64,000 nucleotides of DNA from Streptomyces sp. AM 4-1-1 (GTDB lineage: Bacteria; Actinomycetota; Actinomycetes; Streptomycetales; Streptomycetaceae), in contig NZ_CP119145.1 of the NCBI RefSeq assembly GCF_029167625.1, positions 3,720,001 to 3,784,000 of the forward strand, written 5' to 3'. The translations under genes were made by a program, and so were the position numbers. The first letter of the stretch is position 1; every line of letters begins with the position of its first letter. This document shows, piece after piece, positions 1 through 64,000 of the stretch. Below the pieces are notes generated by a model. That model saw nothing but the letters and a program-made list of their open reading frames with translations, was not told where the DNA came from and ran no database searches.

Positions 1-1
1 C

Positions 2-391
2 GTCATCCGGGACCGCGACCTCATGCGCAACGCGGACGTGGTGGGCGCGTACCTGCTGGAGGGACTGCGCGACCTCCAGCGGAGCGAGCCGCATCTGGCC
101 GCCGCGCGCGGCCACGGCCTGATGCTCGCCGTCGACCTGGTCGAGCCGGGCACCGGCGCTCCCGATCCGGAGGCCGCGCGGGCGTTCGTGGCCGCGTGCC
201 GTGAAGCGGGCCTGCTCATCGGTATGGGCGGCCCGGAGGGCAACTGCCTGCGCATCGCTCCGCCGTTGACCGTCACCGAGGACGAGGCCCGCACCGCCCG
301 CGCCGTCCTGGAGCAGGCCGCGGCCGCCACCCGGCCGGCCGGTCACCCCTTCCGCACCGCATCCCGTGGACAGTCGAGGAGTTCCGTATGA
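2..391 (+). CDS. Class III aminotransferase, C-terminal fragment (cut by window edge)
   Basis: About 129 codons of a reading frame that is open at the left edge, so the N-terminal part with the PLP lysine lies outside the window. The visible part has the typical C-terminal small domain of class III (4-aminobutyrate/ornithine type) aminotransferases: a GLMLAVDLV strand, a helix containing AARAFVAACREAGLL, the glycine-rich IGMGGPEGN turn and the LRIAPPLTVTEDE segment that ends nearly all members. These enzymes move an amino group between amino acids and keto acids using PLP. The stop codon overlaps the next start (ATGA at 388-391), so it is probably translated together with the methyltransferase behind it. 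The substrate cannot be inferred. Confidence 0.8.
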   Translation, partial: VIRDRDLMRNADVVGAYLLEGLRDLQRSEPHLAAARGHGLMLAVDLVEPGTGAPDPEAARAFVAACREAGLLIGMGGPEGNCLRIAPPLTVTEDEARTARAVLEQAAAATRPAGHPFRTASRGQSRSSV

Positions 392-1290
392 CCGTGGCGG
401 AGCAGTACCTGATGGGAGCCGGCTCCGACGAGCTGGACCGCATGCTGTTCCAGGGCCGGATGTTCAGGCCGGAGGCCGAACGGCTGCTCCGTCGATGCGG
501 TCCGGGCCCTGACACCCGTGCGATCGACGTCGGCTGTGGCCCACTGGGAATCATGGATCTGCTGTCCGAACACGTGGGCCCCGGCGGCGAGGTCGTCGGG
601 ATCGACGTACAGCCCGGCATGCTCGATCTGGCCCGTCGGCTGGTGGCCGAACGCGGTCTGACCAATGTGCGTCTGGTCGAGGGAGACGCCGCCGAGAGCG
701 GAGAGGCGCCGGGCGGTTTCGACTTCGTCCACACCCGGCTGGTCCTCATGAACGTGCCGCACTCCGCCGCCGTGCTCGCCGCGATGGTGGCCCTGGCCCG
801 CCCCGGTGGCACCGTGGCCGTGCAGGACGTGGACTGGATCTCGCGCGTGTGCGACCCGCCCCATCCGGCGTGGAACCGGCTGGTCGACGCCATCACCGAA
901 CTCTGGCGGCTGAACGGCATGGACGTACTTCTCGGCCGGCGCCTCCCCCGGCTGCTGCGGGAGGCCGGACTCACCGACATCGGCGTCGATGCCGGAATCC
1001 GCGTCTTCCAGCACGACCACCCCTACCAGACGCTGCTCGTCGACCGGGCCGAACTGTGCCGTGACGCACTGGTGGAGCGCGGACTGATCGGCCACGACGA
1101 ACTGGACGGGACGATCGGGGAACTGCGCGCCCACCTCGCGGACCCGGGGACGATCGTCGTGCACCCGACGCTCTTCCAGGCATGGGGCCGGGTGCCCGAG
1201 GTGAACGAGGTGACCGGGGTATCCGACGTATCCGGGGTGTCCGACCTGCCTGACGCGGCCGACCCGTCCGACGTGACCGAGGGAGCGTGA
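388..1290 (+). CDS. Class I SAM-dependent methyltransferase
   Basis: A 300-residue protein with the Rossmann-fold methyltransferase pattern. Motif I is AIDVGCGPLGIMDLL (about residues 46-60), followed by an acidic strand end (GIDVQPGML) and the motif II/III region GGFDFVHTRLVLMNVP, then a C-terminal lid. The ATG at 388 overlaps the upstream stop and has a GGAG ribosome-binding site about 7 nt before it. The last 30 residues are a Val/Ser/Asp-rich tail built from imperfect repeats of GVSDVSG and look disordered. The position between an aminotransferase and an MFS exporter suggests modification of a small molecule that is then exported, but the acceptor is unknown. Confidence 0.85.
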   Translation: MTVAEQYLMGAGSDELDRMLFQGRMFRPEAERLLRRCGPGPDTRAIDVGCGPLGIMDLLSEHVGPGGEVVGIDVQPGMLDLARRLVAERGLTNVRLVEGDAAESGEAPGGFDFVHTRLVLMNVPHSAAVLAAMVALARPGGTVAVQDVDWISRVCDPPHPAWNRLVDAITELWRLNGMDVLLGRRLPRLLREAGLTDIGVDAGIRVFQHDHPYQTLLVDRAELCRDALVERGLIGHDELDGTIGELRAHLADPGTIVVHPTLFQAWGRVPEVNEVTGVSDVSGVSDLPDAADPSDVTEGA

Positions 1291-1363
1291 CCCGTCCCGT
1301 CGCCACGGCGCGGTCCGGGAAAGCCGTTGGGCACCGCACCGACTTCGTACCGAGGGAAACAGC

Positions 1364-2626
1364 GTGGACAAGCGACGCGTAGTACGGCGATTACTGACCG
1401 CGCAGGGCGTGAACGGATTCGGCGACGGGCTGTGGTTCAGCATCTGGGCGATCTACCTCACCCGGATCAGGGACATCCCGGCCGCGAACATGGGGCTGGC
1501 CATGGGGATCGGCGGAGTGATCGGACTGCTCGCCGCCGTCCCGATCGGAGTGATGGCCGAACGCCGAGGCCCCCGCGAAGTGCTGGGAACCGTCATCGTC
1601 CTGCGCGGACTCATCATGATCGCCTACGTCTTCGTCGGGGGATTCTGGTCGCTGCTCCTCGTGACCTCGTTCTTCTCCGCCGTGCAGAGCTCGGCCGTCG
1701 GCGTGCGCGTCACCCTGGTGTACGGGCTGATGGAGCCCGACAGCCGGCTACGGGTACTGGCCCAGGGGCGGGTCGTCCAGCACATCACCTACGCGGCGGG
1801 CGCGGGCATCGCCATCCTGGTGCTGGCCAGTGACCGGCAGACGGTCTTCGTGGCCGCCGTACTGGTCGACGCGCTCGCGCTCCTGCTGACCGGGGCACTG
1901 ACGATGCTCGTTCCCTCCGTACCCCCTGTGCCACACGACCGACAGCACTCCGGTACGCGGGCACTGCGCGATCTGCCCTATGTGGCGATCATGGGCAGCA
2001 CGGCACTGCTGTCCCTGTGCTGGGCGCTGCTGTCCAGCGGCCTTCCGCTGTGGATCGCCGAGGACACCCGCGCACCGCTGTGGACGGCCGGGCTGGCGGT
2101 GGTGGTCAGTTCCGCGGCCATCGCGGTCTTCCAGGTCAGGATCAGCCGGCGGTCGGTGAGGATCGCGGGAGCGGTACGGTCCAGCCGGATCTCGGCCACG
2201 GCCCTCGCCGTGTGCTGTGTCGTCTTCGCCGCCGCCGCGTGGACCCGGTCCCCCGTGATCGCGACGACGGTGATCATCCTGGGCATGGGCGCGCACATCG
2301 TGGGAGAGCTGTACTACGTCTCCTCGCGCTGGGGACTGTCCCTCGGACTCATGGCCAAGAACGCCGAGGGGCAGTACCAGGGCGTCACGGCGGGCACCGA
2401 GGCCGCCGCCGTCGCGATGGGGCCCGCGCTGGTCACCTCCCTGGTCGTCGGCCTGAGCGAGGTCGGCTGGGTGATCCTGGCGGCGCTCTTCCTGCTCTCC
2501 GCGGTACCGGTGGGCGCACTCGGCCGCCGCGCCGCGCGGGACGGCTTCCGGGTCGGACACCAGGAACCGGAGGAACCGCGGGACGTGGGACCCGCGGAGG
2601 TGCCCGCCGGGCCCGCGACTCCGTAG
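1364..2626 (+). CDS. MFS transporter
   Basis: A 420-residue, very hydrophobic protein with about 12 predicted membrane helices split by a central polar loop (around residues 190-205), as in major facilitator superfamily exporters. The start is GTG at 1364, with a GAGGG ribosome-binding site 8 nt upstream. The N-terminal helix NGFGDGLWFSIWAIYLTRI and the loop MAERRGPREVLG after the second helix fit the MFS loop 2-3 motif. It lies 73 bp after the methyltransferase on the same strand and is probably co-transcribed. The likely role is proton-driven efflux of a small molecule; the substrate is unknown. The C-terminal tail is polar and rich in E and P. Confidence 0.85.
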   Translation: MDKRRVVRRLLTAQGVNGFGDGLWFSIWAIYLTRIRDIPAANMGLAMGIGGVIGLLAAVPIGVMAERRGPREVLGTVIVLRGLIMIAYVFVGGFWSLLLVTSFFSAVQSSAVGVRVTLVYGLMEPDSRLRVLAQGRVVQHITYAAGAGIAILVLASDRQTVFVAAVLVDALALLLTGALTMLVPSVPPVPHDRQHSGTRALRDLPYVAIMGSTALLSLCWALLSSGLPLWIAEDTRAPLWTAGLAVVVSSAAIAVFQVRISRRSVRIAGAVRSSRISATALAVCCVVFAAAAWTRSPVIATTVIILGMGAHIVGELYYVSSRWGLSLGLMAKNAEGQYQGVTAGTEAAAVAMGPALVTSLVVGLSEVGWVILAALFLLSAVPVGALGRRAARDGFRVGHQEPEEPRDVGPAEVPAGPATP

Positions 2627-2848
2627 GTACGGGTACGGGTACGGGTACGCGGCCACGGGTAACGGCTACGGGTACGGCCGACCGCCACCGGCCACCGGCC
2701 GTACCCGTCCCGCATCACCCATCACCCGTCACCCATCACCCGTCCCCCGTTCCCCCGTCGGGCACGGCGTCCGGCCGGTCCCCGCCGATGCCCCGCCCGA
2801 CGGGCGACACACCGCTTTGTCCCGGGGAAGGCGGGAAAGGGATCTGTC
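2626..2848. repeat. Short tandem repeats in a gene-free stretch
   Basis: The MFS stop codon is followed by about four copies of the hexamer GGTACG (2626-2652), more scattered GGTACGG units, and then alternating CACCCATCACCCGTC units (about 2711-2750). No supported gene lies here. The end of the stretch (2830-2848) carries the ribosome-binding site of the next gene. Confidence 0.7.
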
Positions 2849-3583
2849 ATGACGGAGAACGACTGTGACGAACACCCCGCCGCCCTGCTCCCCCTTCTGC
2901 GGACGTCGGCCGGGGCGGTGCTGGACACCGCGGGCCCCCTGACCGAGACCGAGCTACGCGCCCCCTCGTCGCTGCCCGGCTGGTCCCGTGCCCATGTCCT
3001 CACCCATCTGGCCCGGAGCGCGGACTCCCGGGTACGCCTGCTGACCGCTGCCCGCACGGGCGCCGACCTGCCGCAGTACCCCGACGGGGAGACCCGTGAG
3101 CGGGAGATCGAGGAGGGGGCGTGGCGCGGAGCCGACGCCGTCCGCGCCGACCTGGAGGACTCGCTGCGGCGTGTGCTGGACGCCATCGCCCACCACCCCC
3201 GGGACGCCTGGGACGTCCCCGTGCGGTGGCTGGACTCCGGACCGGGCCCGGTCCGCGATGTCCCCGGGACCCTGCTGCGGGAGTTGGAGATGCACCATGT
3301 CGACCTGGCGCTCGGCCACACCCCGGAGGACTGGCCGGATCGTTTCGTGGCCGTGGAGACGCGCGGTGTCGTCGAACTCCTGCGGGAGGAACGGGACGTG
3401 CCGAACATGCGACTGCGTGCGGACGAGGACCGTGTGGTCCACTCCCTCGGCGAGCGGACGGGGCCGCTGGTGACCGGCCCGGCAGCCGCTCTGCTGGCCT
3501 GGCTGACGGGCCGTTCGGACGGGAGCGGGCTCACTGTCGAGCCGCCGGGCCCGCTTCCGACGGTTCCGGCCTGGAAACAGTGA
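2849..3583 (+). CDS. Maleylpyruvate isomerase family mycothiol-dependent enzyme
   Basis: A 244-residue protein of the DinB-like MDMPI family. The N-terminal domain carries the characteristic LPGWSRAHVLTHLARSAD segment (about residues 46-64), whose histidine is a metal ligand in the family, and a second histidine pair in LEMHHVDLALG (about residue 150). A smaller C-terminal domain follows, ending in the TGRSDGSGL turn. Known members use mycothiol, the actinobacterial thiol, for isomerisation or conjugation reactions, with a metal bound by three histidines. The start at 2849 follows a GGGAAAGGG purine run. The gene stands alone and converges on the flotillin gene. The exact reaction is unknown. 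Confidence 0.8.
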   Translation: MTENDCDEHPAALLPLLRTSAGAVLDTAGPLTETELRAPSSLPGWSRAHVLTHLARSADSRVRLLTAARTGADLPQYPDGETREREIEEGAWRGADAVRADLEDSLRRVLDAIAHHPRDAWDVPVRWLDSGPGPVRDVPGTLLRELEMHHVDLALGHTPEDWPDRFVAVETRGVVELLREERDVPNMRLRADEDRVVHSLGERTGPLVTGPAAALLAWLTGRSDGSGLTVEPPGPLPTVPAWKQ

Positions 3584-3702
3584 CGGATCGCGAGAGCGCG
3601 CCCGCCGGGCGCGGAGGGTGACGGAGGGTACGGAGAACGGGAAGGACGGGACGCGGGGGACGGGAGGGCAGGCGGCGGCGACGCCGGGACGGGCGGGCAT
3701 GC

Positions 3703-3739
3703 GTGTGCCCGGCGGTGAAGTGCTCACCGCCGGGCACAC
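3703..3739. terminator. Bidirectional hairpin between convergent genes
   Basis: A perfect 16-bp inverted repeat, GTGTGCCCGGCGGTGA and its complement, separated by a 5-nt loop. It sits in the gap between the convergent MDMPI and flotillin genes. There is no clear T-run, which is usual for Streptomyces terminators. Confidence 0.75.
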
Positions 3740-3792
3740 CTGCACGTCAGGGGTGGGACCCGTGGGCCCCGGAGCCGGTGCTCAGCCCCTGG

Positions 3793-5241
3793 TCAGTCCG
3801 TCACCTCGATCTTGCCGTTGGGCGTGGTGGTCGCCGGTACGGTCGCCGGCGCCGCGCCCTCGGCGGGCGCGGTGCCCCGGCCCTTGAGGTTCTGGAGCAG
3901 GGCGGCGAGGTCGACTCCCGTGGTGGAGTTGAGGAGTTCGATGCCCTGGGCGACGTTGTCCGCGACCGTACGGGACAGCTGACTGGCGCCGTCCGTGGAG
4001 ATCACGGTCAGCTTGTCGATGGCGCTGAGCGGCTCGGCCGCCTTCGCGACGACCTGCGGCAGCACCTCGACCAGCATCTGGAGCACGGCCGCGTCGCCGT
4101 ACTGCGCGAACGCGTCCGCCTTCTTCTGCATGGCCTCGGCCTCGGCCGAACCCCTCGCGGCGATGGCGGCGGCCTCGGCCTCACCCTCGATGCGCACGGC
4201 GTCGGCGAGCGCCGAGCGGTGCAGCTTCTCACCCTGACCGGTGAGCCTGGCGCGCTCCGCCTCGGCCTCGGCCTCCTTGACCTGCGCGATACGGCGGGCC
4301 TCGGCCTCCTGCTCGGCCTGGTAACGGGCCGCGTCGGCGGGCTTGCGCACCTTGGTGTCCAGCTCGCGGTCGGTCAGCGCGGCCTGGCGCTCGGCGACCT
4401 TCTCCTGCTCCTGGAGGACTTCCTGGTTGCGGGCCGCCTCGGCGAGCGGACCCGCCGCGTTGGCCTTCGCCGCCGCCGCTTCGGTCTCGGCCTTGATCTC
4501 GGCCTGCTTGAGGTAGTACGTCCGCTCGGCTATGGCGATCTCTTCCGCCGCCTTCAGCCGGGCCTGCTCGGAGGCGCGCTTGGCGATCGCCTCCGCGATG
4601 TCCGCCTCCTGCTTGGCGCGGGCGGCCTCGGGGCGGCCGAGGTCTTCGAGGTAGGAGCCCTCGGTGGTGATGTCCTGGATCTGGAAGGCGTCCAGGATCA
4701 GGCCCTGGCCGGAGAGGCTGGTCTCGGCCTCCTCGGCGACCTGGCCGGCGAACGCGGCACGGTCGCGGATGATGTCCTCGACGGCCATCCGGCCGACGAT
4801 GGCGCGCAGCGCACCGGACAGCACTTCCTGCGTGAAGCCGACGATGCCGTCCTGCTGCTGGAGGAATCGCTGGGCGGCGGCCCGGATCGCGTCCTCGTTG
4901 CCGCCGACCTTGACGATCGCGACGCCTTCGAGGTTCGCCTTCACACCGCGCAGGGTGACGGCGCCGCGCACGGCGATCGGGATGTGGCGGCTGGACAGGT
5001 CCAGGGTGAACTTCTGCTGGACGAACGGCACGACGAAGACGCCGCCGCCGACCACGACCTTCTGGCCGCTGTTGTCGACGCTGATCCGGCCGGTCTCGGG
5101 GTCGGTGGACTTCTTGCCCCGGCGGCCCGTGATGATGAACGCCTCGCTGGGCCCGGCGACCTTGTAGCGGGTGATCACTACAAGCGCGAGGAGAACGACG
5201 AGTACGACTATTCCGATTACTGCGATGACGACTGGGCTCAT
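3793..5241 (-). CDS. Flotillin-like SPFH domain protein
   Basis: A 482-residue protein. It has one N-terminal membrane helix (residues 3-25, VVIAVIGIVVLVVLLALVV), an SPFH/band 7 domain (about 28-200, including GPSEAFIITGRRG and the conserved GVAIVKVGGN region), then a long Ala/Glu/Arg-rich coiled coil (about 210-400) with repeated AEAE heptads and a flexible C-terminal tail rich in Pro, Ala and Thr. This is the classic flotillin layout. Such proteins form oligomers that organise ordered membrane domains and influence cell-wall synthesis and signalling. It lies 137 bp downstream of the NfeD-like gene on the same strand, and NfeD proteins are known partners of flotillins, so they are probably one operon. 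Confidence 0.9.
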   Translation of the reverse strand: MSPVVIAVIGIVVLVVLLALVVITRYKVAGPSEAFIITGRRGKKSTDPETGRISVDNSGQKVVVGGGVFVVPFVQQKFTLDLSSRHIPIAVRGAVTLRGVKANLEGVAIVKVGGNEDAIRAAAQRFLQQQDGIVGFTQEVLSGALRAIVGRMAVEDIIRDRAAFAGQVAEEAETSLSGQGLILDAFQIQDITTEGSYLEDLGRPEAARAKQEADIAEAIAKRASEQARLKAAEEIAIAERTYYLKQAEIKAETEAAAAKANAAGPLAEAARNQEVLQEQEKVAERQAALTDRELDTKVRKPADAARYQAEQEAEARRIAQVKEAEAEAERARLTGQGEKLHRSALADAVRIEGEAEAAAIAARGSAEAEAMQKKADAFAQYGDAAVLQMLVEVLPQVVAKAAEPLSAIDKLTVISTDGASQLSRTVADNVAQGIELLNSTTGVDLAALLQNLKGRGTAPAEGAAPATVPATTTPNGKIEVTD

Positions 5242-5377
5242 GGAGTGTCCCCCCTGCCTCCCGACGGGGGACGGCAGATCGATTCAGGCTGTGGTGCTTT
5301 GGATCTTGGTGGTGGTGATGTGGTTCTTACGGCTGGGAAATGGCGTCCGGGCTCATGTGCCGGTCCGCGACGGGGTT

Positions 5378-5887
5378 TCAGCGCTCGACGGGGCGTACCG
5401 ACACCGAGGTGTTCGACAGCGCGGCCTCGACCCAGATCTCCGTGCCGCGTGGCATCGGCACCGGGCTCTTCGCCGAGAACTTCACCGGCTGGCCCGCGAG
5501 CCTGAGCATGACCTCTCCGTAGCCCTCGGCCGGAATGGCCGTGATCACGGAGCCGGCCGTGCCGACGAGGTCCGAACCGCGTGGTGCCGCGGTGGTCTGG
5601 TCCCGCATCAGGGCCTGACTGAACTTCCAGGTCAGCCAGGCCGCGACCAGCCCCGCCAGGATTCCGGCGACGGTCGCGGCCACCGTACCCGCACCCGTGG
5701 TGCCGAGCACGATCGCGCCGCCGAAGCCGAGCATCGCCACGAAACCGGCGATGACGGGGAGCGAGAGAAGGCCGTCGAAAATACCGTCCAGCACTCCGCC
5801 GAACAGTCCTTCCAGCACCCCGTCGAAGATCAGTGAGAGCGCGAGCAGTGCGACCCCCGCGATACCGAGACCGAGGAACAAGGTCAC
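5378..5887 (-). CDS. NfeD-like membrane protein
   Basis: A 169-residue protein with an opening membrane helix (VTLFLGLGIAGVALLALSLI), a glycine-rich double helix in the middle (GFVAMLGFGGAIVLGTTGAGTV, then GILAGLVAAWL) and a C-terminal beta-rich OB-like domain with LVGTAGSVITAIPAEGYGEV and ending in SVSVRPVER. This matches short NfeD proteins. I chose the GTG at 5887 because a GGAGG site lies 8 nt upstream; an open frame reaches further to 6073 but that part has no such signal and looks non-coding. It precedes the flotillin gene in the same direction, the usual arrangement for this partner pair. Confidence 0.8.
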   Translation of the reverse strand: MTLFLGLGIAGVALLALSLIFDGVLEGLFGGVLDGIFDGLLSLPVIAGFVAMLGFGGAIVLGTTGAGTVAATVAGILAGLVAAWLTWKFSQALMRDQTTAAPRGSDLVGTAGSVITAIPAEGYGEVMLRLAGQPVKFSAKSPVPMPRGTEIWVEAALSNTSVSVRPVER

Positions 5888-6160
5888 GTGATCACCCTCC
5901 CGATCCTTGAAATCCCCCGAAAAACTACCGTTGATCTGACCAGATGGTCCCATACGTCGGCCATGGAAAGCACTGCCGGAACCCGGCAATCTTTTACCTG
6001 CCTTTGGTGCCGCCTTCTGCGGTAACGGAATCGTCGCCATTTGTTTCTCCCGCGCCCGGGAACCACCCGGCACGGGCGGCGGCCCGCGGGTCGGGACAGG
6101 GGCGAGGACAAGGCGACATGTCGTTCATGCCGGTGTAAGGATGGATTCAGGAGGTCCCCC

Positions 6161-7897
6161 TTGCCTGCCGACGCGCCCCACGACGGAATCGACGACGCAC
6201 CGCACGACGGAACCGGCGCGGCCCCGCCCGCCCCGCCCGGGACGGCGATCCTCGACGGCACCCCCGCGGGGATCGTGATGCTGGACACCGACCTGCGGTA
6301 CGTCTACGTCAACCCCGCCCTCGCACGGCTCAACGGCGTCCCGGCCGCCGAACACCTCGGCCGGACCATCGGGGAGGTGCTGCCGGACCTCGACGCCCGC
6401 GAGCACCTGCTGCGCGCGGTACTGGCCGACGGCGAACCCCGGGAGATCACGAGCAGCGGTCACACCCGGGCGTCGTCCGGCCGGGAGCGGCGGTACTGGC
6501 ACGGGGTGTACCACCGGCTGGAGCGGGAGGGCCGGATCGCGGGCGTGGCCGGGATCGTGCTGGAGGCCACCGCGTCCCGGAGCAGGCTGCGCGAGCTGGA
6601 GCTGGCGCGGAGCTACCTCTCGCTGCTGGACACCGCGTCCGTCAGCATCGGCACCACCCTCGACATGGACACCACCTGCCAGGAACTCGTGGACTTCGTG
6701 GTGCCCACGCTCGCCGACGCCGCCACCGTCGAGGTCTTCCCGCCGGACATCGGCCACTCCGTGCGGCCTGCGCCGCCCGGCGTGGTGCGGCTGCGCCGGG
6801 CGGCGCTGGCCGCCACTCCCGACCTCCGGGAAGCCGCGAAGGACTACGAGATGCCGGGGGACGTCATCGACTACCAGGCCGACTCGGCGGTGGTCCGCTG
6901 CCTGGCGACGAACGAACCGGTGGTCGAGGTCTTCACCGAGGAGGCACGGCTGAGCAGCGTGGGTCCCTCGCCCGAACGGGCCGCCGGCTACCGGTCCGTC
7001 GGCCTGCACTCGGTGGTCGCGGTGCCGCTCAGGGTCCGGGGGCGGTCGCTGGGGGTGCTGAGCCTCGCCCGTGCCGGCGACTCACCCGACTTCACCGAGG
7101 GGGACGACCTCATCGTCGCCAGGGAACTGGCCGACCGGACCGCCCTCGATCTGGACCACGCCCGTCGCTACGCGCACGAGCGCGCTGTGGCCATGGAGTT
7201 GCAGCGCTCGCTGCTGTCCGAGCCGCGCGCGCCGCACGCCCACGTCGAGGTCGCCACCCGTTACCTCCCCGGGGAGCAGGGCGTGCTGGTGGGCGGTGAC
7301 TGGTTCGACGTCGTCCCGCTCACCGAAGGGCGGCATCTGAAGGCGATGGGCGATGTGATGGGTCACGGGGTTGAGGCGGCGGTCGAGATGAGTCACTACC
7401 GCTCGCTGCTGCGGCTGCTCGCCGAAGAGGAGCTGCCGCCGCACCGGATTCTCGAACAACTCGACACCATGGTGGAGAAGTCGGGCCTGGACCGGGCGGC
7501 GACCTGTCTGCTGGCGATCGTCGACCGGTTCCGCGGGGTGTGCCAGGTGGCCAGCGCCGGGCACCTGCCACCGTTGTTCATCGATCCGGCGCCGGGCGGC
7601 GCACGGTTCGGTGAGGTGGCGACGGGGCCGCCGCTCGGCACGGGGCTCGGCGGGTACCGCACCACGGTCGCGCCGTGCGGCCCCGGGACCGTGCTGTTCA
7701 TGTACACCGACGGGCTGGTCGAGCGGCGCGACGAGAGCATCGACGATTCGGTGAACCGTCTGCTGAGCCTGCGGATACCGCTGAGCGGCAGCCTTGACGA
7801 GCTGCTGGACGAGGCCCTTGAGCGGTTCGGCCGGAACACCGAGGACGACATCGCTCTGCTCGCGTCGAGAATCCGGGACCCGGACGAGGACGCCTGA
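6161..7897 (+). CDS. PAS-GAF-PP2C (SpoIIE/RsbU-type) serine phosphatase
   Basis: A 578-residue protein. Start: TTG at 6161 with a CAGGAGG ribosome-binding site 7 nt upstream; the frame is open further upstream but without a comparable site. Domains: PAS (about residues 25-150, ILDGTPAGIVMLDTDLRYVYVNPALARLNG), GAF (about 160-345, with VAVPLRVRGRSLGVLSLAR) and a PP2C-like SpoIIE phosphatase (about 355-575). The phosphatase has the conserved GGDWFDVVPL, GDVMGHGVEAAVEM and YTDGLVERRDESID segments, whose aspartates bind the metal ions. Proteins of this type in Streptomyces dephosphorylate anti-anti-sigma factors in response to a sensed signal. No partner anti-sigma kinase is adjacent. The stop is followed by a GC-rich repeated stretch. 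Confidence 0.88.
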   Translation: MPADAPHDGIDDAPHDGTGAAPPAPPGTAILDGTPAGIVMLDTDLRYVYVNPALARLNGVPAAEHLGRTIGEVLPDLDAREHLLRAVLADGEPREITSSGHTRASSGRERRYWHGVYHRLEREGRIAGVAGIVLEATASRSRLRELELARSYLSLLDTASVSIGTTLDMDTTCQELVDFVVPTLADAATVEVFPPDIGHSVRPAPPGVVRLRRAALAATPDLREAAKDYEMPGDVIDYQADSAVVRCLATNEPVVEVFTEEARLSSVGPSPERAAGYRSVGLHSVVAVPLRVRGRSLGVLSLARAGDSPDFTEGDDLIVARELADRTALDLDHARRYAHERAVAMELQRSLLSEPRAPHAHVEVATRYLPGEQGVLVGGDWFDVVPLTEGRHLKAMGDVMGHGVEAAVEMSHYRSLLRLLAEEELPPHRILEQLDTMVEKSGLDRAATCLLAIVDRFRGVCQVASAGHLPPLFIDPAPGGARFGEVATGPPLGTGLGGYRTTVAPCGPGTVLFMYTDGLVERRDESIDDSVNRLLSLRIPLSGSLDELLDEALERFGRNTEDDIALLASRIRDPDEDA

Positions 7898-8266
7898 GGG
7901 GGTGACCCTGACCGGCTCCGCGTTCCCGGCCAGGACCGTCCCGGCGCCCCGGGCCCGGTCCCGTCCACGGGCCCGGCGTTCCCGGCGGTCCCGCGCTCCT
8001 GGCCTGATCCCGCCCCACCGGCCCCACGGGCCCCGGGCCCTCCGTCCGGTCCCGCTCACCGGGCCCGACGACCCCGTCCCGGACCCACCTCACGGGTCCC
8101 GCGCTCTCCGCCCGGTCCCGCCCCACCGGCTCCGCGTCCTACGCCCCGCTCCGCCCTACGGGCCCCGCGTTCCCCGGCCCGGTCCCGCCCACGGGCCCGG
8201 CGCCCTCCGCCCGGCCCCGTCCCACCGGCCCCGCGCCCCCGGCCCGCGTCCCGCCACCTCGCCCGT
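7898..8266. repeat. GC-rich degenerate repeat stretch without a gene
   Basis: About 370 bp made almost entirely of imperfect copies of a CGGTCCCGCCCACCGGGCCCCGCG-like unit, roughly 30-45 bp long. Several copies share CCGGTCCCGCC and GGGCCC palindromes. Frames through it give only Pro/Arg/Gly strings. It separates two convergent genes. It may act in termination or be a slippage-expanded spacer; I see no gene. Confidence 0.6.
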
Positions 8267-9118
8267 TCAGCCCAGTTCGAGGCTGGTGATCCCGTACAGG
8301 CCGGAGTGGTCCGCGCCCGGGACCTGGCCCGTGTACATCCGCGCGGTCTCGAAGGACGGGGTCAGCCCCAGCCCCTCCGCGAGCCGGACGGCGGCCGGGT
8401 TGACGTCCGGTACGTCGATCGCCACCGGCTCGCCCGGCGCGGTGTCCGCCAGGGTGGCCAGCAGCGCGGTGGCCACCTCGGGCGACGACGCGTAGAGCGG
8501 ACCGATCCGCGAGGCGGTGCCCCGGCAGGCCCGTAGCACGGCGAAGCCGCGCACCTCTCCGTCACCGACCGCCGCGAGCGCGGAATGACCCGGGCTCGCG
8601 ATCCAGTGGGCCAGGAAACTGTCCCGGGCCTCCGGGAAGAACCGCCGGTCGTAATCGGTGAGCCGGCCGAACGGCAGGGTGCGCGCGTCGATCAGCTCGA
8701 CGCCGTCCGGGAGCTCGGCCCCGGTGGGCACGACCCCCTCGTACCGCATCGTGGTCCAGGCCGAACGGAAGCCGGACTTACGGTAGTTGGCCTGCTGGGC
8801 GACGACGCCGTCGAGTCCGACGTTGCGCCCCGCGAGCCGTTCCATCCCGGCCCGCCAGAGCTGCGTCCCGTATCCCCGGCCGCGCAGGTGCGGGCGGGTG
8901 AGGTAGAAGCCCAGGAAGCCGAAAGCGGCCCCGTACCGCACCACGGAGACGCACGAGACGGGCTCGCCGTCGATCCGGCCGATCAGGAACCCGCCGGGGT
9001 CGGTGGCGTGGAAGGCCGGGCCGTCGGCGTGGCCCGGGTTCCAGCCCTCCTCGTGCGCCCAGTCCGACAGCAGCCGCATGTCGTCGGCGCTCGCCACGCT
9101 GATGTCAACCGGTGTCAC
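8267..9118 (-). CDS. GNAT family N-acetyltransferase
   Basis: A 283-residue protein with two GNAT folds in tandem. The N-terminal one has the acetyl-CoA loop in YLTRPHLRGRGYGTQLW (about residues 78-94), the canonical Q/R-x-x-G-x-G/A signature. The C-terminal half (about 150-280) is a divergent second GNAT domain with FAVLRACRG and LYASSPEVATALLATL. The overall layout resembles GNAT proteins with the DUF4942/Eis-like double domain seen in actinobacteria. The start is GTG at 9118, with GGAG 6 nt upstream; an open frame continues to 9643 but reads as Arg/Pro-rich noise. The acceptor is unknown. Confidence 0.82.
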   Translation of the reverse strand: MTPVDISVASADDMRLLSDWAHEEGWNPGHADGPAFHATDPGGFLIGRIDGEPVSCVSVVRYGAAFGFLGFYLTRPHLRGRGYGTQLWRAGMERLAGRNVGLDGVVAQQANYRKSGFRSAWTTMRYEGVVPTGAELPDGVELIDARTLPFGRLTDYDRRFFPEARDSFLAHWIASPGHSALAAVGDGEVRGFAVLRACRGTASRIGPLYASSPEVATALLATLADTAPGEPVAIDVPDVNPAAVRLAEGLGLTPSFETARMYTGQVPGADHSGLYGITSLELG

Positions 9119-9296
9119 GTACCACTCCGTTCGCTTCGTCCGGGTCGCTCGGGTCACCCGGATCACCTGGGCCGGCCGGGCCGCCCGGGTCGGACACCCG
9201 GACCACAGACCGGCCCCAACGGGTCTACCCCAACGGACGGGCGCGCAACGCCCGTTCGCCCGACACCACCCGTACGGACCGTGCGCCCGGGAGGTG

Positions 9297-11519
9297 TCAG
9301 GCGGCCGGTGAAGCGGTGCCGGCATCCGTGGCACCCGCGTCCGCACCCGCTTCCGGGTCGGTGGCGGCGCCGGCGTCCGTGGCGGTGGTACGGGCACGGC
9401 GCGGCCGGTCCAACTGGAGCAGGTGCGTGACCACGTTGGCGTAGAACCGGTCCACGGCGGTGTCCACGCTCCGGATGAAGCCCGACTCCGCGTTGCCACG
9501 GCTGTTGCCCATGCCCTTGAACAGGGAGAGCCGGAACCCGGTGATCTGCGCGCCGTCCTTCGGGAGCAGGTCGCCCGGTTCGGGCCGCAGCCGCTCCAGC
9601 GTGCCGCGCGGACCGCTGCGGCCGTCCAGCAGCGTCTCCACATGGAGGTCGGCCGGGGCGTCGGCCAGCGTCCGGATCAATCGCTTGGCGACGGCGAGCG
9701 GATATCCGGCCTCGGGCGCCGGGATCTCGACCGACGTACGCAGCTTGGCCGTTCGCAGATCCGCGGTGATCGCGAGGATGCCGGGCGTCCCGTCGATGCG
9801 CAGCTCGGCGGAGAGGCGGCCCTCCTCGCACAGCAGGTCGGCGAGGTCCGCACGCCGTGACGCCGGATCGGTGCCGCGTCTGGCGCGCTGAACGGGCAGC
9901 GCCTTCTGACCCAGTTCACCGCCGAGCCTGAGGCAGACCTGCCGGATGAGCCGTTCCCAGCTCTCCACGACCTCGACCGCGCGCGGATCGCCCTGGCAGA
10001 GGGTCTCCGTGTCGATGCCGTTGCGCACGGGCACCCAGGCGGGGCCCATGTTCTGGAAGCCGTGACAGCCGGAGTTCTCGTGCTGGAGGTAGTGCAGCAA
10101 CTCCTGGAGGAGCCAGGCGTGTGCGGCGTTGCCGACACCCTCGTGGCGGATCAGCATCTGGGCCTGCTGGGCGACCTCGGCCCAGGAGAGGTGCCGCAGC
10201 GCGACCTTGTGCTTGCGCCGTCCGTCGATCTTGACGTCGACGAGCGGACTGCCTTCCAAAGCTACGTCGTTGGAGAGCGTGACGACCGCCTCGTAACCAC
10301 GGCGGGCGGCGATGTCCATGTAGCTCTGGACCTGGTCGGCCTTGAGCTGGTTGCCGTTGGTCTTCGTCTCGACCAGCGCGGTCCACAGTTTGCCCGCGCG
10401 CTCGACCCGGATCACGCCGTCCGGGCGCTTGGGGGTGTCGCCGTGCGGCAGGGTCACCTCGGTGTACGTCTCCATGCGGCCCGCCGGAGCGCCGAACGCG
10501 GCGGTCAGCCGACGCCCGAACTCCGGTACCTGGGCCATCACCGAGAGCAGCACGGACGTCGCCCGTACCTCACGCTCCTTGTCGCTCTTCAGGGTCGGCA
10601 CGGGGAAGAGGAGAGCGGGCCGCCAGGTGTCGTTGTCGGCGAGCGACTTCCGGGCGACGGCGGGGAGGGTGACCTTCTTCTTCACCGTACGGGGGCCGCG
10701 CTTGCGCGCGGGCGGAGCGGCGGGGGCGCTCTCGGGGACGGGCCCAGGGGCGGGAACGGGAACGGCCGCGGGGGGCGCGGACTCGGACCGGGGAGCGGGT
10801 ACGAGTACGGGGACGACGGCAGCGGCGGGCGCCGCGACGGCCGCCGTGCCGTCGGCCGTTCCGGGACCGCCCGCGCCGGTATCCGCGCCCGAGCCCGCGT
10901 CCGGGCACGTGTTCCCCGCCCCGGCCCCAGCCTCGGCCCCCACAGCGGTCTCGGCCTCGGCCTCGCTCTCCTCGTCGTCGGCGATGTCGATGCCGAAGTC
11001 CGTGGCGAGGCCCGCGAGTCCGGTCTCGTACCCCTGCCCGACGGCCCGGAACTTCCACTCCTCGCCGCGCCGGTACAGCTCGCCGAAGATGAACGCCGTC
11101 TCCACGCTCGCGTCGTCGATCGAGAAGCCGAGCAGGGTCTCGCCCGAGCGGTCGGCGAGCGTCAGCCGCAGATCGTCGAGATCACCGAAACGGGCCTCGC
11201 CGTACCGGCTCGCCGCCACGACGATCCGTGCCACGTCCGGGGCGACCGCCGTCAGATCGAGGCTGATGCGGTCCTCGTCGCCGTTGTCGGTGGGGGTCTT
11301 GCCCAGCAGGTTCACACTGCCGTCGGCGGCGGCCGGATGGTTGTAGAAGTAGAAGTCCGACTCGCCGCGCACCTTGCCGTTCTCGTCCAGCAGGAGCACC
11401 GACACATCCGCGTCACCGTCACCGGACGCGCTGCTCCAGCTCAGGCTGACGATGACCGCGTCGGCCTCCTCGCTGAGCGTCGCCAGGCCGACGTTGGCAC
11501 CCTTGGGCATTTCCTGCAT
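9297..11519 (-). CDS. TerD domain protein with C-terminal PD-(D/E)XK nuclease-like region
   Basis: A 740-residue protein. Residues 1-175 are a TerD domain: MPKGANVGL start, then SASGDGDADVSVLLLDENGKV, with aspartates that bind calcium in TerD proteins, and GFSIDDASVETAFIFGELYRR near its end. A low-complexity linker rich in A, P, G and E (about 180-290) follows. The C-terminal half contains RPDGVIRVERAGKLW and ALVETKTNG about residues 370-400, matching the D...ExK core of PD-(D/E)XK nucleases, then a helical tail. TerD proteins belong to the tellurite-resistance/stress system linked to phage and colicin resistance. I chose ATG 11519, which follows a GGGGGGA ribosome-binding site. The nuclease call is motif-based. 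Confidence 0.8.
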   Translation of the reverse strand: MQEMPKGANVGLATLSEEADAVIVSLSWSSASGDGDADVSVLLLDENGKVRGESDFYFYNHPAAADGSVNLLGKTPTDNGDEDRISLDLTAVAPDVARIVVAASRYGEARFGDLDDLRLTLADRSGETLLGFSIDDASVETAFIFGELYRRGEEWKFRAVGQGYETGLAGLATDFGIDIADDEESEAEAETAVGAEAGAGAGNTCPDAGSGADTGAGGPGTADGTAAVAAPAAAVVPVLVPAPRSESAPPAAVPVPAPGPVPESAPAAPPARKRGPRTVKKKVTLPAVARKSLADNDTWRPALLFPVPTLKSDKEREVRATSVLLSVMAQVPEFGRRLTAAFGAPAGRMETYTEVTLPHGDTPKRPDGVIRVERAGKLWTALVETKTNGNQLKADQVQSYMDIAARRGYEAVVTLSNDVALEGSPLVDVKIDGRRKHKVALRHLSWAEVAQQAQMLIRHEGVGNAAHAWLLQELLHYLQHENSGCHGFQNMGPAWVPVRNGIDTETLCQGDPRAVEVVESWERLIRQVCLRLGGELGQKALPVQRARRGTDPASRRADLADLLCEEGRLSAELRIDGTPGILAITADLRTAKLRTSVEIPAPEAGYPLAVAKRLIRTLADAPADLHVETLLDGRSGPRGTLERLRPEPGDLLPKDGAQITGFRLSLFKGMGNSRGNAESGFIRSVDTAVDRFYANVVTHLLQLDRPRRARTTATDAGAATDPEAGADAGATDAGTASPAA

Positions 11520-11855
11520 GTTCGTCCCCCCGGACGTGCGGCTGCTCCAGAGGCAGCGGAAGGACGCCGGGCAGCCGCGTATGTGTCGTTCCGTGATGCG
11601 ACACGTACGAAGCGCGTACACACGCAGTGAACCGTATCCTCCGCAGGTCCCGGGTGAGGAGATGGTGTGAAAGTTTGCCGCCCCTTGGGGAAACGGCCGG
11701 GTGCGGTGCGGAACGCGGGGGAACCACCGGACTTGGGCTCGGGTCTGGGCGCGGGCTCGGACTTGGCCTCGGGCTCGGGTCTGGTCTCGACCTCGGCCAC
11801 GGGCTCAGGCTTGGCCTCGGACTTGTCTCGGCCTCGGCCCGGCCCCGGACTCGGC
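11520..11855. other. Left and right flanks of the TerD gene start, partly low complexity
   Basis: The stretch 11640-11850 consists of alternating GGGCTCGG/CTTGGCCTCGG-type units, reading as Ser/Gly or Arg/Pro repeats in every frame. It contains no supported gene. It lies between the TerD promoter side and the end of the PAP2-like gene. The sequence 11560-11640 is less GC-rich and is the likely promoter area of the TerD gene (minus strand). Confidence 0.5.
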
Positions 11856-12557
11856 TCAGACGAAGAGGAACGCCACCGCCGTCGTCGCACCCAGCGCCGC
11901 TCCCGCGACCGTCTGCGCGACGGTGTGGTAGGTCAGTCGGACGCGTGACCAGCACACGGCGACCGTCATGGCGTACGCGAACAGCCACCACGGCGAGTGC
12001 GCCATGGCGAGCAGTGCCACGACGGCCGACGCGACCGCCGAGTCCACCGAGATCTTCCACACCGTGTTGACGGCCAGCAGGACGACGGTCATCGCCCAGA
12101 GCGCGAGCATCGCGGCGAGGATGCCGGTCGGGGCGTGGCCGAGGACCATCACGACCGAGCCCGCGCCGATCGAGCCGAGGATGACGAAGAAGATCGGGGC
12201 CCGCTTGGTGCGGTCGACCACGTGCCGGTCGCCCCATGTGCCCCTGCCGCGTTCCCATTCGATGTATCCGGCGGGGATCAGCCCCGCGCACAGCGCGCCG
12301 AGGAAGCCCCAGAGGAGGCCGGTCCAGTCACCCGCCGAGGCCAGCCCGATGGCGAGCATCCCGACGAGCAGGACGTTGCGGGGCTGGAGGACGTCCGTGA
12401 CCGTACGGGCCGCGGCGGTGACCCGCGTGGCGGGCGGGGCGGAAGGGGCGGCCCCGGGAGCGGCCGCGGACGCCGGGGAGGAAACCGAGGCCGCCGAGGG
12501 CGTGGAGGAGGCGGTGGACGCCGAGGAGGCGGGGGGCGTGGGGGATGTGGGGGTCAC
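11856..12557 (-). CDS. PAP2-like membrane protein
   Basis: A 233-residue protein with a Pro/Ser/Thr/Ala-rich N-terminal tail (about residues 1-45) and about six membrane helices. The third PAP2 phosphatase motif is recognisable as SRVRLTYHTVAQTVAG near the C-terminus (family pattern SR-x5-H-x3-D-x2-G). The second motif, normally K-I-S-G-H, reads KISVDSAVAS, so the expected histidine is replaced by aspartate. Members act on lipid phosphates or pyrophosphates at the membrane; loss of that histidine suggests altered or lost activity. Its GTG start overlaps the stop of the MAB_1171c-like gene (GTGA at 12557-12554), so the two are translationally coupled. Confidence 0.7.
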   Translation of the reverse strand: MTPTSPTPPASSASTASSTPSAASVSSPASAAAPGAAPSAPPATRVTAAARTVTDVLQPRNVLLVGMLAIGLASAGDWTGLLWGFLGALCAGLIPAGYIEWERGRGTWGDRHVVDRTKRAPIFFVILGSIGAGSVVMVLGHAPTGILAAMLALWAMTVVLLAVNTVWKISVDSAVASAVVALLAMAHSPWWLFAYAMTVAVCWSRVRLTYHTVAQTVAGAALGATTAVAFLFV

Positions 12558-13810
12558 GCTGTCTTCTCCACTGACTTCAGGGAGCCCAGCACCTGCCGGG
12601 TCCGGTCGTTGGTGATCGTTCGGTACGCGGCGGCGACCCGCACCAGGCGGGCGACCTCGCCGTCCTGGTCGGCGGCGTGCTTCGCGTCGATCGTCGCGGC
12701 CCGGCCGGGCTGCCCGCCCTCGGCCTTGACCGCGAGGGCGGCCCTGATCCAGTGGGCCTCGGCGAGCGGGCCCGCCTTGCGCGGATCGGTGGTGTCCGCG
12801 GCGGCGGCGGCCGACGCCGCGGGCAGCAGCGCGTCCGGTACGTAGTGCCGCAGCTTCTCGGCCGCGTCCGCGATGTCGGCGGCCCATCGGTCGATCCGCA
12901 GGTCGGCGGGGGTGTCGAAGCGGGTCAGCTCGCGCAGGAGCGGGGCCGGGGGCTCGAAGGGCTGGTCGGGGAACGCGGTCATCAGCTCGTACCAGAGCGG
13001 GTGCAGCCGTGTCTGCGCCCGCCACAGCTTCGCGCGCCGCCAGCCCTTGCTGAAGGCGGGCACCGAGGCGCCCAGCGCGAAGAAGGCGAAGAGGACGACC
13101 TGCGCGGCCTCCGTGATCTCGTCGAAGTCCAGCGCGAACGCCTCGCTGGGGCGGTCGGCGACACTCACCCAGAGGAACAGGGTGCGGCTGACGGTGTAGC
13201 CGACCCCGATGAACATCGCGAAGGTCATCATGCCGAGACCGATCCGCAGATGACGCAGCCGGACGCCCATGGTGGCGAGGGCCCACTGGTACGCGCAGAC
13301 GGCGGACGCGGCGCCGAGGTAGAGGTAGAACACGCTCATGTAGAGCGTCGCGCCCCACTGTCCCGCGTGGTCGGAGACGAACCGGTCCGACGGGGTCGAG
13401 CGGTCGACCACCGTGAAGAACAGCACGGTCAGCAGGACCAGCGTGGCGACGGACGCCTTGGCCGCGACCTGCTGCACGGCCCGCGCGAACCGCACATGGC
13501 GCGGGACGGCGCCGCCGTCCGGGTACTGCCCGTAGATGGCGACGATGTAGCTGAGAATGGCCAGGATCGCGACGGTCGACGTGTAGTGCTTGATCAGTAC
13601 GGAGAGGTCGGTGACCGGGCTGTCGTTGAGCCCGATGCGGACGATCCGGGTCTTCGTCCACAGGGCGGCGGCGAATCCGGCGTAACAACCCCAGAGGGCG
13701 CGGCGCCGCTTGTCGTCCTCGCCGCCCCAGAGCGCGGCGGGCATGCGCCAGAGGGCGACAGCGGTCATCAGTACGGCTATCAGATAGCCGGCGAGATCGA
13801 GGGCGGTCAC
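12554..13810 (-). CDS. MAB_1171c-type seven-helix membrane protein
   Basis: A 418-residue protein. The first half holds about seven membrane helices (for example AGYLIAVLMTAVALWRM, then AILAILSYIVAIYG, VATLVLLTVLFFTVVD and GLGMMTFAMFIGVGYTV). The second half (about 250-418) is a soluble helical domain with RRAKLWRAQTRLHPLWYELMT and an Ala-rich end. This layout matches the actinobacterial MAB_1171c family, whose function is not established. The GTG at 13810 has GAGGA 8 nt upstream. It lies 28 bp after the ImmA/IrrE-like gene and overlaps the PAP2-like gene, so it belongs to a four-gene operon led by an XRE regulator. Confidence 0.75.
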   Translation of the reverse strand: MTALDLAGYLIAVLMTAVALWRMPAALWGGEDDKRRRALWGCYAGFAAALWTKTRIVRIGLNDSPVTDLSVLIKHYTSTVAILAILSYIVAIYGQYPDGGAVPRHVRFARAVQQVAAKASVATLVLLTVLFFTVVDRSTPSDRFVSDHAGQWGATLYMSVFYLYLGAASAVCAYQWALATMGVRLRHLRIGLGMMTFAMFIGVGYTVSRTLFLWVSVADRPSEAFALDFDEITEAAQVVLFAFFALGASVPAFSKGWRRAKLWRAQTRLHPLWYELMTAFPDQPFEPPAPLLRELTRFDTPADLRIDRWAADIADAAEKLRHYVPDALLPAASAAAAADTTDPRKAGPLAEAHWIRAALAVKAEGGQPGRAATIDAKHAADQDGEVARLVRVAAAYRTITNDRTRQVLGSLKSVEKTA

Positions 13811-13838
13811 GGGCGGAGTCCTCGGGGAAGGGCCGTCC

Positions 13839-14537
13839 TCACGGCTGGGGGCGGCGGAACGGGCCGCGCCGCCGGTTGGCGACGGGCCGGGACAGCGAGT
13901 TGGCCAGGCGCCCCACCATGTCATCGCTCGTGACGTCTCTCGCCAAACGCGGGATCAGCGAGGCACCGAATTCGGCCACCCGTTCGTCGTGGGTGTCGTA
14001 CTGCGCGCGCGCCTGGATCGTCGCCCCGGACCTGACCGCGTCGGCGACGGCGGGCGGCAGACCGTCCATGGGGTCCTCGCCGGCCGTCGGGCCGGCCGAA
14101 CCGGGCGGGGCAGCAGGGTCAGAGGGGACGGACGGTACGGGGGAGCCGGGCGATACGGGGGCTTCGGGCGGGTCCGTGCTGAGCACCCGGTTGATCAGCG
14201 AGGTGTCGAAGACCGGCAGCAGCCGCCGCAGTTGCTCGTCGTCGAGGGTGGTGCCGTGGTCGAACCACTCGTGGCACAGCTCGTGCAGGATGACGTGCTG
14301 GGTCTGGTACGCGGTCGGGCGGCGGCGGTACAGCACGAAGCTGGTGCCGCCGGACTTGAGGCGCAGCCCGCAGGCGGTGTTGGCGCCCGCCAGTCGTTCG
14401 GGGAGTGCGTGCAGCACGATCGTCCGGCCCCGGGCGGCGGCCATGTTCGCCACCAGTCCCTCGATGCTGAACGGGGCGGGGATGGGCAGGTCGGCCAGTC
14501 CGGCCTCGCACTCTTTCCGCAGCTCGCGCATGGACAT
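13839..14537 (-). CDS. ImmA/IrrE-like metallopeptidase
   Basis: A 232-residue protein with the zinc-protease signature HVILHELCHEWFDHG (about residues 86-100; HExxH in ILHELCHE) preceded by a beta-rich segment (SFVLYRRRPTAYQTQ). This fits the ImmA/IrrE family, which cleaves XRE-type repressors in mobile elements and stress responses. Proteins of this kind in Streptomyces are often labelled as toxin components. The start ATG at 14537 has GAGG 6-7 nt upstream. The middle (about 125-160) is a Pro/Ser/Gly-rich linker. The XRE regulator encoded just upstream is the obvious candidate substrate, which is an inference. Confidence 0.75.
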   Translation of the reverse strand: MSMRELRKECEAGLADLPIPAPFSIEGLVANMAAARGRTIVLHALPERLAGANTACGLRLKSGGTSFVLYRRRPTAYQTQHVILHELCHEWFDHGTTLDDEQLRRLLPVFDTSLINRVLSTDPPEAPVSPGSPVPSVPSDPAAPPGSAGPTAGEDPMDGLPPAVADAVRSGATIQARAQYDTHDERVAEFGASLIPRLARDVTSDDMVGRLANSLSRPVANRRRGPFRRPQP

Positions 14538-14623
14538 CGATACCTCTTGATCGTCGTCGCGCGGTGCGTGTGCCCCGTGGCGGTGGTGCCGGCCGGCACC
14601 CCCCGACGGGCGCACGCCCCTCG

Positions 14624-15097
14624 CTACTCTTCCCGGTCTCCGCGGGCGGCGTCCGCCTGCGGGTCCCCTGGTGCGTTCCCTTGTGACGACTGGGGTTCTT
14701 CCAGGAGGGAGAGCGCGAACCTCAGCAGTTCCGGCGGGAGCCCGTCGTCGTCCAGGCCCCGGCCCGCGAGGCCGCTCAGCTCACCCGTGCGGCGTTTCGC
14801 CAGGAACTGGAGACCGGCGACGACGTCGTCGACGACCTCGGACTCCTCCTTGAAGAACCGCCAGTCCACCCCGAAGCCGAGGCCGAGTGCCTTGAGGATG
14901 TCCTCCGAGGGCTGGGTGACCTTCCCGGCGAGGATGTTGGAGAAGTAGCTGTGAGAGAGGGAGCCGCCCCGCTCCTTGACGAGGTCCGCGAAGACCCGGC
15001 CCGACACCTTCTGGCCCGGGAAGGTCTTCTCCACCATGTACTCGACCTTCTGCTGCAAGGTCTTCAGGTCGGGCGTCTGCTCTTCGCCGTTGTCCAT
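14624..15097 (-). CDS. XRE-family helix-turn-helix regulator
   Basis: A 157-residue protein. The N-terminal half is a Cro/CI-type domain with the helix pair GRVFADLVKERGGSLSHSY and FSNILAGKVTQPSEDILKALG, followed by FGVDWRFF and a C-terminal helical tail with an acidic end. It is the first gene of the metallopeptidase/MAB_1171c/PAP2 group and may control that operon. The start is less certain: the ATG at 15097 is used here, but two in-frame GTG codons lie just upstream (15106, 15112). The pairing with an ImmA/IrrE protease suggests a repressor that is inactivated by cleavage. Confidence 0.75.
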   Translation of the reverse strand: MDNGEEQTPDLKTLQQKVEYMVEKTFPGQKVSGRVFADLVKERGGSLSHSYFSNILAGKVTQPSEDILKALGLGFGVDWRFFKEESEVVDDVVAGLQFLAKRRTGELSGLAGRGLDDDGLPPELLRFALSLLEEPQSSQGNAPGDPQADAARGDREE

Positions 15098-15354
15098 CCG
15101 GGCCCCCACGTTCACGTCCGCCGCTCGTGCGCTCTTCCGACGCTGCGCGGTGTTCGATTCGGTCAACGGGCTCGTACTGTAACGGACCGCGACACGGTCT
15201 CCCCGGCGCAAGCGACGAATGGGAACATCCCGGCTCCGTGAACAGGAACGGGCTTGCGCAAACACTTTACGTCACTGTTAACTCGAAAAAACGCGGGCGC
15301 GGGCGGGGGGCCACGAGGGGAGTCCCCTGCCCGCGCCTCGCCCGCGTGAACAGG

Positions 15355-15396
15355 GGTGTAGCCCTTCACGACGGGGGATGCGTGAAGGGCTACACC
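15355..15396. other. Perfect 16-bp inverted repeat (hairpin)
   Basis: The arms GGTGTAGCCCTTCACG and CGTGAAGGGCTACACC are perfectly complementary, separated by a 10-nt loop ACGGGGGATG. No T-run follows on either side. It lies in the 750-bp gene-free stretch between the divergent XRE regulator and MerR-like gene, not behind a gene, so it is not placed like a terminator. It may be an operator, a small RNA hairpin or a recombination site. Confidence 0.7.
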
Positions 15397-15419
15397 AGCA
15401 TTATGTCCCCTGGCCAGGG

Positions 15420-15844
15420 ACGGGGGACAGGAGCCCCGCCCGATGGGCGCGGCGACACGCGCGCCCACCGTCTCCCGGGGCCCCGCGCCCGTGCGCCCCG
15501 CCCACCGTCTCCCGGGGATGCCGCGCCCGTGCGCCCCCGCCCTCCGTGGTGCGCCCCCACGCCCGTGCGCCCCCGCCGCCTCCATCTCCGCCCTCCGTGG
15601 TGCGCCCCCACGACCCGTGCGCCGTCCCGCGCATTCACGGGACGGATGCGGGGCACCCGTCGTACACGCCGGGGCATCCGTCGGACACGGACGGGGCACC
15701 CCTCGGACACATGCGGGGCGCGCAGACAACTTCTCCCGTCCGCCCAGGAAAATCTGCCGTGGCTACGATAGACATGAGGTGCCCGGGCAGGGCGGCCCCG
15801 GAATTTCGCTCCGGGCTCCTCGCCGCGTCACAGAAGAGGTGTAC
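15420..15844. repeat. Low-complexity spacer upstream of the MerR-like gene
   Basis: From about 15450 to 15720 the DNA is built of imperfect direct repeats such as CCGTCTCCCGGGG, CCCTCCGTGGTGCGCCCCC and GGGGCACCCGTCGGACAC. No frame gives a believable protein. The last 100 bp are less repetitive and carry the AGAGGT ribosome-binding site and the likely promoter of the next gene. Confidence 0.6.
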
Positions 15845-16222
15845 ATGCCCCCAGAAACCCCGCCGCAGGCCACGGACCGGCTCGACGACGACGACTACCC
15901 CGCCTACACCATGGGGCGCGCCGCGGAGATGATCGGTGCGACGCCCGGTTTCCTCCGGGCCATCGGTGACGCGCGCCTGATCACGCCCCTGCGGTCCGAG
16001 GGCGGCCACCGCCGCTACTCCCGCTACCAACTGCGCATCGCGGCCCGCGCCCGCGAACTCGTCGACGGCGGTACCCCGATCGACGCCGCCTGCCGCATCG
16101 TGATCCTGGAGGACCAGCTCGAAGAGGCGCTGCGCCTCAACGCCGAGCTGCGCCGGCCCACCGCCGACTCGGCCTCCGGGCCGGGCGCCGGCCAAGCACC
16201 GGGCCGGAACAACGCCTCCTGA
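15845..16222 (+). CDS. MerR-like helix-turn-helix regulator
   Basis: A 125-residue protein. After a polar N-terminus it has YTMGRAAEMIGATPGFLRAIGDARLI followed by RSEGGHRRYSRYQL, the typical helix-turn-helix and wing of MerR proteins (the conserved GGHRRY wing is intact). The rest is a short helix DQLEEALRLNAELR suited to dimerisation, without an effector domain or metal-binding cysteines. The ATG at 15845 has AGAGGT 6 nt upstream. It stands 300 bp before a cold shock gene; this neighbourhood with the DEAD-box helicase behind is a recurrent Streptomyces arrangement, so a role in cold-shock control is plausible but inferred. Confidence 0.8.
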   Translation: MPPETPPQATDRLDDDDYPAYTMGRAAEMIGATPGFLRAIGDARLITPLRSEGGHRRYSRYQLRIAARARELVDGGTPIDAACRIVILEDQLEEALRLNAELRRPTADSASGPGAGQAPGRNNAS

Positions 16223-16521
16223 CCGATCACCGGGCGAGAATATCTCCGTCGGCAGGCACAGAATTTTGTGCCGTGTGCGATGAGAGTTTATGGGCCACGG
16301 AACGGAGCGATATTACGTGCCGCGCCTGTCCGCTTGCATCGTGCTACGGTTGATCTCAGTTGCAGTTGTGGTTCCCAAAAAACTTCAAGTGTTCTCGCCG
16401 ATTCCTACGGTGAGCGCACTTCTGTATTTCCCGGATTCTCTTCCGGGCGGGGTAATCATCGCGGCGACGTGGGGTCCGCACAGTGTGGGCCTCCGGGCAT
16501 TGCCCCGAAGGAGATATGAAC
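16223..16521 (+). promoter_or_regulatory. Long AT-richer 5' untranslated region of the cold shock gene
   Basis: About 300 bp with clearly lower GC than the surroundings (for example TTCCCAAAAAACTTCAAG near 16372-16389) and no gene. It ends in AAGGAG (16508-16513), 8 nt before the csp ATG. A small CCCGGA/TCCGGG hairpin lies at 16430-16447. Long structured leaders are common for cold-shock mRNAs, where they control stability and translation with temperature; that role here is an inference. Confidence 0.5.
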
Positions 16522-16725
16522 ATGGCTACTGGCACCGTTAAGTGGTTCAACGCGGAAAAGGGTTTCGGATTCATCGAGCAGGAGGGTGGCGGCGCTGACG
16601 TCTTCGCCCACTACTCCAACATCGCCGCCCAGGGCTTCCGCGAGCTCCAGGAAGGCCAGAAGGTGAACTTCGACGTCACGCAGGGCCAGAAGGGCCCGCA
16701 GGCCGAGAACATCGTTCCCGCCTGA
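16522..16725 (+). CDS. CspA-family cold shock protein
   Basis: A 67-residue single cold shock domain. It has both RNA-binding motifs, KGFGFIEQ (RNP1) and DVFAHYS (RNP2), and the standard start [14 protein letters not shown]. Length and sequence are typical of the highly expressed Streptomyces CspA-like proteins that melt RNA structure. The ATG at 16522 is preferred over the ATG 6 nt upstream because AAGGAG is then 8 nt away. A very strong terminator follows 16 bp after the stop. The DEAD-box helicase gene that follows would act on the same substrate class (cold-stabilised RNA). Confidence 0.95.
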
Positions 16726-16741
16726 CGCTGAGGCGTACAGC

Positions 16742-16788
16742 AGCTGGGGCCCGCACCTTGGGTGCGGGCCCCAGCTCGTTGCTTTTTT
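16742..16788 (+). terminator. Rho-independent terminator of the cold shock gene
   Basis: A perfect 16-bp stem, AGCTGGGGCCCGCACC with its complement, closed by a 3-nt loop and followed by CGTTGCTTTTTT. This is the most canonical terminator in the window, with a real T-run. Confidence 0.95.
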
Positions 16789-17115
16789 CCGCGTCCGCCA
16801 GGACCGGTCCCACGGACCCCGTCGCACGACGGCCGTCCGGCCCCGTCGCACCGACGGCGTCCGGATCTGTCGCACGGCTGACGCAGCACACACCCGCCGC
16901 ACGGCGGGCACCGCGGCCGGAAACACTTCCGCCGCACCCCTGATTTCGACACCCCGGCCTTCGCGCCGAGTGAATGTCAGTCACCACGAAGCTCCCGGAC
17001 ACAGCTCACAGACGGCGACCGCGCTTCGTTATACAACGGCTCGTTCTTGCGATTCTTGGCGCCGCTCAATGCTGCGGGAATTCCTCGATACGTGCCACAT
17101 CGAGGAAGGTTCTGA

Positions 17116-18672
17116 ATGAACCGCACACGTACGAACGACCGCTATTCCCGCTCGGGCGGCTCCGCCGGTTCGGCGGGTGGCTCCCGGCGCAGCGCGGGCG
17201 GCTACCGCTCGCAGGCCCCGTCGTCCCGCCAGGGCGCCCCGAACCGCTCCGGCGGCCCCAGCCGCTTCGGCGGCGGCCGACGCCCCGCGGTCCAGGGAGA
17301 GTTCGCGCTCCCCGTCACGATCACCCCGGCCCTGCCCGCCGCGGCGGCCTTCGCCGACCTGGACATGCCCGCGCCCCTCCTGGCGGCGCTCACCACCGAG
17401 GGCATGACCGTGCCGTTCCCGATCCAGGCGGCCACCCTGCCGAACTCGCTGGCCGGACGCGACGTCCTGGGCCGCGGCCGTACCGGTTCGGGCAAGACGC
17501 TCGCCTTCGGCCTGGCCCTGCTCGCCCGGACGGCCGGCCAGCGCGCCGAGCCCCGCAAGCCGCTCGCCCTGGTCCTCGTACCCACCAGGGAGCTGGCGCA
17601 GCAGGTCACCGACGCGCTCACCCCGTACGCCCGGTCGCTCAAGCTGCGACTGGCCACCGTCGTCGGCGGCATGTCGATCGGCCGCCAGGCCAGCGCGCTG
17701 CGCGGTGGCACCGAGGTCGTCGTCGCCACCCCCGGCCGGCTAAAGGACCTCATCGAGCGCGGCGACTGCCAGCTCGACCGGGTCGCCATCACCGTCCTCG
17801 ACGAGGCCGACCAGATGGCCGACATGGGCTTCATGCCGCAGGTCACCGAGCTGCTGGACAAGGTGCGCACGGGCGGGCAGCGAATGCTGTTCTCGGCCAC
17901 CCTCGACCGCAACGTCGATCTGCTGGTCCGCCGCTACCTCCACGACCCGGTCGTCCACTCGGTCGACCCGGCGGCGGGCGCGGTGACCACGATGGAACAC
18001 CACGTGCTGTACGTCCAGGGCGCGGACAAGTACGCCACCACGACCGAGATCGCGGCCCGCGACGGCCGGGTGATCATGTTCCTGGACACCAAGCACGCCG
18101 TGGACAAGCTCACCGACCACCTGCTGAAGAGCGGGGTACGGGCCGCGGCGCTGCACGGCGGCAAGTCCCAGCCGCAGCGCACCCGCACCCTGACCCGGTT
18201 CAAGACCGGCCACGTCACCGTGCTGGTGGCCACCAACGTCGCGGCGCGCGGCATCCACGTCGACAACCTGGACCTCGTGGTCAACGTCGACCCGCCGAGC
18301 GACCACAAGGACTACCTGCACCGCGGCGGCCGTACCGCCCGTGCCGGGGAGTCCGGCAGCGTCGTCACCCTGGTGCTGCCCAACCAGCGCCGCGAGATGA
18401 CCCGGCTGATGGCCGACGCGGGCATCACCCCGCAGATCGCCCAGGTCCGCTCCGGCGAGGCCGAGCTGAGCCGGATCACCGGCGCGCAGGCACCCTCGGG
18501 TGTCCCCGTCACGATCACCGCCCCGGTGACCGAGCGCGCCAAGGGCGGTGCCTCGTCGTCACGCGGCCGGCGCGGCCGTCCCACCCAGGCCCGCCGCTCG
18601 TCCGGCGGCGCGTCGCCCCAGGCGCGTACCGGCGCTCCGCAGCGCCGGACGTCGTACGGCAACGCCGCATAA
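17116..18672 (+). CDS. DEAD-box ATP-dependent RNA helicase
   Basis: A 518-residue protein. Residues 1-60 are a Ser/Gly/Arg-rich disordered tail. The helicase core carries the Q motif region (PFPIQAATLPNSLAGRD), motif I GRTGSGKT, Ia PTRELAQQ, Ib TPGRL, II DEAD (VLDEADQM), III SAT (LFSATLD), IV VIMFLDTKH, V ATNVAARGIHV and VI HRGGRTARAG, all intact. The C-terminus is again basic and Ser/Gly/Arg-rich, suited to RNA binding. Such helicases unwind RNA duplexes and help ribosome assembly or RNA turnover, often in the cold. It follows the cold shock gene with a 390-bp gap that holds the csp terminator and its own leader, and a hairpin follows directly after the stop. Confidence 0.95.
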   Translation: MNRTRTNDRYSRSGGSAGSAGGSRRSAGGYRSQAPSSRQGAPNRSGGPSRFGGGRRPAVQGEFALPVTITPALPAAAAFADLDMPAPLLAALTTEGMTVPFPIQAATLPNSLAGRDVLGRGRTGSGKTLAFGLALLARTAGQRAEPRKPLALVLVPTRELAQQVTDALTPYARSLKLRLATVVGGMSIGRQASALRGGTEVVVATPGRLKDLIERGDCQLDRVAITVLDEADQMADMGFMPQVTELLDKVRTGGQRMLFSATLDRNVDLLVRRYLHDPVVHSVDPAAGAVTTMEHHVLYVQGADKYATTTEIAARDGRVIMFLDTKHAVDKLTDHLLKSGVRAAALHGGKSQPQRTRTLTRFKTGHVTVLVATNVAARGIHVDNLDLVVNVDPPSDHKDYLHRGGRTARAGESGSVVTLVLPNQRREMTRLMADAGITPQIAQVRSGEAELSRITGAQAPSGVPVTITAPVTERAKGGASSSRGRRGRPTQARRSSGGASPQARTGAPQRRTSYGNAA

Positions 18673-18678
18673 CGGCTT

Positions 18679-18716
18679 CGGCCACGCCGGGGAGCGGGCG
18701 CTCCCCGGCGTGGCCG
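18679..18716 (+). terminator. Hairpin terminator after the helicase gene
   Basis: A perfect 18-bp inverted repeat, CGGCCACGCCGGGGAGCG with its complement, with a nominal 2-nt loop. It starts 7 bp after the helicase stop. No T-run follows, as is common in Streptomyces. Confidence 0.85.
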
Positions 18717-18801
18717 TACGTTCCGGACCGGCCGTCCGCGCCCGCCGCGGCCGGCCGGGTCCGTCCCCATCCGGTTCCCCCTCCGACCCTGTTGAGGCAC
18801 T

Positions 18802-19110
18802 ATGCGCTGTGTCATCGCCCGTTTCCCCTTCGACCTGTTCAAGAGCGAGGTGCTGGATGCGATGAAGGGCATCAAGCCCGAGCCCGTGACGGGTGACTCG
18901 GTGACCATCGGCCGCCGCGTCTTCCCGGTCAAGCAGGTCGGGGAAGTGATCACCCGGCAGGACCGCCGCGACTTCACCTCCGGTGAGGTCGTCAGGGCCC
19001 TGACCCGTCTCGGCTTCACCTGCACCACCGTCGCCGCACCGGCCCCGGTCGTCCCGCCCACCCCGCTGGAGACGGCGTCGGCGATGCTCGGAACCCCGGC
19101 GGACGCCTGA
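18802..19110 (+). CDS. Conserved small protein of unknown function
   Basis: A 102-residue soluble protein starting MRCVIARFPFDLFKSEVLDAM, with a basic middle (GDSVTIGRRVFPVKQVGEVITRQ) and a Pro/Ala-rich end. I recall similar short proteins behind DEAD-box helicase genes in Streptomyces genomes, but no function is known to me. The start ATG at 18802 has GAGG about 5 nt upstream. Sites on both sides are terminators, so it is probably its own transcript or a read-through product of the helicase unit. The regular coding bias and the flanking hairpins support a real gene. Confidence 0.7.
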   Translation: MRCVIARFPFDLFKSEVLDAMKGIKPEPVTGDSVTIGRRVFPVKQVGEVITRQDRRDFTSGEVVRALTRLGFTCTTVAAPAPVVPPTPLETASAMLGTPADA

Positions 19111-19154
19111 CGGACGGACCGCGACCCCTCCGGGTCGGACCGTCGGTCATGTCC

Positions 19155-19197
19155 TGTGAAGCCCCCGGCCCTCGTGGCCGGGGGCTTCACACGTTTT
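19155..19197 (+). terminator. Hairpin terminator
   Basis: A perfect inverted repeat, TGTGAAGCCCCCGGCC with its complement, around the loop CTCGT, followed by CGTTTTCGC. It ends the small-protein transcript. Confidence 0.9.
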
Positions 19198-19330
19198 CGC
19201 ACCCCCCGTGGCCCGCCGGTCCGCGCACGGGTACGGGCGCCGAGTTGCGAGTGGCGGGCGACCCCGGACGATGGCAGGTGGGGCGCTTCTCCGTGGCCCC
19301 GCCCGCACACCCAGTGACAGGACTCCCGCC

Positions 19331-20299
19331 ATGGCCCACCTGCCCGCGCCGCCCGCCCCCGTCCTGGAGCCCGCCGCGAGGGAACTCGCCGAGGCCACCG
19401 CGCCCCACCCCCGGATCTACGAGGTCCCGCCCGAGCGGGGCCGCCACATCCTCGCGGGTCTCCAGTCCGGCGAGGACGTCGACAAGCCGGAGGTCGACGA
19501 GGAGTGGGTGACCGTGGACACCGGGGAGTACGGCCGGGTACGGGTACGGATCGTCCGGCCCGCGGGCGTCGGCGGCGACCTCCCCGTCATCCTGTTCGTC
19601 CACGGCGCCGGATGGGTCTTCGGCGACGAGAACACCCACGACCGGCTCGTCCGCGAACTGGCCGTCGGAGCGAACGCGGCACTGGTCTTCCCCGTGTACG
19701 ACAGGGCGCCCGAGGCGCGCTACCCGACCCAGATCGAGCAGAACCACGCCGTCGCCGCCTGGATCGCCACCCAGGGCACGGACCAGGGCCTGGACCCCAC
19801 CCGCATCGCGGTCTGCGGCGACTCCGTCGGCGGCAACATGGCGACCGTCCTCGCCCTGATGGCCAAGGAGCGGGGAACCGTCCGGTTCAGGGCCCAGGTG
19901 CTGCTGTACCCGGTCACCGACGCGGACTTCGGGACGGCCTCGTACCGCCGGTTCGAGGACGGCCACTACCTCACCCGGGACGGAATGATCTGGTTCTGGG
20001 ACCAGTACACGACCGACCCCGCCCAGCGCGCCGAGCCCTACGCCTCACCGCTGCGCGCGAGCCTCGACCAGTTGCGCGGTCTGCCGCCGACCCTGGTGAT
20101 CACCGGGGAGGCCGATGTGCTGCGCGACGAGGGCGAGGCGTACGCGGCGAGGCTGCGGGAAGCGGGCGTGGAGGTCACGGCGGTACGCGTCCTGGGCGTG
20201 GTCCACGACTTCCTGATGCTGGACAGCCTCCGCGACTGCCGGGGCACGGCCGTGGCGCGCGAACTGGCGACGGGGGCGCTGCGGCGGGCGCTGGCGTGA
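19331..20299 (+). CDS. Alpha/beta hydrolase (HSL-type esterase/lipase)
   Basis: A 322-residue protein of the hormone-sensitive lipase group. The oxyanion-hole motif reads HGAGW (about residue 92; family HGGGW), the nucleophile elbow is GDSVGGN (about residue 159, Ser as nucleophile), the acidic residue is expected in TGEADVLRDEG (about 258) and the histidine in VVHDF (about 290). These enzymes hydrolyse short-chain esters. The ATG at 19331 follows AGGA by 8 nt; an open frame from 19208 is Arg/Gly-rich noise. It stands alone between a terminator and a repeat-rich gap. Confidence 0.88.
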   Translation: MAHLPAPPAPVLEPAARELAEATAPHPRIYEVPPERGRHILAGLQSGEDVDKPEVDEEWVTVDTGEYGRVRVRIVRPAGVGGDLPVILFVHGAGWVFGDENTHDRLVRELAVGANAALVFPVYDRAPEARYPTQIEQNHAVAAWIATQGTDQGLDPTRIAVCGDSVGGNMATVLALMAKERGTVRFRAQVLLYPVTDADFGTASYRRFEDGHYLTRDGMIWFWDQYTTDPAQRAEPYASPLRASLDQLRGLPPTLVITGEADVLRDEGEAYAARLREAGVEVTAVRVLGVVHDFLMLDSLRDCRGTAVARELATGALRRALA

Positions 20300-20458
20300 G
20301 GCCCTTCACGCGTCGCCGTCGGCCCCGCGCTCACGTGTCGCTGTTCGAGCCCGCGCTCACGCGTCTTCACGTGTCGCTGTTCGCCCCCGCGCTCACGCCT
20401 CTTCACGCGCCGCCGTTGCCCCCGACTGCCGCCCGTCGGCCATCGCCCGTCGGGCCCG
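20300..20458. repeat. Imperfect direct repeats between convergent genes
   Basis: Two to three copies of a roughly 50-bp unit, TCACGTGTCGCTGTTCG followed by CCCGCGCTCACGC and CTCTTCACG, lie between the esterase and the convergent cyclic-nucleotide-binding gene. No gene is seen. Confidence 0.6.
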
Positions 20459-20923
20459 TCACACGTCGAGATCGTCGTCCGCCTGCGGCCCGTACAGCTG
20501 GAGCAGTCGGCTCCTGGTCCCGTACAGACGTCCCGCCACCGTCTCGGCGACGTACCTGTACACCGCGCGGCCCAGCACCGGGTCGTCCTCGCACAGGTCC
20601 CGGACGGCGGCGGCGTCGAACTCCGCCGCCCACACCGGGTGGACCACCTGCGCGCCCAGGTGCCACAGGTGCGGGGGGAAGAGCCACGACCAGCCCAGCA
20701 TGTCGTCGCGGCCGAGCGTTTCGACGACCACGGCCCGGCGACCCGGGACATGGATGTCGACCTCGACCTGTCCGGAGTGGATGACCCAGAACCGGTCGGC
20801 CTTGCGGCCCTCCTCGAAGACCCGGGCGCCCCGGGGGAGCGAGACCTCGTGGGTGGCCTCGGCCAGCAGCCGTTCCCGTCCCTCCGGGGGGAGCGCGTCG
20901 AGCAGGCTCCTGTTCGTCGTCAT
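20459..20923 (-). CDS. Cyclic-nucleotide-binding domain protein
   Basis: A 154-residue protein made of one CRP-like cNMP-binding beta barrel: LLDALPPEGRERLLAEAT start, FEEGRKADRFWVIHSGQVEVDI, then DDMLGWSWLF in the position of the phosphate-binding cassette and a C-terminal helix. It lacks the helix-turn-helix of true CRP regulators, so it is a stand-alone sensor. The phosphate-binding arginine of the cassette is not evident (GWSWLFPP), so it may not bind cAMP. The ATG at 20923 has GGAGG 5 nt upstream and is preferred over the ATG at 20935. It is divergent from the GH65 region. Confidence 0.8.
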   Translation of the reverse strand: MTTNRSLLDALPPEGRERLLAEATHEVSLPRGARVFEEGRKADRFWVIHSGQVEVDIHVPGRRAVVVETLGRDDMLGWSWLFPPHLWHLGAQVVHPVWAAEFDAAAVRDLCEDDPVLGRAVYRYVAETVAGRLYGTRSRLLQLYGPQADDDLDV

Positions 20924-21068
20924 GGCGTCCTCCATTCGGGGCGGTACCGCCTGATATCAACGATATGGGGTGTTCGGCGGGACTGCGCGGCCGTGCTCCG
21001 TACGGCTCCGGGAGTGTGAAGGGCGTCCCCGTGGGCACATACCCGGATACCGCCAGGAGGTGATGGCA

Positions 21069-21164
21069 GTGGGCCGTATCAAGATCGTCCGCCGTCCGCA
21101 GGTCCCTTCGCGTCCGCCGCCCCTTGATCTGCGCAGCCCTTCGGGCCGCCCCCTGCCGTACTGA
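21069..21164 (+). CDS. Possible 31-residue peptide with a perfect ribosome-binding site
   Basis: The sequence AGGAGGTGATGGCA precedes a GTG at 21069; AGGAGGTGAT is an exact match to the 3' end of 16S rRNA, 8 nt before this start. The frame encodes a short basic, proline-rich peptide (begins VGRIKIVRRPQVP, ends SGRPLPY) and stops at 21164. It lies in the 410-bp gap before the GH65 gene. No homologue is known to me. It could be a leader peptide or a small regulatory protein, or the ribosome-binding site may be coincidental. Confidence 0.35.
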   Translation: MGRIKIVRRPQVPSRPPPLDLRSPSGRPLPY

Positions 21165-21346
21165 ACCGACGGTCCGGGGACACGAGCGGGCCCCGTCGCC
21201 GCACCGGCCGGGTTCTCGGCTGCCCGCCTGCCCGCCCGCCGCGCCGCGTTCGAGGGCGCGTGCGTGCCACGGCATGCCCGTCCGGCCCGGCCGTGGTGCC
21301 ATGAAGCCGTGGTGCCAAGAAGGGGCGACCCTGCTGGGGAGAGTCG

Positions 21347-23977
21347 ATGAAGCCCATGACACAGGCCTGGACGTGGTCGTACGAGGGGTACGACCCCGAG
21401 AAGGAGCGGCTTCGCGAGGCGTTGTGCACGCTCGGCAACGGCTACTTCGCCACGCGCGGCGCCGCCACCGAGACGCCCGTGGGCCCCTCGCACTACCCCG
21501 GCACCTACGCCGCGGGCTGCTACAACCGGCTGACCTCCACGGTCGCTGGCCGGCAGGTCGAGAACGAGGACATGGTCAACCTGCCGAACTGGCTGCCCCT
21601 GCGCTACCGCATGTGCCCGGCCGACGCCGATCCGGGCCCGTGGCTCTCGCCCGACCATCCCCAGCTGGTGGAGTACCGCCAGAGCCTGGACCTGCGCGGC
21701 GCCACACTCACCCGCCGGGCCGTCTACGCGGACCCGGCCGGGCGCCGGCTCGACGTGGAACAGCGGCGCCTGGTCCACATGGGCGACCCGCACCTGGCCG
21801 CCCTGCACACGTCGTTCACCCCCGAGGGGTGGTCGGGCGCGGTGGAGGTGGAGTCCGGGATCGACGGCGACGTACGCAACACCGGGGTCGTCCGATACGC
21901 CGACCTGGCGAACCTGCACCTCACCGCCTGGGACACCGGCGCCGAGCCTGACGACCGCGCCGACCGCGACGACCGCGACGACACGGTGTGGCTGCGCTGC
22001 CGCACCTCGGAGTCCGAGATCGGCGTCGCGCTCGCCGCACGGACCGTCGCCGCCCCCGCGCCCCCCGAAGCGCCACGGACCCGGCTCACCGACCGGGGCG
22101 CGTACCAGGTGCTGACGCTGCCGGTCGGACCCGGGGCCGGGGTGGTCGTCGAGAAGACGGTCGCCCTGTACACCTCCCGTGACCCGGCGATCGGCAGCCC
22201 GGTCCGGGCGGCCCTCGGAGCCGTACGCAGGGCCCCGGACTTCACCGGGCTGCTGGCCTCGCACCACCGGGCCTGGGAGCACCTGTGGCGGCAGGCCCGC
22301 CTCGAAGTCCCCGGCGAGCCCGGCCGGATTCTCCGGCTGCACCTCTTCCACGTCCTCCAGACCCTCTCCCCGCACACCGCCGAACTGGACGTCGGGGTCC
22401 CGGCCAGGGGGCTGCACGGCGAGGCGTACCGGGGGCACGTCTTCTGGGACGAGCTGTTCGTCCTGCCGTTCCTGAACCTGCACTTCCCCGAGGTGTCCCG
22501 GGCGCTGATCGGCTACCGCCACCGCAGGCTGCCCGCCGCCTGCGAGGCGGCGCGCGAGGCCGGTCGGAGCGGCGCGATGTACCCGTGGCAGAGCGCCGGA
22601 GACGGCCGCGAGGAGACCCAGGAGCTCCACCTCAACCCGCACTCGGGGCGCTGGCTCCCCGACAACTCCCGGTTGCAGCACCACGTCGGCTCGGCGGTCG
22701 CGTACAACGTCTGGCAGTACTGCCAGGCCAGCGGGGACACGGAGTTCCTGCACACCAAGGGCGCCGAGACGCTGCTCCAGATCGCCAGGTTCTGGGCGAG
22801 CCGCGCCGAGTGGGACGGATCGCTCGGCCGGTACCGCATCCGGGGGGTGGTCGGCCCCGACGAGTACCACGACGCCTACCCGGACGCGGAGACCCCGGGC
22901 CTCGACGACAACGCGTACACGAACGTCATGGCCGCCTGGGTGCTGGCGCGGGCCGGTGAACTGCACCGCGCGCTGCCGGACACCTGCCGGGGGTGGGTGT
23001 GCGACCAGATCCAGCTGGCCCCCGAGGAAGTGGAACGCTGGGACGACATCGCGCACCGGCTGCACGTGCCGTACCACCGGGGCGTGATCAGCCAGTTCGC
23101 CGGTTACGGGGAGCTGGCCGAGCTGGACTGGGAGGGATACCGGAAGCGGTACGGGGACATCCGGCGGCTGGACCGCATCCTGGAGGCGGAGGGCGACACC
23201 CCCAACCGCTACCAGGCGTCGAAGCAGGCCGATGTGCTGATGCTCGGCTACCTCTTCTCACCGGCCGAACTCGCGGGCGTCTTCCGGCAGCTCGGTCATG
23301 TGCTCGACGACGACGTGTGGCGCACGACCGTCGACCACTACCTGGCGCGTACGAGTCACGGCTCCACGCTCAGCGCCCTGGTGCACGCCTGGGTGCTGGC
23401 CCGGGTCCGGCGGGACGACGCGTGGGCGTACTGCGAGGAGGCCCTGATCGGGGACGTCGCCGACATCCAGGGCGGCACCACGGAGGAGGGCATCCACCTG
23501 GGCGCGATGGCGGGCACCCTCGACTTCGTACAACGCGGCCTGACCGGCCTGGAGACCCGGGACGACGCGCTGTGGCTGTCCCCGGCGACACTGCCGCAGC
23601 TGTCGAAGTTCGGGGTACGCATCCGGTACCGCCACCACTGGGACGTGGACCTGAGCCTGCGCGCCCAGAGCCTGCGGATCGCGGTGCCGGACGGGAGCGA
23701 GGGCGCGCGCGGCGGACCGGGGGCGGCGGGCGGGGCGCCGAAGGGGACGCGGGACGCCGGATCGCGGGGCGGTCGGCGGGACGGGGCGCGGGACGCCGGA
23801 TCGCGGGGCGGTCGGCGGGACGGGGCGCGGGACGCCGGATCGCGGGACGGTCGGCGGGGCGGGGCGCGGGACGCGGGGGCCGATGACGTACGGGACGCGG
23901 TGCGGGTGGTCCTCGACGGGCGCTCGTTCACGATCGCGCCGGGCACGGCCCGCCGGCTCGACCTGCCCGACACCTGA
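21347..23977 (+). CDS. Glycoside hydrolase family 65 protein (maltose/trehalose/kojibiose phosphorylase-like)
   Basis: An 876-residue protein with the GH65 domain order: N-terminal beta-sandwich (about 10-270; LREALCTLGNGYFATRGA), linker, catalytic (alpha/alpha)6 barrel (about 310-690; GHVFWDELFVLPF, MYPWQSAGDG) and C-terminal beta domain. The general acid is expected in GVVGPDEYHD (about residue 505). The phosphate-binding features of phosphorylases are visible as KQADVLML and TSHGSTLS. Such enzymes reversibly split alpha-linked disaccharides with phosphate to give glucose 1-phosphate. The start has GGGGAGAG upstream. An unusual 39-bp tandem repeat extends the C-terminal domain (about residues 803-845). 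Substrate specificity cannot be read from the sequence. Confidence 0.88.
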   Translation: MKPMTQAWTWSYEGYDPEKERLREALCTLGNGYFATRGAATETPVGPSHYPGTYAAGCYNRLTSTVAGRQVENEDMVNLPNWLPLRYRMCPADADPGPWLSPDHPQLVEYRQSLDLRGATLTRRAVYADPAGRRLDVEQRRLVHMGDPHLAALHTSFTPEGWSGAVEVESGIDGDVRNTGVVRYADLANLHLTAWDTGAEPDDRADRDDRDDTVWLRCRTSESEIGVALAARTVAAPAPPEAPRTRLTDRGAYQVLTLPVGPGAGVVVEKTVALYTSRDPAIGSPVRAALGAVRRAPDFTGLLASHHRAWEHLWRQARLEVPGEPGRILRLHLFHVLQTLSPHTAELDVGVPARGLHGEAYRGHVFWDELFVLPFLNLHFPEVSRALIGYRHRRLPAACEAAREAGRSGAMYPWQSAGDGREETQELHLNPHSGRWLPDNSRLQHHVGSAVAYNVWQYCQASGDTEFLHTKGAETLLQIARFWASRAEWDGSLGRYRIRGVVGPDEYHDAYPDAETPGLDDNAYTNVMAAWVLARAGELHRALPDTCRGWVCDQIQLAPEEVERWDDIAHRLHVPYHRGVISQFAGYGELAELDWEGYRKRYGDIRRLDRILEAEGDTPNRYQASKQADVLMLGYLFSPAELAGVFRQLGHVLDDDVWRTTVDHYLARTSHGSTLSALVHAWVLARVRRDDAWAYCEEALIGDVADIQGGTTEEGIHLGAMAGTLDFVQRGLTGLETRDDALWLSPATLPQLSKFGVRIRYRHHWDVDLSLRAQSLRIAVPDGSEGARGGPGAAGGAPKGTRDAGSRGGRRDGARDAGSRGGRRDGARDAGSRDGRRGGARDAGADDVRDAVRVVLDGRSFTIAPGTARRLDLPDT
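23753..23880 (+). repeat. 39-bp tandem repeat inside the GH65 gene
   Basis: Three full copies (23753, 23792 and 23831) plus a partial one of a 39-bp unit that keeps frame and encodes DAGSRGGRRDGAR. The first two copies are identical; the third has two substitutions. It inserts an Arg/Gly-rich loop into the last beta domain of the enzyme, most likely by replication slippage. Confidence 0.9.
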
Positions 23978-24176
23978 ACGCGCCGGATCAGTTGCCTGCG
24001 GCCACCGTCCGTCCGGGGCCCGCGGCGGCCCGCGGTCCGCACGACGAGTGACCCGCGCACGGGCCGGATCACCGCCCTGCACGGTCCCTGGCGGGTCAGC
24101 GGGTCAGCGGGTCAGCGGATCGGCGGTCAGCGGATCGGCGGACTGACGGACCGGCGGACCGACGGGCCGGTCCGAC

Positions 24177-24225
24177 GGTACGGGCCCGGTGCGCGTCGCG
24201 ACCGACCGCGCACCGGGCCCGTACC
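24177..24225. terminator. Bidirectional hairpin between GH65 and transketolase genes
   Basis: A perfect 19-bp inverted repeat, GGTACGGGCCCGGTGCGCG with its complement, and an 11-nt loop, in the 340-bp gap between convergent genes. The left part of this gap (about 24090-24140) has short direct repeats GCGGGTCA/GCGGATCGGCGG; no gene is seen in it. Confidence 0.85.
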
Positions 24226-24315
24226 TCTGCCCGTTCACCTTCTCCCGCTCTCGCTCGTTCCCCGATCCCCGACTCCCATTCCCGATCACTCACCGGGGCA
24301 GGTCACCCGGTCAGG

Positions 24316-26607
24316 TCACCCGGGCAGGTCGCCGGGTTGGCCGCTGGTGGGGGCCGAGGTGTGCTGGTGGCCGCCGGGGCGGGGGGTGGTGGTGGCGTCG
24401 CGGATGCTGTCACGCGCCGCCGCGGCGACCGCCTCCGGAGTGAGGCCGAACTCGTCGTACAGCCGCTGGTAGTCCGCGGACGCGCCGTAGTGCTCCAGGC
24501 TGACGATGCGGCCCGCGTCCCCGACGACCTCGCGCCAGCCCTGACCGACGGCGGCCTCGACGCTGACCCTGGCGCGCACGGAGGGCGGCAGGACCTCGTC
24601 CTGGTAGTCGAGGGGCTGCGCCGCGAACCACTCGCGGCACGGCATGGAGACCACCCGGACGGACAGTCCCTCCTCGGCCAGCCGGGTGCGCGCGTCGACC
24701 GCGATCTGCACCTCGGAGCCCGTCGCGACGAGGATGACGTCCGGTGTCGTACCGGAACCCTCCGCGAGGACGTACGCGCCACGGGCGGCGCCCTCGGCGG
24801 GTGCGTGGGCGCCGGTACCGCGTTCGAGCACCGGGACGTTCTGCCGGGTCAGCACGAGACCGGCGGGCCGGTCGGAGTGCTCCAGGATGGTGCGCCAGCA
24901 GACCGAGGTCTCGTTGGCGTCACCCGGCCGGACCACGTCGAGACCGGGGATGGCGCGCAGCGCGGCCAGATGTTCCACGGGCTGGTGGGTGGGGCCGTCC
25001 TCACCGAGGCCGATGGAGTCGTGGGTCCAGACGTAGGTGGCCGGAAGCTGCATCAGCGCGGCGAGCCGGACGGCGGGACGCATGTAGTCGCTGAAGGTGA
25101 GGAACGTACCGCCGTACGGGCGGGTCAGGCTCTGGAGGGCGATGCCGTTGAGGATGGCGCCCATCGCGTGTTCGCGGATGCCGAAGTGGAGCGTACGGCC
25201 GTAGGGGCCGCCCTTCCACAGCTCGGTCTGCCGGTCACTGGGGACGAACGACGGCTCGCCGCCCATCGACGTGTTGTTGCTCTCCGCGAGGTCGGCGGAG
25301 CCGCCCCACAGCTCGGGGAGTACGGGGGCCAGCGCGTCCAGGACCGCCCCGGACGCCTTGCGGGTGGCCATGCCCTTCGGGTCGGCGGGGAACGACGGCA
25401 GGGCGTCGGTCCAGCCCTCGGGCAGCTTCCGGCCCTGGAGACGATCCAGCAGGGTGGCCCGTACGGGATTGTCGGACCGCCAGGTCTCGAAGCGGGGCTG
25501 CCACTGTTCGTGCAGCTCACGGCCCCGGTCCTTGACCTCGCGGGCGTGGGCCAGCACCTCGTCCTCGACGGTGAAGGTCCGGTCCGGGTCGAAACCGAGG
25601 AGCTTCTTGGTGGCGGCCACCTCGTCGTCCCCGAGCGCGGAACCGTGGGCCTTGCCGGTGTTCTGCTTGTTCGGCGCGGGCCAGCCGATGATCGTACGCA
25701 GCATGATCAGCGAGGGGCGGGACGTCTCGGCCTTCGCGGCCTCGATCGCGGCGAGCAGCGCGTCGACGTCCTCGACGTAGTCGCCCGTACGGGTCCAGTC
25801 CACGGTCTGTACGTGCCAGCCGTAGGCGGCGTACCGGGCGGGCACGTCCTCGCTGAAGGAGACGTCGGTGTCGTCCTCGATGGAGATGTGGTTCGAGTCG
25901 TAGAAGACGATCAGGCTGCCCAGCTCCTGGTGGCCGGCGAGCGAACTGGCCTCGGAGGTGACGCCCTCCATCATGTCGCCGTCGGACGCGACGACGTACA
26001 CATGGTGGTCGAAGGGGCTGCTGCCGGGCAGGGCGTCCGGGTCGAGCAGGCCACGCTCACGGCGGGCGGCGAGCGCCATGCCGACGGCACTGGCGAGCCC
26101 CTGGCCGAGCGGCCCGGTGGTGATCTCGACCCCCCGGGTGTGGCGGTACTCGGGGTGGCCGGGGGTGGCCGATCCCCAGGTGCGCAGCTCCTTCAGGTCC
26201 TGGAGTTCGAGGCCGTATCCGGCGAGGTACAGCTGGATGTAGAGGGTCAGGCTGGAATGCCCGCACGACAGGACGAACCGGTCCCGGCCGAGCCACTGGT
26301 CGTCGTTCGGATCGTGCCGCATGACCTGCTGGAACAGCAGATACGCCAGCGGCGCCAGGCTCATCGCGGTGCCGGGGTGCCCGTTGCCGGTCCGCTGCAC
26401 GGCGTCCGCGGCCAGCGCCCGTACCGTGTCGACGGCCCGCACGTCGACATCCCCCCAGCCGGCCTCCCGGACCACCGGGAGCGCCAGCTCGGGGGCCCGG
26501 CGGGTGCCCCTCACCGGAGCCCCGGTCGCCGGAGCACCGGTCGCCGGGGTGCTGCTTGCGGGAGCACCGGTCGCCGGAGTGCCGGATTCGGGTCGCTCAC
26601 TTGCCAT
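24316..26607 (-). CDS. tkt: Transketolase
   Basis: A 763-residue thiamine diphosphate enzyme. N-terminal pyrophosphate domain: TGNGHPGTAMSLAPL, RDRFVLSCGHSS, TGPLGQGLASAVGMA and the ThDP/metal motif ASDGDMMEGVTSEASSLAGHQ region. The Pyr domain follows (about 400-590), with HFGIREHAMGAILNG holding the catalytic glutamate and YGGTFLTFSDYMRPAVR. The C-terminal domain follows after about 600. It transfers two-carbon units in the pentose phosphate pathway. The N-terminus is extended by about 35 residues of ATGAP-like repeats that are absent from most transketolases. The ATG at 26607 has GAGGAG 7 nt upstream. No transaldolase or zwf gene follows, so this may be a second copy separate from the main pentose phosphate cluster. 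Confidence 0.95.
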   Translation of the reverse strand: MASERPESGTPATGAPASSTPATGAPATGAPVRGTRRAPELALPVVREAGWGDVDVRAVDTVRALAADAVQRTGNGHPGTAMSLAPLAYLLFQQVMRHDPNDDQWLGRDRFVLSCGHSSLTLYIQLYLAGYGLELQDLKELRTWGSATPGHPEYRHTRGVEITTGPLGQGLASAVGMALAARRERGLLDPDALPGSSPFDHHVYVVASDGDMMEGVTSEASSLAGHQELGSLIVFYDSNHISIEDDTDVSFSEDVPARYAAYGWHVQTVDWTRTGDYVEDVDALLAAIEAAKAETSRPSLIMLRTIIGWPAPNKQNTGKAHGSALGDDEVAATKKLLGFDPDRTFTVEDEVLAHAREVKDRGRELHEQWQPRFETWRSDNPVRATLLDRLQGRKLPEGWTDALPSFPADPKGMATRKASGAVLDALAPVLPELWGGSADLAESNNTSMGGEPSFVPSDRQTELWKGGPYGRTLHFGIREHAMGAILNGIALQSLTRPYGGTFLTFSDYMRPAVRLAALMQLPATYVWTHDSIGLGEDGPTHQPVEHLAALRAIPGLDVVRPGDANETSVCWRTILEHSDRPAGLVLTRQNVPVLERGTGAHAPAEGAARGAYVLAEGSGTTPDVILVATGSEVQIAVDARTRLAEEGLSVRVVSMPCREWFAAQPLDYQDEVLPPSVRARVSVEAAVGQGWREVVGDAGRIVSLEHYGASADYQRLYDEFGLTPEAVAAAARDSIRDATTTPRPGGHQHTSAPTSGQPGDLPG

Positions 26608-27056
26608 GTCACTCTCCTCGATCTCGGACGCCCGCCAAGGCGGGACAGACGCCCGGCGAGGCGGGACGGATGGCCCGACGCGGACGACGGCTCCATCCAA
26701 TGCTGTCCCACTTCGGGCGGAGCTGCCCTACTTACGCCATACGCCGATCCGGGCCCTTCCCTGTCGGGCTCGCCCTCGTGGCCCTTCCTGAGGACTCTCC
26801 CCGGTGGGCCTTCGGACGGGCTTCCCCGGCGGGCTCCTGACGGACTTGTTCGGCCTGCTTGTTCCGGGTGCCCTGTCGGGGGGAGCGCACGCGTGGGGGG
26901 CGCGTGTCTGTCATCCGCGGCTTCGGCGGGTCCTCGGGTCGCGGCCGTGGTGAGCCCGGACAAGGGCGCTGCCGAGGTCTTCTTCCGCAGCACCCTTGTG
27001 GGCCTGGTGGTGTCCCGCTCGTCCGTGCGGCCGGCGAGGGGGTCCAGCAGTCCCGC
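26608..27056. other. Gene-free stretch upstream of transketolase
   Basis: About 450 bp. The first 100 bp contain two copies of GGCGGGACAGACGCCC/GGCGGGACGGATGGCCC-like sequence. The stretch must hold the transketolase promoter (minus strand) near its left end and the 3' end signals of the next gene at its right end. I see no supported gene and no clear hairpin. Confidence 0.4.
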
Positions 27057-28529
27057 TCACCAGTTGGGGTCGAGATTCAACACCGCGTCCTCGTCCGCCA
27101 TCCACCGGTCGAACTCCGTCTGGGTCACGAAGACGGGTTGGCCGCCGACCGCACAGGTCAGCTCGGCGAGGGCCGACAGCGCGCCGACCGGATCGCTCAT
27201 CGCCAGCTCCTGGCGCACCTCGGAGAGTTGGGGGAGGACCACTGCGGTGGCATGCGTGGCCCGCTTGTCGTCCAGCTGCCCGATCGCATGGCTGAGCAGA
27301 CCGGAGGTCGCGGACGCGGTGAGGAGTTCGCGTTCCAGGAGTTCGGTGGCATCGTCCTCGGCTCCACCCGCGCGAGCCGCGACCAAGGCGGCCTGCAGGC
27401 CCTGGACGACCAGCGCGGCGGTGGCCTGACCGACGAGTCCGCCGACCAGTGCCCCGACCACGGGCACGGGCACGACTGTCTGCGCCACCGCGCCGCATCC
27501 CCAGGTGAGAGCGGTGGTCAGTGTCGCCTCGCAGCTCAGAGCGGCGAACTCCCCCGTATCGATCCGGCCGCGGGCCAGGTCCAGCCCCGCTTCCGCTACG
27601 GCGTACGCGGCTCGGGCGGTCGCGAAGGCGAGGTCGCCGCCGCCGAGGACGGCCGGGAGGCGGCCGGCCCTCGCGGCACTTCGCACCAGCGAGCCCAACG
27701 ACGCCAGACTCCCCGACCGAACCGCGGCACGTGCGGCGGCGGCCGAGGCGGTGAACGCGGCGCAGGCCGCAGAGGTCTCGCCGGCCCGTACGCGTGCCGC
27801 CTGCGTCGCGGCACTGGTGATGCCACCGATCAGCCCACCGACAGCGGCTCCGGCGGCCCCGGCGGCGAGGGCTTCGCCGCCGACTGCTCGGACGGCTTGC
27901 CCACGAGCCCAGCCCGCCGGGTTTCGCGCGGCACGGTGGACATCTGCGAGGTCGACCGGTGTACTGCTCACGCCGCCGTGGTCGAGGCGGTCCGACAGAT
28001 GGGCTCGGGCATCCGAGTAGTCCGCGTACCGCACACCGTCGGGATTCATGGCCAACCGGCGGTCCAAGAGGTCGTCGACGGCTGCGACCCGGTCGGCTGC
28101 CACCAACCGGGTCATGCCCGCGTAGTGCTGCCGGGAGACCTGGTGAGCGGTTGCGGTGACACCATCCATCAGTTTGGCCTGCGCTTCACCCACGACAGTC
28201 CCGCCGTCGACGAGGTACAGGTCGGCCGCAGCGGTCTGCGATCCGCCTGCCATCCACTCGGTGACCCGGGCCCGGACCGAGGAACCGGCCATGATCGCAC
28301 GCCTATTGAATGACAGCTCGTGCATCACCTCGAAGAGATGGCCCGCGCGTTGGGCGTTGGCGATGTTCACGTAGCGCTGCGCCAACTTCCGTACGGTCTC
28401 CTGCGTCCGCAGCGTCTCGACGGTCGCCGCCGCCAGCCGCCGGGTGGCCGCATCGGCAACGGCCCAGGCGGCGTGGTCGGCGCCATGGGGGATCGTGGAG
28501 CGTCCGGACGAGCCAGGCACGGAACTCAC
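27057..28529 (-). CDS. Glycine/alanine-zipper membrane-associated protein of unknown function
   Basis: A 490-residue protein. N-terminal half (about 1-200) is helical and polar with TWxAGGSQTAAADLYLVDGG followed by VVGEAQAKLMDG, a beta strand pair with an acidic E-x-K-like EAQAK that recalls nuclease/ssDNA-handling folds but is not diagnostic. The second half has several glycine zippers (GAAGAAVGGLIGGITSAA; GALVGGLVGQATAALV) that can insert into membranes. The GTG at 28529 overlaps the stop of the upstream gene (GTGA), so the two are coupled. I do not recognise the family. Paired glycine-zipper proteins with a polar recognition half occur in membrane-disrupting conflict systems, so a defence or toxin role is possible but only inferred. 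Confidence 0.65.
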   Translation of the reverse strand: MSSVPGSSGRSTIPHGADHAAWAVADAATRRLAAATVETLRTQETVRKLAQRYVNIANAQRAGHLFEVMHELSFNRRAIMAGSSVRARVTEWMAGGSQTAAADLYLVDGGTVVGEAQAKLMDGVTATAHQVSRQHYAGMTRLVAADRVAAVDDLLDRRLAMNPDGVRYADYSDARAHLSDRLDHGGVSSTPVDLADVHRAARNPAGWARGQAVRAVGGEALAAGAAGAAVGGLIGGITSAATQAARVRAGETSAACAAFTASAAAARAAVRSGSLASLGSLVRSAARAGRLPAVLGGGDLAFATARAAYAVAEAGLDLARGRIDTGEFAALSCEATLTTALTWGCGAVAQTVVPVPVVGALVGGLVGQATAALVVQGLQAALVAARAGGAEDDATELLERELLTASATSGLLSHAIGQLDDKRATHATAVVLPQLSEVRQELAMSDPVGALSALAELTCAVGGQPVFVTQTEFDRWMADEDAVLNLDPNW

Positions 28530-29458
28530 GACACGGTTTCCATCGCCTGCAGCCGGCTCTCGGCGTCGGCGACGACCTGCCCCGATTCCTCGGTCATCCG
28601 TCCGTCCGCGTCGGTAATCGGGCAACCCATGACCATGACCGCGAGCCCGGCGAGATCCACCATCGCCGCCACCTCCGCGCGCCGACCGGAGTCGTACCGG
28701 GCGAAGTCGTCGCACGCTTCGACCAGCCCGGTGAACGACGGCAGCCGTCTCACCATCATGAACCGAAGGTCCCGAAGGATGTGCCGCATGGCCTTGCTGC
28801 GGTCGTACACCGCGGACGCCGCGTCCTCCGCCTCGCTCATCTCCGTCTCGTACCGCTCCAGGGCCTGTGCCTTCTCCTGTTCACCGCGTCTGAGTCTGCG
28901 GCTCTGCCATTCCCCGATGGCAGCGAGCGAGAGGACGGCCGGAGCCGCGATGATCAGGGACAGCACCGTTGTCCCGGCCGCCACCCCGCCACCGCCCGCG
29001 GCAACAGACCCGCCGCCCATCCACGCGAGCGTGGCACTGGTGGCCGCCGCCCCGGACAACCCCGATATCGCCGTGCCGGTGGAGGCGGAGGCGAAGGCAC
29101 CCACCGCGAGATAGGCACCCACCCCGGCACCGGAACCGGCGAGGGCACCGCCTGCCAGCGCGCCGACAGCGGCCGTCACGGCACGTTCACGCAGCCGCTG
29201 AAGCTCGAAGTCCACCTCGCCACCGACGCTTGGCATGTCGATCGCGGCCAGCTCGACCAGATCGACGCGCTTGAGACGCTGAAAAACGTCCCGGAAGGGG
29301 ACGAGGGCTTCGTCGTAGAGCGTCTGCCGCGCCTTCCGCTGGGCGGCGTTCTCCGCGGCGGCCCGCTGATTCAGTTCCTCCTGGCACTCAAGCAGACGCT
29401 CATACCTCCGTCGGTTCGTCTTCGCGAGCCTGACGGCGTCGACTATTGCGATGGCCAT
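28526..29458 (-). CDS. Glycine-zipper membrane protein, partner of the downstream gene
   Basis: A 310-residue protein. It starts with a charged coiled coil (about residues 8-75, rich in R, E and Q), then a long glycine/alanine/serine-rich hydrophobic block (about 95-185; GALAGGALAGSGAGVGAYLA and VLSLIIAAPAVLSLAAIGEW), then a second charged helical region with RYETEMSEAEDAASAVYDRSKAMRHIL. The layout of coiled coil, membrane zipper, coiled coil suggests an oligomer at the membrane. The stop overlaps the next start. No family is recognised. The 300 bp upstream (29459-29754) holds the divergent promoters of this module and the DHFR-like gene. Confidence 0.65.
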   Translation of the reverse strand: MAIAIVDAVRLAKTNRRRYERLLECQEELNQRAAAENAAQRKARQTLYDEALVPFRDVFQRLKRVDLVELAAIDMPSVGGEVDFELQRLRERAVTAAVGALAGGALAGSGAGVGAYLAVGAFASASTGTAISGLSGAAATSATLAWMGGGSVAAGGGGVAAGTTVLSLIIAAPAVLSLAAIGEWQSRRLRRGEQEKAQALERYETEMSEAEDAASAVYDRSKAMRHILRDLRFMMVRRLPSFTGLVEACDDFARYDSGRRAEVAAMVDLAGLAVMVMGCPITDADGRMTEESGQVVADAESRLQAMETVS

Positions 29459-29754
29459 GTTGCCCCCCCTGATCTCGGCTCGGAGATTTTAATGCCGTGA
29501 CCGACAACTTTCGCCCTGTTGTAACGGCAGGGCCGTTTGGACGATGCGTTGGGCATCGCGCGGTCCGACGTGGGCCGTTCCGTGCCCCCGGCCCCCGGTG
29601 TCGGAGGGCCGGAGGACTGTCAGTGCCGGCCGATAGGTTCTTCCGTCATCGGCAGTCAGCGACCACGGCGAGCAGCCCGGAGTCGCGAGTGCGGACGAAC
29701 CGGGCACCGACCGAATCCGTTCAGAAGCAGACACGAGATACCGAGGAACCTGCG

Positions 29755-30327
29755 ATGCGTACCCTGATCAGCACTGCCTTCCTGTCGCTCGACGGCGTCA
29801 TGGAGGCGCCGGGCGGCGAGCCCGGCTACCGGAACTCGGGGTGGACCTTCAAGGACATCGAGTTCCTGCTCGACGCGTACGAGATCAAGGGCCGGGAGCA
29901 GCAGGAAGCCACCGCGCTGCTGATGGGCCGGGTCAGCTACGAGGCGTTCAGCCCGGTGTGGCCAGACATGGAGGAGTTCGCCGACTACAAGGTGATGCCG
30001 AAGTACGTCGTCTCCACCACCCTCACCGAGGACGACCTGGTCTCGAACTGGGGCGAGACGACGATCCTGCGCTCTCTCGACGAGGTCACCGCGCTGAAGG
30101 AGACGGAGGGCGGACCGATCATCCTGCACGGCAGCGCCGCCCTGAACCACGCCCTCTCGGACGCCGGCTTGATCGACCGGTACCACCTGCTCGTCTTTCC
30201 GCTGCTGCTCGGCGCGGGCAAGCGGCTCTTCAGCGACACGGACAATGACACGCAGAAGCTGAAGCTCGTCGAGTACGAGGTCTACGCCAACGGCCTGCAG
30301 AAGAACGTCTTCGACGTCGTCCGCTGA
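29755..30327 (+). CDS. Dihydrofolate reductase-like (RibD C-terminal domain) protein
   Basis: A 190-residue protein with the RibD C-terminal/DHFR-like fold common in actinobacteria: start RTLISTAFLSLDGVMEAPGG, then ALLMGRVSYEAFSPVWP, KYVVSTTL, and the glycine-rich GPIILHGSAALNHAL followed by LLVFPLLLGAGKRLF. The family binds NADPH and members are predicted reductases, rarely with known substrates. The ATG at 29755 has GAGGA about 7 nt upstream, and the frame further upstream reads as non-coding. It is divergent from the glycine-zipper module and ends 60 bp before a convergent XRE gene. Confidence 0.88.
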   Translation: MRTLISTAFLSLDGVMEAPGGEPGYRNSGWTFKDIEFLLDAYEIKGREQQEATALLMGRVSYEAFSPVWPDMEEFADYKVMPKYVVSTTLTEDDLVSNWGETTILRSLDEVTALKETEGGPIILHGSAALNHALSDAGLIDRYHLLVFPLLLGAGKRLFSDTDNDTQKLKLVEYEVYANGLQKNVFDVVR

Positions 30328-30386
30328 CGGGTTCCACTCGTCCAGCCGTCGTTGGTGCTGCGGCCGACGGTACGCACCGCGCGTGC

Positions 30387-30668
30387 TCACGGAGCGCCCG
30401 ACTGCTCGATCGGATGAGGGGCCCCATTGCCGCACCTCTTGCGCTCCAGCACCACGATGGGGCAATTCAGCGCGTCAGCGATCTTGGCCAGGTTCGCGGG
30501 AGTGGCGTTGCGCCAGCCGGACTCGATCTCTCCCATGAGCTGTTCAGAGATCCCTATGAGACCGGCGAGTGCTCGTTTGGTCAGTCCCGCCCTCTCGCGC
30601 GCGTACGTGACGGCCTGCGGCTCTTGACAGAGGCGGGCCGGACGCCTTCGTTGACGCGCAGCAACCAT
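30387..30668 (-). CDS. Small XRE-family helix-turn-helix protein
   Basis: A 93-residue protein that is almost only a Cro/CI DNA-binding domain: VTYARERAGLTKRALAGLIG, then ISEQLMGEIESGWRNATPANLAKIADALN and a short basic tail with RKRCGNG. Length is that of a minimal repressor or antitoxin-type regulator. The ATG at 30668 follows AGGAG by 5 nt. It follows the small zinc-ribbon-like membrane gene by 74 bp on the same strand. Confidence 0.85.
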   Translation of the reverse strand: MVAARQRRRPARLCQEPQAVTYARERAGLTKRALAGLIGISEQLMGEIESGWRNATPANLAKIADALNCPIVVLERKRCGNGAPHPIEQSGAP

Positions 30669-30742
30669 CACCACTCCTGGGTCACGCCGCACCATGGTCG
30701 GCGCTTGTCCGTCGTTCGGAGGGAACCCACCCGTCTCCGTGC

Positions 30743-31234
30743 TCAACCGGTGGCCATGCCGACGCAGACCAGGGCGACCTGCACCAGCAGGGCCACCAGC
30801 GCCGTGCACCACCACCGTTCGTCCGGGGTCGGCTCCCGCATCCGGCATGCGGGCTGCTCCTCTGGCAGAGGTGCTTTGCGCATGGCCGCTCCCATGGTCA
30901 GGAACGCGCAGCACGCCGCCGTACCGGCGATGACGGCCAGGGTGCGTACGGTCCCGTCGGGCAGGTAGGTCAGTGCGGCCCAGAGGAACATGGCCGGGAT
31001 GAGAGCGGACGCGGCACCCGCCCATAACCCCACCTGGGGGTGGTCGCGTGCGATGCGGCGCAGGTGGTATTCCGTGGTGTCGGCCGCTGAGGGACGTTCG
31101 TACGGATCACAGACCAGGCAGCGCGAAGCCTCGCCGCACTGCACGCACAGAGCCAGGACTGTGCCGCAGTCCTCGCACGGGTCTCCGACCTCCTGGCGCG
31201 GTGTGAGCCGACGCCATGCCTTTCGACCGTTCAC
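30743..31234 (-). CDS. Zinc-ribbon-like small membrane protein
   Basis: A 163-residue protein. The N-terminal part has cysteine pairs CEDCG, CVQCGEASRC and LVCDP, enough for one treble-clef or zinc-ribbon. Two or three membrane helices follow (LWAGAASALIPAMFLWAALTY; TLAVIAGTAACCAFLTMG; ALVALLVQVALVCVGMA). No family is recognised. Its ATG overlaps the stop of the ATPase gene (ATGA at 31234-31231), so both are made together. Membrane anchoring next to an anti-sigma-like ATPase suggests a signalling unit, which is an inference. Confidence 0.75.
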   Translation of the reverse strand: MNGRKAWRRLTPRQEVGDPCEDCGTVLALCVQCGEASRCLVCDPYERPSAADTTEYHLRRIARDHPQVGLWAGAASALIPAMFLWAALTYLPDGTVRTLAVIAGTAACCAFLTMGAAMRKAPLPEEQPACRMREPTPDERWWCTALVALLVQVALVCVGMATG

Positions 31235-31776
31235 ACCGCCACGTCCCGTGCTCCGTCACCGGCGCACACGGCCCAGATGGGCCAGATGGGCCCGTTCTCG
31301 GCGCAGACGGCCCAGACGCATTTGCCCAGGCCGTCGCGGTCGCTGACGCCCCAGCACCCGCCCGTGAAGGCGTCCACCAGCGCCAGACCACGTCCGGCCT
31401 CCTCGTCCGGGGACAGCTGCCGAAGAGAGGGCTCCTCGTCGTTGGCGTCGTGGACCTCGATGCGCACCCCGCCCTCCACCCGCTCGAAACGCGTCAGGAT
31501 CAGCCGCCCGCCCGGCCGGCCCGCGTGCCGCACCGCGTTCGTCACCAGCTCCGAGACGACCAGTTCCGCCGTATCCGCGAGATGAACCAGGTCCCATTCC
31601 CCAAGGTGCTGGGCCAACAGACACCGCGCCCTCCCTACCGAGAGGGCACTGTGTGGCCACGCCGTGACGACAACGGACGGACATGGTCCGACGCCGACCG
31701 CCGACGCTCCGTGCGTCGCGCACTCGGCGTCCTTCCTTACAGCCGCGACGGTCGGGCCTGTCTTCTTACCGAACAC
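31231..31776 (-). CDS. HATPase domain protein (RsbW-like anti-sigma kinase type)
   Basis: A 181-residue protein with the Bergerat ATP-binding fold of anti-sigma factor kinases: N-box LVVSELVTNAVRHAG, G1 box IEVHDANDEEPSL, and the G2 region AGRGLALVDAF, then a Trp/Cys-rich tail. Streptomyces genomes hold dozens of these as parts of regulatory modules with HTH and DUF397 proteins. The start at 31776 lies inside the upstream gene's last codons (its stop is at 31766), so they are coupled. The cysteine-rich tail (GKCVWAVCAEN, WAVCAGDG) is unusual. Confidence 0.85.
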   Translation of the reverse strand: MFGKKTGPTVAAVRKDAECATHGASAVGVGPCPSVVVTAWPHSALSVGRARCLLAQHLGEWDLVHLADTAELVVSELVTNAVRHAGRPGGRLILTRFERVEGGVRIEVHDANDEEPSLRQLSPDEEAGRGLALVDAFTGGCWGVSDRDGLGKCVWAVCAENGPIWPIWAVCAGDGARDVAV

Positions 31777-32479
31777 TGTTACCTGTGGCTTTCTCTGGCG
31801 AAGTGACCGTTGCGGCGGGGCAGGTCCGACATGCCTCCTGCTCCCGCAGGCTCGGTGTGGTGGTCCCGGCCCGGTTGGGCTCGGGGGTGCCCGGGTCCGC
31901 CCCTGGTGGCATGCGGAGCCGGGCGGTCCGTCCTGGTCGCCGACCGGGGATGTGCCAGCCCGGCCGACGGGCTTTCCTGGGGCTCGTGTGACCAGGGCGG
32001 GGGTTTGTGGACTGTCCGTCGTCGGCGGGCGCTGTCGTGCCCGACTCGGGCGGGGGCACTGCCACGGGCCGGACGGTCAGCGTGTAGCGACACCCCTCGT
32101 CAGGAACGACCACAGACAGGGCTGCACCCTCCTTGAGCTGGTCCCGTACGGCCCGGCACTCCTCGGTGAGCCCAACCCAAAACCGCAAACGGGCAGGGCA
32201 GTTGGGCAGGGGTGTGGAGTCGACGCGCATCCACGGCATGACCCATGCCGAACGGCCGGGGTCGGGGTCGAGCCGGTCCGCGATGTGCTCGGCGCTACTC
32301 CGTAACCACCGCAGCGCGAGTTTCGGCGAGATCGTCTGGAAGGTGCCGAGAACGTACGGGACCGTTTCGCGCGTCCCGTACACCTCGCCCTCCGCGAGCA
32401 CTTCGCACCAGTAGCCCGCCGGTATCCCCGCGCCGGACCACTCGGGCTGCCCCGTGGCCGTTCGCGCGGGCGTCTTCAT
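31766..32479 (-). CDS. Hypothetical protein upstream of the ATPase
   Basis: A 237-residue protein of unknown family. The first 140 residues look folded (GYWCEVLAEGEVYGTRETVPYVLG, WLRSSAEHIADRLDPDP); the last 95 are Pro/Arg/Gly/Thr-rich. The start is strongly supported by AAGGAGG 6 nt before the ATG at 32479. It is the first gene of a minus-strand group with the ATPase, zinc-ribbon protein and XRE protein, and is divergent from the HTH gene at 32620. No function is proposed. Confidence 0.65.
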   Translation of the reverse strand: MKTPARTATGQPEWSGAGIPAGYWCEVLAEGEVYGTRETVPYVLGTFQTISPKLALRWLRSSAEHIADRLDPDPGRSAWVMPWMRVDSTPLPNCPARLRFWVGLTEECRAVRDQLKEGAALSVVVPDEGCRYTLTVRPVAVPPPESGTTAPADDGQSTNPRPGHTSPRKARRPGWHIPGRRPGRTARLRMPPGADPGTPEPNRAGTTTPSLREQEACRTCPAATVTSPEKATGNSVR

Positions 32480-32619
32480 GTCCGGGCCTCCTTTGCGGTG
32501 TCATCTCTTGCGGCGGTCGTGCTCGCACTAGGCAACCGTCCGACCACGCACAGCGGTACCGTTGGGAAGAGGCCAGGGGTTAAGAGCGTTAAGCGGTCAG
32601 AGCGCGGGAGTTGGGGCCA

Positions 32620-33963
32620 GTGACGACACGACAACCGAACGCCGGACTTGAGCGGCTGTACCGCGAGAGCGGGTGGACCCTGCGACAGTTCGCCCAAGCG
32701 GTCAACCGCATCGGCACCGAACACGGCACCCCGCTGAAGTACCAACAGCCCTCAGTGCACCAGTGGTTGGGTGGCCACCTACCGAAAGAGTCCGTCCGAC
32801 CGCTGATTCTGGAAGCACTCGCGCGCAGGCTGAACCGTCCCGTCACGCGGGACGAGGCGGGATTCCCTACGCTCCCACAACCGCATAGCCGGCCGACCAC
32901 AGCAGAAGAATTGATCGACCTCGGGAGGCAAGACATGGACCCGTCCCGCCGTAAGCTCTTAGCTGCGGGCCTATATTCTGCAGCTCTCAGCGTTCCGGCC
33001 TTTTCTGCTCTCGTGTCTGAGGCAAGCGCTGATGATCACGACCGCCTTACCCGGCCGACTGGTCGCATCGGGCCCGGCGAAGTCGATACCGTCCGCCGAA
33101 TGACGGGCAAGATCGCAGACATCCTTGACGAACTAGGCGGTGGACATGCACGGCCGATGGCCGCCGCGTTCCTGGTGAACACGGTTGCAGGCTATTTGCA
33201 TGCCGATGCCTCGGACGAAGTTCACCGAAACATGCTCTCCGCCGCATCCGACCTCACCTACCTCACAGGGTGGATGGCCATGTACGAGCGAGCGCACGGG
33301 CTAGGACAGACCTACTACCTGCACGCGCTTGACCTCGCCCGAGAATCGAATGACCAGCTCACTTACTGCCGCACTCTTCGCGGAATGAGCCTCCAGGCAT
33401 CCCATCTCCGCTACGGACGAAAAGCATTGGAGTATGCCAACTCGGCCGCCGAAGCGGCACCTCAGGCAGGTCCGCGCCTTGTTGCGTTCCTCAGGGGACA
33501 ACAGGCTCATGCTTCCGCCATGGTCGGTGACCGCCAAGGGGCAAGGGCAATGCTCAAAGAAGCGGAAACAGCTCTTTCTCGGGCGGACTCTCGGCGTGAC
33601 GCCGTTGGCGGGTACGACCAGGCGGCTTTTCTATTTCATGTGTCTCACGTGCACTACGAGTCACGGGACCTGGCGGCTTCCATTAAAACGCTCCGGCATT
33701 CCATCCGGGTCATGTCTCCCTTGGAACGCCAAGGAAGATTGCACGCACACGCGGTACTCGCACAGCGGCAGTACGAGCTTGGGCACCTGGAGGAGGCATG
33801 TGCATCATGGGGGCGCTTTCTCGATGATTACGAAGTCCTGTCGACAGCGCGGGGCGACGAGCATTTCGATAAGTTGCGGTCTCTCAGCGTCCCGAGGGCT
33901 TCTCCTGTGGTCCGTGATCTTCATAACCGAATCAGTACCGTAGCGAAGCTGAAAGCAGCTTAA
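32620..33963 (+). CDS. HTH regulator with TPR-like C-terminal domain, TTA codon
   Basis: A 447-residue protein. N-terminal XRE-like domain (about 1-75; SGWTLRQFAQAVNRIG, HQWLGGHLPKESVRPLILEALARRL), a short hydrophobic segment (AAGLYSAALSVPAFSALV), and a long helical C-terminal half with TPR-like repeats (for example YYLHALDLARESNDQLTYCRTL and ALEYANSAAEAAP). This is the usual form of Streptomyces regulators that sense a ligand with a TPR domain. A TTA codon at residue 114 (32959-32961) makes translation depend on the bldA leucyl tRNA, linking it to development. I chose GTG 32620, 9 nt after GGGAG. Lower GC in its second half hints at transfer. It ends 38 bp before CRISPR array 1. Confidence 0.8.
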   Translation: MTTRQPNAGLERLYRESGWTLRQFAQAVNRIGTEHGTPLKYQQPSVHQWLGGHLPKESVRPLILEALARRLNRPVTRDEAGFPTLPQPHSRPTTAEELIDLGRQDMDPSRRKLLAAGLYSAALSVPAFSALVSEASADDHDRLTRPTGRIGPGEVDTVRRMTGKIADILDELGGGHARPMAAAFLVNTVAGYLHADASDEVHRNMLSAASDLTYLTGWMAMYERAHGLGQTYYLHALDLARESNDQLTYCRTLRGMSLQASHLRYGRKALEYANSAAEAAPQAGPRLVAFLRGQQAHASAMVGDRQGARAMLKEAETALSRADSRRDAVGGYDQAAFLFHVSHVHYESRDLAASIKTLRHSIRVMSPLERQGRLHAHAVLAQRQYELGHLEEACASWGRFLDDYEVLSTARGDEHFDKLRSLSVPRASPVVRDLHNRISTVAKLKAA

Positions 33964-34000
33964 TTAACGCTGTAGGCGATGCTGCACCGGCGCAGCACGC

Positions 34001-36099
34001 GGGACCACCCCCGCAGACGCGGGGACCACTGGCGTACATGGAGCCGGGCATCGGGACTTTCGGGACCACCCCCGCACGCGCGGGGACCACCAGCTCCTCG
34101 ACAACGACGACATCTGGCGCAAGGGACCACTCCCGCACGCGCGGGGACCACCACGAGACCCGCCGCCACGGCCCGGCCGGCCCGGGACCACCCCCGCACG
34201 CGGGGACCACAGGCAGTACAGGACTCGCGCCCGGCGGCCGAGGGGACCACCCCCGCACGCGCGGGGACCACTCCAGGATGTTCCGCCCGGACAAGCCGAC
34301 CCCAGGACCAGCCCCGCACGCGCGGGGACCACATCCACTGCCGGAGCAGCAACCGCCGTGTCGAGGGACCACCCCCGCACGCGCGGGGACCACCAGCTCC
34401 TCGACAACGACGACATCTGGCGCAAGGGACCACTCCCGCACGCGCGGGGACCACCACGAGACCCGCCGCCACGGCCCGGCCGGCCCGGGACCACCCCCGC
34501 ACGCGGGGACCACAGGCAGTACAGGACTCGCGCCCGGCGGCCGAGGGGACCACCCCCGCACGCGCGGGGACCACTCCAGGATGTTCCGCCCGGACAAGCC
34601 GACCCCAGGACCAGCCCCGCACGCGCGGGGACCACATCCACTGCCGGAGCAGCAACCGCCGTGTCGAGGGACCACCCCCGCACGCGCGGGGACCACGCCG
34701 TCCGGCCAGGGTCTCGGAAATGCGACGGAGGACCGCCCCCGCACGCGCGGGGACCACGGCGGGTTCTCCGGTGATGACGCGGAGGCCGGGGGACCACCCC
34801 CGCACGCGCGGGGACCACCATGTCCGCGACGGTCCGGTCGTGGTCGGCCTGGGACCACCCCCGCACGCGCGGGGACCACCCGCCCGCGCACCTGTACTCG
34901 GACGAGCCGCCGGGACCACCCCCGCACGCGCGGGGACCACCCAGTCCCTCAACTCCCCCACGGACCACAAAAGGGACCACCCCCGCACGCGCGGGGACCA
35001 CCTCCACGTTCAAGTACGTGGAGGACTGCGCGAGGGACCACCCCCGCACGCGCGGGGACCACCGCGCCGCCCAGCTCGGCGACAAGGACGCGGCGGGACC
35101 ACCCCCGCACGCGCGGGGACCACGTGAAGACCAGGGCGGCGCCGCGGAGGTAGAGGGGACCACCCCCGCACGCGCGGGGACCACCGGGTGGGGAGTTCTG
35201 CGGGGGTGGACCTGTTGGGACCACCCCCGCACGCGCGGGGACCACCATGTCCGCGACGGTCCGGTCGTGGTCGGCCTGGGACCACCCCCGCACGCGCGGG
35301 GACCACCCGCCCGCGCACCTGTACTCGGACGAGCCGCCGGGACCACCCCCGCACGCGCGGGGACCACTCCTGGCGCGGACGGCCGAGGGGACGGCTGTTG
35401 GGACCACCCCCGCACGCGCGGGGACCACGAGGGCACCGAGCCGGAACGGCTGGAAACACTGGGACCACCCCCGCACGCGCGGGGACCACCACTCCCGCGA
35501 GTACTCGGCCCGTGACGGCGGGGGACCACCCCCGCACGCGCGGGGACCACGCCTCCACCCGCTCGTTCAACTACGCCTACCAGGGACCACCCCCGCACGC
35601 GCGGGGACCACGACAGCGGGCCGTTGAAGGGTCGAGTGCAGTCGGGACCACCCCCGCACGCGCGGGGACCACCGGGCCGAGACAGCTCACGCCCTCGTCG
35701 TGCGGGGACCACCCCCGCACGCGCGGGGACCACCCGTCCCCGCCCCTCGATTCGACGTTGACGCCGGGACCACCCCCGCACGCGCGGGGACCACGCTGCA
35801 AGACCTACACCGGGTGACAACCCCGAGGGACCACCCCCGCACGCGCGGGGACCACCCGTATCGAGAATTCGGCGCCGTACACACCGAAGGACCACCCCCG
35901 CACGCGCGGGGACCACTTGAGGGTGCGGAGGCTGGGGTTGGTGGTGGGGGGACCACCCCCGCACGCGCGGGGACCACAGTCGAACACGTCGCTGTCTGTG
36001 CGGGTCGCGGGGACCACCCCCGCACGCGCGGGGACCACACGAGGACGAACGGGTTGAGGGCCATCACTCCGGGACCACCCCCGCACGCGCGGGGACCAC
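34001..36099 (-). CRISPR. CRISPR array 1, type I-E, 35 repeats and 34 spacers
   Basis: Repeats of 29 nt, on the minus strand GTGGTCCCCGCGCGTGC followed by GGGGGTGGTCCC, separated by 32-nt spacers (61-nt period). Transcription is leftwards: the most degenerate repeat is at the left (34001-34029, with CAGACG instead of CACGCG), and the leader end should be at 36099. There, instead of a leader, the array abuts the cas1 fragment. All repeats carry the ACCC form of the handle. Two repeats are 27 nt (34184-34210 and 34487-34513), from copying of one variant. Only 27 spacers are different; seven are copies. A handful of repeats have single substitutions (for example 34304, 34729, 35888). Confidence 0.97.
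34091..34696 (-). repeat. Perfect 303-bp tandem duplication within array 1
   Basis: The block 34091-34393 (five spacers with their five repeats) is repeated exactly in 34394-34696. The copy includes a CTCCC repeat variant, a 27-nt short repeat and an AGGACCAGCC variant, which rules out independent acquisition. A second, shorter copy involves 34819-34940 and 35246-35367 (two spacers with two repeats), separated by five other units. Confidence 0.97.
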
Positions 36100-36100
36100 T

Positions 36101-36247
36101 GTGGGTCACCCCGTCGGTGTCCGTCGCGGTGATCGCGTTGTCGTCCCGGTGGACCACGCACCGTTCCAGGTAGATGAACGAGAGCCGGTCACCGACCCGG
36201 GTGAGTTCGCGGGGTGAGGACGCGCCCCGGCGGCCGACCGTGCTCAT
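36101..36247 (-). pseudogene. cas1: cas1 truncated after codon 49, continuing into CRISPR array 1
   Basis: Starting at ATG 36247, the frame reads the conserved Cas1e N-terminus: STVGRRGASSPRELTRVGDR, then LSFIYLERCVVHRDDNAI and TATDTDGVTH. In complete Cas1e proteins this is followed by roughly 250 more residues with the catalytic Glu, His and Asp. Here codon 49 is followed at once by a perfect CRISPR repeat (36099 downwards), so the frame only continues as nonsense through repeats and spacers to a stop at 35687. The ATG overlaps the cas6 stop (ATGA), as expected for the native operon. No cas2 is present. A deletion has joined cas1 to the array. Confidence 0.9.
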
Positions 36248-36972
36248 CCGTCCGCCCGGGTCAGCGGGGCGAGGGTCATCAGACCGCAGCCGTACGCCTT
36301 GGCCTTGCCCAGGCCGTGGGTCAGGGTGCGTCGGAGGACGTCCGGGTCCGTGACCCGCAGCCGGCCGTCGTACGTGACCCGGGTGAAGCGCACGTCCTGG
36401 CGGCGGTCCTTCGCGGGGGGTCTGTTGAACTGGAGGGGGCGTTGGTCGCGCACGACCAGCTCGTGTTCGTCACCGTGGTCCAGAAGCCGTCGCTCCGGGG
36501 GCTTCGCGACGATCTCGAATCCGGACTTCTCCTGTCGGTCCAGCAGCCAACGCAGTTGGTGGTACGGGGTTTTATGGGCCACGCGCTGGGTGCGTTCGCC
36601 CTCCTTGTGGTCCTCGTGACGGATGTTGTGAACCGGGTTCGCGGTGAGCCGGAAGGCCCATGTGCTGCCTTCAGCGAGGCCGGTGAGGAATCCGTCGTAG
36701 TCGAAGGTGGTCCAGCCGAGGCCGTCCGCCGCGGGCCAGCCCGCCTGCTCGACCAGGTGGGTCAGGTCCGGGCGGTTCGGGCTGACCACGTACAGCAGGG
36801 TCTCCGCCGTCGAGTTGCGGTCGACGCGCCACAGCACCCTGGGCCCCGACCCGTCCCTGGACGGTAGGTCGGGAAAGGACATGTTCACCGCCCCGTGCAG
36901 GCGGTGCGGTGCTTCGAGGAGGCGCCGGGCGTCCGTACGACCGGTGTTGACACGGAAGCGGGTCAGGTACAT
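36244..36972 (-). CDS. cas6e: Cas6e (CasE/Cse3) CRISPR RNA endoribonuclease
   Basis: A 242-residue protein of the Cas6e family. It starts YLTRFRVNTGRTDARRLL, followed by RLHGAVNMSFP with the histidine that is the general acid of E. coli Cas6e. The C-terminus carries the glycine-rich loop HGLGKAKAYGCGLMTLAPL typical of the family. Cas6e cuts the pre-crRNA at each repeat hairpin and stays bound to the 3' end in Cascade. The start overlaps the cas5e stop by one base (TGATG), so it is coupled within the operon. All expected features are intact, so array transcripts can probably be processed. Confidence 0.95.
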   Translation of the reverse strand: MYLTRFRVNTGRTDARRLLEAPHRLHGAVNMSFPDLPSRDGSGPRVLWRVDRNSTAETLLYVVSPNRPDLTHLVEQAGWPAADGLGWTTFDYDGFLTGLAEGSTWAFRLTANPVHNIRHEDHKEGERTQRVAHKTPYHQLRWLLDRQEKSGFEIVAKPPERRLLDHGDEHELVVRDQRPLQFNRPPAKDRRQDVRFTRVTYDGRLRVTDPDVLRRTLTHGLGKAKAYGCGLMTLAPLTRADG

Positions 36973-37808
36973 CAGGTGTTCCTCGGTGGTACGGAGATCG
37001 GGAGCCCGGCGACCGGATCGTGGGACGGGACGGGTGCGGAGACGGCAGGCGTGCGGGCGGGCGACGGACCGACGGGTGACGGACCCCCGGTCGTCCGTCC
37101 GGCGGGCGTCGAGCCGTCGGCCGGTCCCGTCCGCCCGGTGCGGATGCCACGGAGTCCGTACCGTCGGTGGCTCGGGTCGAAGCTCAACGGCAGATCGCGC
37201 AGGGTCACGTCCGGCAGCTCACCGGCCGGGCAGTCGAGCAGCAGATCCAGATCTTCCGGGGCGGGTACCGGGTCGACGTCGGAGGACGCCGCCGACGACC
37301 CCTGGAAGTGAGCCAGTTCGCGCCGGTACCACGCGGACGCCTGCCACGGTGCCTCCCGCAGCGCCTCTTCAAGGCCGATGTCCCGGGGTTCGCCCATCGT
37401 GACGGGCAGGGAGGGCGGGCAGGAGCGCCGGCCGAGGTACGGCAGGAACACCGGTTCCAGCAGTGCCTCGTACAGCGCGTCGATCAGCCGGCCCTCGCCC
37501 CGCACGCCCGCCACGAACACCGCGTCCGTGAGGTAGAAGCGCTCCGACAGCGGCATGGCCTTCTGCGTGTCCGCGTGGTGCGCGGTCTGGAAGTCCCGCA
37601 GCCGCGCGCCCGGTTGATCGACGCGCACCCCGAACTCCAGTGCCGCGAGGTCCGAGAGGTCCGCACTCCGGGTGCGCCCCTGCGCGGCGGCGAGGAGCCC
37701 CAGGACGCCGCTCTTCGTCGGCGCGTTCTCCGTGGTGCGGCGCGTGAAGCGGGCCGCCGACCCCCACGCCTGGAGAGGTCCCGCGAGCCGCAGCAGCAGC
37801 ACGCTCAT
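36972..37808 (-). CDS. cas5e: Cas5e (CasD)
   Basis: A 278-residue protein. The N-terminus is the family signature SVLLLRLAGPLQAWG with RRTTENAPTKSGVLGLLAAA. The central part has FLPYLGRRSCPPSLPV, also typical. The protein holds the 5' handle of the crRNA in Cascade. A C-terminal Pro/Gly/Ser/Arg-rich extension of about 55 residues follows the folded domain and makes it longer than the roughly 225-residue E. coli protein. The ATG at 37808 overlaps the cas7e stop (ATGA). Confidence 0.95.
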   Translation of the reverse strand: MSVLLLRLAGPLQAWGSAARFTRRTTENAPTKSGVLGLLAAAQGRTRSADLSDLAALEFGVRVDQPGARLRDFQTAHHADTQKAMPLSERFYLTDAVFVAGVRGEGRLIDALYEALLEPVFLPYLGRRSCPPSLPVTMGEPRDIGLEEALREAPWQASAWYRRELAHFQGSSAASSDVDPVPAPEDLDLLLDCPAGELPDVTLRDLPLSFDPSHRRYGLRGIRTGRTGPADGSTPAGRTTGGPSPVGPSPARTPAVSAPVPSHDPVAGLPISVPPRNT

Positions 37809-39034
37809 GCCTGCGGCTCCGACGCCTTGGCCGTCGCCGCCGTCTTGGCCGTCGGCAGCCGGTCGGCGACCGCGTCCCCGACGGCCGTCACCAGCTCGGA
37901 GAGCGCCACCTCGGTGCCGAGACCGGCAAGGGCGGCGGTGTCGTGGCCCACCCGCAGGACCCAGCTCGGTTCGTCGGCGGGCACACCGTACGCCTTTTCC
38001 AAGCCGGCGATGTGGGCGGCCAGTTGTTCGCAACTCTGTCGCAGGTAGCCGCCGCCTGGACCCTGCTCCACCGGCTTCTCGAACGCCCCGACGAAGCTGA
38101 TCGGGCGCCGGGAGCGGATCTTCACGATCACCGCGGCGGGCAGGGTGTGGTTGCCGAAGGTGTTGATCTTCCCGGTGGGCAGGGAGGAGATGAATCCCTC
38201 CAGGAAGGCGGCCACGGCACGACGGGTGGGCTCGGCGGGGGACGCGGACGTACCGGGGCCCAGGTTCTCGTACAGCCGGTCGATGTCCACGGCGGCGTAG
38301 CGGTACAGCGTCGCCGAGTTGAAGTCGACCGTGCCGATCATTCCGGCACCCGCCTCGGCGTCCGTGTTCCGGTCGTCGACGGCGGTGAAGTAGTCCGACT
38401 CGACATCGACGGGGTGCACGCTCAGGGCGTGCGCCACCTGCGTCGCCGCGTCGACGTTGAGGTCGGTCGAGTCCGCGACCATACGCCCGAACAGCGCGAT
38501 GTCCACCGAGTGTTCGGTACTCACCAGCTGCTTGGCGCGCGCCTTGTTCTCCTTGACCTTCAGGAAGTCCTTCAGTGCCTTGAGCCCGCCGTCCTGGCCG
38601 CCCTCGACGGCGAGTGCGGCCAGCGCGTCCAACTGGCGGCTGCTGAGGAACATCAGGTACGAGGACTCCGGCGCCCGTGCGCCCTCGTCACCGTCCTTGC
38701 TCTTGCGCTTGGGTGCCTCGATCTTGGAGCCGGTGGCAGTCCCTACCGTCTCGGCGGCCAGTTCCAGGGCCACACCCTCGTCCATGGAGGGGGACAGTAC
38801 GGCGATCCGCTCGGCCAGCAGCACTGCCACCTTCTTCGTCCGCACCCCCAGCTCGGACTCGTCCAGCAGTTCGCGGAACGCCTTCCGGGTGGCCCGCTTC
38901 CACGCCTGGCTGGACACGCGCGCCCTGCGCACGCCGCCGTAGACGGCGGACTTCGGGGCCCCGGTGTCGTCCCTGTTGAGGTTGCTCGGCGGCACGGTCT
39001 GGAGGATGTGGATGTCGACGATGGTGCGGGTCAC
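37805..39034 (-). CDS. cas7e: Cas7e (CasC/Cse4)
   Basis: A 409-residue protein that begins with the strongly conserved TRTIVDIHILQTVPPSNLN, then DDTGAPKSAVYGGVRRARVS and SQAWKRATRK, which identify Cas7e at once. It forms the six-subunit backbone that covers the crRNA in Cascade. The GTG at 39034 is used, with AAGGA about 10 nt upstream; an open frame to 39145 has no conserved features. The insert KIEAPKRKSKDGDEGARAP is longer than in E. coli. The 91-bp gap to cse2 is the only real gap in the operon. Confidence 0.95.
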   Translation of the reverse strand: MTRTIVDIHILQTVPPSNLNRDDTGAPKSAVYGGVRRARVSSQAWKRATRKAFRELLDESELGVRTKKVAVLLAERIAVLSPSMDEGVALELAAETVGTATGSKIEAPKRKSKDGDEGARAPESSYLMFLSSRQLDALAALAVEGGQDGGLKALKDFLKVKENKARAKQLVSTEHSVDIALFGRMVADSTDLNVDAATQVAHALSVHPVDVESDYFTAVDDRNTDAEAGAGMIGTVDFNSATLYRYAAVDIDRLYENLGPGTSASPAEPTRRAVAAFLEGFISSLPTGKINTFGNHTLPAAVIVKIRSRRPISFVGAFEKPVEQGPGGGYLRQSCEQLAAHIAGLEKAYGVPADEPSWVLRVGHDTAALAGLGTEVALSELVTAVGDAVADRLPTAKTAATAKASEPQA

Positions 39035-39125
39035 GGCAGTTGGTTCCTTGTCGTGGTCAGTGAGTGAGTGAGTGGAGGGGCGAAGAACGGGGGAGAAGGG
39101 GACGGGGCCTACCGGGTGGGAGGGG

Positions 39126-39995
39126 TCATTCACCGGAACCGTCACCGCCGCGCTCGCTGCCGCCGTCGTTCCGCTCGTCCCCCTTCTTCACGACCCACGC
39201 GGCCAGATGGAATTCGCGGCCCCATTCGCGCCGCACGGAGGCGCGCCGGTCCGGGAACTGCCAGCGGTAGAGCTGGTCGGCGAGCCGTCCGTAGTCGAGC
39301 GGCACCCGCGCGGTGCGCAGCAGCGTGACGATCTCCCGGAGCCGTACGGCCACCGACTCGATCGAGTTCGCCGCCCCCACCCGTACGAACCGTTTGCGGA
39401 GCGGTTCGTTCACTTCGTCGTCGACCTTGAAGGGGCGTGTGGGGTCCGCGAACCACGGCCGTGTCCCGCCTTCGGCGCCCTGTGCGGGGGGCGAGTCCCC
39501 CGACTTCAGCTGCATCAGTACGCGGACGGCCCGGCCCAGGGTCGCGCCGGGGATGTGCATCTTCTCGTCGCGCCCCGACTGCTGGTGGAGTGACCAGAGC
39601 GTCACCGCGAGGTACACCGCCTCCTCCGCCCGTTCACGGTGTACGAACGGCTGGTCGTCCGCCCGCTCTTCCAGCGCCTCGGCCAGTTCGTCGAGGCCGC
39701 CGATGCCCCAGTGGTCCACCAGCGTGTGCACGGTGTGTCCGGCGCCACGCCGGAGCCTGGCGAGCGTCGCCACGGCGGCGGACTCGTCCCGGAGGTAACT
39801 GCCCTGGAGCTGGGAGATGTACCGGGAGGCGGCCTGTCCGGCCGGGCCCTGCTGGTGGCGGAGGGATGGGCCCCTGTCTGCGGACTCCTGCGGCCTGCCC
39901 TCCTGGAAGCCCGTCCCGGTCGTCTCCGACGCGTCCGACACGCCGTGGGCCGGGCGACCGGTGGCTCCGGTCGTGGGGGTCGGGGGTGTGGTCAT
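39126..39995 (-). CDS. cse2: Cse2/Cas11 (CasB) small subunit
   Basis: A 289-residue protein. The core (about 70-275) has the Cse2 pattern: RYISQLQGSYLRDESAAVATLARLRRG, the helices around AVYLAVTLWSLHQQ, and WQFPDRRASVRREWGREFHLA near the end. The first 65 residues are a Thr/Gly/Ser-rich extension absent from E. coli CasB (about 160 residues). Two copies bind along the target DNA in Cascade. The ATG at 39995 overlaps the stop of the cas3-cas8e fusion (ATGA). Confidence 0.9.
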   Translation of the reverse strand: MTTPPTPTTGATGRPAHGVSDASETTGTGFQEGRPQESADRGPSLRHQQGPAGQAASRYISQLQGSYLRDESAAVATLARLRRGAGHTVHTLVDHWGIGGLDELAEALEERADDQPFVHRERAEEAVYLAVTLWSLHQQSGRDEKMHIPGATLGRAVRVLMQLKSGDSPPAQGAEGGTRPWFADPTRPFKVDDEVNEPLRKRFVRVGAANSIESVAVRLREIVTLLRTARVPLDYGRLADQLYRWQFPDRRASVRREWGREFHLAAWVVKKGDERNDGGSERGGDGSGE

Positions 39996-42900
39996 GCGCT
40001 GGGCTCCGTCGTGTCGTCATCGGGAGAGTCGGGTGAGTGGGGAGAGCCGGGTGAGTCGGGAGAGTCGGGTGAGTGGGGAGAGCCGTGAATGTCGGTGGGA
40101 TCGGTCGGGCCGGGGAAGTCGGCGCGGTCGGTGGGCTCACCGGGGCGGGCCGGGGAGAAGCCGGGGGACGTGCCCGACGAGTCACCGGACACGTCGCGGT
40201 TCCCGTCCCCGTTCCGGTCCCCGTCCCCGCCGTCGTCCCCGTCCGAGGCGTCGGCCCCCTCCGAGGCGTCGGCCCCCTCCGCCTCGTCGCCCCGGCCGTT
40301 CCTCCGGTCCGCACCCGGCAGGATCTTGTTGAGCCGGGTCCGGAACCACAGGTCCGCCCGGGAGTCGTCGATCCAGCGCGTGCCCACGCCGGGGATCTCG
40401 GTGATCCGCCCCTCCCACGCCGACGGCCCCGCCGTGTCGAGAAGCCGCTCACCGAGCCGACGCACGATCCGGCTCACCGTGGTCTGCCACTCGGCGCGGG
40501 CCGCCTCGGGGTCGTCGTACTCGCCCAGTCCCACCAGCCACTGCCGGTACGGGCCGTCCAGCGCTCCGAACCCCAGGTCACGCGCGGCACTCGTGCCCGA
40601 CGCCGGGTCCGAACCGGCCGCGCGTGCGAGGTTCCCGGCGAGCTGCCCCAGCGCGGTGACCGCCGCCTCGGCGTCCGCTACCGCGTTGACCGCTGCCGCC
40701 GCGTACAACGGCCGTTCCTCGTCGAGCAGTACGACGGGCAGCGTGACCGAGTCCTCGACCACCTCGTCCACCACCGACTGCTGGGTCCCGTACACCGCCC
40801 CGACCAGCCGGGTACGGATCAGCTTCCGGTCCTGGAGTGGCCCTTCCCAGGGCAGCATGGTGAGCCACCGCACCACCCCGGACGGCAGCAGGCTCGGCGC
40901 CTCACCGCGCCCGGAGTCCTCCCCCGCCGCACGCCGCGCGGGCAGCAGACTCGCCATACCGCGCCACGCGGCCCGGCTCGCGTCGTGCTGCCGGGGCAGA
41001 TAGACGAGCCCCCGGCCCTGCTTCTTCTCCTGTGCCGGACTGCGCCGCCAGGCCGTCATGGGTTCGGACTTCCAGCGGTCGTACGGGGTGAGCGGGTCCC
41101 CGTACCCGAGGACGACCCCCGTGGCGGTGTCCCCCTCCGAGTGCAGCAGCACCCGGCGGGACTGCCAGGTGTAGAGGTCGCGGGGGCCGGAAGGCCGCCG
41201 GCCCGACTCGCTCTCCTCGACCACGCCGGGGCCGGTCGGCGGGCGGCGCCATACCGGCAGGTCCCGCTTCCCGTCCGTGGTGAGGATGCCCTCGTCCGTC
41301 GGGATCAGGTTCAGCAGCAGCGTCTCGCGCAGGTTGTGCCCCTCCGCATGGATTCCGCCGAGGTTGCCCGCCCAGCCCGTGCCCTGGGGGTAGACCTTGC
41401 CGCCCTTGACCCGGTCGTCGCCCACCATGCCGGACTTGATCCCGGACGGGTCGAAGGCGTGTGCGTGCACCAGCCAACGGGCGGCCTCGGCGAGACTCAG
41501 CCGCTCGACGCCGGGGCGGCGCATCGCGAAGAACGGCTCGCCGTTCGGCACGTCCGCGACGATGCGGTTCAGCGAGGCCACTTCCTCCTTCGCGGTGTGG
41601 AGGCCCGCGACCTGGAAGAACGGGTGCTCGGGGTGGAGCAGGTCGAAGCGGTCACGGTGCCGGTCGAGGTAGTCCGCGACGGCCGCGAACGACTCGGGGT
41701 CCTCCCACAGCTCCTCCCAGTCCTCCCGCTCCGCCGGCCCCTCCAGCGCGTCGTAGAGGATCGCCAGCAGCAGCCGCAGCAGCGCGAACTCCTGGGTGGG
41801 GAGATCACCCACCAGCCGCCGCAGTCCGTGCGCCTGGGCGAAGACCTCGCGGAGCGACAGCTCGACGGTCGTGCCGTCGTCTCGCTGGACGGGCAGCCAC
41901 GGCCGCGCGACCAGGTCGAAGGTGGCCCGCGCGGGTGCCACCGGGCCCTTCGGCAGCGCCGCCTCCGTGCTGTGTGTGCTCGCTGCTGCGGTCATGTCGG
42001 CCGTTCCGTTCGTACCGGCGGCCCCGGCCGCCTCCCGCGCGTCGGACGTGTCGCGCGCATCGGTCGGGCGGTGCCCCTGAGTCGTGTCGGTCGTGTCGGT
42101 CGTGTGAGTCGTGTGAGTCGTGTTGGACGTACTGGTGGTGCTGGTCGTGCCAGGCGCGTCCACGGCGGTGACCCGCAGGCCGTCGGCGTAGCTGTAGCGC
42201 AGCTCGAATCCTGCCAGCCGGGTCTGACAATCCCCGTCGAGGACGAGCAGCAACTCCCCTGCCAGCCACGGGCATTCCTTCACCTGCCAGCCGGGTACGA
42301 GAAAACGTTCCAGCTCGGCGATGGTCCTCCGGGTCGCCCGCGTCCTGGAGAACTGCCAGGGCAGCGTGAGCGCGCTCGCCGCGACGGCCTCGGCGGCCCG
42401 CCTGGTCGGCGGGCAGTGCTCGGGCAGATACAGACCGCCCCGCCCGCCGTCCAGCCATTCGACGGTGGTCAGCCGGCCGTCCGGCTGCCGCTGGACGACC
42501 AGCACCTCCAGGCTCTCCTCGCTGTCCCGCACCTGGGCGCGGCCCGCGCGGCTGTCGTCGACGTCCCCGGCGTTCGCCTCCAGCCAGCCGACCACCGCGC
42601 GCCCGGCCCGGCGCACCGGCCCGAGCCGGAAGTATTCGGCGCGTTGCTGCTTGTCCGTGAGCTTCTTCTCGTACGCCCGGCGGCTCTCGTCCATGGCGTC
42701 GGCCCAGTGCGCGGGCCCGATCGCCGCGTTCCCGTACGCCGTCTGCACCAGCGGGCTGATGTGGTCGGGCAGGACCAGCGGCTCGCCGTCCAGATGGGGG
42801 CGCAGGACGGCCAGCGTGCGCAACAGGGTGTGTGGCCCCTGATAGACGCTGATCGTCCCCCGTACCGGCTCGGGCGGATCGGACCGCCAGTCGGCACCGG

Positions 42901-45187
42901 TCACCAGGCAGCGGGCGCGCGTCAGGCGCGCGGGACGGGTACGGGGATGGCGGTGCAGCCGCCCCATGCGCTGGAGCATGAGGTCGACCGGCGCGAGGTC
43001 CGTGACGAGCAGATCGAAATCGATGTCGAGCGACTGTTCCACGACCTGGCTGGCGACGACGATGTGCGGCCCCGCGGGACGGTCGCCGTCGCGGCCGAAC
43101 CGGGTCCGCAGCTCGGTGTCCTTACGGGCGCGGTCGGCGGCCAGGAACCGGGAGTGCGCCACGGTCACCGCGTCCGCCCCGAAGTGCGCGCGCAGCGCCT
43201 CGGCGGCGTCGAGCACCCGGTCGACCGTGTTGCGCACGACCAACGCGCAGCCGCCGTCGGCCAGTTCGGCATCCAGCCGATGTACCAGTTCGGTGAGGTC
43301 GTCGTCGAGCGCTTCGAGCGCGATCTCCGTACGACGTCCGGAAGCGGCGGCGGGACGGGAATACCGTACGGGCGCGTCCGGCGCCACGGCGGTGAGCAGC
43401 GGATAGGCGTCGCCGGTCGGGGCGGATGCGGCGCGCGCTCCACCGCCGCGGCTGCCGTCGTCGGCCGCCGGAGCACCGCCACCGCCACTGTCGTCGACCG
43501 CCGGGGCGCCGACCTCCACGGCCTTCTCGAACTCCCCGTACGCGTCCTCGATGCTCCACCCGGCGTACGCGGCGGCGAGCGCCCGCCGCCGGCCGGCGGG
43601 AAGCGTCGCGGACAGCAGCACCACGGGCACGCGGTAGGCGGCCAGCCACTCCAGTACGCGTTCGAGGTACGCGTTCATGTAGGCGTCGTACGCGTGGACT
43701 TCGTCGATGACGACGACCTTGCCCGCGACGGCGAGGTGCCGCAGCGCCAGGTGCCTGCTCTTGAGCCCGGCGAACAGCACCTGGTCGATGGTGCCGACCG
43801 CGAAGGAGGCGAGCAACGCCTTCTTCCGCCCCCGCAGCCACTGGTGGGCATGGAGCCCGGCCGGACTGGTGCGCCGCTCGTCGGCCGCCCCCGCCACCCG
43901 CTCCGAACCGTCCGTCTCCACGGCGGCGATCGTGCGGTTGCCGGTCTCCAGGAGCCCCGACCATCGGTCGTTGAGCGCGGCCTTGGCATGGGCGAGGACG
44001 ACGGACCGGGGCCCGTCGGAGGGCAGCCGGTCCAGCCAGTCGAGCAGTCGGGGGAACATGGCGTCCCCGGTCGCCCGGGTCGGCAGCGCCACGAGGCAGC
44101 CCCCGGCCCCGGACCGCGCGGCCAGGATCTCGACCGCCGCGAAGGCCGCCTCCGTCTTTCCCTCCCCCATCGGCGCCTCGATGATCAGCAGCCCGGCGGC
44201 GGGCATCTGCCGCGCCAGCCGTACGGCCGCCTCCTGTACGGGCCTGATCTCCGCGCCCTCCGGCAGCTCGAACCGCTCGGCGAACAACTCGGCGGCCGTG
44301 CCCTGCGGTTCTGCGGCGGACCACGGGCCCGGAAGATCCAGTCCCCGCCAGGCGGCCTCCAACCGACGCGCCTCACCGGAGCCGCCCACTCCGGCAGACC
44401 CTTCTGAAGGCGCCCACGAAACCGGGTCGTAGGGGAACAGCTCGGACGAGCTGGCGATCCAGTCGGAGAGGATGACCACGGCTGTGAGGACGACCTGCAC
44501 GGTCTGCGGCAGGCGTACGGACGCCCAGTCCGCCAACCGCCCCTCGACCCCGGCGACGGACGCGCAGGCGTCCATCAACTCCCGTTGCACACCACGCCAG
44601 TTGCTCTCCGACGCCCCCGACGTGCGCAACAACCGGGGATTGAGCCGGAGATCATGGATCTGCTGGTGCTCAGGAGGCGTCCCGTGATGCCCACCGGCGA
44701 CCACGGCGAACTGCCCGGAGGCACGTTCGGTCCAGCCGAACCGCTCGGAAAGCCACTCCTGGAGCAGCAGTTGCCCGGCCAGCCCGTGCGGTGCCATGCG
44801 CCGATCGGTGCCGAACTGCTTCTGGTACGGCATGTCGAGCCCGGCGTCACGCATCCGCTGGGCGAGCCCGTCGACCTGGCAGGAGAAGGCGGGCGTGGCC
44901 TTCCCGATGTCATGAACGGCCGCGAGGAACACCGCCAGCCGCCGGGCGTCGGCCGCCCCTTCCGGAAGGGGTTCGGCGACGAGGGCCTTGACGTTCTGCG
45001 GCACCCACTCGTCCCACAACCGACCCGCTACGGCCGCGCTGTCGGCCATGTGACGCCACAGGGGAAGCCAGTCCTCGGTCTTACGGTCGTGCTTGCCCCA
45101 GGCCCGCCGCGCCCGATCGGACAGCCGATCGAAGGGTGTCGCGGTGACGGACGAGTGTCGTGCTGAACTCATGGGCGTATTGGACAT
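39992..45187 (-). CDS. Cas3-Cas8e (Cse1/CasA) fusion protein
   Basis: A 1731-residue fusion. Residues about 1-240 are the HD nuclease (HDIGKATPAF near 92; GGHHGTPPEH near 164). Next comes an SF2 helicase: Walker A APMGEGKTEAAF near 340, DEVHAYD near 497, LLSATLP near 530, SQVVEQSLD and QRMGRLHRH near 740. After a Thr/Ser/His/Asp-rich linker (about 1010-1080) the Cse1 large subunit begins (about 1085, TFDLVARPWLPV) and continues with GWAGNLGGIHAEGHNL and other family segments to about 1640, followed by an Asp/Gly/Ser-rich tail. Fusion links target recognition to degradation. Such Cas3-Cse1 fusions are known from S. griseus and others. ATG 45187 has AAGGG 7 nt upstream. Confidence 0.95.
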   Translation of the reverse strand: MSNTPMSSARHSSVTATPFDRLSDRARRAWGKHDRKTEDWLPLWRHMADSAAVAGRLWDEWVPQNVKALVAEPLPEGAADARRLAVFLAAVHDIGKATPAFSCQVDGLAQRMRDAGLDMPYQKQFGTDRRMAPHGLAGQLLLQEWLSERFGWTERASGQFAVVAGGHHGTPPEHQQIHDLRLNPRLLRTSGASESNWRGVQRELMDACASVAGVEGRLADWASVRLPQTVQVVLTAVVILSDWIASSSELFPYDPVSWAPSEGSAGVGGSGEARRLEAAWRGLDLPGPWSAAEPQGTAAELFAERFELPEGAEIRPVQEAAVRLARQMPAAGLLIIEAPMGEGKTEAAFAAVEILAARSGAGGCLVALPTRATGDAMFPRLLDWLDRLPSDGPRSVVLAHAKAALNDRWSGLLETGNRTIAAVETDGSERVAGAADERRTSPAGLHAHQWLRGRKKALLASFAVGTIDQVLFAGLKSRHLALRHLAVAGKVVVIDEVHAYDAYMNAYLERVLEWLAAYRVPVVLLSATLPAGRRRALAAAYAGWSIEDAYGEFEKAVEVGAPAVDDSGGGGAPAADDGSRGGGARAASAPTGDAYPLLTAVAPDAPVRYSRPAAASGRRTEIALEALDDDLTELVHRLDAELADGGCALVVRNTVDRVLDAAEALRAHFGADAVTVAHSRFLAADRARKDTELRTRFGRDGDRPAGPHIVVASQVVEQSLDIDFDLLVTDLAPVDLMLQRMGRLHRHPRTRPARLTRARCLVTGADWRSDPPEPVRGTISVYQGPHTLLRTLAVLRPHLDGEPLVLPDHISPLVQTAYGNAAIGPAHWADAMDESRRAYEKKLTDKQQRAEYFRLGPVRRAGRAVVGWLEANAGDVDDSRAGRAQVRDSEESLEVLVVQRQPDGRLTTVEWLDGGRGGLYLPEHCPPTRRAAEAVAASALTLPWQFSRTRATRRTIAELERFLVPGWQVKECPWLAGELLLVLDGDCQTRLAGFELRYSYADGLRVTAVDAPGTTSTTSTSNTTHTTHTTDTTDTTQGHRPTDARDTSDAREAAGAAGTNGTADMTAAASTHSTEAALPKGPVAPARATFDLVARPWLPVQRDDGTTVELSLREVFAQAHGLRRLVGDLPTQEFALLRLLLAILYDALEGPAEREDWEELWEDPESFAAVADYLDRHRDRFDLLHPEHPFFQVAGLHTAKEEVASLNRIVADVPNGEPFFAMRRPGVERLSLAEAARWLVHAHAFDPSGIKSGMVGDDRVKGGKVYPQGTGWAGNLGGIHAEGHNLRETLLLNLIPTDEGILTTDGKRDLPVWRRPPTGPGVVEESESGRRPSGPRDLYTWQSRRVLLHSEGDTATGVVLGYGDPLTPYDRWKSEPMTAWRRSPAQEKKQGRGLVYLPRQHDASRAAWRGMASLLPARRAAGEDSGRGEAPSLLPSGVVRWLTMLPWEGPLQDRKLIRTRLVGAVYGTQQSVVDEVVEDSVTLPVVLLDEERPLYAAAAVNAVADAEAAVTALGQLAGNLARAAGSDPASGTSAARDLGFGALDGPYRQWLVGLGEYDDPEAARAEWQTTVSRIVRRLGERLLDTAGPSAWEGRITEIPGVGTRWIDDSRADLWFRTRLNKILPGADRRNGRGDEAEGADASEGADASDGDDGGDGDRNGDGNRDVSGDSSGTSPGFSPARPGEPTDRADFPGPTDPTDIHGSPHSPDSPDSPGSPHSPDSPDDDTTEPSA

Positions 45188-45385
45188 GGCTGTGCCCTTG
45201 CGAGGAGTGATGTTGCGAAAGAGGGGACGCGGTGGTGAAGGGGTGCGGTATAGGGGTGGCGCGGCGGGCGTGGGGCGCAACGCGGGGCCGGAGGCGCGGG
45301 GATGGCGCGGTTGACGTTGCCCCTCCGCGGGCCGGAAGCCGATGAGTCGGCTGCCGTCTCGGGGAAGGGCTTCGCGCCCGAAGTG

Positions 45386-45613
45386 CTAACAGGAGGGCTG
45401 GCGGGTCAGCGACAGATGCCAGCGCCCGCGAGGCCGTGCGCGTGGAGCGATGAGCACGATCACGACCACGACGACCGCCGCGCCCCAGGTCCACGGGCTG
45501 GGCGCCGCTGCGGCGACCGGTCCGGCGGCGATGACGGCGAAGAGAGGCGTTAGGTCCCCGTGCACTGTCTCTCGGGGGTTCTGCTCATCCGCACTGCTGT
45601 TCACTACACTCAC
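45386..45613 (-). CDS. Small membrane protein leading the cas operon
   Basis: A 75-residue protein with a polar start (SVVNSSADEQNPRETVHGDL), one or two hydrophobic helices (LTPLFAVIAAGPVAAAAP and WGAAVVVVVIVLIAP) and a basic C-terminus ending RQPSC. The GTG at 45613 has AAGGAG 7 nt upstream. It lies 198 bp before the cas3-cas8e start on the same strand and no terminator is seen between them, so it is probably co-transcribed. It is not a known Cas protein. It could anchor Cas3-Cascade to the membrane or be unrelated. Confidence 0.6.
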   Translation of the reverse strand: MSVVNSSADEQNPRETVHGDLTPLFAVIAAGPVAAAAPSPWTWGAAVVVVVIVLIAPRARPRGRWHLSLTRQPSC

Positions 45614-45743
45614 TCATGAACTCCTTACCTTCTAAGACGGTGGGCGGGAGTTGGATCGGGCCCTGCTGTCCCTTTTGTGTCTCTCGTGATGGTGAGACGT
45701 AGGGCAGTGGGGCCCGATTTGTACTGGCATGCCAAAAGACCGC

Positions 45744-45772
45744 CACCTAGCCCACGCTTGATGGGCTAGGTG
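45744..45772 (-). terminator. Hairpin between the DUF397 gene and the cas operon
   Basis: A perfect 11-bp inverted repeat, CACCTAGCCCA with its complement, and a 7-nt loop. Read on the minus strand, it is followed by GCGGTCTTTTGG. It would end transcripts from the DUF397 gene and leave the cas operon with its own promoter downstream. The DNA around it (45620-45990) has lower GC than the neighbourhood. Confidence 0.7.
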
Positions 45773-45932
45773 TGCTGGTCCAGGAAACCACGAACGAGCG
45801 GCCTGGCGTGCTGAGTTGAGAGTACAGGATCGACTCTGGTTACATCAGTAGGTCAGCTTGGAGATGCCGCTTCTATCCAAGTACGTTGGTTACCCCAGTT
45901 GGTTGTTTTCTGTGGCGACGCTTCCTAAGCGC

Positions 45933-46022
45933 CGGCGAAGCCCCGCATAGGCAGGGAGCAATGGTCCGCAATCCAGCTCCGCTGGTTGCCCCAGGGACCA
46001 CCCCCGCATGTGCGGGGATCAT
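45933..46022 (-). CRISPR. Decayed mini-array: one clear and one degenerate repeat
   Basis: A clear 29-nt repeat copy lies at 45994-46022 (reads GGGACCACCCCCGCATG then TGCGGGGATCAT). Exactly 32 nt before it, 45933-45961 matches the consensus at about 18 of 29 positions, including the central CCCCGCA and a GGGA block. The 32-nt gap equals the spacer length, so this looks like a dying array or the ghost of the array that led the locus. The degenerate copy alone could be chance in GC-rich DNA; the exact spacing favours a real relic. Confidence 0.6.
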
Positions 46023-46090
46023 CTAACACGGACGTCTCCTGGGCGCGCGTGAGTGGACATGGCCACGCACGCACGCGTAGGGGCTACGTG

Positions 46091-46300
46091 TCAGCCGGCG
46101 AGGGGAAAGGCGTCTCCCTTGACTGTCCCCAGGAAGCTGAGCCATGCGCTTGAGTTGAAGGTGAGGACAGGACCTTGGGCGTCCTTGCTGTCCCGCACGG
46201 GCATGGCGCCGGTTACACCGTCCCTCACTTCGAGGCACTGTCCGTTCCCGCTGCTGTAGCTGCTTGCGCGCCATCCAGGCTCGACGGATTTGTGCTGCAT
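46091..46300 (-). CDS. DUF397 domain protein
   Basis: A 69-residue protein consisting of one DUF397 domain: WRASSYSSGNGQCLEVRDG, then MPVRDSKDAQGPVLTF and WLSFLGTVKGDAF. These small proteins are encoded beside HTH regulators in Streptomyces (the whiJ/abaA type modules) and are thought to oppose or tune the regulator. The start ATG has AAGGAG 6 nt upstream. It lies 15 bp after the HTH-DUF5753 gene and is nearly the same as the protein at 51559-51768, so one copy probably arose by duplication. Confidence 0.9.
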   Translation of the reverse strand: MQHKSVEPGWRASSYSSGNGQCLEVRDGVTGAMPVRDSKDAQGPVLTFNSSAWLSFLGTVKGDAFPLAG

Positions 46301-46315
46301 CGCGAACTCCTTCTT

Positions 46316-47179
46316 TCAGTCTCTTGCTTCTGTGGCCACGGCCAGTAGGTCCGCACTGTCATCCGGCCCCAGCGCGACGGCTTGGAGACGCTCGAACATC
46401 GACTTGTACCGTCGGATCTCCGCATCGGCTTCCAGGAAGAGGTCACCCGCTGGGGTGTCCACATAGACGAGCTCGGGATCTGCAGGGTCCGGGAAGTCCA
46501 TGTGGACGAAGCTGCCTGTCATGCCTGCGTGGGCCCCCTTCTCGAAGGGGATCACTTGGAGCGTGACGTTGGGTGCTTCGGTCACTTGGAGCATATGGCG
46601 GGCTTGCTCACGCATCAACGTAGGTCCACCGACCAGTCGTCGAATCGCTGCCTCATCGATGATGGCCCAGAGCTGCAAAGGTGGTTCCTTGACGAGCAAA
46701 CCCTGACGTTCCATACGAGCCTGCACACGCTGCTCTATCTCCTTGTGACTGGCGGTAGGCAGAACCCCCTTGATGACTGCCCTGGCGTAGCCCTCTGTCT
46801 GGATCAACCCGGGCACGAAGAGTGATTCGTAGTTGCGAACTGTGCGGGCCTCTGTCTCGAAGCCGATGTACGCCGTGTACTCCTCAGGGAGTTCCGAGTG
46901 GTAGGGGCGCAGCCAGCCTTGGTCGTTGGACCCACTCTGGACGGCCAGGAGATCGAGCCGCTGCGTTTCACTCACCCCGTAGAGCTGCAGGAGCGTCACC
47001 AGCGTGCGCTTCTGCGGCCGGGCCCTTGCCTTTTCGATGCGGTAAAGGGTCACCCCGTTGATGCCGGTTGCCTCTGAGACCTCTTCACGGGTGAGAGCCG
47101 CTGCAGACCGGAGTCGCCGCAACTCAGCCGCCAGACGTCTGAGCCTGACGGTCGGTGGGTTCTGACGCCTGTCCGACAC
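46316..47179 (-). CDS. HTH-DUF5753 (WhiJ-like) regulator
   Basis: A 287-residue protein. The N-terminal XRE domain has LRRLRSAAALTREEVSEATG and NGVTLYRIEKARARP. The C-terminal DUF5753 domain begins around LRPYHSELPEEYTAYIGFETEA and includes VPGLIQTEGYARAV, the family hallmark. GTG at 47179 is used because AAGGGA lies 7 nt upstream. The gene is followed at once by its DUF397 partner. Such pairs act in development and antibiotic control in Streptomyces. Divergent to the ATPase cluster at 47437. Confidence 0.9.
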   Translation of the reverse strand: MSDRRQNPPTVRLRRLAAELRRLRSAAALTREEVSEATGINGVTLYRIEKARARPQKRTLVTLLQLYGVSETQRLDLLAVQSGSNDQGWLRPYHSELPEEYTAYIGFETEARTVRNYESLFVPGLIQTEGYARAVIKGVLPTASHKEIEQRVQARMERQGLLVKEPPLQLWAIIDEAAIRRLVGGPTLMREQARHMLQVTEAPNVTLQVIPFEKGAHAGMTGSFVHMDFPDPADPELVYVDTPAGDLFLEADAEIRRYKSMFERLQAVALGPDDSADLLAVATEARD

Positions 47180-47379
47180 TGTGCGTCCCTTCGCTCCCTC
47201 GGTGGTACTCGCGAGTGTGCTCGGTGAGGCATTGTCCTTCAACCTCACTCGTTCGCATGGTCGGCCTATGCAACCCTTGCGTTCTCCTTCTCTGCGAGAG
47301 CATGCTGTGCGTGTGGTTACTCAGCGTCGACACCTGTCGATGTTCGGGTGATCGCGGCAGTTTGTTCTGTCTCAGCAAG

Positions 47380-47409
47380 AACCCCGGACCGATGCAGCGG
47401 TCCGGGGTT
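47380..47409 (+). other. Hairpin in the leader of the 47437 gene
   Basis: Inverted repeat AACCCCGGACCG / CGGTCCGGGGTT, 12 bp with a 6-nt loop, ending 27 bp before the next start. It stands upstream of a gene and not behind one, so it may be an attenuator or an operator of the divergent HTH gene. Confidence 0.6.
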
Positions 47410-47436
47410 TGGTCAACGCTTCAGAGGAGCGTCAAC

Positions 47437-47769
47437 ATGCTGGATTCTACGGTCGGCTTCATCGGCCCGGGCTCGTACCGCTTAGCCGCACGATCCATCC
47501 TTGGCGGCTGGCAGGAGACCTCCGAGCTGGTGACCGACGCTGTAAGGCGGGAACGCTGGGCTCTGAGTGGTGAACTGAATGGCCGGGTACTGGAGGCCCC
47601 GGTACGCGCGCCGAGGCCGAATGCAACGCGTTCCTACTCACACGCGGAGTACGGACGTTGGGAACGCGCTGTGGCGCGTCTGCGTCGGGAGCGGCAGCGG
47701 ACCGCGTGGCTGGAGCTGCATGGTCTCGCGGCGCGGCCAAGTCTTGTGCACGGTGTGGTGGTGCGCTGA
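47437..47769 (+). CDS. Hypothetical protein, first gene of an ATPase operon
   Basis: A 110-residue basic protein with an N-terminal GFIGPGSYRLAARSILGG and a C-terminal arginine-rich helix (ERAVARLRRERQRTAWLEL). The start ATG has GAGG 8 nt upstream. Its stop overlaps the next start (TGATG), so it is coupled to the ATPase gene. I do not recognise the family. A hairpin sits in its leader. Confidence 0.6.
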   Translation: MLDSTVGFIGPGSYRLAARSILGGWQETSELVTDAVRRERWALSGELNGRVLEAPVRAPRPNATRSYSHAEYGRWERAVARLRRERQRTAWLELHGLAARPSLVHGVVVR

Positions 47770-48221
47770 TGGGGCGGGAGACGTGTGGTGCGGTAGTGCT
47801 GCGGTGGAGCCGTCATGCGCGTTGCGTCGGGCTCGCGCGTAAGGAGTTGCGGGACGCGCTGGGGTGTTGGGACCTGTCCGCGTTGGAGGACGCGGCGCTG
47901 CTCGTACTGTCCGAGCTGCTGACCAACGCGGGGCGGCATGCGCGTGTGTCGCCGGGGAGGCAGATCGAGACCCGGTTCATTCCCGTGGGCTGTGGGGTGC
48001 GGATCGAGGTGCACGACGCGTCGCCCGTACTTCCGGAGGAACGCGAGGCAGGTCCGGAGGCGTGCGACGGGCGAGGTCTCGCTCTGGTGGAGGCGCTGGC
48101 GGACAAGTGGGGTTACGGCGATCGGTCGGGGCCGGGCAAGGTTGTCTGGGCGGAGCTGGCAACGGACGGGCGCGACGACCCGGCCGCCACGGCTGTTCCG
48201 GTCGGCGGTTGTGGCCGGTGA
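47769..48221 (+). CDS. HATPase domain protein (anti-sigma kinase type)
   Basis: A 150-residue protein with the same fold as the ATPase at 31231-31776: N-box LVLSELLTNAGRHAR, G1 IEVHDASPVLPEE, G2 DGRGLALVEALADKWG and the closing GPGKVVWAEL. It is the ATPase partner of the HTH/DUF397 module nearby. The ATG overlaps the stop of the preceding gene, and the next small gene follows 7 bp after its stop. Confidence 0.88.
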   Translation: MGRETCGAVVLRWSRHARCVGLARKELRDALGCWDLSALEDAALLVLSELLTNAGRHARVSPGRQIETRFIPVGCGVRIEVHDASPVLPEEREAGPEACDGRGLALVEALADKWGYGDRSGPGKVVWAELATDGRDDPAATAVPVGGCGR

Positions 48222-48228
48222 GCTGCGG

Positions 48229-48405
48229 ATGTGCGCGGTGATCGTGCGGCCCGGGGACCACGTGCGGATCGAGGGGCACTGGCGGCGGGTTCTGGCTTCT
48301 CGGCTGAACCGTGTTGCGTCCGGCGGAACGGTAGTGATCTTCGTGCTCGCTGAAGGCCCTTCGTTGCGGGTGCCGGCGTACGAACGCATAGAGGTGCTTC
48401 GCTGA
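48229..48405 (+). CDS. Small hypothetical protein
   Basis: A 58-residue protein, CAVIVRPGDHVRIEGHWRRVLAS followed by VVIFVLAEGPSLRVPAYERIEVLR, reading as a small beta-barrel. It follows the ATPase gene by 7 bp with GGTGAG 6 nt before the ATG. An in-frame GTG at 48211 inside the ATPase gene is another possible start. A very strong terminator comes 35 bp after the stop, so it closes the operon. Function unknown. Confidence 0.6.
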   Translation: MCAVIVRPGDHVRIEGHWRRVLASRLNRVASGGTVVIFVLAEGPSLRVPAYERIEVLR

Positions 48406-48439
48406 GGGATATAGGTAGCTGTACCGAACATCCCTGACA

Positions 48440-48494
48440 CCGTGCCGGAACTGGTGGCCGTTCTCGCGAGGAGCGGCCACCAGTTCCGGCACGG
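48440..48494 (+). terminator. Hairpin terminator of the ATPase operon
   Basis: A perfect 21-bp inverted repeat (48440-48460 and 48474-48494; arms start CCGTGCCGGAACTGG) with a 13-nt loop and no T-run. Confidence 0.88.
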
Positions 48495-48837
48495 GGGAGC
48501 CGGGGCACCGCTGTTCACCTTGGGCGGGCCTTTCCGCCATCGCGCCTCTACGTTCCGCTCGTCACCTCCTTGCCTCCTTGCACTCGTCGCCACCCAGCCC
48601 GCCCCCCCGGTACGGCAAGGGGAGTGAGGGTGGGATGGCTGCTCACGAATTGGATGACCGCAGGCAGCTCCGCGCGCCGCTCGCCTGACGGTCGGAGCCC
48701 GGTGGCGACTCGTGGGATTCTTCAAGAGGTAACGGGTAGTCCAAGGTATGGACCCTTGCGGGTGACGATCCGGGGTCGGCAGGATGATTGTCAGTAGCCC
48801 CTGCTTCACTATGGGCATCGATACCGGGGAGCGAGTT
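48495..48837. other. Gene-free stretch
   Basis: About 340 bp with no supported long gene. A tiny frame at 48632-48685 (ATG after AAGGGGAGTGAGG, about 17 codons, starts MAAHELDD) has a good purine-rich site but is too short to judge. The right end must carry the promoter of the 48838 gene. Confidence 0.35.
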
Positions 48838-49023
48838 ATGCCGACTGTGATCCATAGGACGCGCAGCGAGCTTGAAGCGCAACGCGAGCGTCTGCTGGCC
48901 GATGTTCATATGAGTTACGACGAGTTGGCGGAGCGGGCTGCGACCTACAGCCTGAGTCTTCGCGAGCTGGACGTTTGGCACACCATCGAGGGGCTGGACT
49001 ACCTTCTTCAGGGTGAGAGCTGA
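48838..49023 (+). CDS. Small helical protein, partner of the next gene
   Basis: A 61-residue protein, two helices: SELEAQRERLLADVHMSYDEL and ERAATYSLSLRELDVWHTIEGL. It recalls small antitoxin-like or adaptor proteins, but no family is recognised. GGGGAG lies 7 nt before the ATG. The next gene starts 11 bp inside its end (GTG at 49013), so they are coupled. Confidence 0.75.
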   Translation: MPTVIHRTRSELEAQRERLLADVHMSYDELAERAATYSLSLRELDVWHTIEGLDYLLQGES

Positions 49024-49753
49024 AGAGGCGAGAACCCTTGATGCGTTGGCGGAGAGCTTCGCTGACCAACTGACATCGTTGACGCGGGGTGTCCTGGGTG
49101 AGGACACCCCGCGTTTTCATGCCCTGAACATGGGCTCCAGGATCAGGGTCTCGCCGATATCCGACAACGAGGTCGTTCAGCGCATCCCGGTCCGGATCGA
49201 CGGCGAGGAGCGGTTGAGCCTGGGCGTCCGGTACTTCTGCTGCTGGGACGGCTCCAGCACGTTCATGGCGACGGACCAGGCTGATCTGCACCTGTTCTAC
49301 CAAGGCGTTCCTGATCCGCTGCTGCGCTACGAGTACGTGCGGAGCAGCAAGGAGCCGCCGGGTGCGCACCTCCAGGTGCACGCGCACCGGGACGAGATGG
49401 CGTATCTACTGCGTCTGGCAGACCGGGGCCGTCCCAAGCAGGGGTTGCGGCGGGACAGGTTGCCGCGGCTGGCGGAGATGCATCTGCCGGTTGGCGGTCA
49501 CCGGATGCGGCCGGCGTTGGAGGACCTGTTGTTGTTCCTGCAACGGGAGTTCGCGATTGACACGGCAGAGGGCTGGAAGGGCGTGCTGGACGAGCACTTG
49601 CGGAACTGGCGGCTGATGCAGTTGAAGACTGCGGTGAGGGATGCCCCGGAGTCGGCGGCCGAGGTGCTGCGAGGGTTGGGATACACGGTGGTGGAGCCGC
49701 CGGTTCCGGCTGCTCGTCAGGCCCTGGACGGGGTCAAGCTGTTCTGGCCGTAG
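49013..49753 (+). CDS. Hypothetical protein (DUF-type), coupled to a small helical protein
   Basis: A 246-residue protein. It has an alpha/beta core with VRIDGEERLSLGVRYFCCWDGSS, DQADLHLFYQG, a cationic patch (GLRRDRLPRLAEMH) and a helical end (MQLKTAVRDAPESAAEVLRGLG). No catalytic motif stands out. A two-gene unit of a small helical protein plus a larger one next to a CRISPR array has the shape of a toxin-antitoxin or defence pair, but this is only suggestive. A hairpin terminator follows 18 bp after the stop. Confidence 0.7.
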   Translation: MRAEEARTLDALAESFADQLTSLTRGVLGEDTPRFHALNMGSRIRVSPISDNEVVQRIPVRIDGEERLSLGVRYFCCWDGSSTFMATDQADLHLFYQGVPDPLLRYEYVRSSKEPPGAHLQVHAHRDEMAYLLRLADRGRPKQGLRRDRLPRLAEMHLPVGGHRMRPALEDLLLFLQREFAIDTAEGWKGVLDEHLRNWRLMQLKTAVRDAPESAAEVLRGLGYTVVEPPVPAARQALDGVKLFWP

Positions 49754-49770
49754 TCCTGTGGCCGCGAGCC

Positions 49771-49796
49771 GGTCCCCACCCATTCGGGTGGGGGCC
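49771..49796 (+). terminator. Short hairpin terminator before array 2
   Basis: GGTCCCCACCC pairs with GGGTGGGGGCC (one G-T pair) around the loop ATTC. It ends the 48838-49753 transcript 13 bp before the first degenerate repeat of array 2. Confidence 0.7.
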
Positions 49797-49809
49797 GAGC
49801 TGGTGCGGA

Positions 49810-50813
49810 GCCACCCTCCCCGCACGTGCGGGGAGCAGGGAGCCAGCTTCGCCGAGCGTCTGAATTACCTGGGGTCACCCCGCACGCGTGGGGACCACTC
49901 GCGGTGCGCCGGCGACCACAGTGCGGGCAGGGGACCATCCCCGCACGCGCGGGGACCACCGGACCCTGCCCGGCATGACAACGAACGTGGAGGGACCATC
50001 CCCGCACTCGCGGGGACCACAAGGTGGTAGCGCGCGGGAAAGTCCGCTACCGGGGACCATCCCCGCACGCGCGGGGATCACGCCTCACCGACCACGATGA
50101 ACGGGTAGGCGGCCGGACCATCCCCGCACGCGCGGGGACCACTCGGTGTAGGTGTACGGGCCGCGGCCGCCGTAGGGACCATCCCCGCACGCGCGGGGAC
50201 CACACGGCGTCGCCCGCCGCATGCCCGAGGCCATCGGGACCATCCCCGCACGCGCGGGGACCACGTGTGCTCGTTGAGTGGCATGGTCAGCCCCGGGGGA
50301 CCATCCCCGCACACGCGGGGACCACCAGTTCCTCCGCGACACCAGCGGCGCCGGGGCGGGACCATCCCCGCACGCGCGGGGACCACGCGGTGTGGGGCGG
50401 CACGATCAACCGCGAGGTGGGACCATCCCCGCACGCGCGGGGACCACAGCTTCACCGCACTGGAAGACAACGACACGACCGGACCATCCCCGCACGCGCG
50501 GGGACCACATCACAGACTCCGACGTCGCCGGGGCGCCCCGGGGACCATCCCCGCACGCGCGGGGACCACACGCGGCGCGGCCCACCATCGTCTTGACCGG
50601 GGGGACCATCCCCGCACGCGCGGGGACCACTCGGTGCGCCAGAGACCCCGGTTCTTCGCGGCGGGACCATCCCCGCACGCGCGGGGACCACGCGGCGGTC
50701 AGCGTGTCGACGAGTGGTCGGCAGGGACCATCCCCGCACGCGCGGGGACCACTGGCACTCCGCTATTGACGAGGGACGCACGTGGGGACCATCCCCGCAC
50801 GCGCGAGGACCAC
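49810..50813 (-). CRISPR. CRISPR array 2, type I-E, 17 repeats and 16 spacers
   Basis: Same 29-nt repeat as array 1 but with the ATCC handle form in the regular repeats (minus strand GGGGATGGTCCC end). Spacers are 32 nt. The two left-most repeats are degenerate (49810-49838, and a 28-nt copy at 49871-49898), marking the leader-distal end; transcription is leftwards from the leader at 50814. The leader-proximal repeat (50785-50813) carries a unique change in its stem that no other repeat shares. No spacer is duplicated. All other repeats are intact or have single changes. Confidence 0.96.
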
Positions 50814-51465
<652 letters not shown>

Positions 51466-51558
51466 GGAGTGCCCAACACAGTCCGCACGGTAGTGACGAG
51501 AACGCGGAGAGCCCCGGCCGGGAATTTCGTGCCGGGGCTGTGGATGGGATTCCAGTCG

Positions 51559-51768
51559 TCAGCCGGCGGCGGAAAAGGCGTCTCCCTTGACTCCGTCCAG
51601 GAAGGCTGACCAGGCATAGGCGTGCAAGGCGAGTACGGGGCCGTGGATGTCCTTGCTGTCCCGTACGGGAACGATGTCCGGGGTGCCGTTCTGCACCTCA
51701 AGGCACTGCCCGTTCCCACTGCTGTAGCTGCTTGCCCGCCATCCGAGATCGATGGATGTGTGCTGCAT
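51559..51768 (-). CDS. DUF397 domain protein (paralogue of 46091-46300)
   Basis: A 69-residue single DUF397 domain, WRASSYSSGNGQCLEVQNG then VPVRDSKDIHGPVLAL and WSAFLDGVKGDAF. It shares almost its full sequence with the copy next to the HTH-DUF5753 gene at 46316, but here no complete HTH gene lies upstream. The ribosome-binding site is a weak AGAGAG run. It is probably a stranded duplicate of the module. Confidence 0.85.
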   Translation of the reverse strand: MQHTSIDLGWRASSYSSGNGQCLEVQNGTPDIVPVRDSKDIHGPVLALHAYAWSAFLDGVKGDAFSAAG

Positions 51769-51901
51769 CGTGAACACTCTCTCTTTCCGTCTCTTGTCTC
51801 TGTGGACTTGGTCGGTAGGTACGCGAAGAAAGGTCCCGAACCGGTCGGCTTTTCCTGTATGCGGAGTGTGGTGATTCGAGGGAGCGCAGCGGCGAGGCGT
51901 G

Positions 51902-52126
51902 TCAACGACGTGTGACGGGCCTCGGGGCGCCTGTGGGTGACCCACCGCATACATCGCCGATGAAGATCGTCCAAGCGTCAGCAGAGAATGGGAGGGTGGA
52001 GCCTCCCGGCCGCTTGCTGTCGCACACGATGCGTCCGGCACCGATGGTTTCCGCCACTTCCAGGCAGTCACCTTGCTGGTCGGAGTAGGAGGACTTACGA
52101 AAGTCGGTAATGATCTCGGGGGTCAC
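51902..52126 (-). CDS. DUF397 domain protein, second type
   Basis: A 74-residue DUF397 protein: TDFRKSSYSDQQGDCLEVAE, then GRIVCDSKRPGG and AWTIFIGDV. It differs clearly from the copies at 46091 and 51559. GTG 52126 has AGAGGA just upstream and overlaps the stop of a remnant HTH gene (TGA at 52125-52123), which shows the original regulator-DUF397 coupling. Confidence 0.85.
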   Translation of the reverse strand: MTPEIITDFRKSSYSDQQGDCLEVAETIGAGRIVCDSKRPGGSTLPFSADAWTIFIGDVCGGSPTGAPRPVTRR

Positions 52127-52275
52127 GATTCCTCTTCCCTGAACGGCGCGCCGTCGGTGAGGAGTTGCCGGACGCGATCCGCGCTTTCCTCCGGCGACGT
52201 GGCAGCCGAGCGTGGCTGGTCAAATACCTTTGGATGCCTGCCAGCCGGATGTCCGTCCGGGCAAATCGTACTTGC
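52123..52275 (-). pseudogene. C-terminal remnant of an HTH-DUF5753 regulator
   Basis: The frame ending at the TGA that overlaps the DUF397 start reads KVFDQPRSAATSPEESADR then VRQLLTDGAPFREEES. That is the usual last helix of DUF5753 regulators (FD-x-LR-x-AALSP-x-ES pattern). Upstream the frame is closed after about 50 codons by a stop and lacks any start or HTH domain. The regulator has been lost by deletion, leaving its DUF397 partner orphaned. Confidence 0.65.
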
Positions 52276-52391
52276 TCAGGCCGCCAACGGCAGGCTTCCG
52301 CAGGCGACTTCGCGCCGTTTGGCGCATTCCCCGGGGATGTGCCACCGGTCTTCGGCTCCTACCCTGAAGCCCCCGAGCCGAAGAGGGAAGA

Positions 52392-52736
52392 ATGCCACGC
52401 ATACGAGCGAGAATCCGAACCGGCGCGAGCATCCTGGCCACCGGAGTCCTGATGATGGGCGGCCTTCTCGCAGGCACCGGTCAAGCGCAGGCAGCCACCA
52501 CCATCCACTGCGCCGATCTCGTCGTCTTCTCCTTCCAGAACTGCGACCCGTTCACCGACACGGGTGGCCCGTACACCCTCAGCGTGAACACGTACTGGAA
52601 CTGGAACCCCATCCCCAGCGGCACCATGCATCTCTACGTCGCGGGAACGAACATGCGCACTACCTGTCAAGGTCTGACTTCGATCAGCCAGGGTTACTAC
52701 TACGGCACCGACTGCACGCCCCTGGCTTCCCAGTAA
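52392..52736 (+). CDS. Small secreted protein
   Basis: A 114-residue protein with a typical signal peptide (RARIRTGASILATGVLMMGG, LLAGTGQAQA, cleavage after AQA about residue 34). The mature part of about 80 residues is Thr/Tyr/Trp-rich with four cysteines (HCADL, NCDPF, TTCQG, TDCTP), enough for two disulfides. No family is recognised; this shape fits secreted inhibitors or small adhesins of Streptomyces. It has GAAGAGGGAAGA purines before the ATG. Confidence 0.75.
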   Translation: MPRIRARIRTGASILATGVLMMGGLLAGTGQAQAATTIHCADLVVFSFQNCDPFTDTGGPYTLSVNTYWNWNPIPSGTMHLYVAGTNMRTTCQGLTSISQGYYYGTDCTPLASQ

Positions 52737-53240
52737 CCCCTCTCCGCCCCGGCCTCCCTGCAACCACCGATCTCACCCGCCCGGAAGCCGCCGGGTGCCT
52801 TCGCTGTCCCGCCTGTGCGGCAGCGGAGGCGCCATGCACCACGGAAGACGTGCCCTCGGGGTCCTGCCGACCGACTCGGGCGGCGGTCAACGTTCATCTG
52901 CGCCAGGGGGTGTTGTCACGGTCTGGTGCCATCCCGGCCCGCCTCTGGCCCGACGACTCGGTCCGACGCCGTTCCTCGTACTCGCCTTCCTTTGCGGGCG
53001 CTTCTTCTCGTACGGGCTGAACCACGGCTGTGTGTCACACGATCCCGGAACGCCAACCCCTCTCATAAAGGGTCATTTGCGAGACGGTCGAAACGGAATC
53101 AGTGCCATCCTCATTCGTTGGGCAATCGGCCCCGAGGTCGGAATCTGTCTGGTTTTGCTGTAGCCGCAGTGTGCTGCGCAGTACACGCTCTAATTGAGTT
53201 GGAATTATCACCAGTTCGACAACCATGTGGAGTAGTAATA
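52737..53240. other. Gene-free stretch between two secreted proteins
   Basis: About 500 bp. Frames across it read as poor coding sequence. The right 140 bp (53100-53240) are clearly AT-richer (TCTGTCTGGTTTTGCTGTAG, CTAATTGAGTTGGAATTATC) and probably hold the promoter and leader of the ChW gene. I see no other structure. Confidence 0.4.
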
Positions 53241-53843
53241 ATGCGAATACGTGCAAAGGTCGCCGTTCCGCTGCTCGCCGTTCTCGCGCTCTGTGGAATG
53301 GCTCCGGCGGCGCAGGCGGGCGACACATCCGCGCCCGCCACGAACGATGTGGTCCGGGTCGGCAAGCTGACCCCGGAAATGGCTCGGAAGGTGGACGCGG
53401 CGGGCGCGAAGCGGACCGGATCACTCACCCAGGGCCGGGCCCTGTGCTTCCAGGCGCATGTGCGGAACGGGGGATGGTCCGCCGTGCTGTGCACCGACGG
53501 CGCTGCGGGTTACACCGGGACGGTGGGGCAGAACAAACCGATCGACGAGGTCTACTTCTATGTCGGCACGGTCGGCGCCCTGAACTTCAACGTGCAGGTG
53601 CACTGGGCGGAGGACGGCACCAGCGGGGAGTACAACGTGCCCCCGGGCACCTCGATCCAGCTCAGCAACGTCCACGGCCAGCCGCTCCAGGCGATCCGCC
53701 TGCGGAGCACCAACGAGACCTTGAAGGCCGCCGCCCACGTGCAGAACGTGGGGTGGAAGGGCACGGATCAATGGTCGTACGACCAGTGGATCGGAAGCAT
53801 CGGCGAGAACCGCTGGATGGAAGCGTTCTGGGTGGCCATCTGA
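53241..53843 (+). CDS. Secreted ChW-repeat (clostridial hydrophobic W) protein
   Basis: A 200-residue protein with a signal peptide (RIRAKVAVPLLAVLALCGM, cleavage after AQA about residue 26). The mature part has two or three ChW-like repeats: HVRNGGWSAVLCTDGAAG with GTVGQNKPIDEVYF, and HVQNVGWKGTDQW with GSIGENRWMEAFWVAI, the G-W and G-x-x-G-x-x-x-R-x-E-A spacing of ChW domains. These occur in clostridial surface and secreted proteins and are also known from actinobacteria. It probably binds a surface partner or a polysaccharide. GGAG lies 8 nt before the ATG. Confidence 0.75.
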   Translation: MRIRAKVAVPLLAVLALCGMAPAAQAGDTSAPATNDVVRVGKLTPEMARKVDAAGAKRTGSLTQGRALCFQAHVRNGGWSAVLCTDGAAGYTGTVGQNKPIDEVYFYVGTVGALNFNVQVHWAEDGTSGEYNVPPGTSIQLSNVHGQPLQAIRLRSTNETLKAAAHVQNVGWKGTDQWSYDQWIGSIGENRWMEAFWVAI

Positions 53844-54084
53844 GCCGACTCCCCGGCGAGGGGGCCCGGCGTATGGATGCGTACGGGGTTTGTGCGCCAG
53901 GTGCATCACGGGCTGGGCGCCGGGGCCGGAGTGCGGCCGACCTCGGGGGCAGAGCCTCAGGAGGAGGTGGACACCGCGTTCGCCGGCTCGCGGGGTGCAC
54001 CGGTGGAACACCGGAGAGGGGTGCGACCCGGCAGGACGGAAATGAGCGCTGCCCTGGCGCAACGCACAACGCTGCGACGAGCCT

Positions 54085-54537
54085 TCAGATGGGGTGGTGG
54101 CAGCCCCACAGCCTGTTCACCAGAGGTGCGGCGATTCCCATGAGTGTCATGACCAAGGCCGCGAGCCAGTACCGCTGCCCCTGCCCCAACGTCAGTACCG
54201 ACACCGTTCCTACGACGGCTCCGAGACTCAGGCTCAAGGCTGGCCACCATTCTCTGCGGCGGAGCAGACCAGGGACGGAGTACATCGTCACGATGAATCC
54301 ACTGGTCAGTGCGAACTCATACCACCCGCCCCCGTCGGGAAGATTCCACCCACCGCGACGTCCCCCATTGCTGTGATAGACGAACCGCAAGTGCACTGCA
54401 CCGGCTATGCCCCAGCACAGTGCGCTGGCGCTCACCACGCCTATCAGCGTTCTCCATCCCCTGTTTCCCATGACGGGGATGGTAGATCCCGTTCCTGAAC
54501 GCCTGTCCTTCTCGCTGTCGCCTGATCGGGGAGCCAC
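54085..54537 (-). CDS. Four-helix membrane protein of unknown function
   Basis: A 150-residue protein with about four membrane helices (LIGVVSASALCWGIAGAVHL; WYEFALTSGFIVTMYSVPGLL; LSLSLGAVVGTVSVLTLG; WLAALVMTLMGIAAPLV). GTG 54537 has GAGGGA 7 nt upstream. No family is recognised. It lies between the ChW gene (240 bp gap with no gene seen) and an orphan CRISPR repeat. Confidence 0.65.
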   Translation of the reverse strand: MAPRSGDSEKDRRSGTGSTIPVMGNRGWRTLIGVVSASALCWGIAGAVHLRFVYHSNGGRRGGWNLPDGGGWYEFALTSGFIVTMYSVPGLLRRREWWPALSLSLGAVVGTVSVLTLGQGQRYWLAALVMTLMGIAAPLVNRLWGCHHPI

Positions 54538-54686
54538 CTACGCTTCCCTCACGGTCCTGTCCGACGGGTCATGGGCGCGGCCATAGGTGGTGCGACGCTG
54601 TGGTCACGATGCAGTGAAGGACGTGTGCCGCCCGTCGTAACGGGCGCGCACACCGGGAGTTCGCGAGCGGGTTGATGATGCGCTCG

Positions 54687-54715
54687 ATAGCACCCCCGCG
54701 TGCGCGGGGACCACT
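54687..54715 (-). CRISPR. Orphan CRISPR repeat
   Basis: A single 29-nt repeat copy, GATAGCACCCCCGCGTG then CGCGGGGACCAC, differing from the ACCC consensus mainly at the outer left bases. No second repeat at 61-nt spacing is visible. It marks a former array end or a copy moved by recombination. Confidence 0.65.
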
Positions 54716-54835
54716 GAGCCTCCGCCGCTCAAAAGCGCAGGTCGAAGTGCTGACGTGTCCCGTTCTCGGGGTGCTCACGCCGGTCGTGGGCGGCTGTCGG
54801 AGGAGTGGATCGTCTGTCAGCGGTTGACTTCGAGG

Positions 54836-55204
54836 TCACGGGGTCGGGATCGGCTGGGTGAGGTTCACCGGGTTGCCGTCGGGGTCCTGGATGTGGGCGA
54901 CGCGCTGTCCCCACGGCATATCGGTAGGGCCGCCGTGGACCGAGCCACCCAGCGCCGTTACCCGGCCGAGCGTCTCGTCGACGTCGTCGACACCGATGCT
55001 GAGCACGATCCGCGGTGCCGCCTCGGTACCCAGGTCCGTCTTGGACACCAGCCCGAGGTCGGTGTCGCCGATGCGCAAGCCGAGGTAGAAGGCCGGCCCT
55101 TCCTCCGGTATCCGGAAGATCTCCTCGGCGCCGAACAACTGCGTATAGAAGCTCAGCAGGACGCTCTGGTCGGCAGTCAAGATCACTGGCTGGATGGTGG
55201 ACAT
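54836..55204 (-). CDS. VOC family (glyoxalase/bleomycin-resistance-like) protein
   Basis: A 122-residue protein with the VOC double beta-alpha-beta-beta-beta fold: QPVILTADQSVLLSFYTQLFG, LGLRIGDTDLGLV, then PRIVLSIGVDDVDETLGRV and RVAHIQDPDGNPVNLTQP. The DPDGN turn is the family hallmark. These enzymes bind metal and act in isomerisation, dioxygenation or drug sequestration; the substrate is unknown. The ATG at 55204 has AGGAG 5 nt upstream. No gene lies in the 210 bp between it and array 3. Confidence 0.88.
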   Translation of the reverse strand: MSTIQPVILTADQSVLLSFYTQLFGAEEIFRIPEEGPAFYLGLRIGDTDLGLVSKTDLGTEAAPRIVLSIGVDDVDETLGRVTALGGSVHGGPTDMPWGQRVAHIQDPDGNPVNLTQPIPTP

Positions 55205-55416
55205 GGGACTCCTATCGAGAACGGTCGTGTCGCCGGGTAGACCGTTCGAGGACGGTGAACCTATCGATGGAACCACCCTGTCAAACGTTCTACGCGTAAG
55301 ACTGCCACTGGCGACCTACCGGGCATCAACAAACGACGTCACGCCACCCCGCTGAGCAGCCGATTCAAGATGGCGGAAGTCCACTGCGACGCACACGAGC
55401 CCGCCCTCAGCCGCTC

Positions 55417-56543
55417 GGGACCATCCCCGCATGCGCGGGGACCACCGCTCATACAACTACGGATCAGAAGGTTGCAGGGGACCATCCCCGCGTGCGCGGG
55501 GACCACGCCGCCCTGGCCGCGCGTGGTGACGAAGCGGCGGGACCATCCCCGCATGCGCGGGGACCACGTCGGCATGGTCGAGCCGGAGAAGGCCCCCGAG
55601 GGACCATCCCCGCACGCGCGGGGACCACGGGTTGGACGCGTCCTGCATGTCCCACATCAAGGGACCATCCCCGCACGCGCGGGGACCACAAGTCGTATTT
55701 CGCGGGGTCTACCACGAAGTGGGGACCATCCCCGCACGCGCGGGGACCACACGAGCCGGTTGACCGTGGTGGTCTCCGTGATGGGACCATCCCCGCACGC
55801 GCGGGGACCACGGAGTACGTGCAGGAGACCATCTTCCAGGCCGGGGACCATCCCCGCACGCGCGGGGACCACCCGATCGTCAGTGTGTCGGCGTCGGCCA
55901 GGTGGGGACCATCCCCGCACGCGCGGGGACCACCCCACGATGGCGGAGACGGAGCCCTATGAGATGGGACCATCCCCGCACGCGCGGGGACCACCCCACG
56001 ATGGCGGAGACGGAGCCCTATGAGATGGGACCATCCCCGCACGCGCGGGGACCACGCCTTGAGGACCCACTGCCCCCATGGCCACGAGGGACCACCCCCG
56101 CACGCGCGGGGACCACTGCCGCCCGATCGCGGGCATGAAGCGCGGGTGGGGACCACCCCCGCACGCGCGGGGACCACACCCACCCCGAAGGCCCGGAGGA
56201 CGACTACAAGGGACCACCCCCGCACGCGCGGGGACCACCGGCACGGCGGGCGGTGCGCCTGGCCCCTTTCGGGACCACCCCCGCACGCGCGGGGACCACC
56301 TGGACACCACCACAGCCAACGGACAGAAACTGGGACCACCCCCGCACGCGCGGGGACCACTGCTCGGTGGTGGACTGGTTGCGCTGCTGCTCGGGACCAC
56401 CCCCGCACGCGCGGGGACCACTGCCATAGACAAATTATGGGAGGGGTGCCATAGGGACCACCCCCGCACGCGCGGGGACCACACGGCGAAGGGCACGTCT
56501 GGATCGACCAGGACGGGACCACCCCCGCACGCGCGGGGACCAC
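55417..56543 (-). CRISPR. CRISPR array 3, type I-E, 19 repeats and 18 spacers
   Basis: 29-nt repeats and 32-nt spacers as in the other arrays, read leftwards from the leader at 56544. The eleven leader-distal repeats (55417-56055) have the ATCC form; the eight leader-proximal ones (from 56088) have the ACCC form. Older repeats vary in the stem (CATGCG, CGTGCG). One spacer is present twice in adjacent units (55934-55965 and 55995-56026). One spacer (56422-56453) is unusually AT-rich for this genome and likely comes from a lower-GC invader. Confidence 0.97.
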
Positions 56544-57424
<881 letters not shown>

Positions 57425-57461
57425 CGGGGAGACCGGGTGGTTCGGGGGCGGGCGGTGCCGC

Positions 57462-59780
57462 GTGAGCGGGGAGCGGCGAGTGGCGGGTGAGGGAGAGAGG
57501 CGGGCAGGGGATGACTTCGCCGCCGGGCCTCGCGTGACGTTCGTACGGCGTGTGGTGCGGCACATCCCCCGTCACTCGCGCGCGGCCCGCCACTCCGGCG
57601 CACCCGGGACCTCCGGCGCACCCGGGACCTCCGGCGCATCCCGGACCTCCCGCGCCCCCGGGCCCTCCCGCGCACCCCGGACCTCCCGAATACGGTTCGA
57701 CTACCCGCGCTCGCGTCACTCCGGCCTCCGGCGGTGGGTGCCGTCCTGGCGGCAGGTGCTCTCGCTCTTCCTGTTCGGCTTGGCCGGTCTCACCGGGTTC
57801 GTGATGTACGCCTATGCCGAGACGGACATACCCGAGCATCTCAACTCCTTCGCCACCCAGCAGGACAACGTCTACTACTGGTCCGACGGCACGGAGTTGG
57901 CGCGCAGCGGATGGGTCAGCCGGCAGGAGATGCCGCTGTCCAAGGTGCCTCCGCGTGTGCGGAACGCGGTGCTCGCCGCCGAGAACGCGAGCTTCTACTC
58001 CGATCCCGGGGTCTCCGCCACGGGAATGACCCGCGCGGTCTGGCGGATGGTCGGTGGCGGGGACACCCAGGGCGGCTCCACCATCACCCAGCAGTACGTC
58101 AAGAACGTCTATCTCGACCAGGACCAGAACCTGAAGCGGAAGTTCAACGAGCTTCTTCTCGCGGTCAAGGTCGACAACCGGCTCGGCAAGGACGAGATCC
58201 TTGAGGGGTATCTCAACACCAGCTGGTTCGGCCGGGGTACGTACGGCATTCAGCGTGCCTCCCAGGCCTACTACGGCAAGGAGGTCGGTGAACTGAACGT
58301 CAGTGAGGCGGCGTTCCTCGCCTCACTGCTCAAGGGCGCGTCGCTGTACGACCCGGCGATCAGTACGGCATCCCACGACCGGGCCGTTGAACGGTGGAGC
58401 TGGATACTCGACCGGATGGTGGAGACCGGTGCGCTGTCCTCGTCGGAGCGTGCCACGTACACCGTGTTCCCCGAGCCGAAGGCGCCGCCCCGGCCCTCCA
58501 CGGCGGGCGGACAGCCGGGCTATCTCGCCGAGTTGGCGAAGACGTACTTCCAGAAGGCGGGCCATGTGTCCGACGCCGACTTCGACCTCGGCGGGTACGA
58601 GATCCACACCACCTTCGACAAGTCGCGTACCACCGCGCTCGCGGAGTCGGTGCGCAAGGTGCGGGACGAGTTCGATCCGGCGCGGCGCCGGGCTGACCGG
58701 TACGCGCGTACCGGTGCGGCCTCCGTCGCGCCCGACGGTCGGATACTCGCCGTGTACGGGGGGCCCGACGTGGCCGCTCAGGGGTTCAACGAGTCCAACG
58801 CGGTCACGGTCCCCGCGGGCACCGCGTTCACGCCCTTCGTGTACGCGGCCGGTCTGCGCGACGGGGTCCAGCTGAAGCGTGGGGAGCCGCGTACCCCGAT
58901 ATCGCCCGGGACCTGGTACGAGGGGAACGACAACCTTCCCGTTCTCACCCCCGAGGGGCCGTACTGGGACCGCAACGGCAAGGTGGTCAAGGGGCGGAAC
59001 GACGGCGGGCGGTCCTGGGGGCGGATCAGTCTGCGTGAAGCGATGGTCCATTCCGTCAACACGCCGCTGATGCAGCTCGGTTCGGACGTCGGTTACGAGC
59101 GGGTGGGGCGCGCCGCCCAGGACGCCGGCCTCCTTCCGGACAGCCTGGGGCCGCGCGTACCGGCGTTCTCGCTCGGCAACTCCACCCCGAGCGCCATCCG
59201 GATGGCGAGTGCGTACGGGACGTTCGCGGCGGGCGGTGTGCACACGGAGCCGTACTCGGTGGCACGCGCGACCCGCAACGGCGATCCCGTGTCGCTCGAC
59301 CGCCCGGAGAGCGACCGTGTCTTCAGTACGCGGGTCAGCGGCCAGGTCACCGATGTCCTCCGGGGCGCCCTTCGGGACGAGGAGTCCCCTTCCGGTGAGG
59401 TGTTGAAGGAGGTGTCCGGGCTGAAGGAGTTGGAGGGAGTGGGGGGAGTCCCGGGAGCAGCCGGGGCGGCCGGAGCGAAGGGCGGTACGGGGGCGGCCGG
59501 AGCGGAGGGCGGTGCGGGAGAGGTGGGAGGGGCCGGGGTTGCGGGGGCGAAAGGTGGTGCGGTGGTGGGGAAGAGCGGTACCACGCAGGATCACACCGCC
59601 GGATGGTTCACCGGCTACACCCCCCAGGAAGCGACGGCCGTCGTCGTCTACCGCATGGATCTGAAGGACCTGAAGCCCCTGCCGCTGACCGGCCTGGGCG
59701 GGGACGACCACGCGGACATCACCCTTCCGGCCGGGATCTGGACCGACTACCTGAAGTCCGTGACTCGACAGAAGCCGTGA
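57462..59780 (+). CDS. Class A penicillin-binding protein (transglycosylase/transpeptidase)
   Basis: A 772-residue protein. Residues 1-95 are a low-complexity cytoplasmic tail with SGAPGTSGAPGTSG-like repeats. One membrane helix follows (about 98-120). The glycosyltransferase GT51 domain is complete: AAENASFYSDPG, GGSTITQQYVKN, RKFNELLLAVKVDN and WFGRGTYGIQRAS. In the transpeptidase domain the SxN (SVNTPL) and KTG-like (GKSGTT) motifs are present, but the active-site SxxK region reads AGTAFTPFVYA, with neither the serine nor the lysine. Family members polymerise glycan strands and cross-link them; here the second activity looks lost. A Gly/Ala/Glu-rich insert lies before GKSGTT (about 660-705). 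GTG 57462 has no strong ribosome-binding site. Confidence 0.88.
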   Translation: MSGERRVAGEGERRAGDDFAAGPRVTFVRRVVRHIPRHSRAARHSGAPGTSGAPGTSGASRTSRAPGPSRAPRTSRIRFDYPRSRHSGLRRWVPSWRQVLSLFLFGLAGLTGFVMYAYAETDIPEHLNSFATQQDNVYYWSDGTELARSGWVSRQEMPLSKVPPRVRNAVLAAENASFYSDPGVSATGMTRAVWRMVGGGDTQGGSTITQQYVKNVYLDQDQNLKRKFNELLLAVKVDNRLGKDEILEGYLNTSWFGRGTYGIQRASQAYYGKEVGELNVSEAAFLASLLKGASLYDPAISTASHDRAVERWSWILDRMVETGALSSSERATYTVFPEPKAPPRPSTAGGQPGYLAELAKTYFQKAGHVSDADFDLGGYEIHTTFDKSRTTALAESVRKVRDEFDPARRRADRYARTGAASVAPDGRILAVYGGPDVAAQGFNESNAVTVPAGTAFTPFVYAAGLRDGVQLKRGEPRTPISPGTWYEGNDNLPVLTPEGPYWDRNGKVVKGRNDGGRSWGRISLREAMVHSVNTPLMQLGSDVGYERVGRAAQDAGLLPDSLGPRVPAFSLGNSTPSAIRMASAYGTFAAGGVHTEPYSVARATRNGDPVSLDRPESDRVFSTRVSGQVTDVLRGALRDEESPSGEVLKEVSGLKELEGVGGVPGAAGAAGAKGGTGAAGAEGGAGEVGGAGVAGAKGGAVVGKSGTTQDHTAGWFTGYTPQEATAVVVYRMDLKDLKPLPLTGLGGDDHADITLPAGIWTDYLKSVTRQKP

Positions 59781-59868
59781 CGGCGGGTGCCATGCACGGA
59801 TACGAGACGTGGCATCCCGGCCGACCCGATCACCCTGCCTGTCCTCTCTCACAGGAAGCGACCCCCGC

Positions 59869-61539
59869 ATGATCCGTCTGCCTCGCATGCCTCGTCTGCC
59901 TCGCGTGACTCGTAAGACCCGTCTGATCCGTAAGGCCCGCACAGACCGTGGGACCGGTGATCTCCGTGGGGGCGGTGAGCGTCGTGGGGATGGTGAGCAA
60001 CGTAAGGCAGGTGAACAACGTGGGGCTGGTGAGCAACGTAGGACAGGTGAGCACCGCAAGTCCGGTGGGAGCCGCAAGTCCGGTGGGAGCCGGGCCCCCG
60101 GTGGTACGGATTCCGGTGTTCCCGTCTCCTTCCGGGCGCGCACCGCACTCTCCGCGCGCGGCGCGTTCGGCTCCGCGCGCGGTGTGTTCGTCCGGCTCGG
60201 GCCGCGGAGCCGGGCCGCCCTCGGAGCCGCGCTCGTCGCGGCCGTCGTACCGCTCGTCAGCAGCGACATCGGCGGGCCCTCACAGACGGACCGGGTCGCC
60301 GGAGAGATCACGGCTCGTGGTGGCGGCGGCGGGACGGGGAGTGGAGGGAACGGGCTGCTGAAGGGCTCGGAGGCGGGGCGTACGGACGGTAGGCGCACGG
60401 GTGTGGGAAGTACCGGTGATTCCGGCGCGGGCAGGGGAGTTGGGAAGTACGGCGACGCCGATGACTGGGACGGGGAGGTGCAGGTACTCGGCGACGGATC
60501 GACCTCGTACAGCGGGCCTCCGAAGGACCAGTTGAAGCCGGAACGCCTCAAGCCGGGGGAGAAACCGCCCCAGTTCGTCGTGTTCTCCTGGGACGGCGCG
60601 CTGGAGGGCGACGACAAGCTGTTCTCCCGCTTCCGCGAGGTGGCCAAGGAGAGCGAAGCGCACATGACGCTCTTCCTGACCGGTATCTATCTGCTGCCGG
60701 AGTCGAAGAAGCGGCTCTACAAGCCTCCGCAGCACGGCGTCGGCGCGGCAGCCATCTCGTACCCGACCCGCGAGCACATCCGGATGACCCTGAAGCAGCT
60801 GGGCGAGGCGTGGAACGAGGGCAACGAGATCGGTTCGCACTTCAACGGTCACTTCTGCGGGGCCAAGGGCGGTGGTGACTGGAGCACCGCCGAGTGGAAG
60901 AGCGAGACCGAGCAGGCGTACGGGTTCGTGAAGAACTGGAAGACGAACACCGGCTTCACCGACATCGATCCGCTGCCCTTCGACCCGGACCGTGAGTTCG
61001 TCGGTGGGCGGGCGCCCTGTCTGGAGGGACAGAAGACGCTGATACCGGCGGTCAAGCCGTTCGGCTGGCGTTACGACGCGAGTTCGGCCGGGGACTTCCA
61101 GATCTGGCCGGCGAAGAGGGACGGGGTGTGGGACTTCCCGCTCCAACTGCTGCCGTATCCGGGAGGGAAGTTCCAGGCGCTCTCCATGGACTTCAACTTC
61201 CTCTTCAACCAGACGGGCGGCAGCACCGACGGTGACCCGGCCAAGCGGGACAAGTGGCACCAGGAGGCCAAGCAGGCGTATCTCGACGGGTTCGAGCGGG
61301 TCTACAACGGCAGTCGGGCGCCCCTGTTCATCGGCAACCACTTCGAGGACTGGAACGGCGGTATCTACATGGACGCCGTCGAGGACGTGATGCGGGACGT
61401 GTGTCCGCGCGAGGGGGTGCGGTGCGTGTCGTTCCGTGAGCTGGCCGACTGGCTCGACGCGCAGGACCCGGCCACGCTCGCGCGGCTGCGGAACCTGGAC
61501 CCGGCGCAGGTCCCCGACTGGCGGGCGATGGTGCGGTGA
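59869..61539 (+). CDS. Secreted polysaccharide deacetylase-like protein
   Basis: A 556-residue protein. It starts with a long basic tail (about 80 residues with GEQRKAGEQRGAGEQR-type repeats), then a membrane helix (AALGAALVAAVVPLVSS, about 125-142) and a Gly/Ser/Thr-rich linker. The extracellular part from about 210 has PPQFVVFSWDGALEGDD, GNEIGSHFNGHFCG, and GRAPCLEGQKTLIPAVKPFGWRYD, matching polysaccharide deacetylase folds (D-x-H-like metal site spread as SWDG / GSHFNGH). These proteins act on cell-wall or capsule sugars. It follows the PBP by 88 bp on the same strand, which suggests a wall-synthesis operon. The ATG at 59869 has AGGAAG about 10 nt upstream. Confidence 0.75.
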   Translation: MIRLPRMPRLPRVTRKTRLIRKARTDRGTGDLRGGGERRGDGEQRKAGEQRGAGEQRRTGEHRKSGGSRKSGGSRAPGGTDSGVPVSFRARTALSARGAFGSARGVFVRLGPRSRAALGAALVAAVVPLVSSDIGGPSQTDRVAGEITARGGGGGTGSGGNGLLKGSEAGRTDGRRTGVGSTGDSGAGRGVGKYGDADDWDGEVQVLGDGSTSYSGPPKDQLKPERLKPGEKPPQFVVFSWDGALEGDDKLFSRFREVAKESEAHMTLFLTGIYLLPESKKRLYKPPQHGVGAAAISYPTREHIRMTLKQLGEAWNEGNEIGSHFNGHFCGAKGGGDWSTAEWKSETEQAYGFVKNWKTNTGFTDIDPLPFDPDREFVGGRAPCLEGQKTLIPAVKPFGWRYDASSAGDFQIWPAKRDGVWDFPLQLLPYPGGKFQALSMDFNFLFNQTGGSTDGDPAKRDKWHQEAKQAYLDGFERVYNGSRAPLFIGNHFEDWNGGIYMDAVEDVMRDVCPREGVRCVSFRELADWLDAQDPATLARLRNLDPAQVPDWRAMVR

Positions 61540-61578
61540 CGGTCCCGCGTTGTCAGACCCCCCTCCTAGCATCGGGGC

Positions 61579-62082
61579 ATGAGCATGAACGGGGAGTACG
61601 TACGGCTGACGCCCGACGAGCTGGAACGCGTCATCGGCGACCACGAGTGGGCGACGGCCCTCGTGGAGAAGCTGATGGACGCGGACGCGCGCCGACGGCC
61701 GGGGTCCGCCGAGGCGCGCTGTCACGGCACCGACAAGGCGTGGGACGCGATCGGCTTTCTGACGCGCCGCGCCGGATTCCTCGTCGACATCGTGCACGGC
61801 GAGGAGCAGGTGCCGTGGGGCGAGGACTGGGGGTACGGGCCGCCGCGCTACCTCAGCCCCGACCGCGTCCGCACGGCAGCCGAGGCCATGGCGGAGACCG
61901 GGGCCGACCGGCTCGTCGAGGGGGTCGGGCCGGCGGACCTGACGGCCGCGGAGGTGTATCCGGTCGGGATATGGGAGCGTGACGACTCGCTGGAGTACGC
62001 CACCGGCCATTACGAGGCGCTGGTGCCGTTCTTCCGGTCGGCGGCCGAGGCGGGCGACGCGATACTGGTCTGGCTGTCCTAG
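61579..62082 (+). CDS. DUF1877 family protein
   Basis: A 167-residue protein with the DUF1877 (YfbM-like) pattern: EYVRLTPDELERVIGD, the GTDKAWDAIGFLTRR region, GYGPPRYLSPDRV, and the closing ALVPFFRSAAEAGDAILVWL. Function is unknown; members are single-domain cytoplasmic proteins. The gene follows the deacetylase-like gene by 39 bp on the same strand. Confidence 0.85.
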   Translation: MSMNGEYVRLTPDELERVIGDHEWATALVEKLMDADARRRPGSAEARCHGTDKAWDAIGFLTRRAGFLVDIVHGEEQVPWGEDWGYGPPRYLSPDRVRTAAEAMAETGADRLVEGVGPADLTAAEVYPVGIWERDDSLEYATGHYEALVPFFRSAAEAGDAILVWLS

Positions 62083-62221
62083 GAACAGTCCGGGGAGCGG
62101 TTCCCGAGCGGTTCCCGAGCAGTCCCGAGCCGTCCCCGGGGGCCGCTGCCGTGGTTCCGGCCGTCACCCGATTGACCCTCTCACCTGCGAAGTCCGGGCG
62201 ATTAGGGCGCAGGGTGGCCCT

Positions 62222-63043
62222 ATGCGGCCCCACCGACTCAGGCCCCATCGAGCCAGGCCCCGCCCAGCCGCCCGGCCCCAGCAAGCCGGGCGCCACGACG
62301 CCGGGACCCGTCGAGCCAGGACCCAGCGACTCGCCCTGGGAGCCGTGGCGCTGGCGCTGGCGTTTCTGGTGCTCCGGGACGCCCCGGTGCGGTTCGCGCT
62401 GCCCGAGGCGGTCGGCTCCAGTCCCGAACGGCCGCCCGCGGCGCCCGAACCGCGGATCGTCAGCCGGCACGCCTGGCGGGCGGACGAGAGCCTGGTCCGG
62501 GAGCGGGCCGTGTACACGGGCGCGGTGAACGCCGTCTTCATCCACCACACCGGGCATCCCAACGGGTACGACTGCGCCGACGTCCCCGACATGCTGCGCG
62601 CGATGGAGGTGGAGCACGTCAAGAGCCAGGGGTGGGACGACATCGGCTACAACTTCGTCGTCGACCGGTGCGGCACCATCTACGAAGGCCGGGCGGGCGG
62701 CGTGGAGCGTTCCGTGCGGGGTGCGCACACGAAGGGCTTCAACGCGGACAGCGTGGGCATCGCGGCGCTGGGCACCTTCGGGCCCGGGACCAAGGTGCCC
62801 CGGCCGCTGCTGGAAGGGATCGCGAAGGTCGCCGCGTGGAAGCTGCGGCCGGGCGCGGACCCGGGCGGCAAGGTGCGCCTGGTGTCGTCGAGCGACGAGA
62901 GCAAGTACGACAAGGGCCGCGCGGTCGAGCTGCACGTCATCTCCGGCCACCGGGACAGCTACCAGACCGTGTGCCCGGGGGACGCGCTGTACGACAGGCT
63001 GCCCGAGGTCCGGCAGATGGTCGCGCGGCTGCGGCGACACTGA
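62222..63043 (+). CDS. Peptidoglycan-recognition-type N-acetylmuramoyl-L-alanine amidase
   Basis: A 273-residue protein. An Arg/Pro-rich N-terminus and a hydrophobic helix (LALGAVALALAFLVLRD, about 38-55) precede an Ami_2/PGRP domain. Zinc ligands are expected in VFIHHTGHPNG (first His, about 105) and in the later ISGHRDSYQTVCPGD (second His and Cys). The YNFVVDRCGTIYEGR and NADSVGIAALG segments complete the family pattern. It should cut the amide bond between MurNAc and the peptide stem on the outer face of the cell. It is on the same strand after the DUF1877 gene. Confidence 0.9.
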   Translation: MRPHRLRPHRARPRPAARPQQAGRHDAGTRRARTQRLALGAVALALAFLVLRDAPVRFALPEAVGSSPERPPAAPEPRIVSRHAWRADESLVRERAVYTGAVNAVFIHHTGHPNGYDCADVPDMLRAMEVEHVKSQGWDDIGYNFVVDRCGTIYEGRAGGVERSVRGAHTKGFNADSVGIAALGTFGPGTKVPRPLLEGIAKVAAWKLRPGADPGGKVRLVSSSDESKYDKGRAVELHVISGHRDSYQTVCPGDALYDRLPEVRQMVARLRRH

Positions 63044-63088
63044 GAGAGACTGCCGGCCCCCGGACGAGAAGCCCGACCCGCAGATGCC

Positions 63089-63580
63089 TCAGATGCCCAT
63101 GGATGCCATCTCGACGGCGGACCGGTAGTTCAACGCGGTGGCGACCACGCAGGTGCGGTAGGTGCGGTTGTCCTTGACCGCCAGGAAGTACTCACGGATC
63201 TGCTTGGAGTAGTTGACCAGATATCCCCAGCCCGGGAGGAAGCCGGGCGGCCGGGGGACGAGGGCGAAGGCCTCCGAGCACTTCAGGATCTCGCCCGTCG
63301 CCTGCGACAGCAGGTCCGCCACGTCGCTGTTCATCTCCCAGCCCGCGGCCAGTTCGGGCGTCCAGATGGCGCCCGCGACCTCGCGGAGGTGTGCTTGCTC
63401 CTCCGGGGTCGGGGCGCTCGTGGTGCCGTACGCGATCGAGTGGGCGCCACCGGTCGTGGCCTCATGGACCTGTGGCCGGGCCTGTGCATGGGCTGTCACG
63501 CCGATGGTCAGCGTGGCAGTGGCGGCCGTGAGAGCCACCGCGGCCAGTAAGCGGGATCTCCGTGTCTTCCCTGACGTCAT
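63089..63580 (-). CDS. Small secreted protein of unknown function
   Basis: A 163-residue protein with a signal peptide (TRRSRLLAAVALTAATATLT, cleavage after AHA about residue 32). The mature part is helical with two cysteines (ILKCSEAF and YRTCVVAT) and conserved-looking AIWTPELAAGWEMNSDVADLL. I do not recognise the family. It is convergent with the amidase gene (45-bp gap). Confidence 0.75.
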   Translation of the reverse strand: MTSGKTRRSRLLAAVALTAATATLTIGVTAHAQARPQVHEATTGGAHSIAYGTTSAPTPEEQAHLREVAGAIWTPELAAGWEMNSDVADLLSQATGEILKCSEAFALVPRPPGFLPGWGYLVNYSKQIREYFLAVKDNRTYRTCVVATALNYRSAVEMASMGI

Positions 63581-64000
63581 GTGTTGCCCCTCCGCTTCGT
63601 GGGCGTGCGTGCCCGGCGCTCACCGGGCACGCAGCAAGCTGACATGTCCCGGCCATCACGTCAATGGCGCCCCCTGGCCGTTCCGGTCCGCGACCCGATC
63701 AGTGCTCCGGGCCGCTGACCCCTCGGCGTCGGTCAGTCCTGGAGCGTGGCGGCGACATCGTAGAAGGTGACGTGTGCGACTACGAGGTGCCTTACAGGCG
63801 TCGTACGAGAAGAGTCGGGCCACCCGGCGGCCGTCGCCCCGCGATTGCCGCGCGTTCGGTGACTCCCGCCGTTCCAGGGGGTGGAGTGGACCCGTCGTCG
63901 AGTGGAACCGGGTCGGCTATTCGTGTCCGTGGATGCCGTACGGGTCCGCATCCGCCCGAACACCTGTTGGCTTGTGGACGTGGAGGGCACAGGGTTCACT
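63581..64000. other. Right edge without a supported gene
   Basis: About 420 bp. The first 70 bp contain the promoter side of the secreted-protein gene. Frames further right give Arg/Ser/Thr-rich noise. A minus-strand frame covering 63733-63999 could be the 3' end of a gene that starts beyond the window, but nothing in it is recognisable. Confidence 0.35.

Follow-up and report, generated by a model that had tools for sequence, protein, structure and literature searches.

A Streptomyces type I-E CRISPR-Cas locus with a truncated cas1 joined directly to a CRISPR repeat

Streptomyces sp. AM 4-1-1 is a soil bacterium with a genome of 7.47 Mb in two contigs. The window analyzed here, a stretch of 64,000 nucleotides, covers 3.72–3.78 Mb of the 7.17 Mb contig. 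Searches with Pfam and NCBIfam profiles revealed a canonical type I-E effector operon on its minus strand (Table 1). The gene set of this subtype (Cse1, Cse2, Cas7e, Cas5e, and Cas6e) was found above the Pfam and NCBIfam cut-offs, and Cas3 was called by its Pfam domains and by the NCBIfam profile cas3_core, also above cut-off. An earlier note on this DNA had considered the interference genes intact, and indeed all frames were open, the profiles matched, and the Cas3 motifs were present. As every effector gene is open and the motifs of Cas3 are retained, interference has likely been kept. The effector genes overlap one another, which suggests that they form one operon. Since the profile match of cas5e begins so late in its longest ORF (Table 1), its true start is probably near 37800. 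The fusion of Cas3 and Cse1 was discarded as a novelty: among 100 relatives examined, 89 had both genes matched, and in 41 of these the two lie in a single open frame.

Table 1. Features of the type I-E locus and its arrays in the window (positions in the window; all on the minus strand).
Feature	Position	Strand	Remarks
CRISPR array 1, 35 repeat units	34001..36099	(-)	33 units with up to 3 mismatches; leaderless
186-aa open frame	35687..36247	(-)	predicted frame of 49 cas1 codons + 137 array codons
First repeat of array 1	36071..36099	(-)	perfect 29-nt copy
Junction	36099..36100	(-)	36100 is the last base agreeing with cas1 of relatives; 36099 is repeat base 1
cas1e remnant, codons 1–49	36101..36247	(-)	ATG overlapping the cas6e stop
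cas6e (cse3)	36244..36972	(-)	Pfam PF08798, NCBIfam TIGR01907 above cut-off
cas5e	36972..38033	(-)	profile match from residue 78 of the longest ORF
cas7e (cse4)	37805..39145	(-)	Pfam/NCBIfam profiles
cse2 (casB)	39126..39995	(-)	Pfam/NCBIfam profiles
Fused cas3-cse1	39992..45280	(-)	1762 aa as the longest ORF; Pfam/NCBIfam profiles, Cas3 motifs
CRISPR array 2, 17 units	49810..50813	(-)	last two units degenerate
Array-2 leader, conserved block	50814..50913	(-)	motif 50848-50865
CRISPR array 3, 19 units	55417..56543	(-)	
Array-3 leader, conserved block	56544..56643	(-)	motif 56578-56595

Downstream of cas6e, the minus strand reads 49 Cas1e codons and then continues with base 1 of a perfect CRISPR repeat, without a leader between them. 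That cas1 is cut after codon 49 and joined directly to a repeat, as had been noted before, was confirmed by the translation, which passes from 49 Cas1-like codons into translated repeats. The match of base 36100 to the cas1 of relatives is perhaps due to chance. The 49-aa fragment was identified as Cas1e by NCBIfam TIGR03638 (E = 6.7e-6, residues 13–46), its score falling far under the cut-off for the whole protein, as a fragment would be expected to do. In the alignment that had been proposed as a check, it matched the start of cas1 in all 20 relatives examined, with 63–88% identity. The remnant carries no frameshift, and the fragment had no second match anywhere in the genome. The rest of cas1, cas2e, and the leader of array 1 are absent at the locus. 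The predicted RNA fold at the joint was no more stable than that of shuffled sequences (z = 0.19).

The arrays have the unit of type I-E, a 29-nt repeat and a 32-nt spacer adding up to 61 nt, with a 30-nt spacer in two units of array 1. Within the window, 67 repeat copies with up to 3 mismatches were counted, compared to 0.01 expected in shuffled sequences. Three further I-E arrays lie elsewhere in the genome (two in L011 and one in L012), and the leader block is kept by five I-E arrays, namely arrays 2 and 3 and the three outside the window. Within the window, matches to the leader motif GGAAGTAAGTAAAAACAG with up to 3 mismatches are confined to arrays 2 and 3, in agreement with the earlier view that array 1 has lost its leader. 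Array 1 contains exact internal duplications of 300 nt (34062–34361 and 34365–34664) and 151 nt (34790–34940 and 35217–35367), which may be read as a sign of recombination between repeats and not of spacer gain.

Spacer 1 of array 1 (36039–36070) matches the tape-measure region of phages SF1, AbbeyMikolon, and Nesbitt (E 0.05–0.2), and a spacer of array 3 (near 55782) matches phage ToastyFinz (E 1e-7). An AAC stands upstream of the protospacers in SF1 (E 0.05), Nesbitt (E 0.2), and ToastyFinz, which suggests AAC as the PAM here; the C ending most repeats may for this reason be PAM-derived. In Streptomyces phage Piccadilly (OL455886, record positions 34599–34895; L187:1503–1800), six hairpins resembling the I-E repeat were observed 49–61 nt apart between phage genes 53 and 54. 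The 3.2 kb stretch around them gave seven motif hits versus 0.6 in mononucleotide shuffles, and the related phages Ignacio, Vondra, Cumberbatch, Eastland, and HFrancette have matches at a similar place. These hairpins may represent a small array carried by the phage or a decoy RNA with anti-CRISPR function.

A search of the whole genome narrowed the claim that adaptation had been lost. The part that concerns type I-E stood, as the Cas1e family had no match in the genome at E up to 1e-6 and no Cas2e was found above cut-off (best 14.9 bits). By the note's own test, under which a complete cas1-cas2 elsewhere in the genome would remove the claim, half of it was refuted: the sole Cas1 found with Pfam PF01867 (E up to 1), at C1:7037937–7038752, is a complete Cas1b (NCBIfam, 306.8 bits versus a cut-off of 304.1). 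This gene at 7.04 Mb is preceded by Cas3 and by a Cas4 below its whole-protein cut-off, and the ORF after it was read as Cas2 by eye. The I-B arrays beside it have a 30-nt repeat unlike the I-E repeat. One of them (L010:40–2290, near 7.03 Mb of the main contig) is interrupted by a 364-aa ORF, judged by eye to resemble a transposase, and the spacers on its two sides start identically. Because this separate type I-B Cas1 exists, the loss of adaptation holds for I-E only. The genome retains an adaptation module of type I-B, while the I-E system has none, its cas1e being cut and Cas2e above cut-off being absent, and is unable to add spacers with its own enzymes. With effector genes and array present and cas1-cas2 absent, the locus is of the interference-only kind, in a genome whose Cas1b belongs to another system.

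The relatives show what the locus is missing. In all 20 genus loci examined, cas1 is open for 314–347 codons (the match in L054 being a second, nearby cas1 copy). A Cas2-type ORF stands next to it in 17 of the 20 according to a script, which picked the wrong frame in L045 and L052 and found none in L059. A repeat on the same strand follows downstream in 18, usually behind a leader tail resembling GCAGGTCA. Within the analyst's coverage limits, both cas1 and cas2 are present in 72 of 80 named loci; the other eight are L069, L081, L104 (at a contig end), L114, L123, L134, L141, and L142. According to the earlier note, a deletion running from within cas1 to a repeat would have removed cas1, cas2, and the leader, and a comparison with intact strains was suggested. 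In support of this deletion, the relatives retain the undeleted order cas1-cas2-leader-array, with a full Cas1e in the nearest of them. The closest Cas6e (P0122) is identical at 239 of 242 residues (3 differ), and an intact 316-aa Cas1e (P0054, Streptomyces sp. DT171) shares 47 of the 49 residues of the fragment; both proteins are probably from Streptomyces sp. DT171. Since the nearest relative keeps a full Cas1e and the remnant is free of frameshifts, the deletion, judged from these sequences, is recent.

Other loci of the genus have also lost cas1 while keeping the effector. Cas6e was above cut-off in 96 of 295 genus genomes (116 loci) and Cas1e in 70 of the 295. No Cas1e match lay within 12 kb in 36 of the 116 Cas6e loci, and 24 of the 96 genomes, the present one included, had no Cas1e match at all. 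Counting all 36 loci as losses was rejected, as many are only partial profile matches; judged by eye, many look like a divergent I-E-like group. Seven further loci (L145, L149, L154, L155, L159, L160, and L163) have a nearly full canonical effector set and no cas1, the genome of L160 carrying Cas1e elsewhere. Another two (L164 and L181) combine a broken cas1 with a nearly full effector set. Separately, two genomes carry divergent I-E-like operons without a Cas1e match close to each end of the main contig (L165 and L166 in G068; L173 and L174 in G091). These terminal operons recall the I-E5 variant, which the accessible text of PMC12669027 places on telomeric transposons.

A search with the Cas1e N-terminus in 392 genus genomes gave short matches in the present genome (1–50), G069 (3–64), G204 (10–85), and G150 (5–82), and matches split over two frames in G051 and G200. 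The match in G069 continues in a neighboring match, and among the N-terminal matches, the present genome has the only one observed to break off at an array like this. When the class was searched with the Cas1e family (394 genomes), G424, G455, G372, and G486 gave partial matches. With the 186-aa chimera as query, no Cas1e start joined to a repeat translation was seen among the 120 listed of 439 matches; P0095 and P0119 are short Cas1e pieces, neither ending in a repeat. In the comparison with Escherichia coli, 1215 of 5426 genomes matched, 1172 of them over at least 80% of the query. Among the 60 E. coli matches listed, which leave out most of the 43 genomes under 80% coverage, 57 cover at least 97% and the other three have no cas1 cut into an array. 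On plasmids, 56 records match at 60–80% identity, and cas1e is annotated in all 20 among the matches listed.

Joints between cas1 and an array were also found at other loci. At L181 (G167), a frameshifted cas1, matching the intact relatives L190 and L191 at 88–89%, runs to GGCGTCAG, the last G of which is base 1 of the first repeat; the leader is absent, and no cas2 was found in the stretch examined. At L159 (G221), cas6e is followed by probably six cas1 codons, and the repeat is entered about 6 bases in. L142 (Nonomuraea harbinensis) has about 78 cas1 codons, about 14 bases resembling a leader tail, and three repeats, and L114 (Nocardiopsis ansamitocini) has about 27–30 codons, about 11 such bases, and one repeat. 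At L141 (Thermobifida fusca NBRC 14071), about 61 decayed cas1 codons and about 40 unassigned bases precede a long array. L081 has lost cas1-cas2 and kept leader and array, and in L069 cas1 is joined to the end of cas2. Two of the five resolved joints, those of the window and L181, are flush with repeat base 1 (p = 0.003–0.022 for even breaks in a 61-nt unit with a tolerance of 1 to 3 bases, the pattern being post hoc and the five joints chosen by the analyst).

We consider it very probable that this I-E locus recently lost adaptation by deletion while its effector was kept, and that it is now most likely interference-only with fixed spacers. The deletion would have removed everything in cas1 after codon 49, the whole of cas2, the leader, and perhaps spacers at the leader end, so that cas1 now meets base 1 of a repeat. 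A deletion explains the joint most simply, and we infer that it took a single step; the leader of array 1 and the cas genes could also have been lost in more than one. Expression and continued interference are likewise deduced: with its retained effector genes, the locus would most likely still make Cascade-Cas3 with a fixed spacer set, supplied with crRNAs by the five leadered I-E arrays and probably by array 1 through read-through from the cas operon.

As to its cause, the deletion was probably an illegitimate one, made by general repair on the basis of little or no homology, with its flush position due to chance. The joints of the window and L181 share an overlap of 0–1 bases, and deletion ends vary elsewhere, including the cas1-to-cas2 joint of L069 and the spared leader and array of L081; that two of five resolved joints are flush nevertheless speaks against chance. 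A narrower version of the deletion, which we regard as unlikely, is that the system's own integrase made it by using a chromosomal 3' end in cas1 as a prespacer. At the leader-repeat junction, Cas1-Cas2e would have linked this 3' end to the top strand, after which the remaining cas1, cas2, and the leader would have been discarded during repair. Two unrelated flush joints, improbable under even breaks, would fit this course, as would the breaks of L142 and L114 at most about 16 bases before the repeat. According to the accessible text of PMC8390005, the 3' end attacks one strand at the leader-repeat junction in leader-side integration; since the joined strand is the one attacked, an integrase-made joint would also fit in polarity. 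However, the sample is small and the pattern post hoc, L159 breaks inside the repeat, L142 and L114 are not flush, and the joint of L141 is outside the resolved set. Whether the joined repeat was the leader-end one cannot be told in the window or in L181, and the L181 genome is rated 6% contaminated and lies in 120 contigs, with cas1 also frameshifted. It is similarly doubtful that I-E adaptation modules can extinguish themselves and that the two flush Streptomyces joints are the scars.

The remaining alternatives are far less credible. Recombination between cas1 and a former array spacer copied from it, with removal of the intervening DNA, would also be expected to leave a flush spacer-repeat joint; this was rejected as very improbable, because the triplet ahead of the 32 nt that adjoin the joint is GAT in the window and CAT in L181, neither AAC nor AAG. 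It is just as hard to believe that the I-B Cas1-Cas2 acts in trans, so that the I-E arrays still gain spacers. Cas1b, Cas4, and the Cas2-like ORF are present in the genome, and the accessible text of PMC8092290 describes Cas1 shared in trans within a II-C/VI-B pair, but the I-B repeat differs from that of I-E in length and sequence. Least credible of all is an assembly artefact at the array: repeats are hard to assemble, but the joint lies inside a 7.17 Mb contig and the Cas2e family is missing genome-wide, beyond the joint.

Loss of adaptation by deletion does not imply a new promoter for array 1. In the earlier note, it was the deletion that brought the array under the cas promoter. This need not be so: in intact relatives the array already follows the cas genes, downstream and in their orientation, and read-through into array 1 may therefore be old. 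New at the locus are the absence of the leader and the reduced distance from cas genes to array. Transcription of array 1 may start at the cas promoter, and the overlapping genes point to a possible polycistronic mRNA of effector genes and pre-crRNA. Because relatives share the array position and five leadered I-E arrays can supply crRNAs, this arrangement is a by-product and not a needed design, and crRNA supply need not depend on it.

Among described systems, the type I-E system of S. avermitilis, as given in the accessible text of PMC4762764, shares subtype, genus, effector genes, and leadered arrays with the present one, and interference activity is reported for it. It differs in having all eight cas genes, including cas1-cas2, and in gaining spacers, where the adaptation genes are lost here; its PAM is AAG, whereas AAC is suggested here. 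In the M. tuberculosis complex, for example in RD207 of the Beijing family, adaptation genes adjoining the array are deleted as here, although that system is of type III-A. In strains with the deleted DR locus the array is lost too and IS6110 is retained, while here the array is kept, and the accessible text on these losses describes no flush cas1-repeat joint like the present one (PMC5310062). Types VII, III-G, and III-H likewise have effector genes without cas1-cas2; in the accessible text of PMC12669027 they are stable derived subtypes, unlike this canonical I-E locus with its fresh cas1 remnant. On these partial sources, both the loss of cas1-cas2 beside an array and subtypes without adaptation are already known (PMC5310062, PMC12669027). 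In the titles and abstract openings searched, a scope outside which most subscription papers fall, we found no report of a flush cas1-repeat joint.

Overall, adaptation was lost here in an ordinary way, and it is the junction that is unusual. The locus presents a fresh case of adaptive immunity turned fixed, with a near-identical relative that keeps cas1. Such pairs bear on how often CRISPR memory freezes, on the fate of interference after the loss, and on a possible part of the integrase in causing it. Flush joints, were they indeed integrase scars, would provide a readable genomic record of a cost of spacer acquisition.
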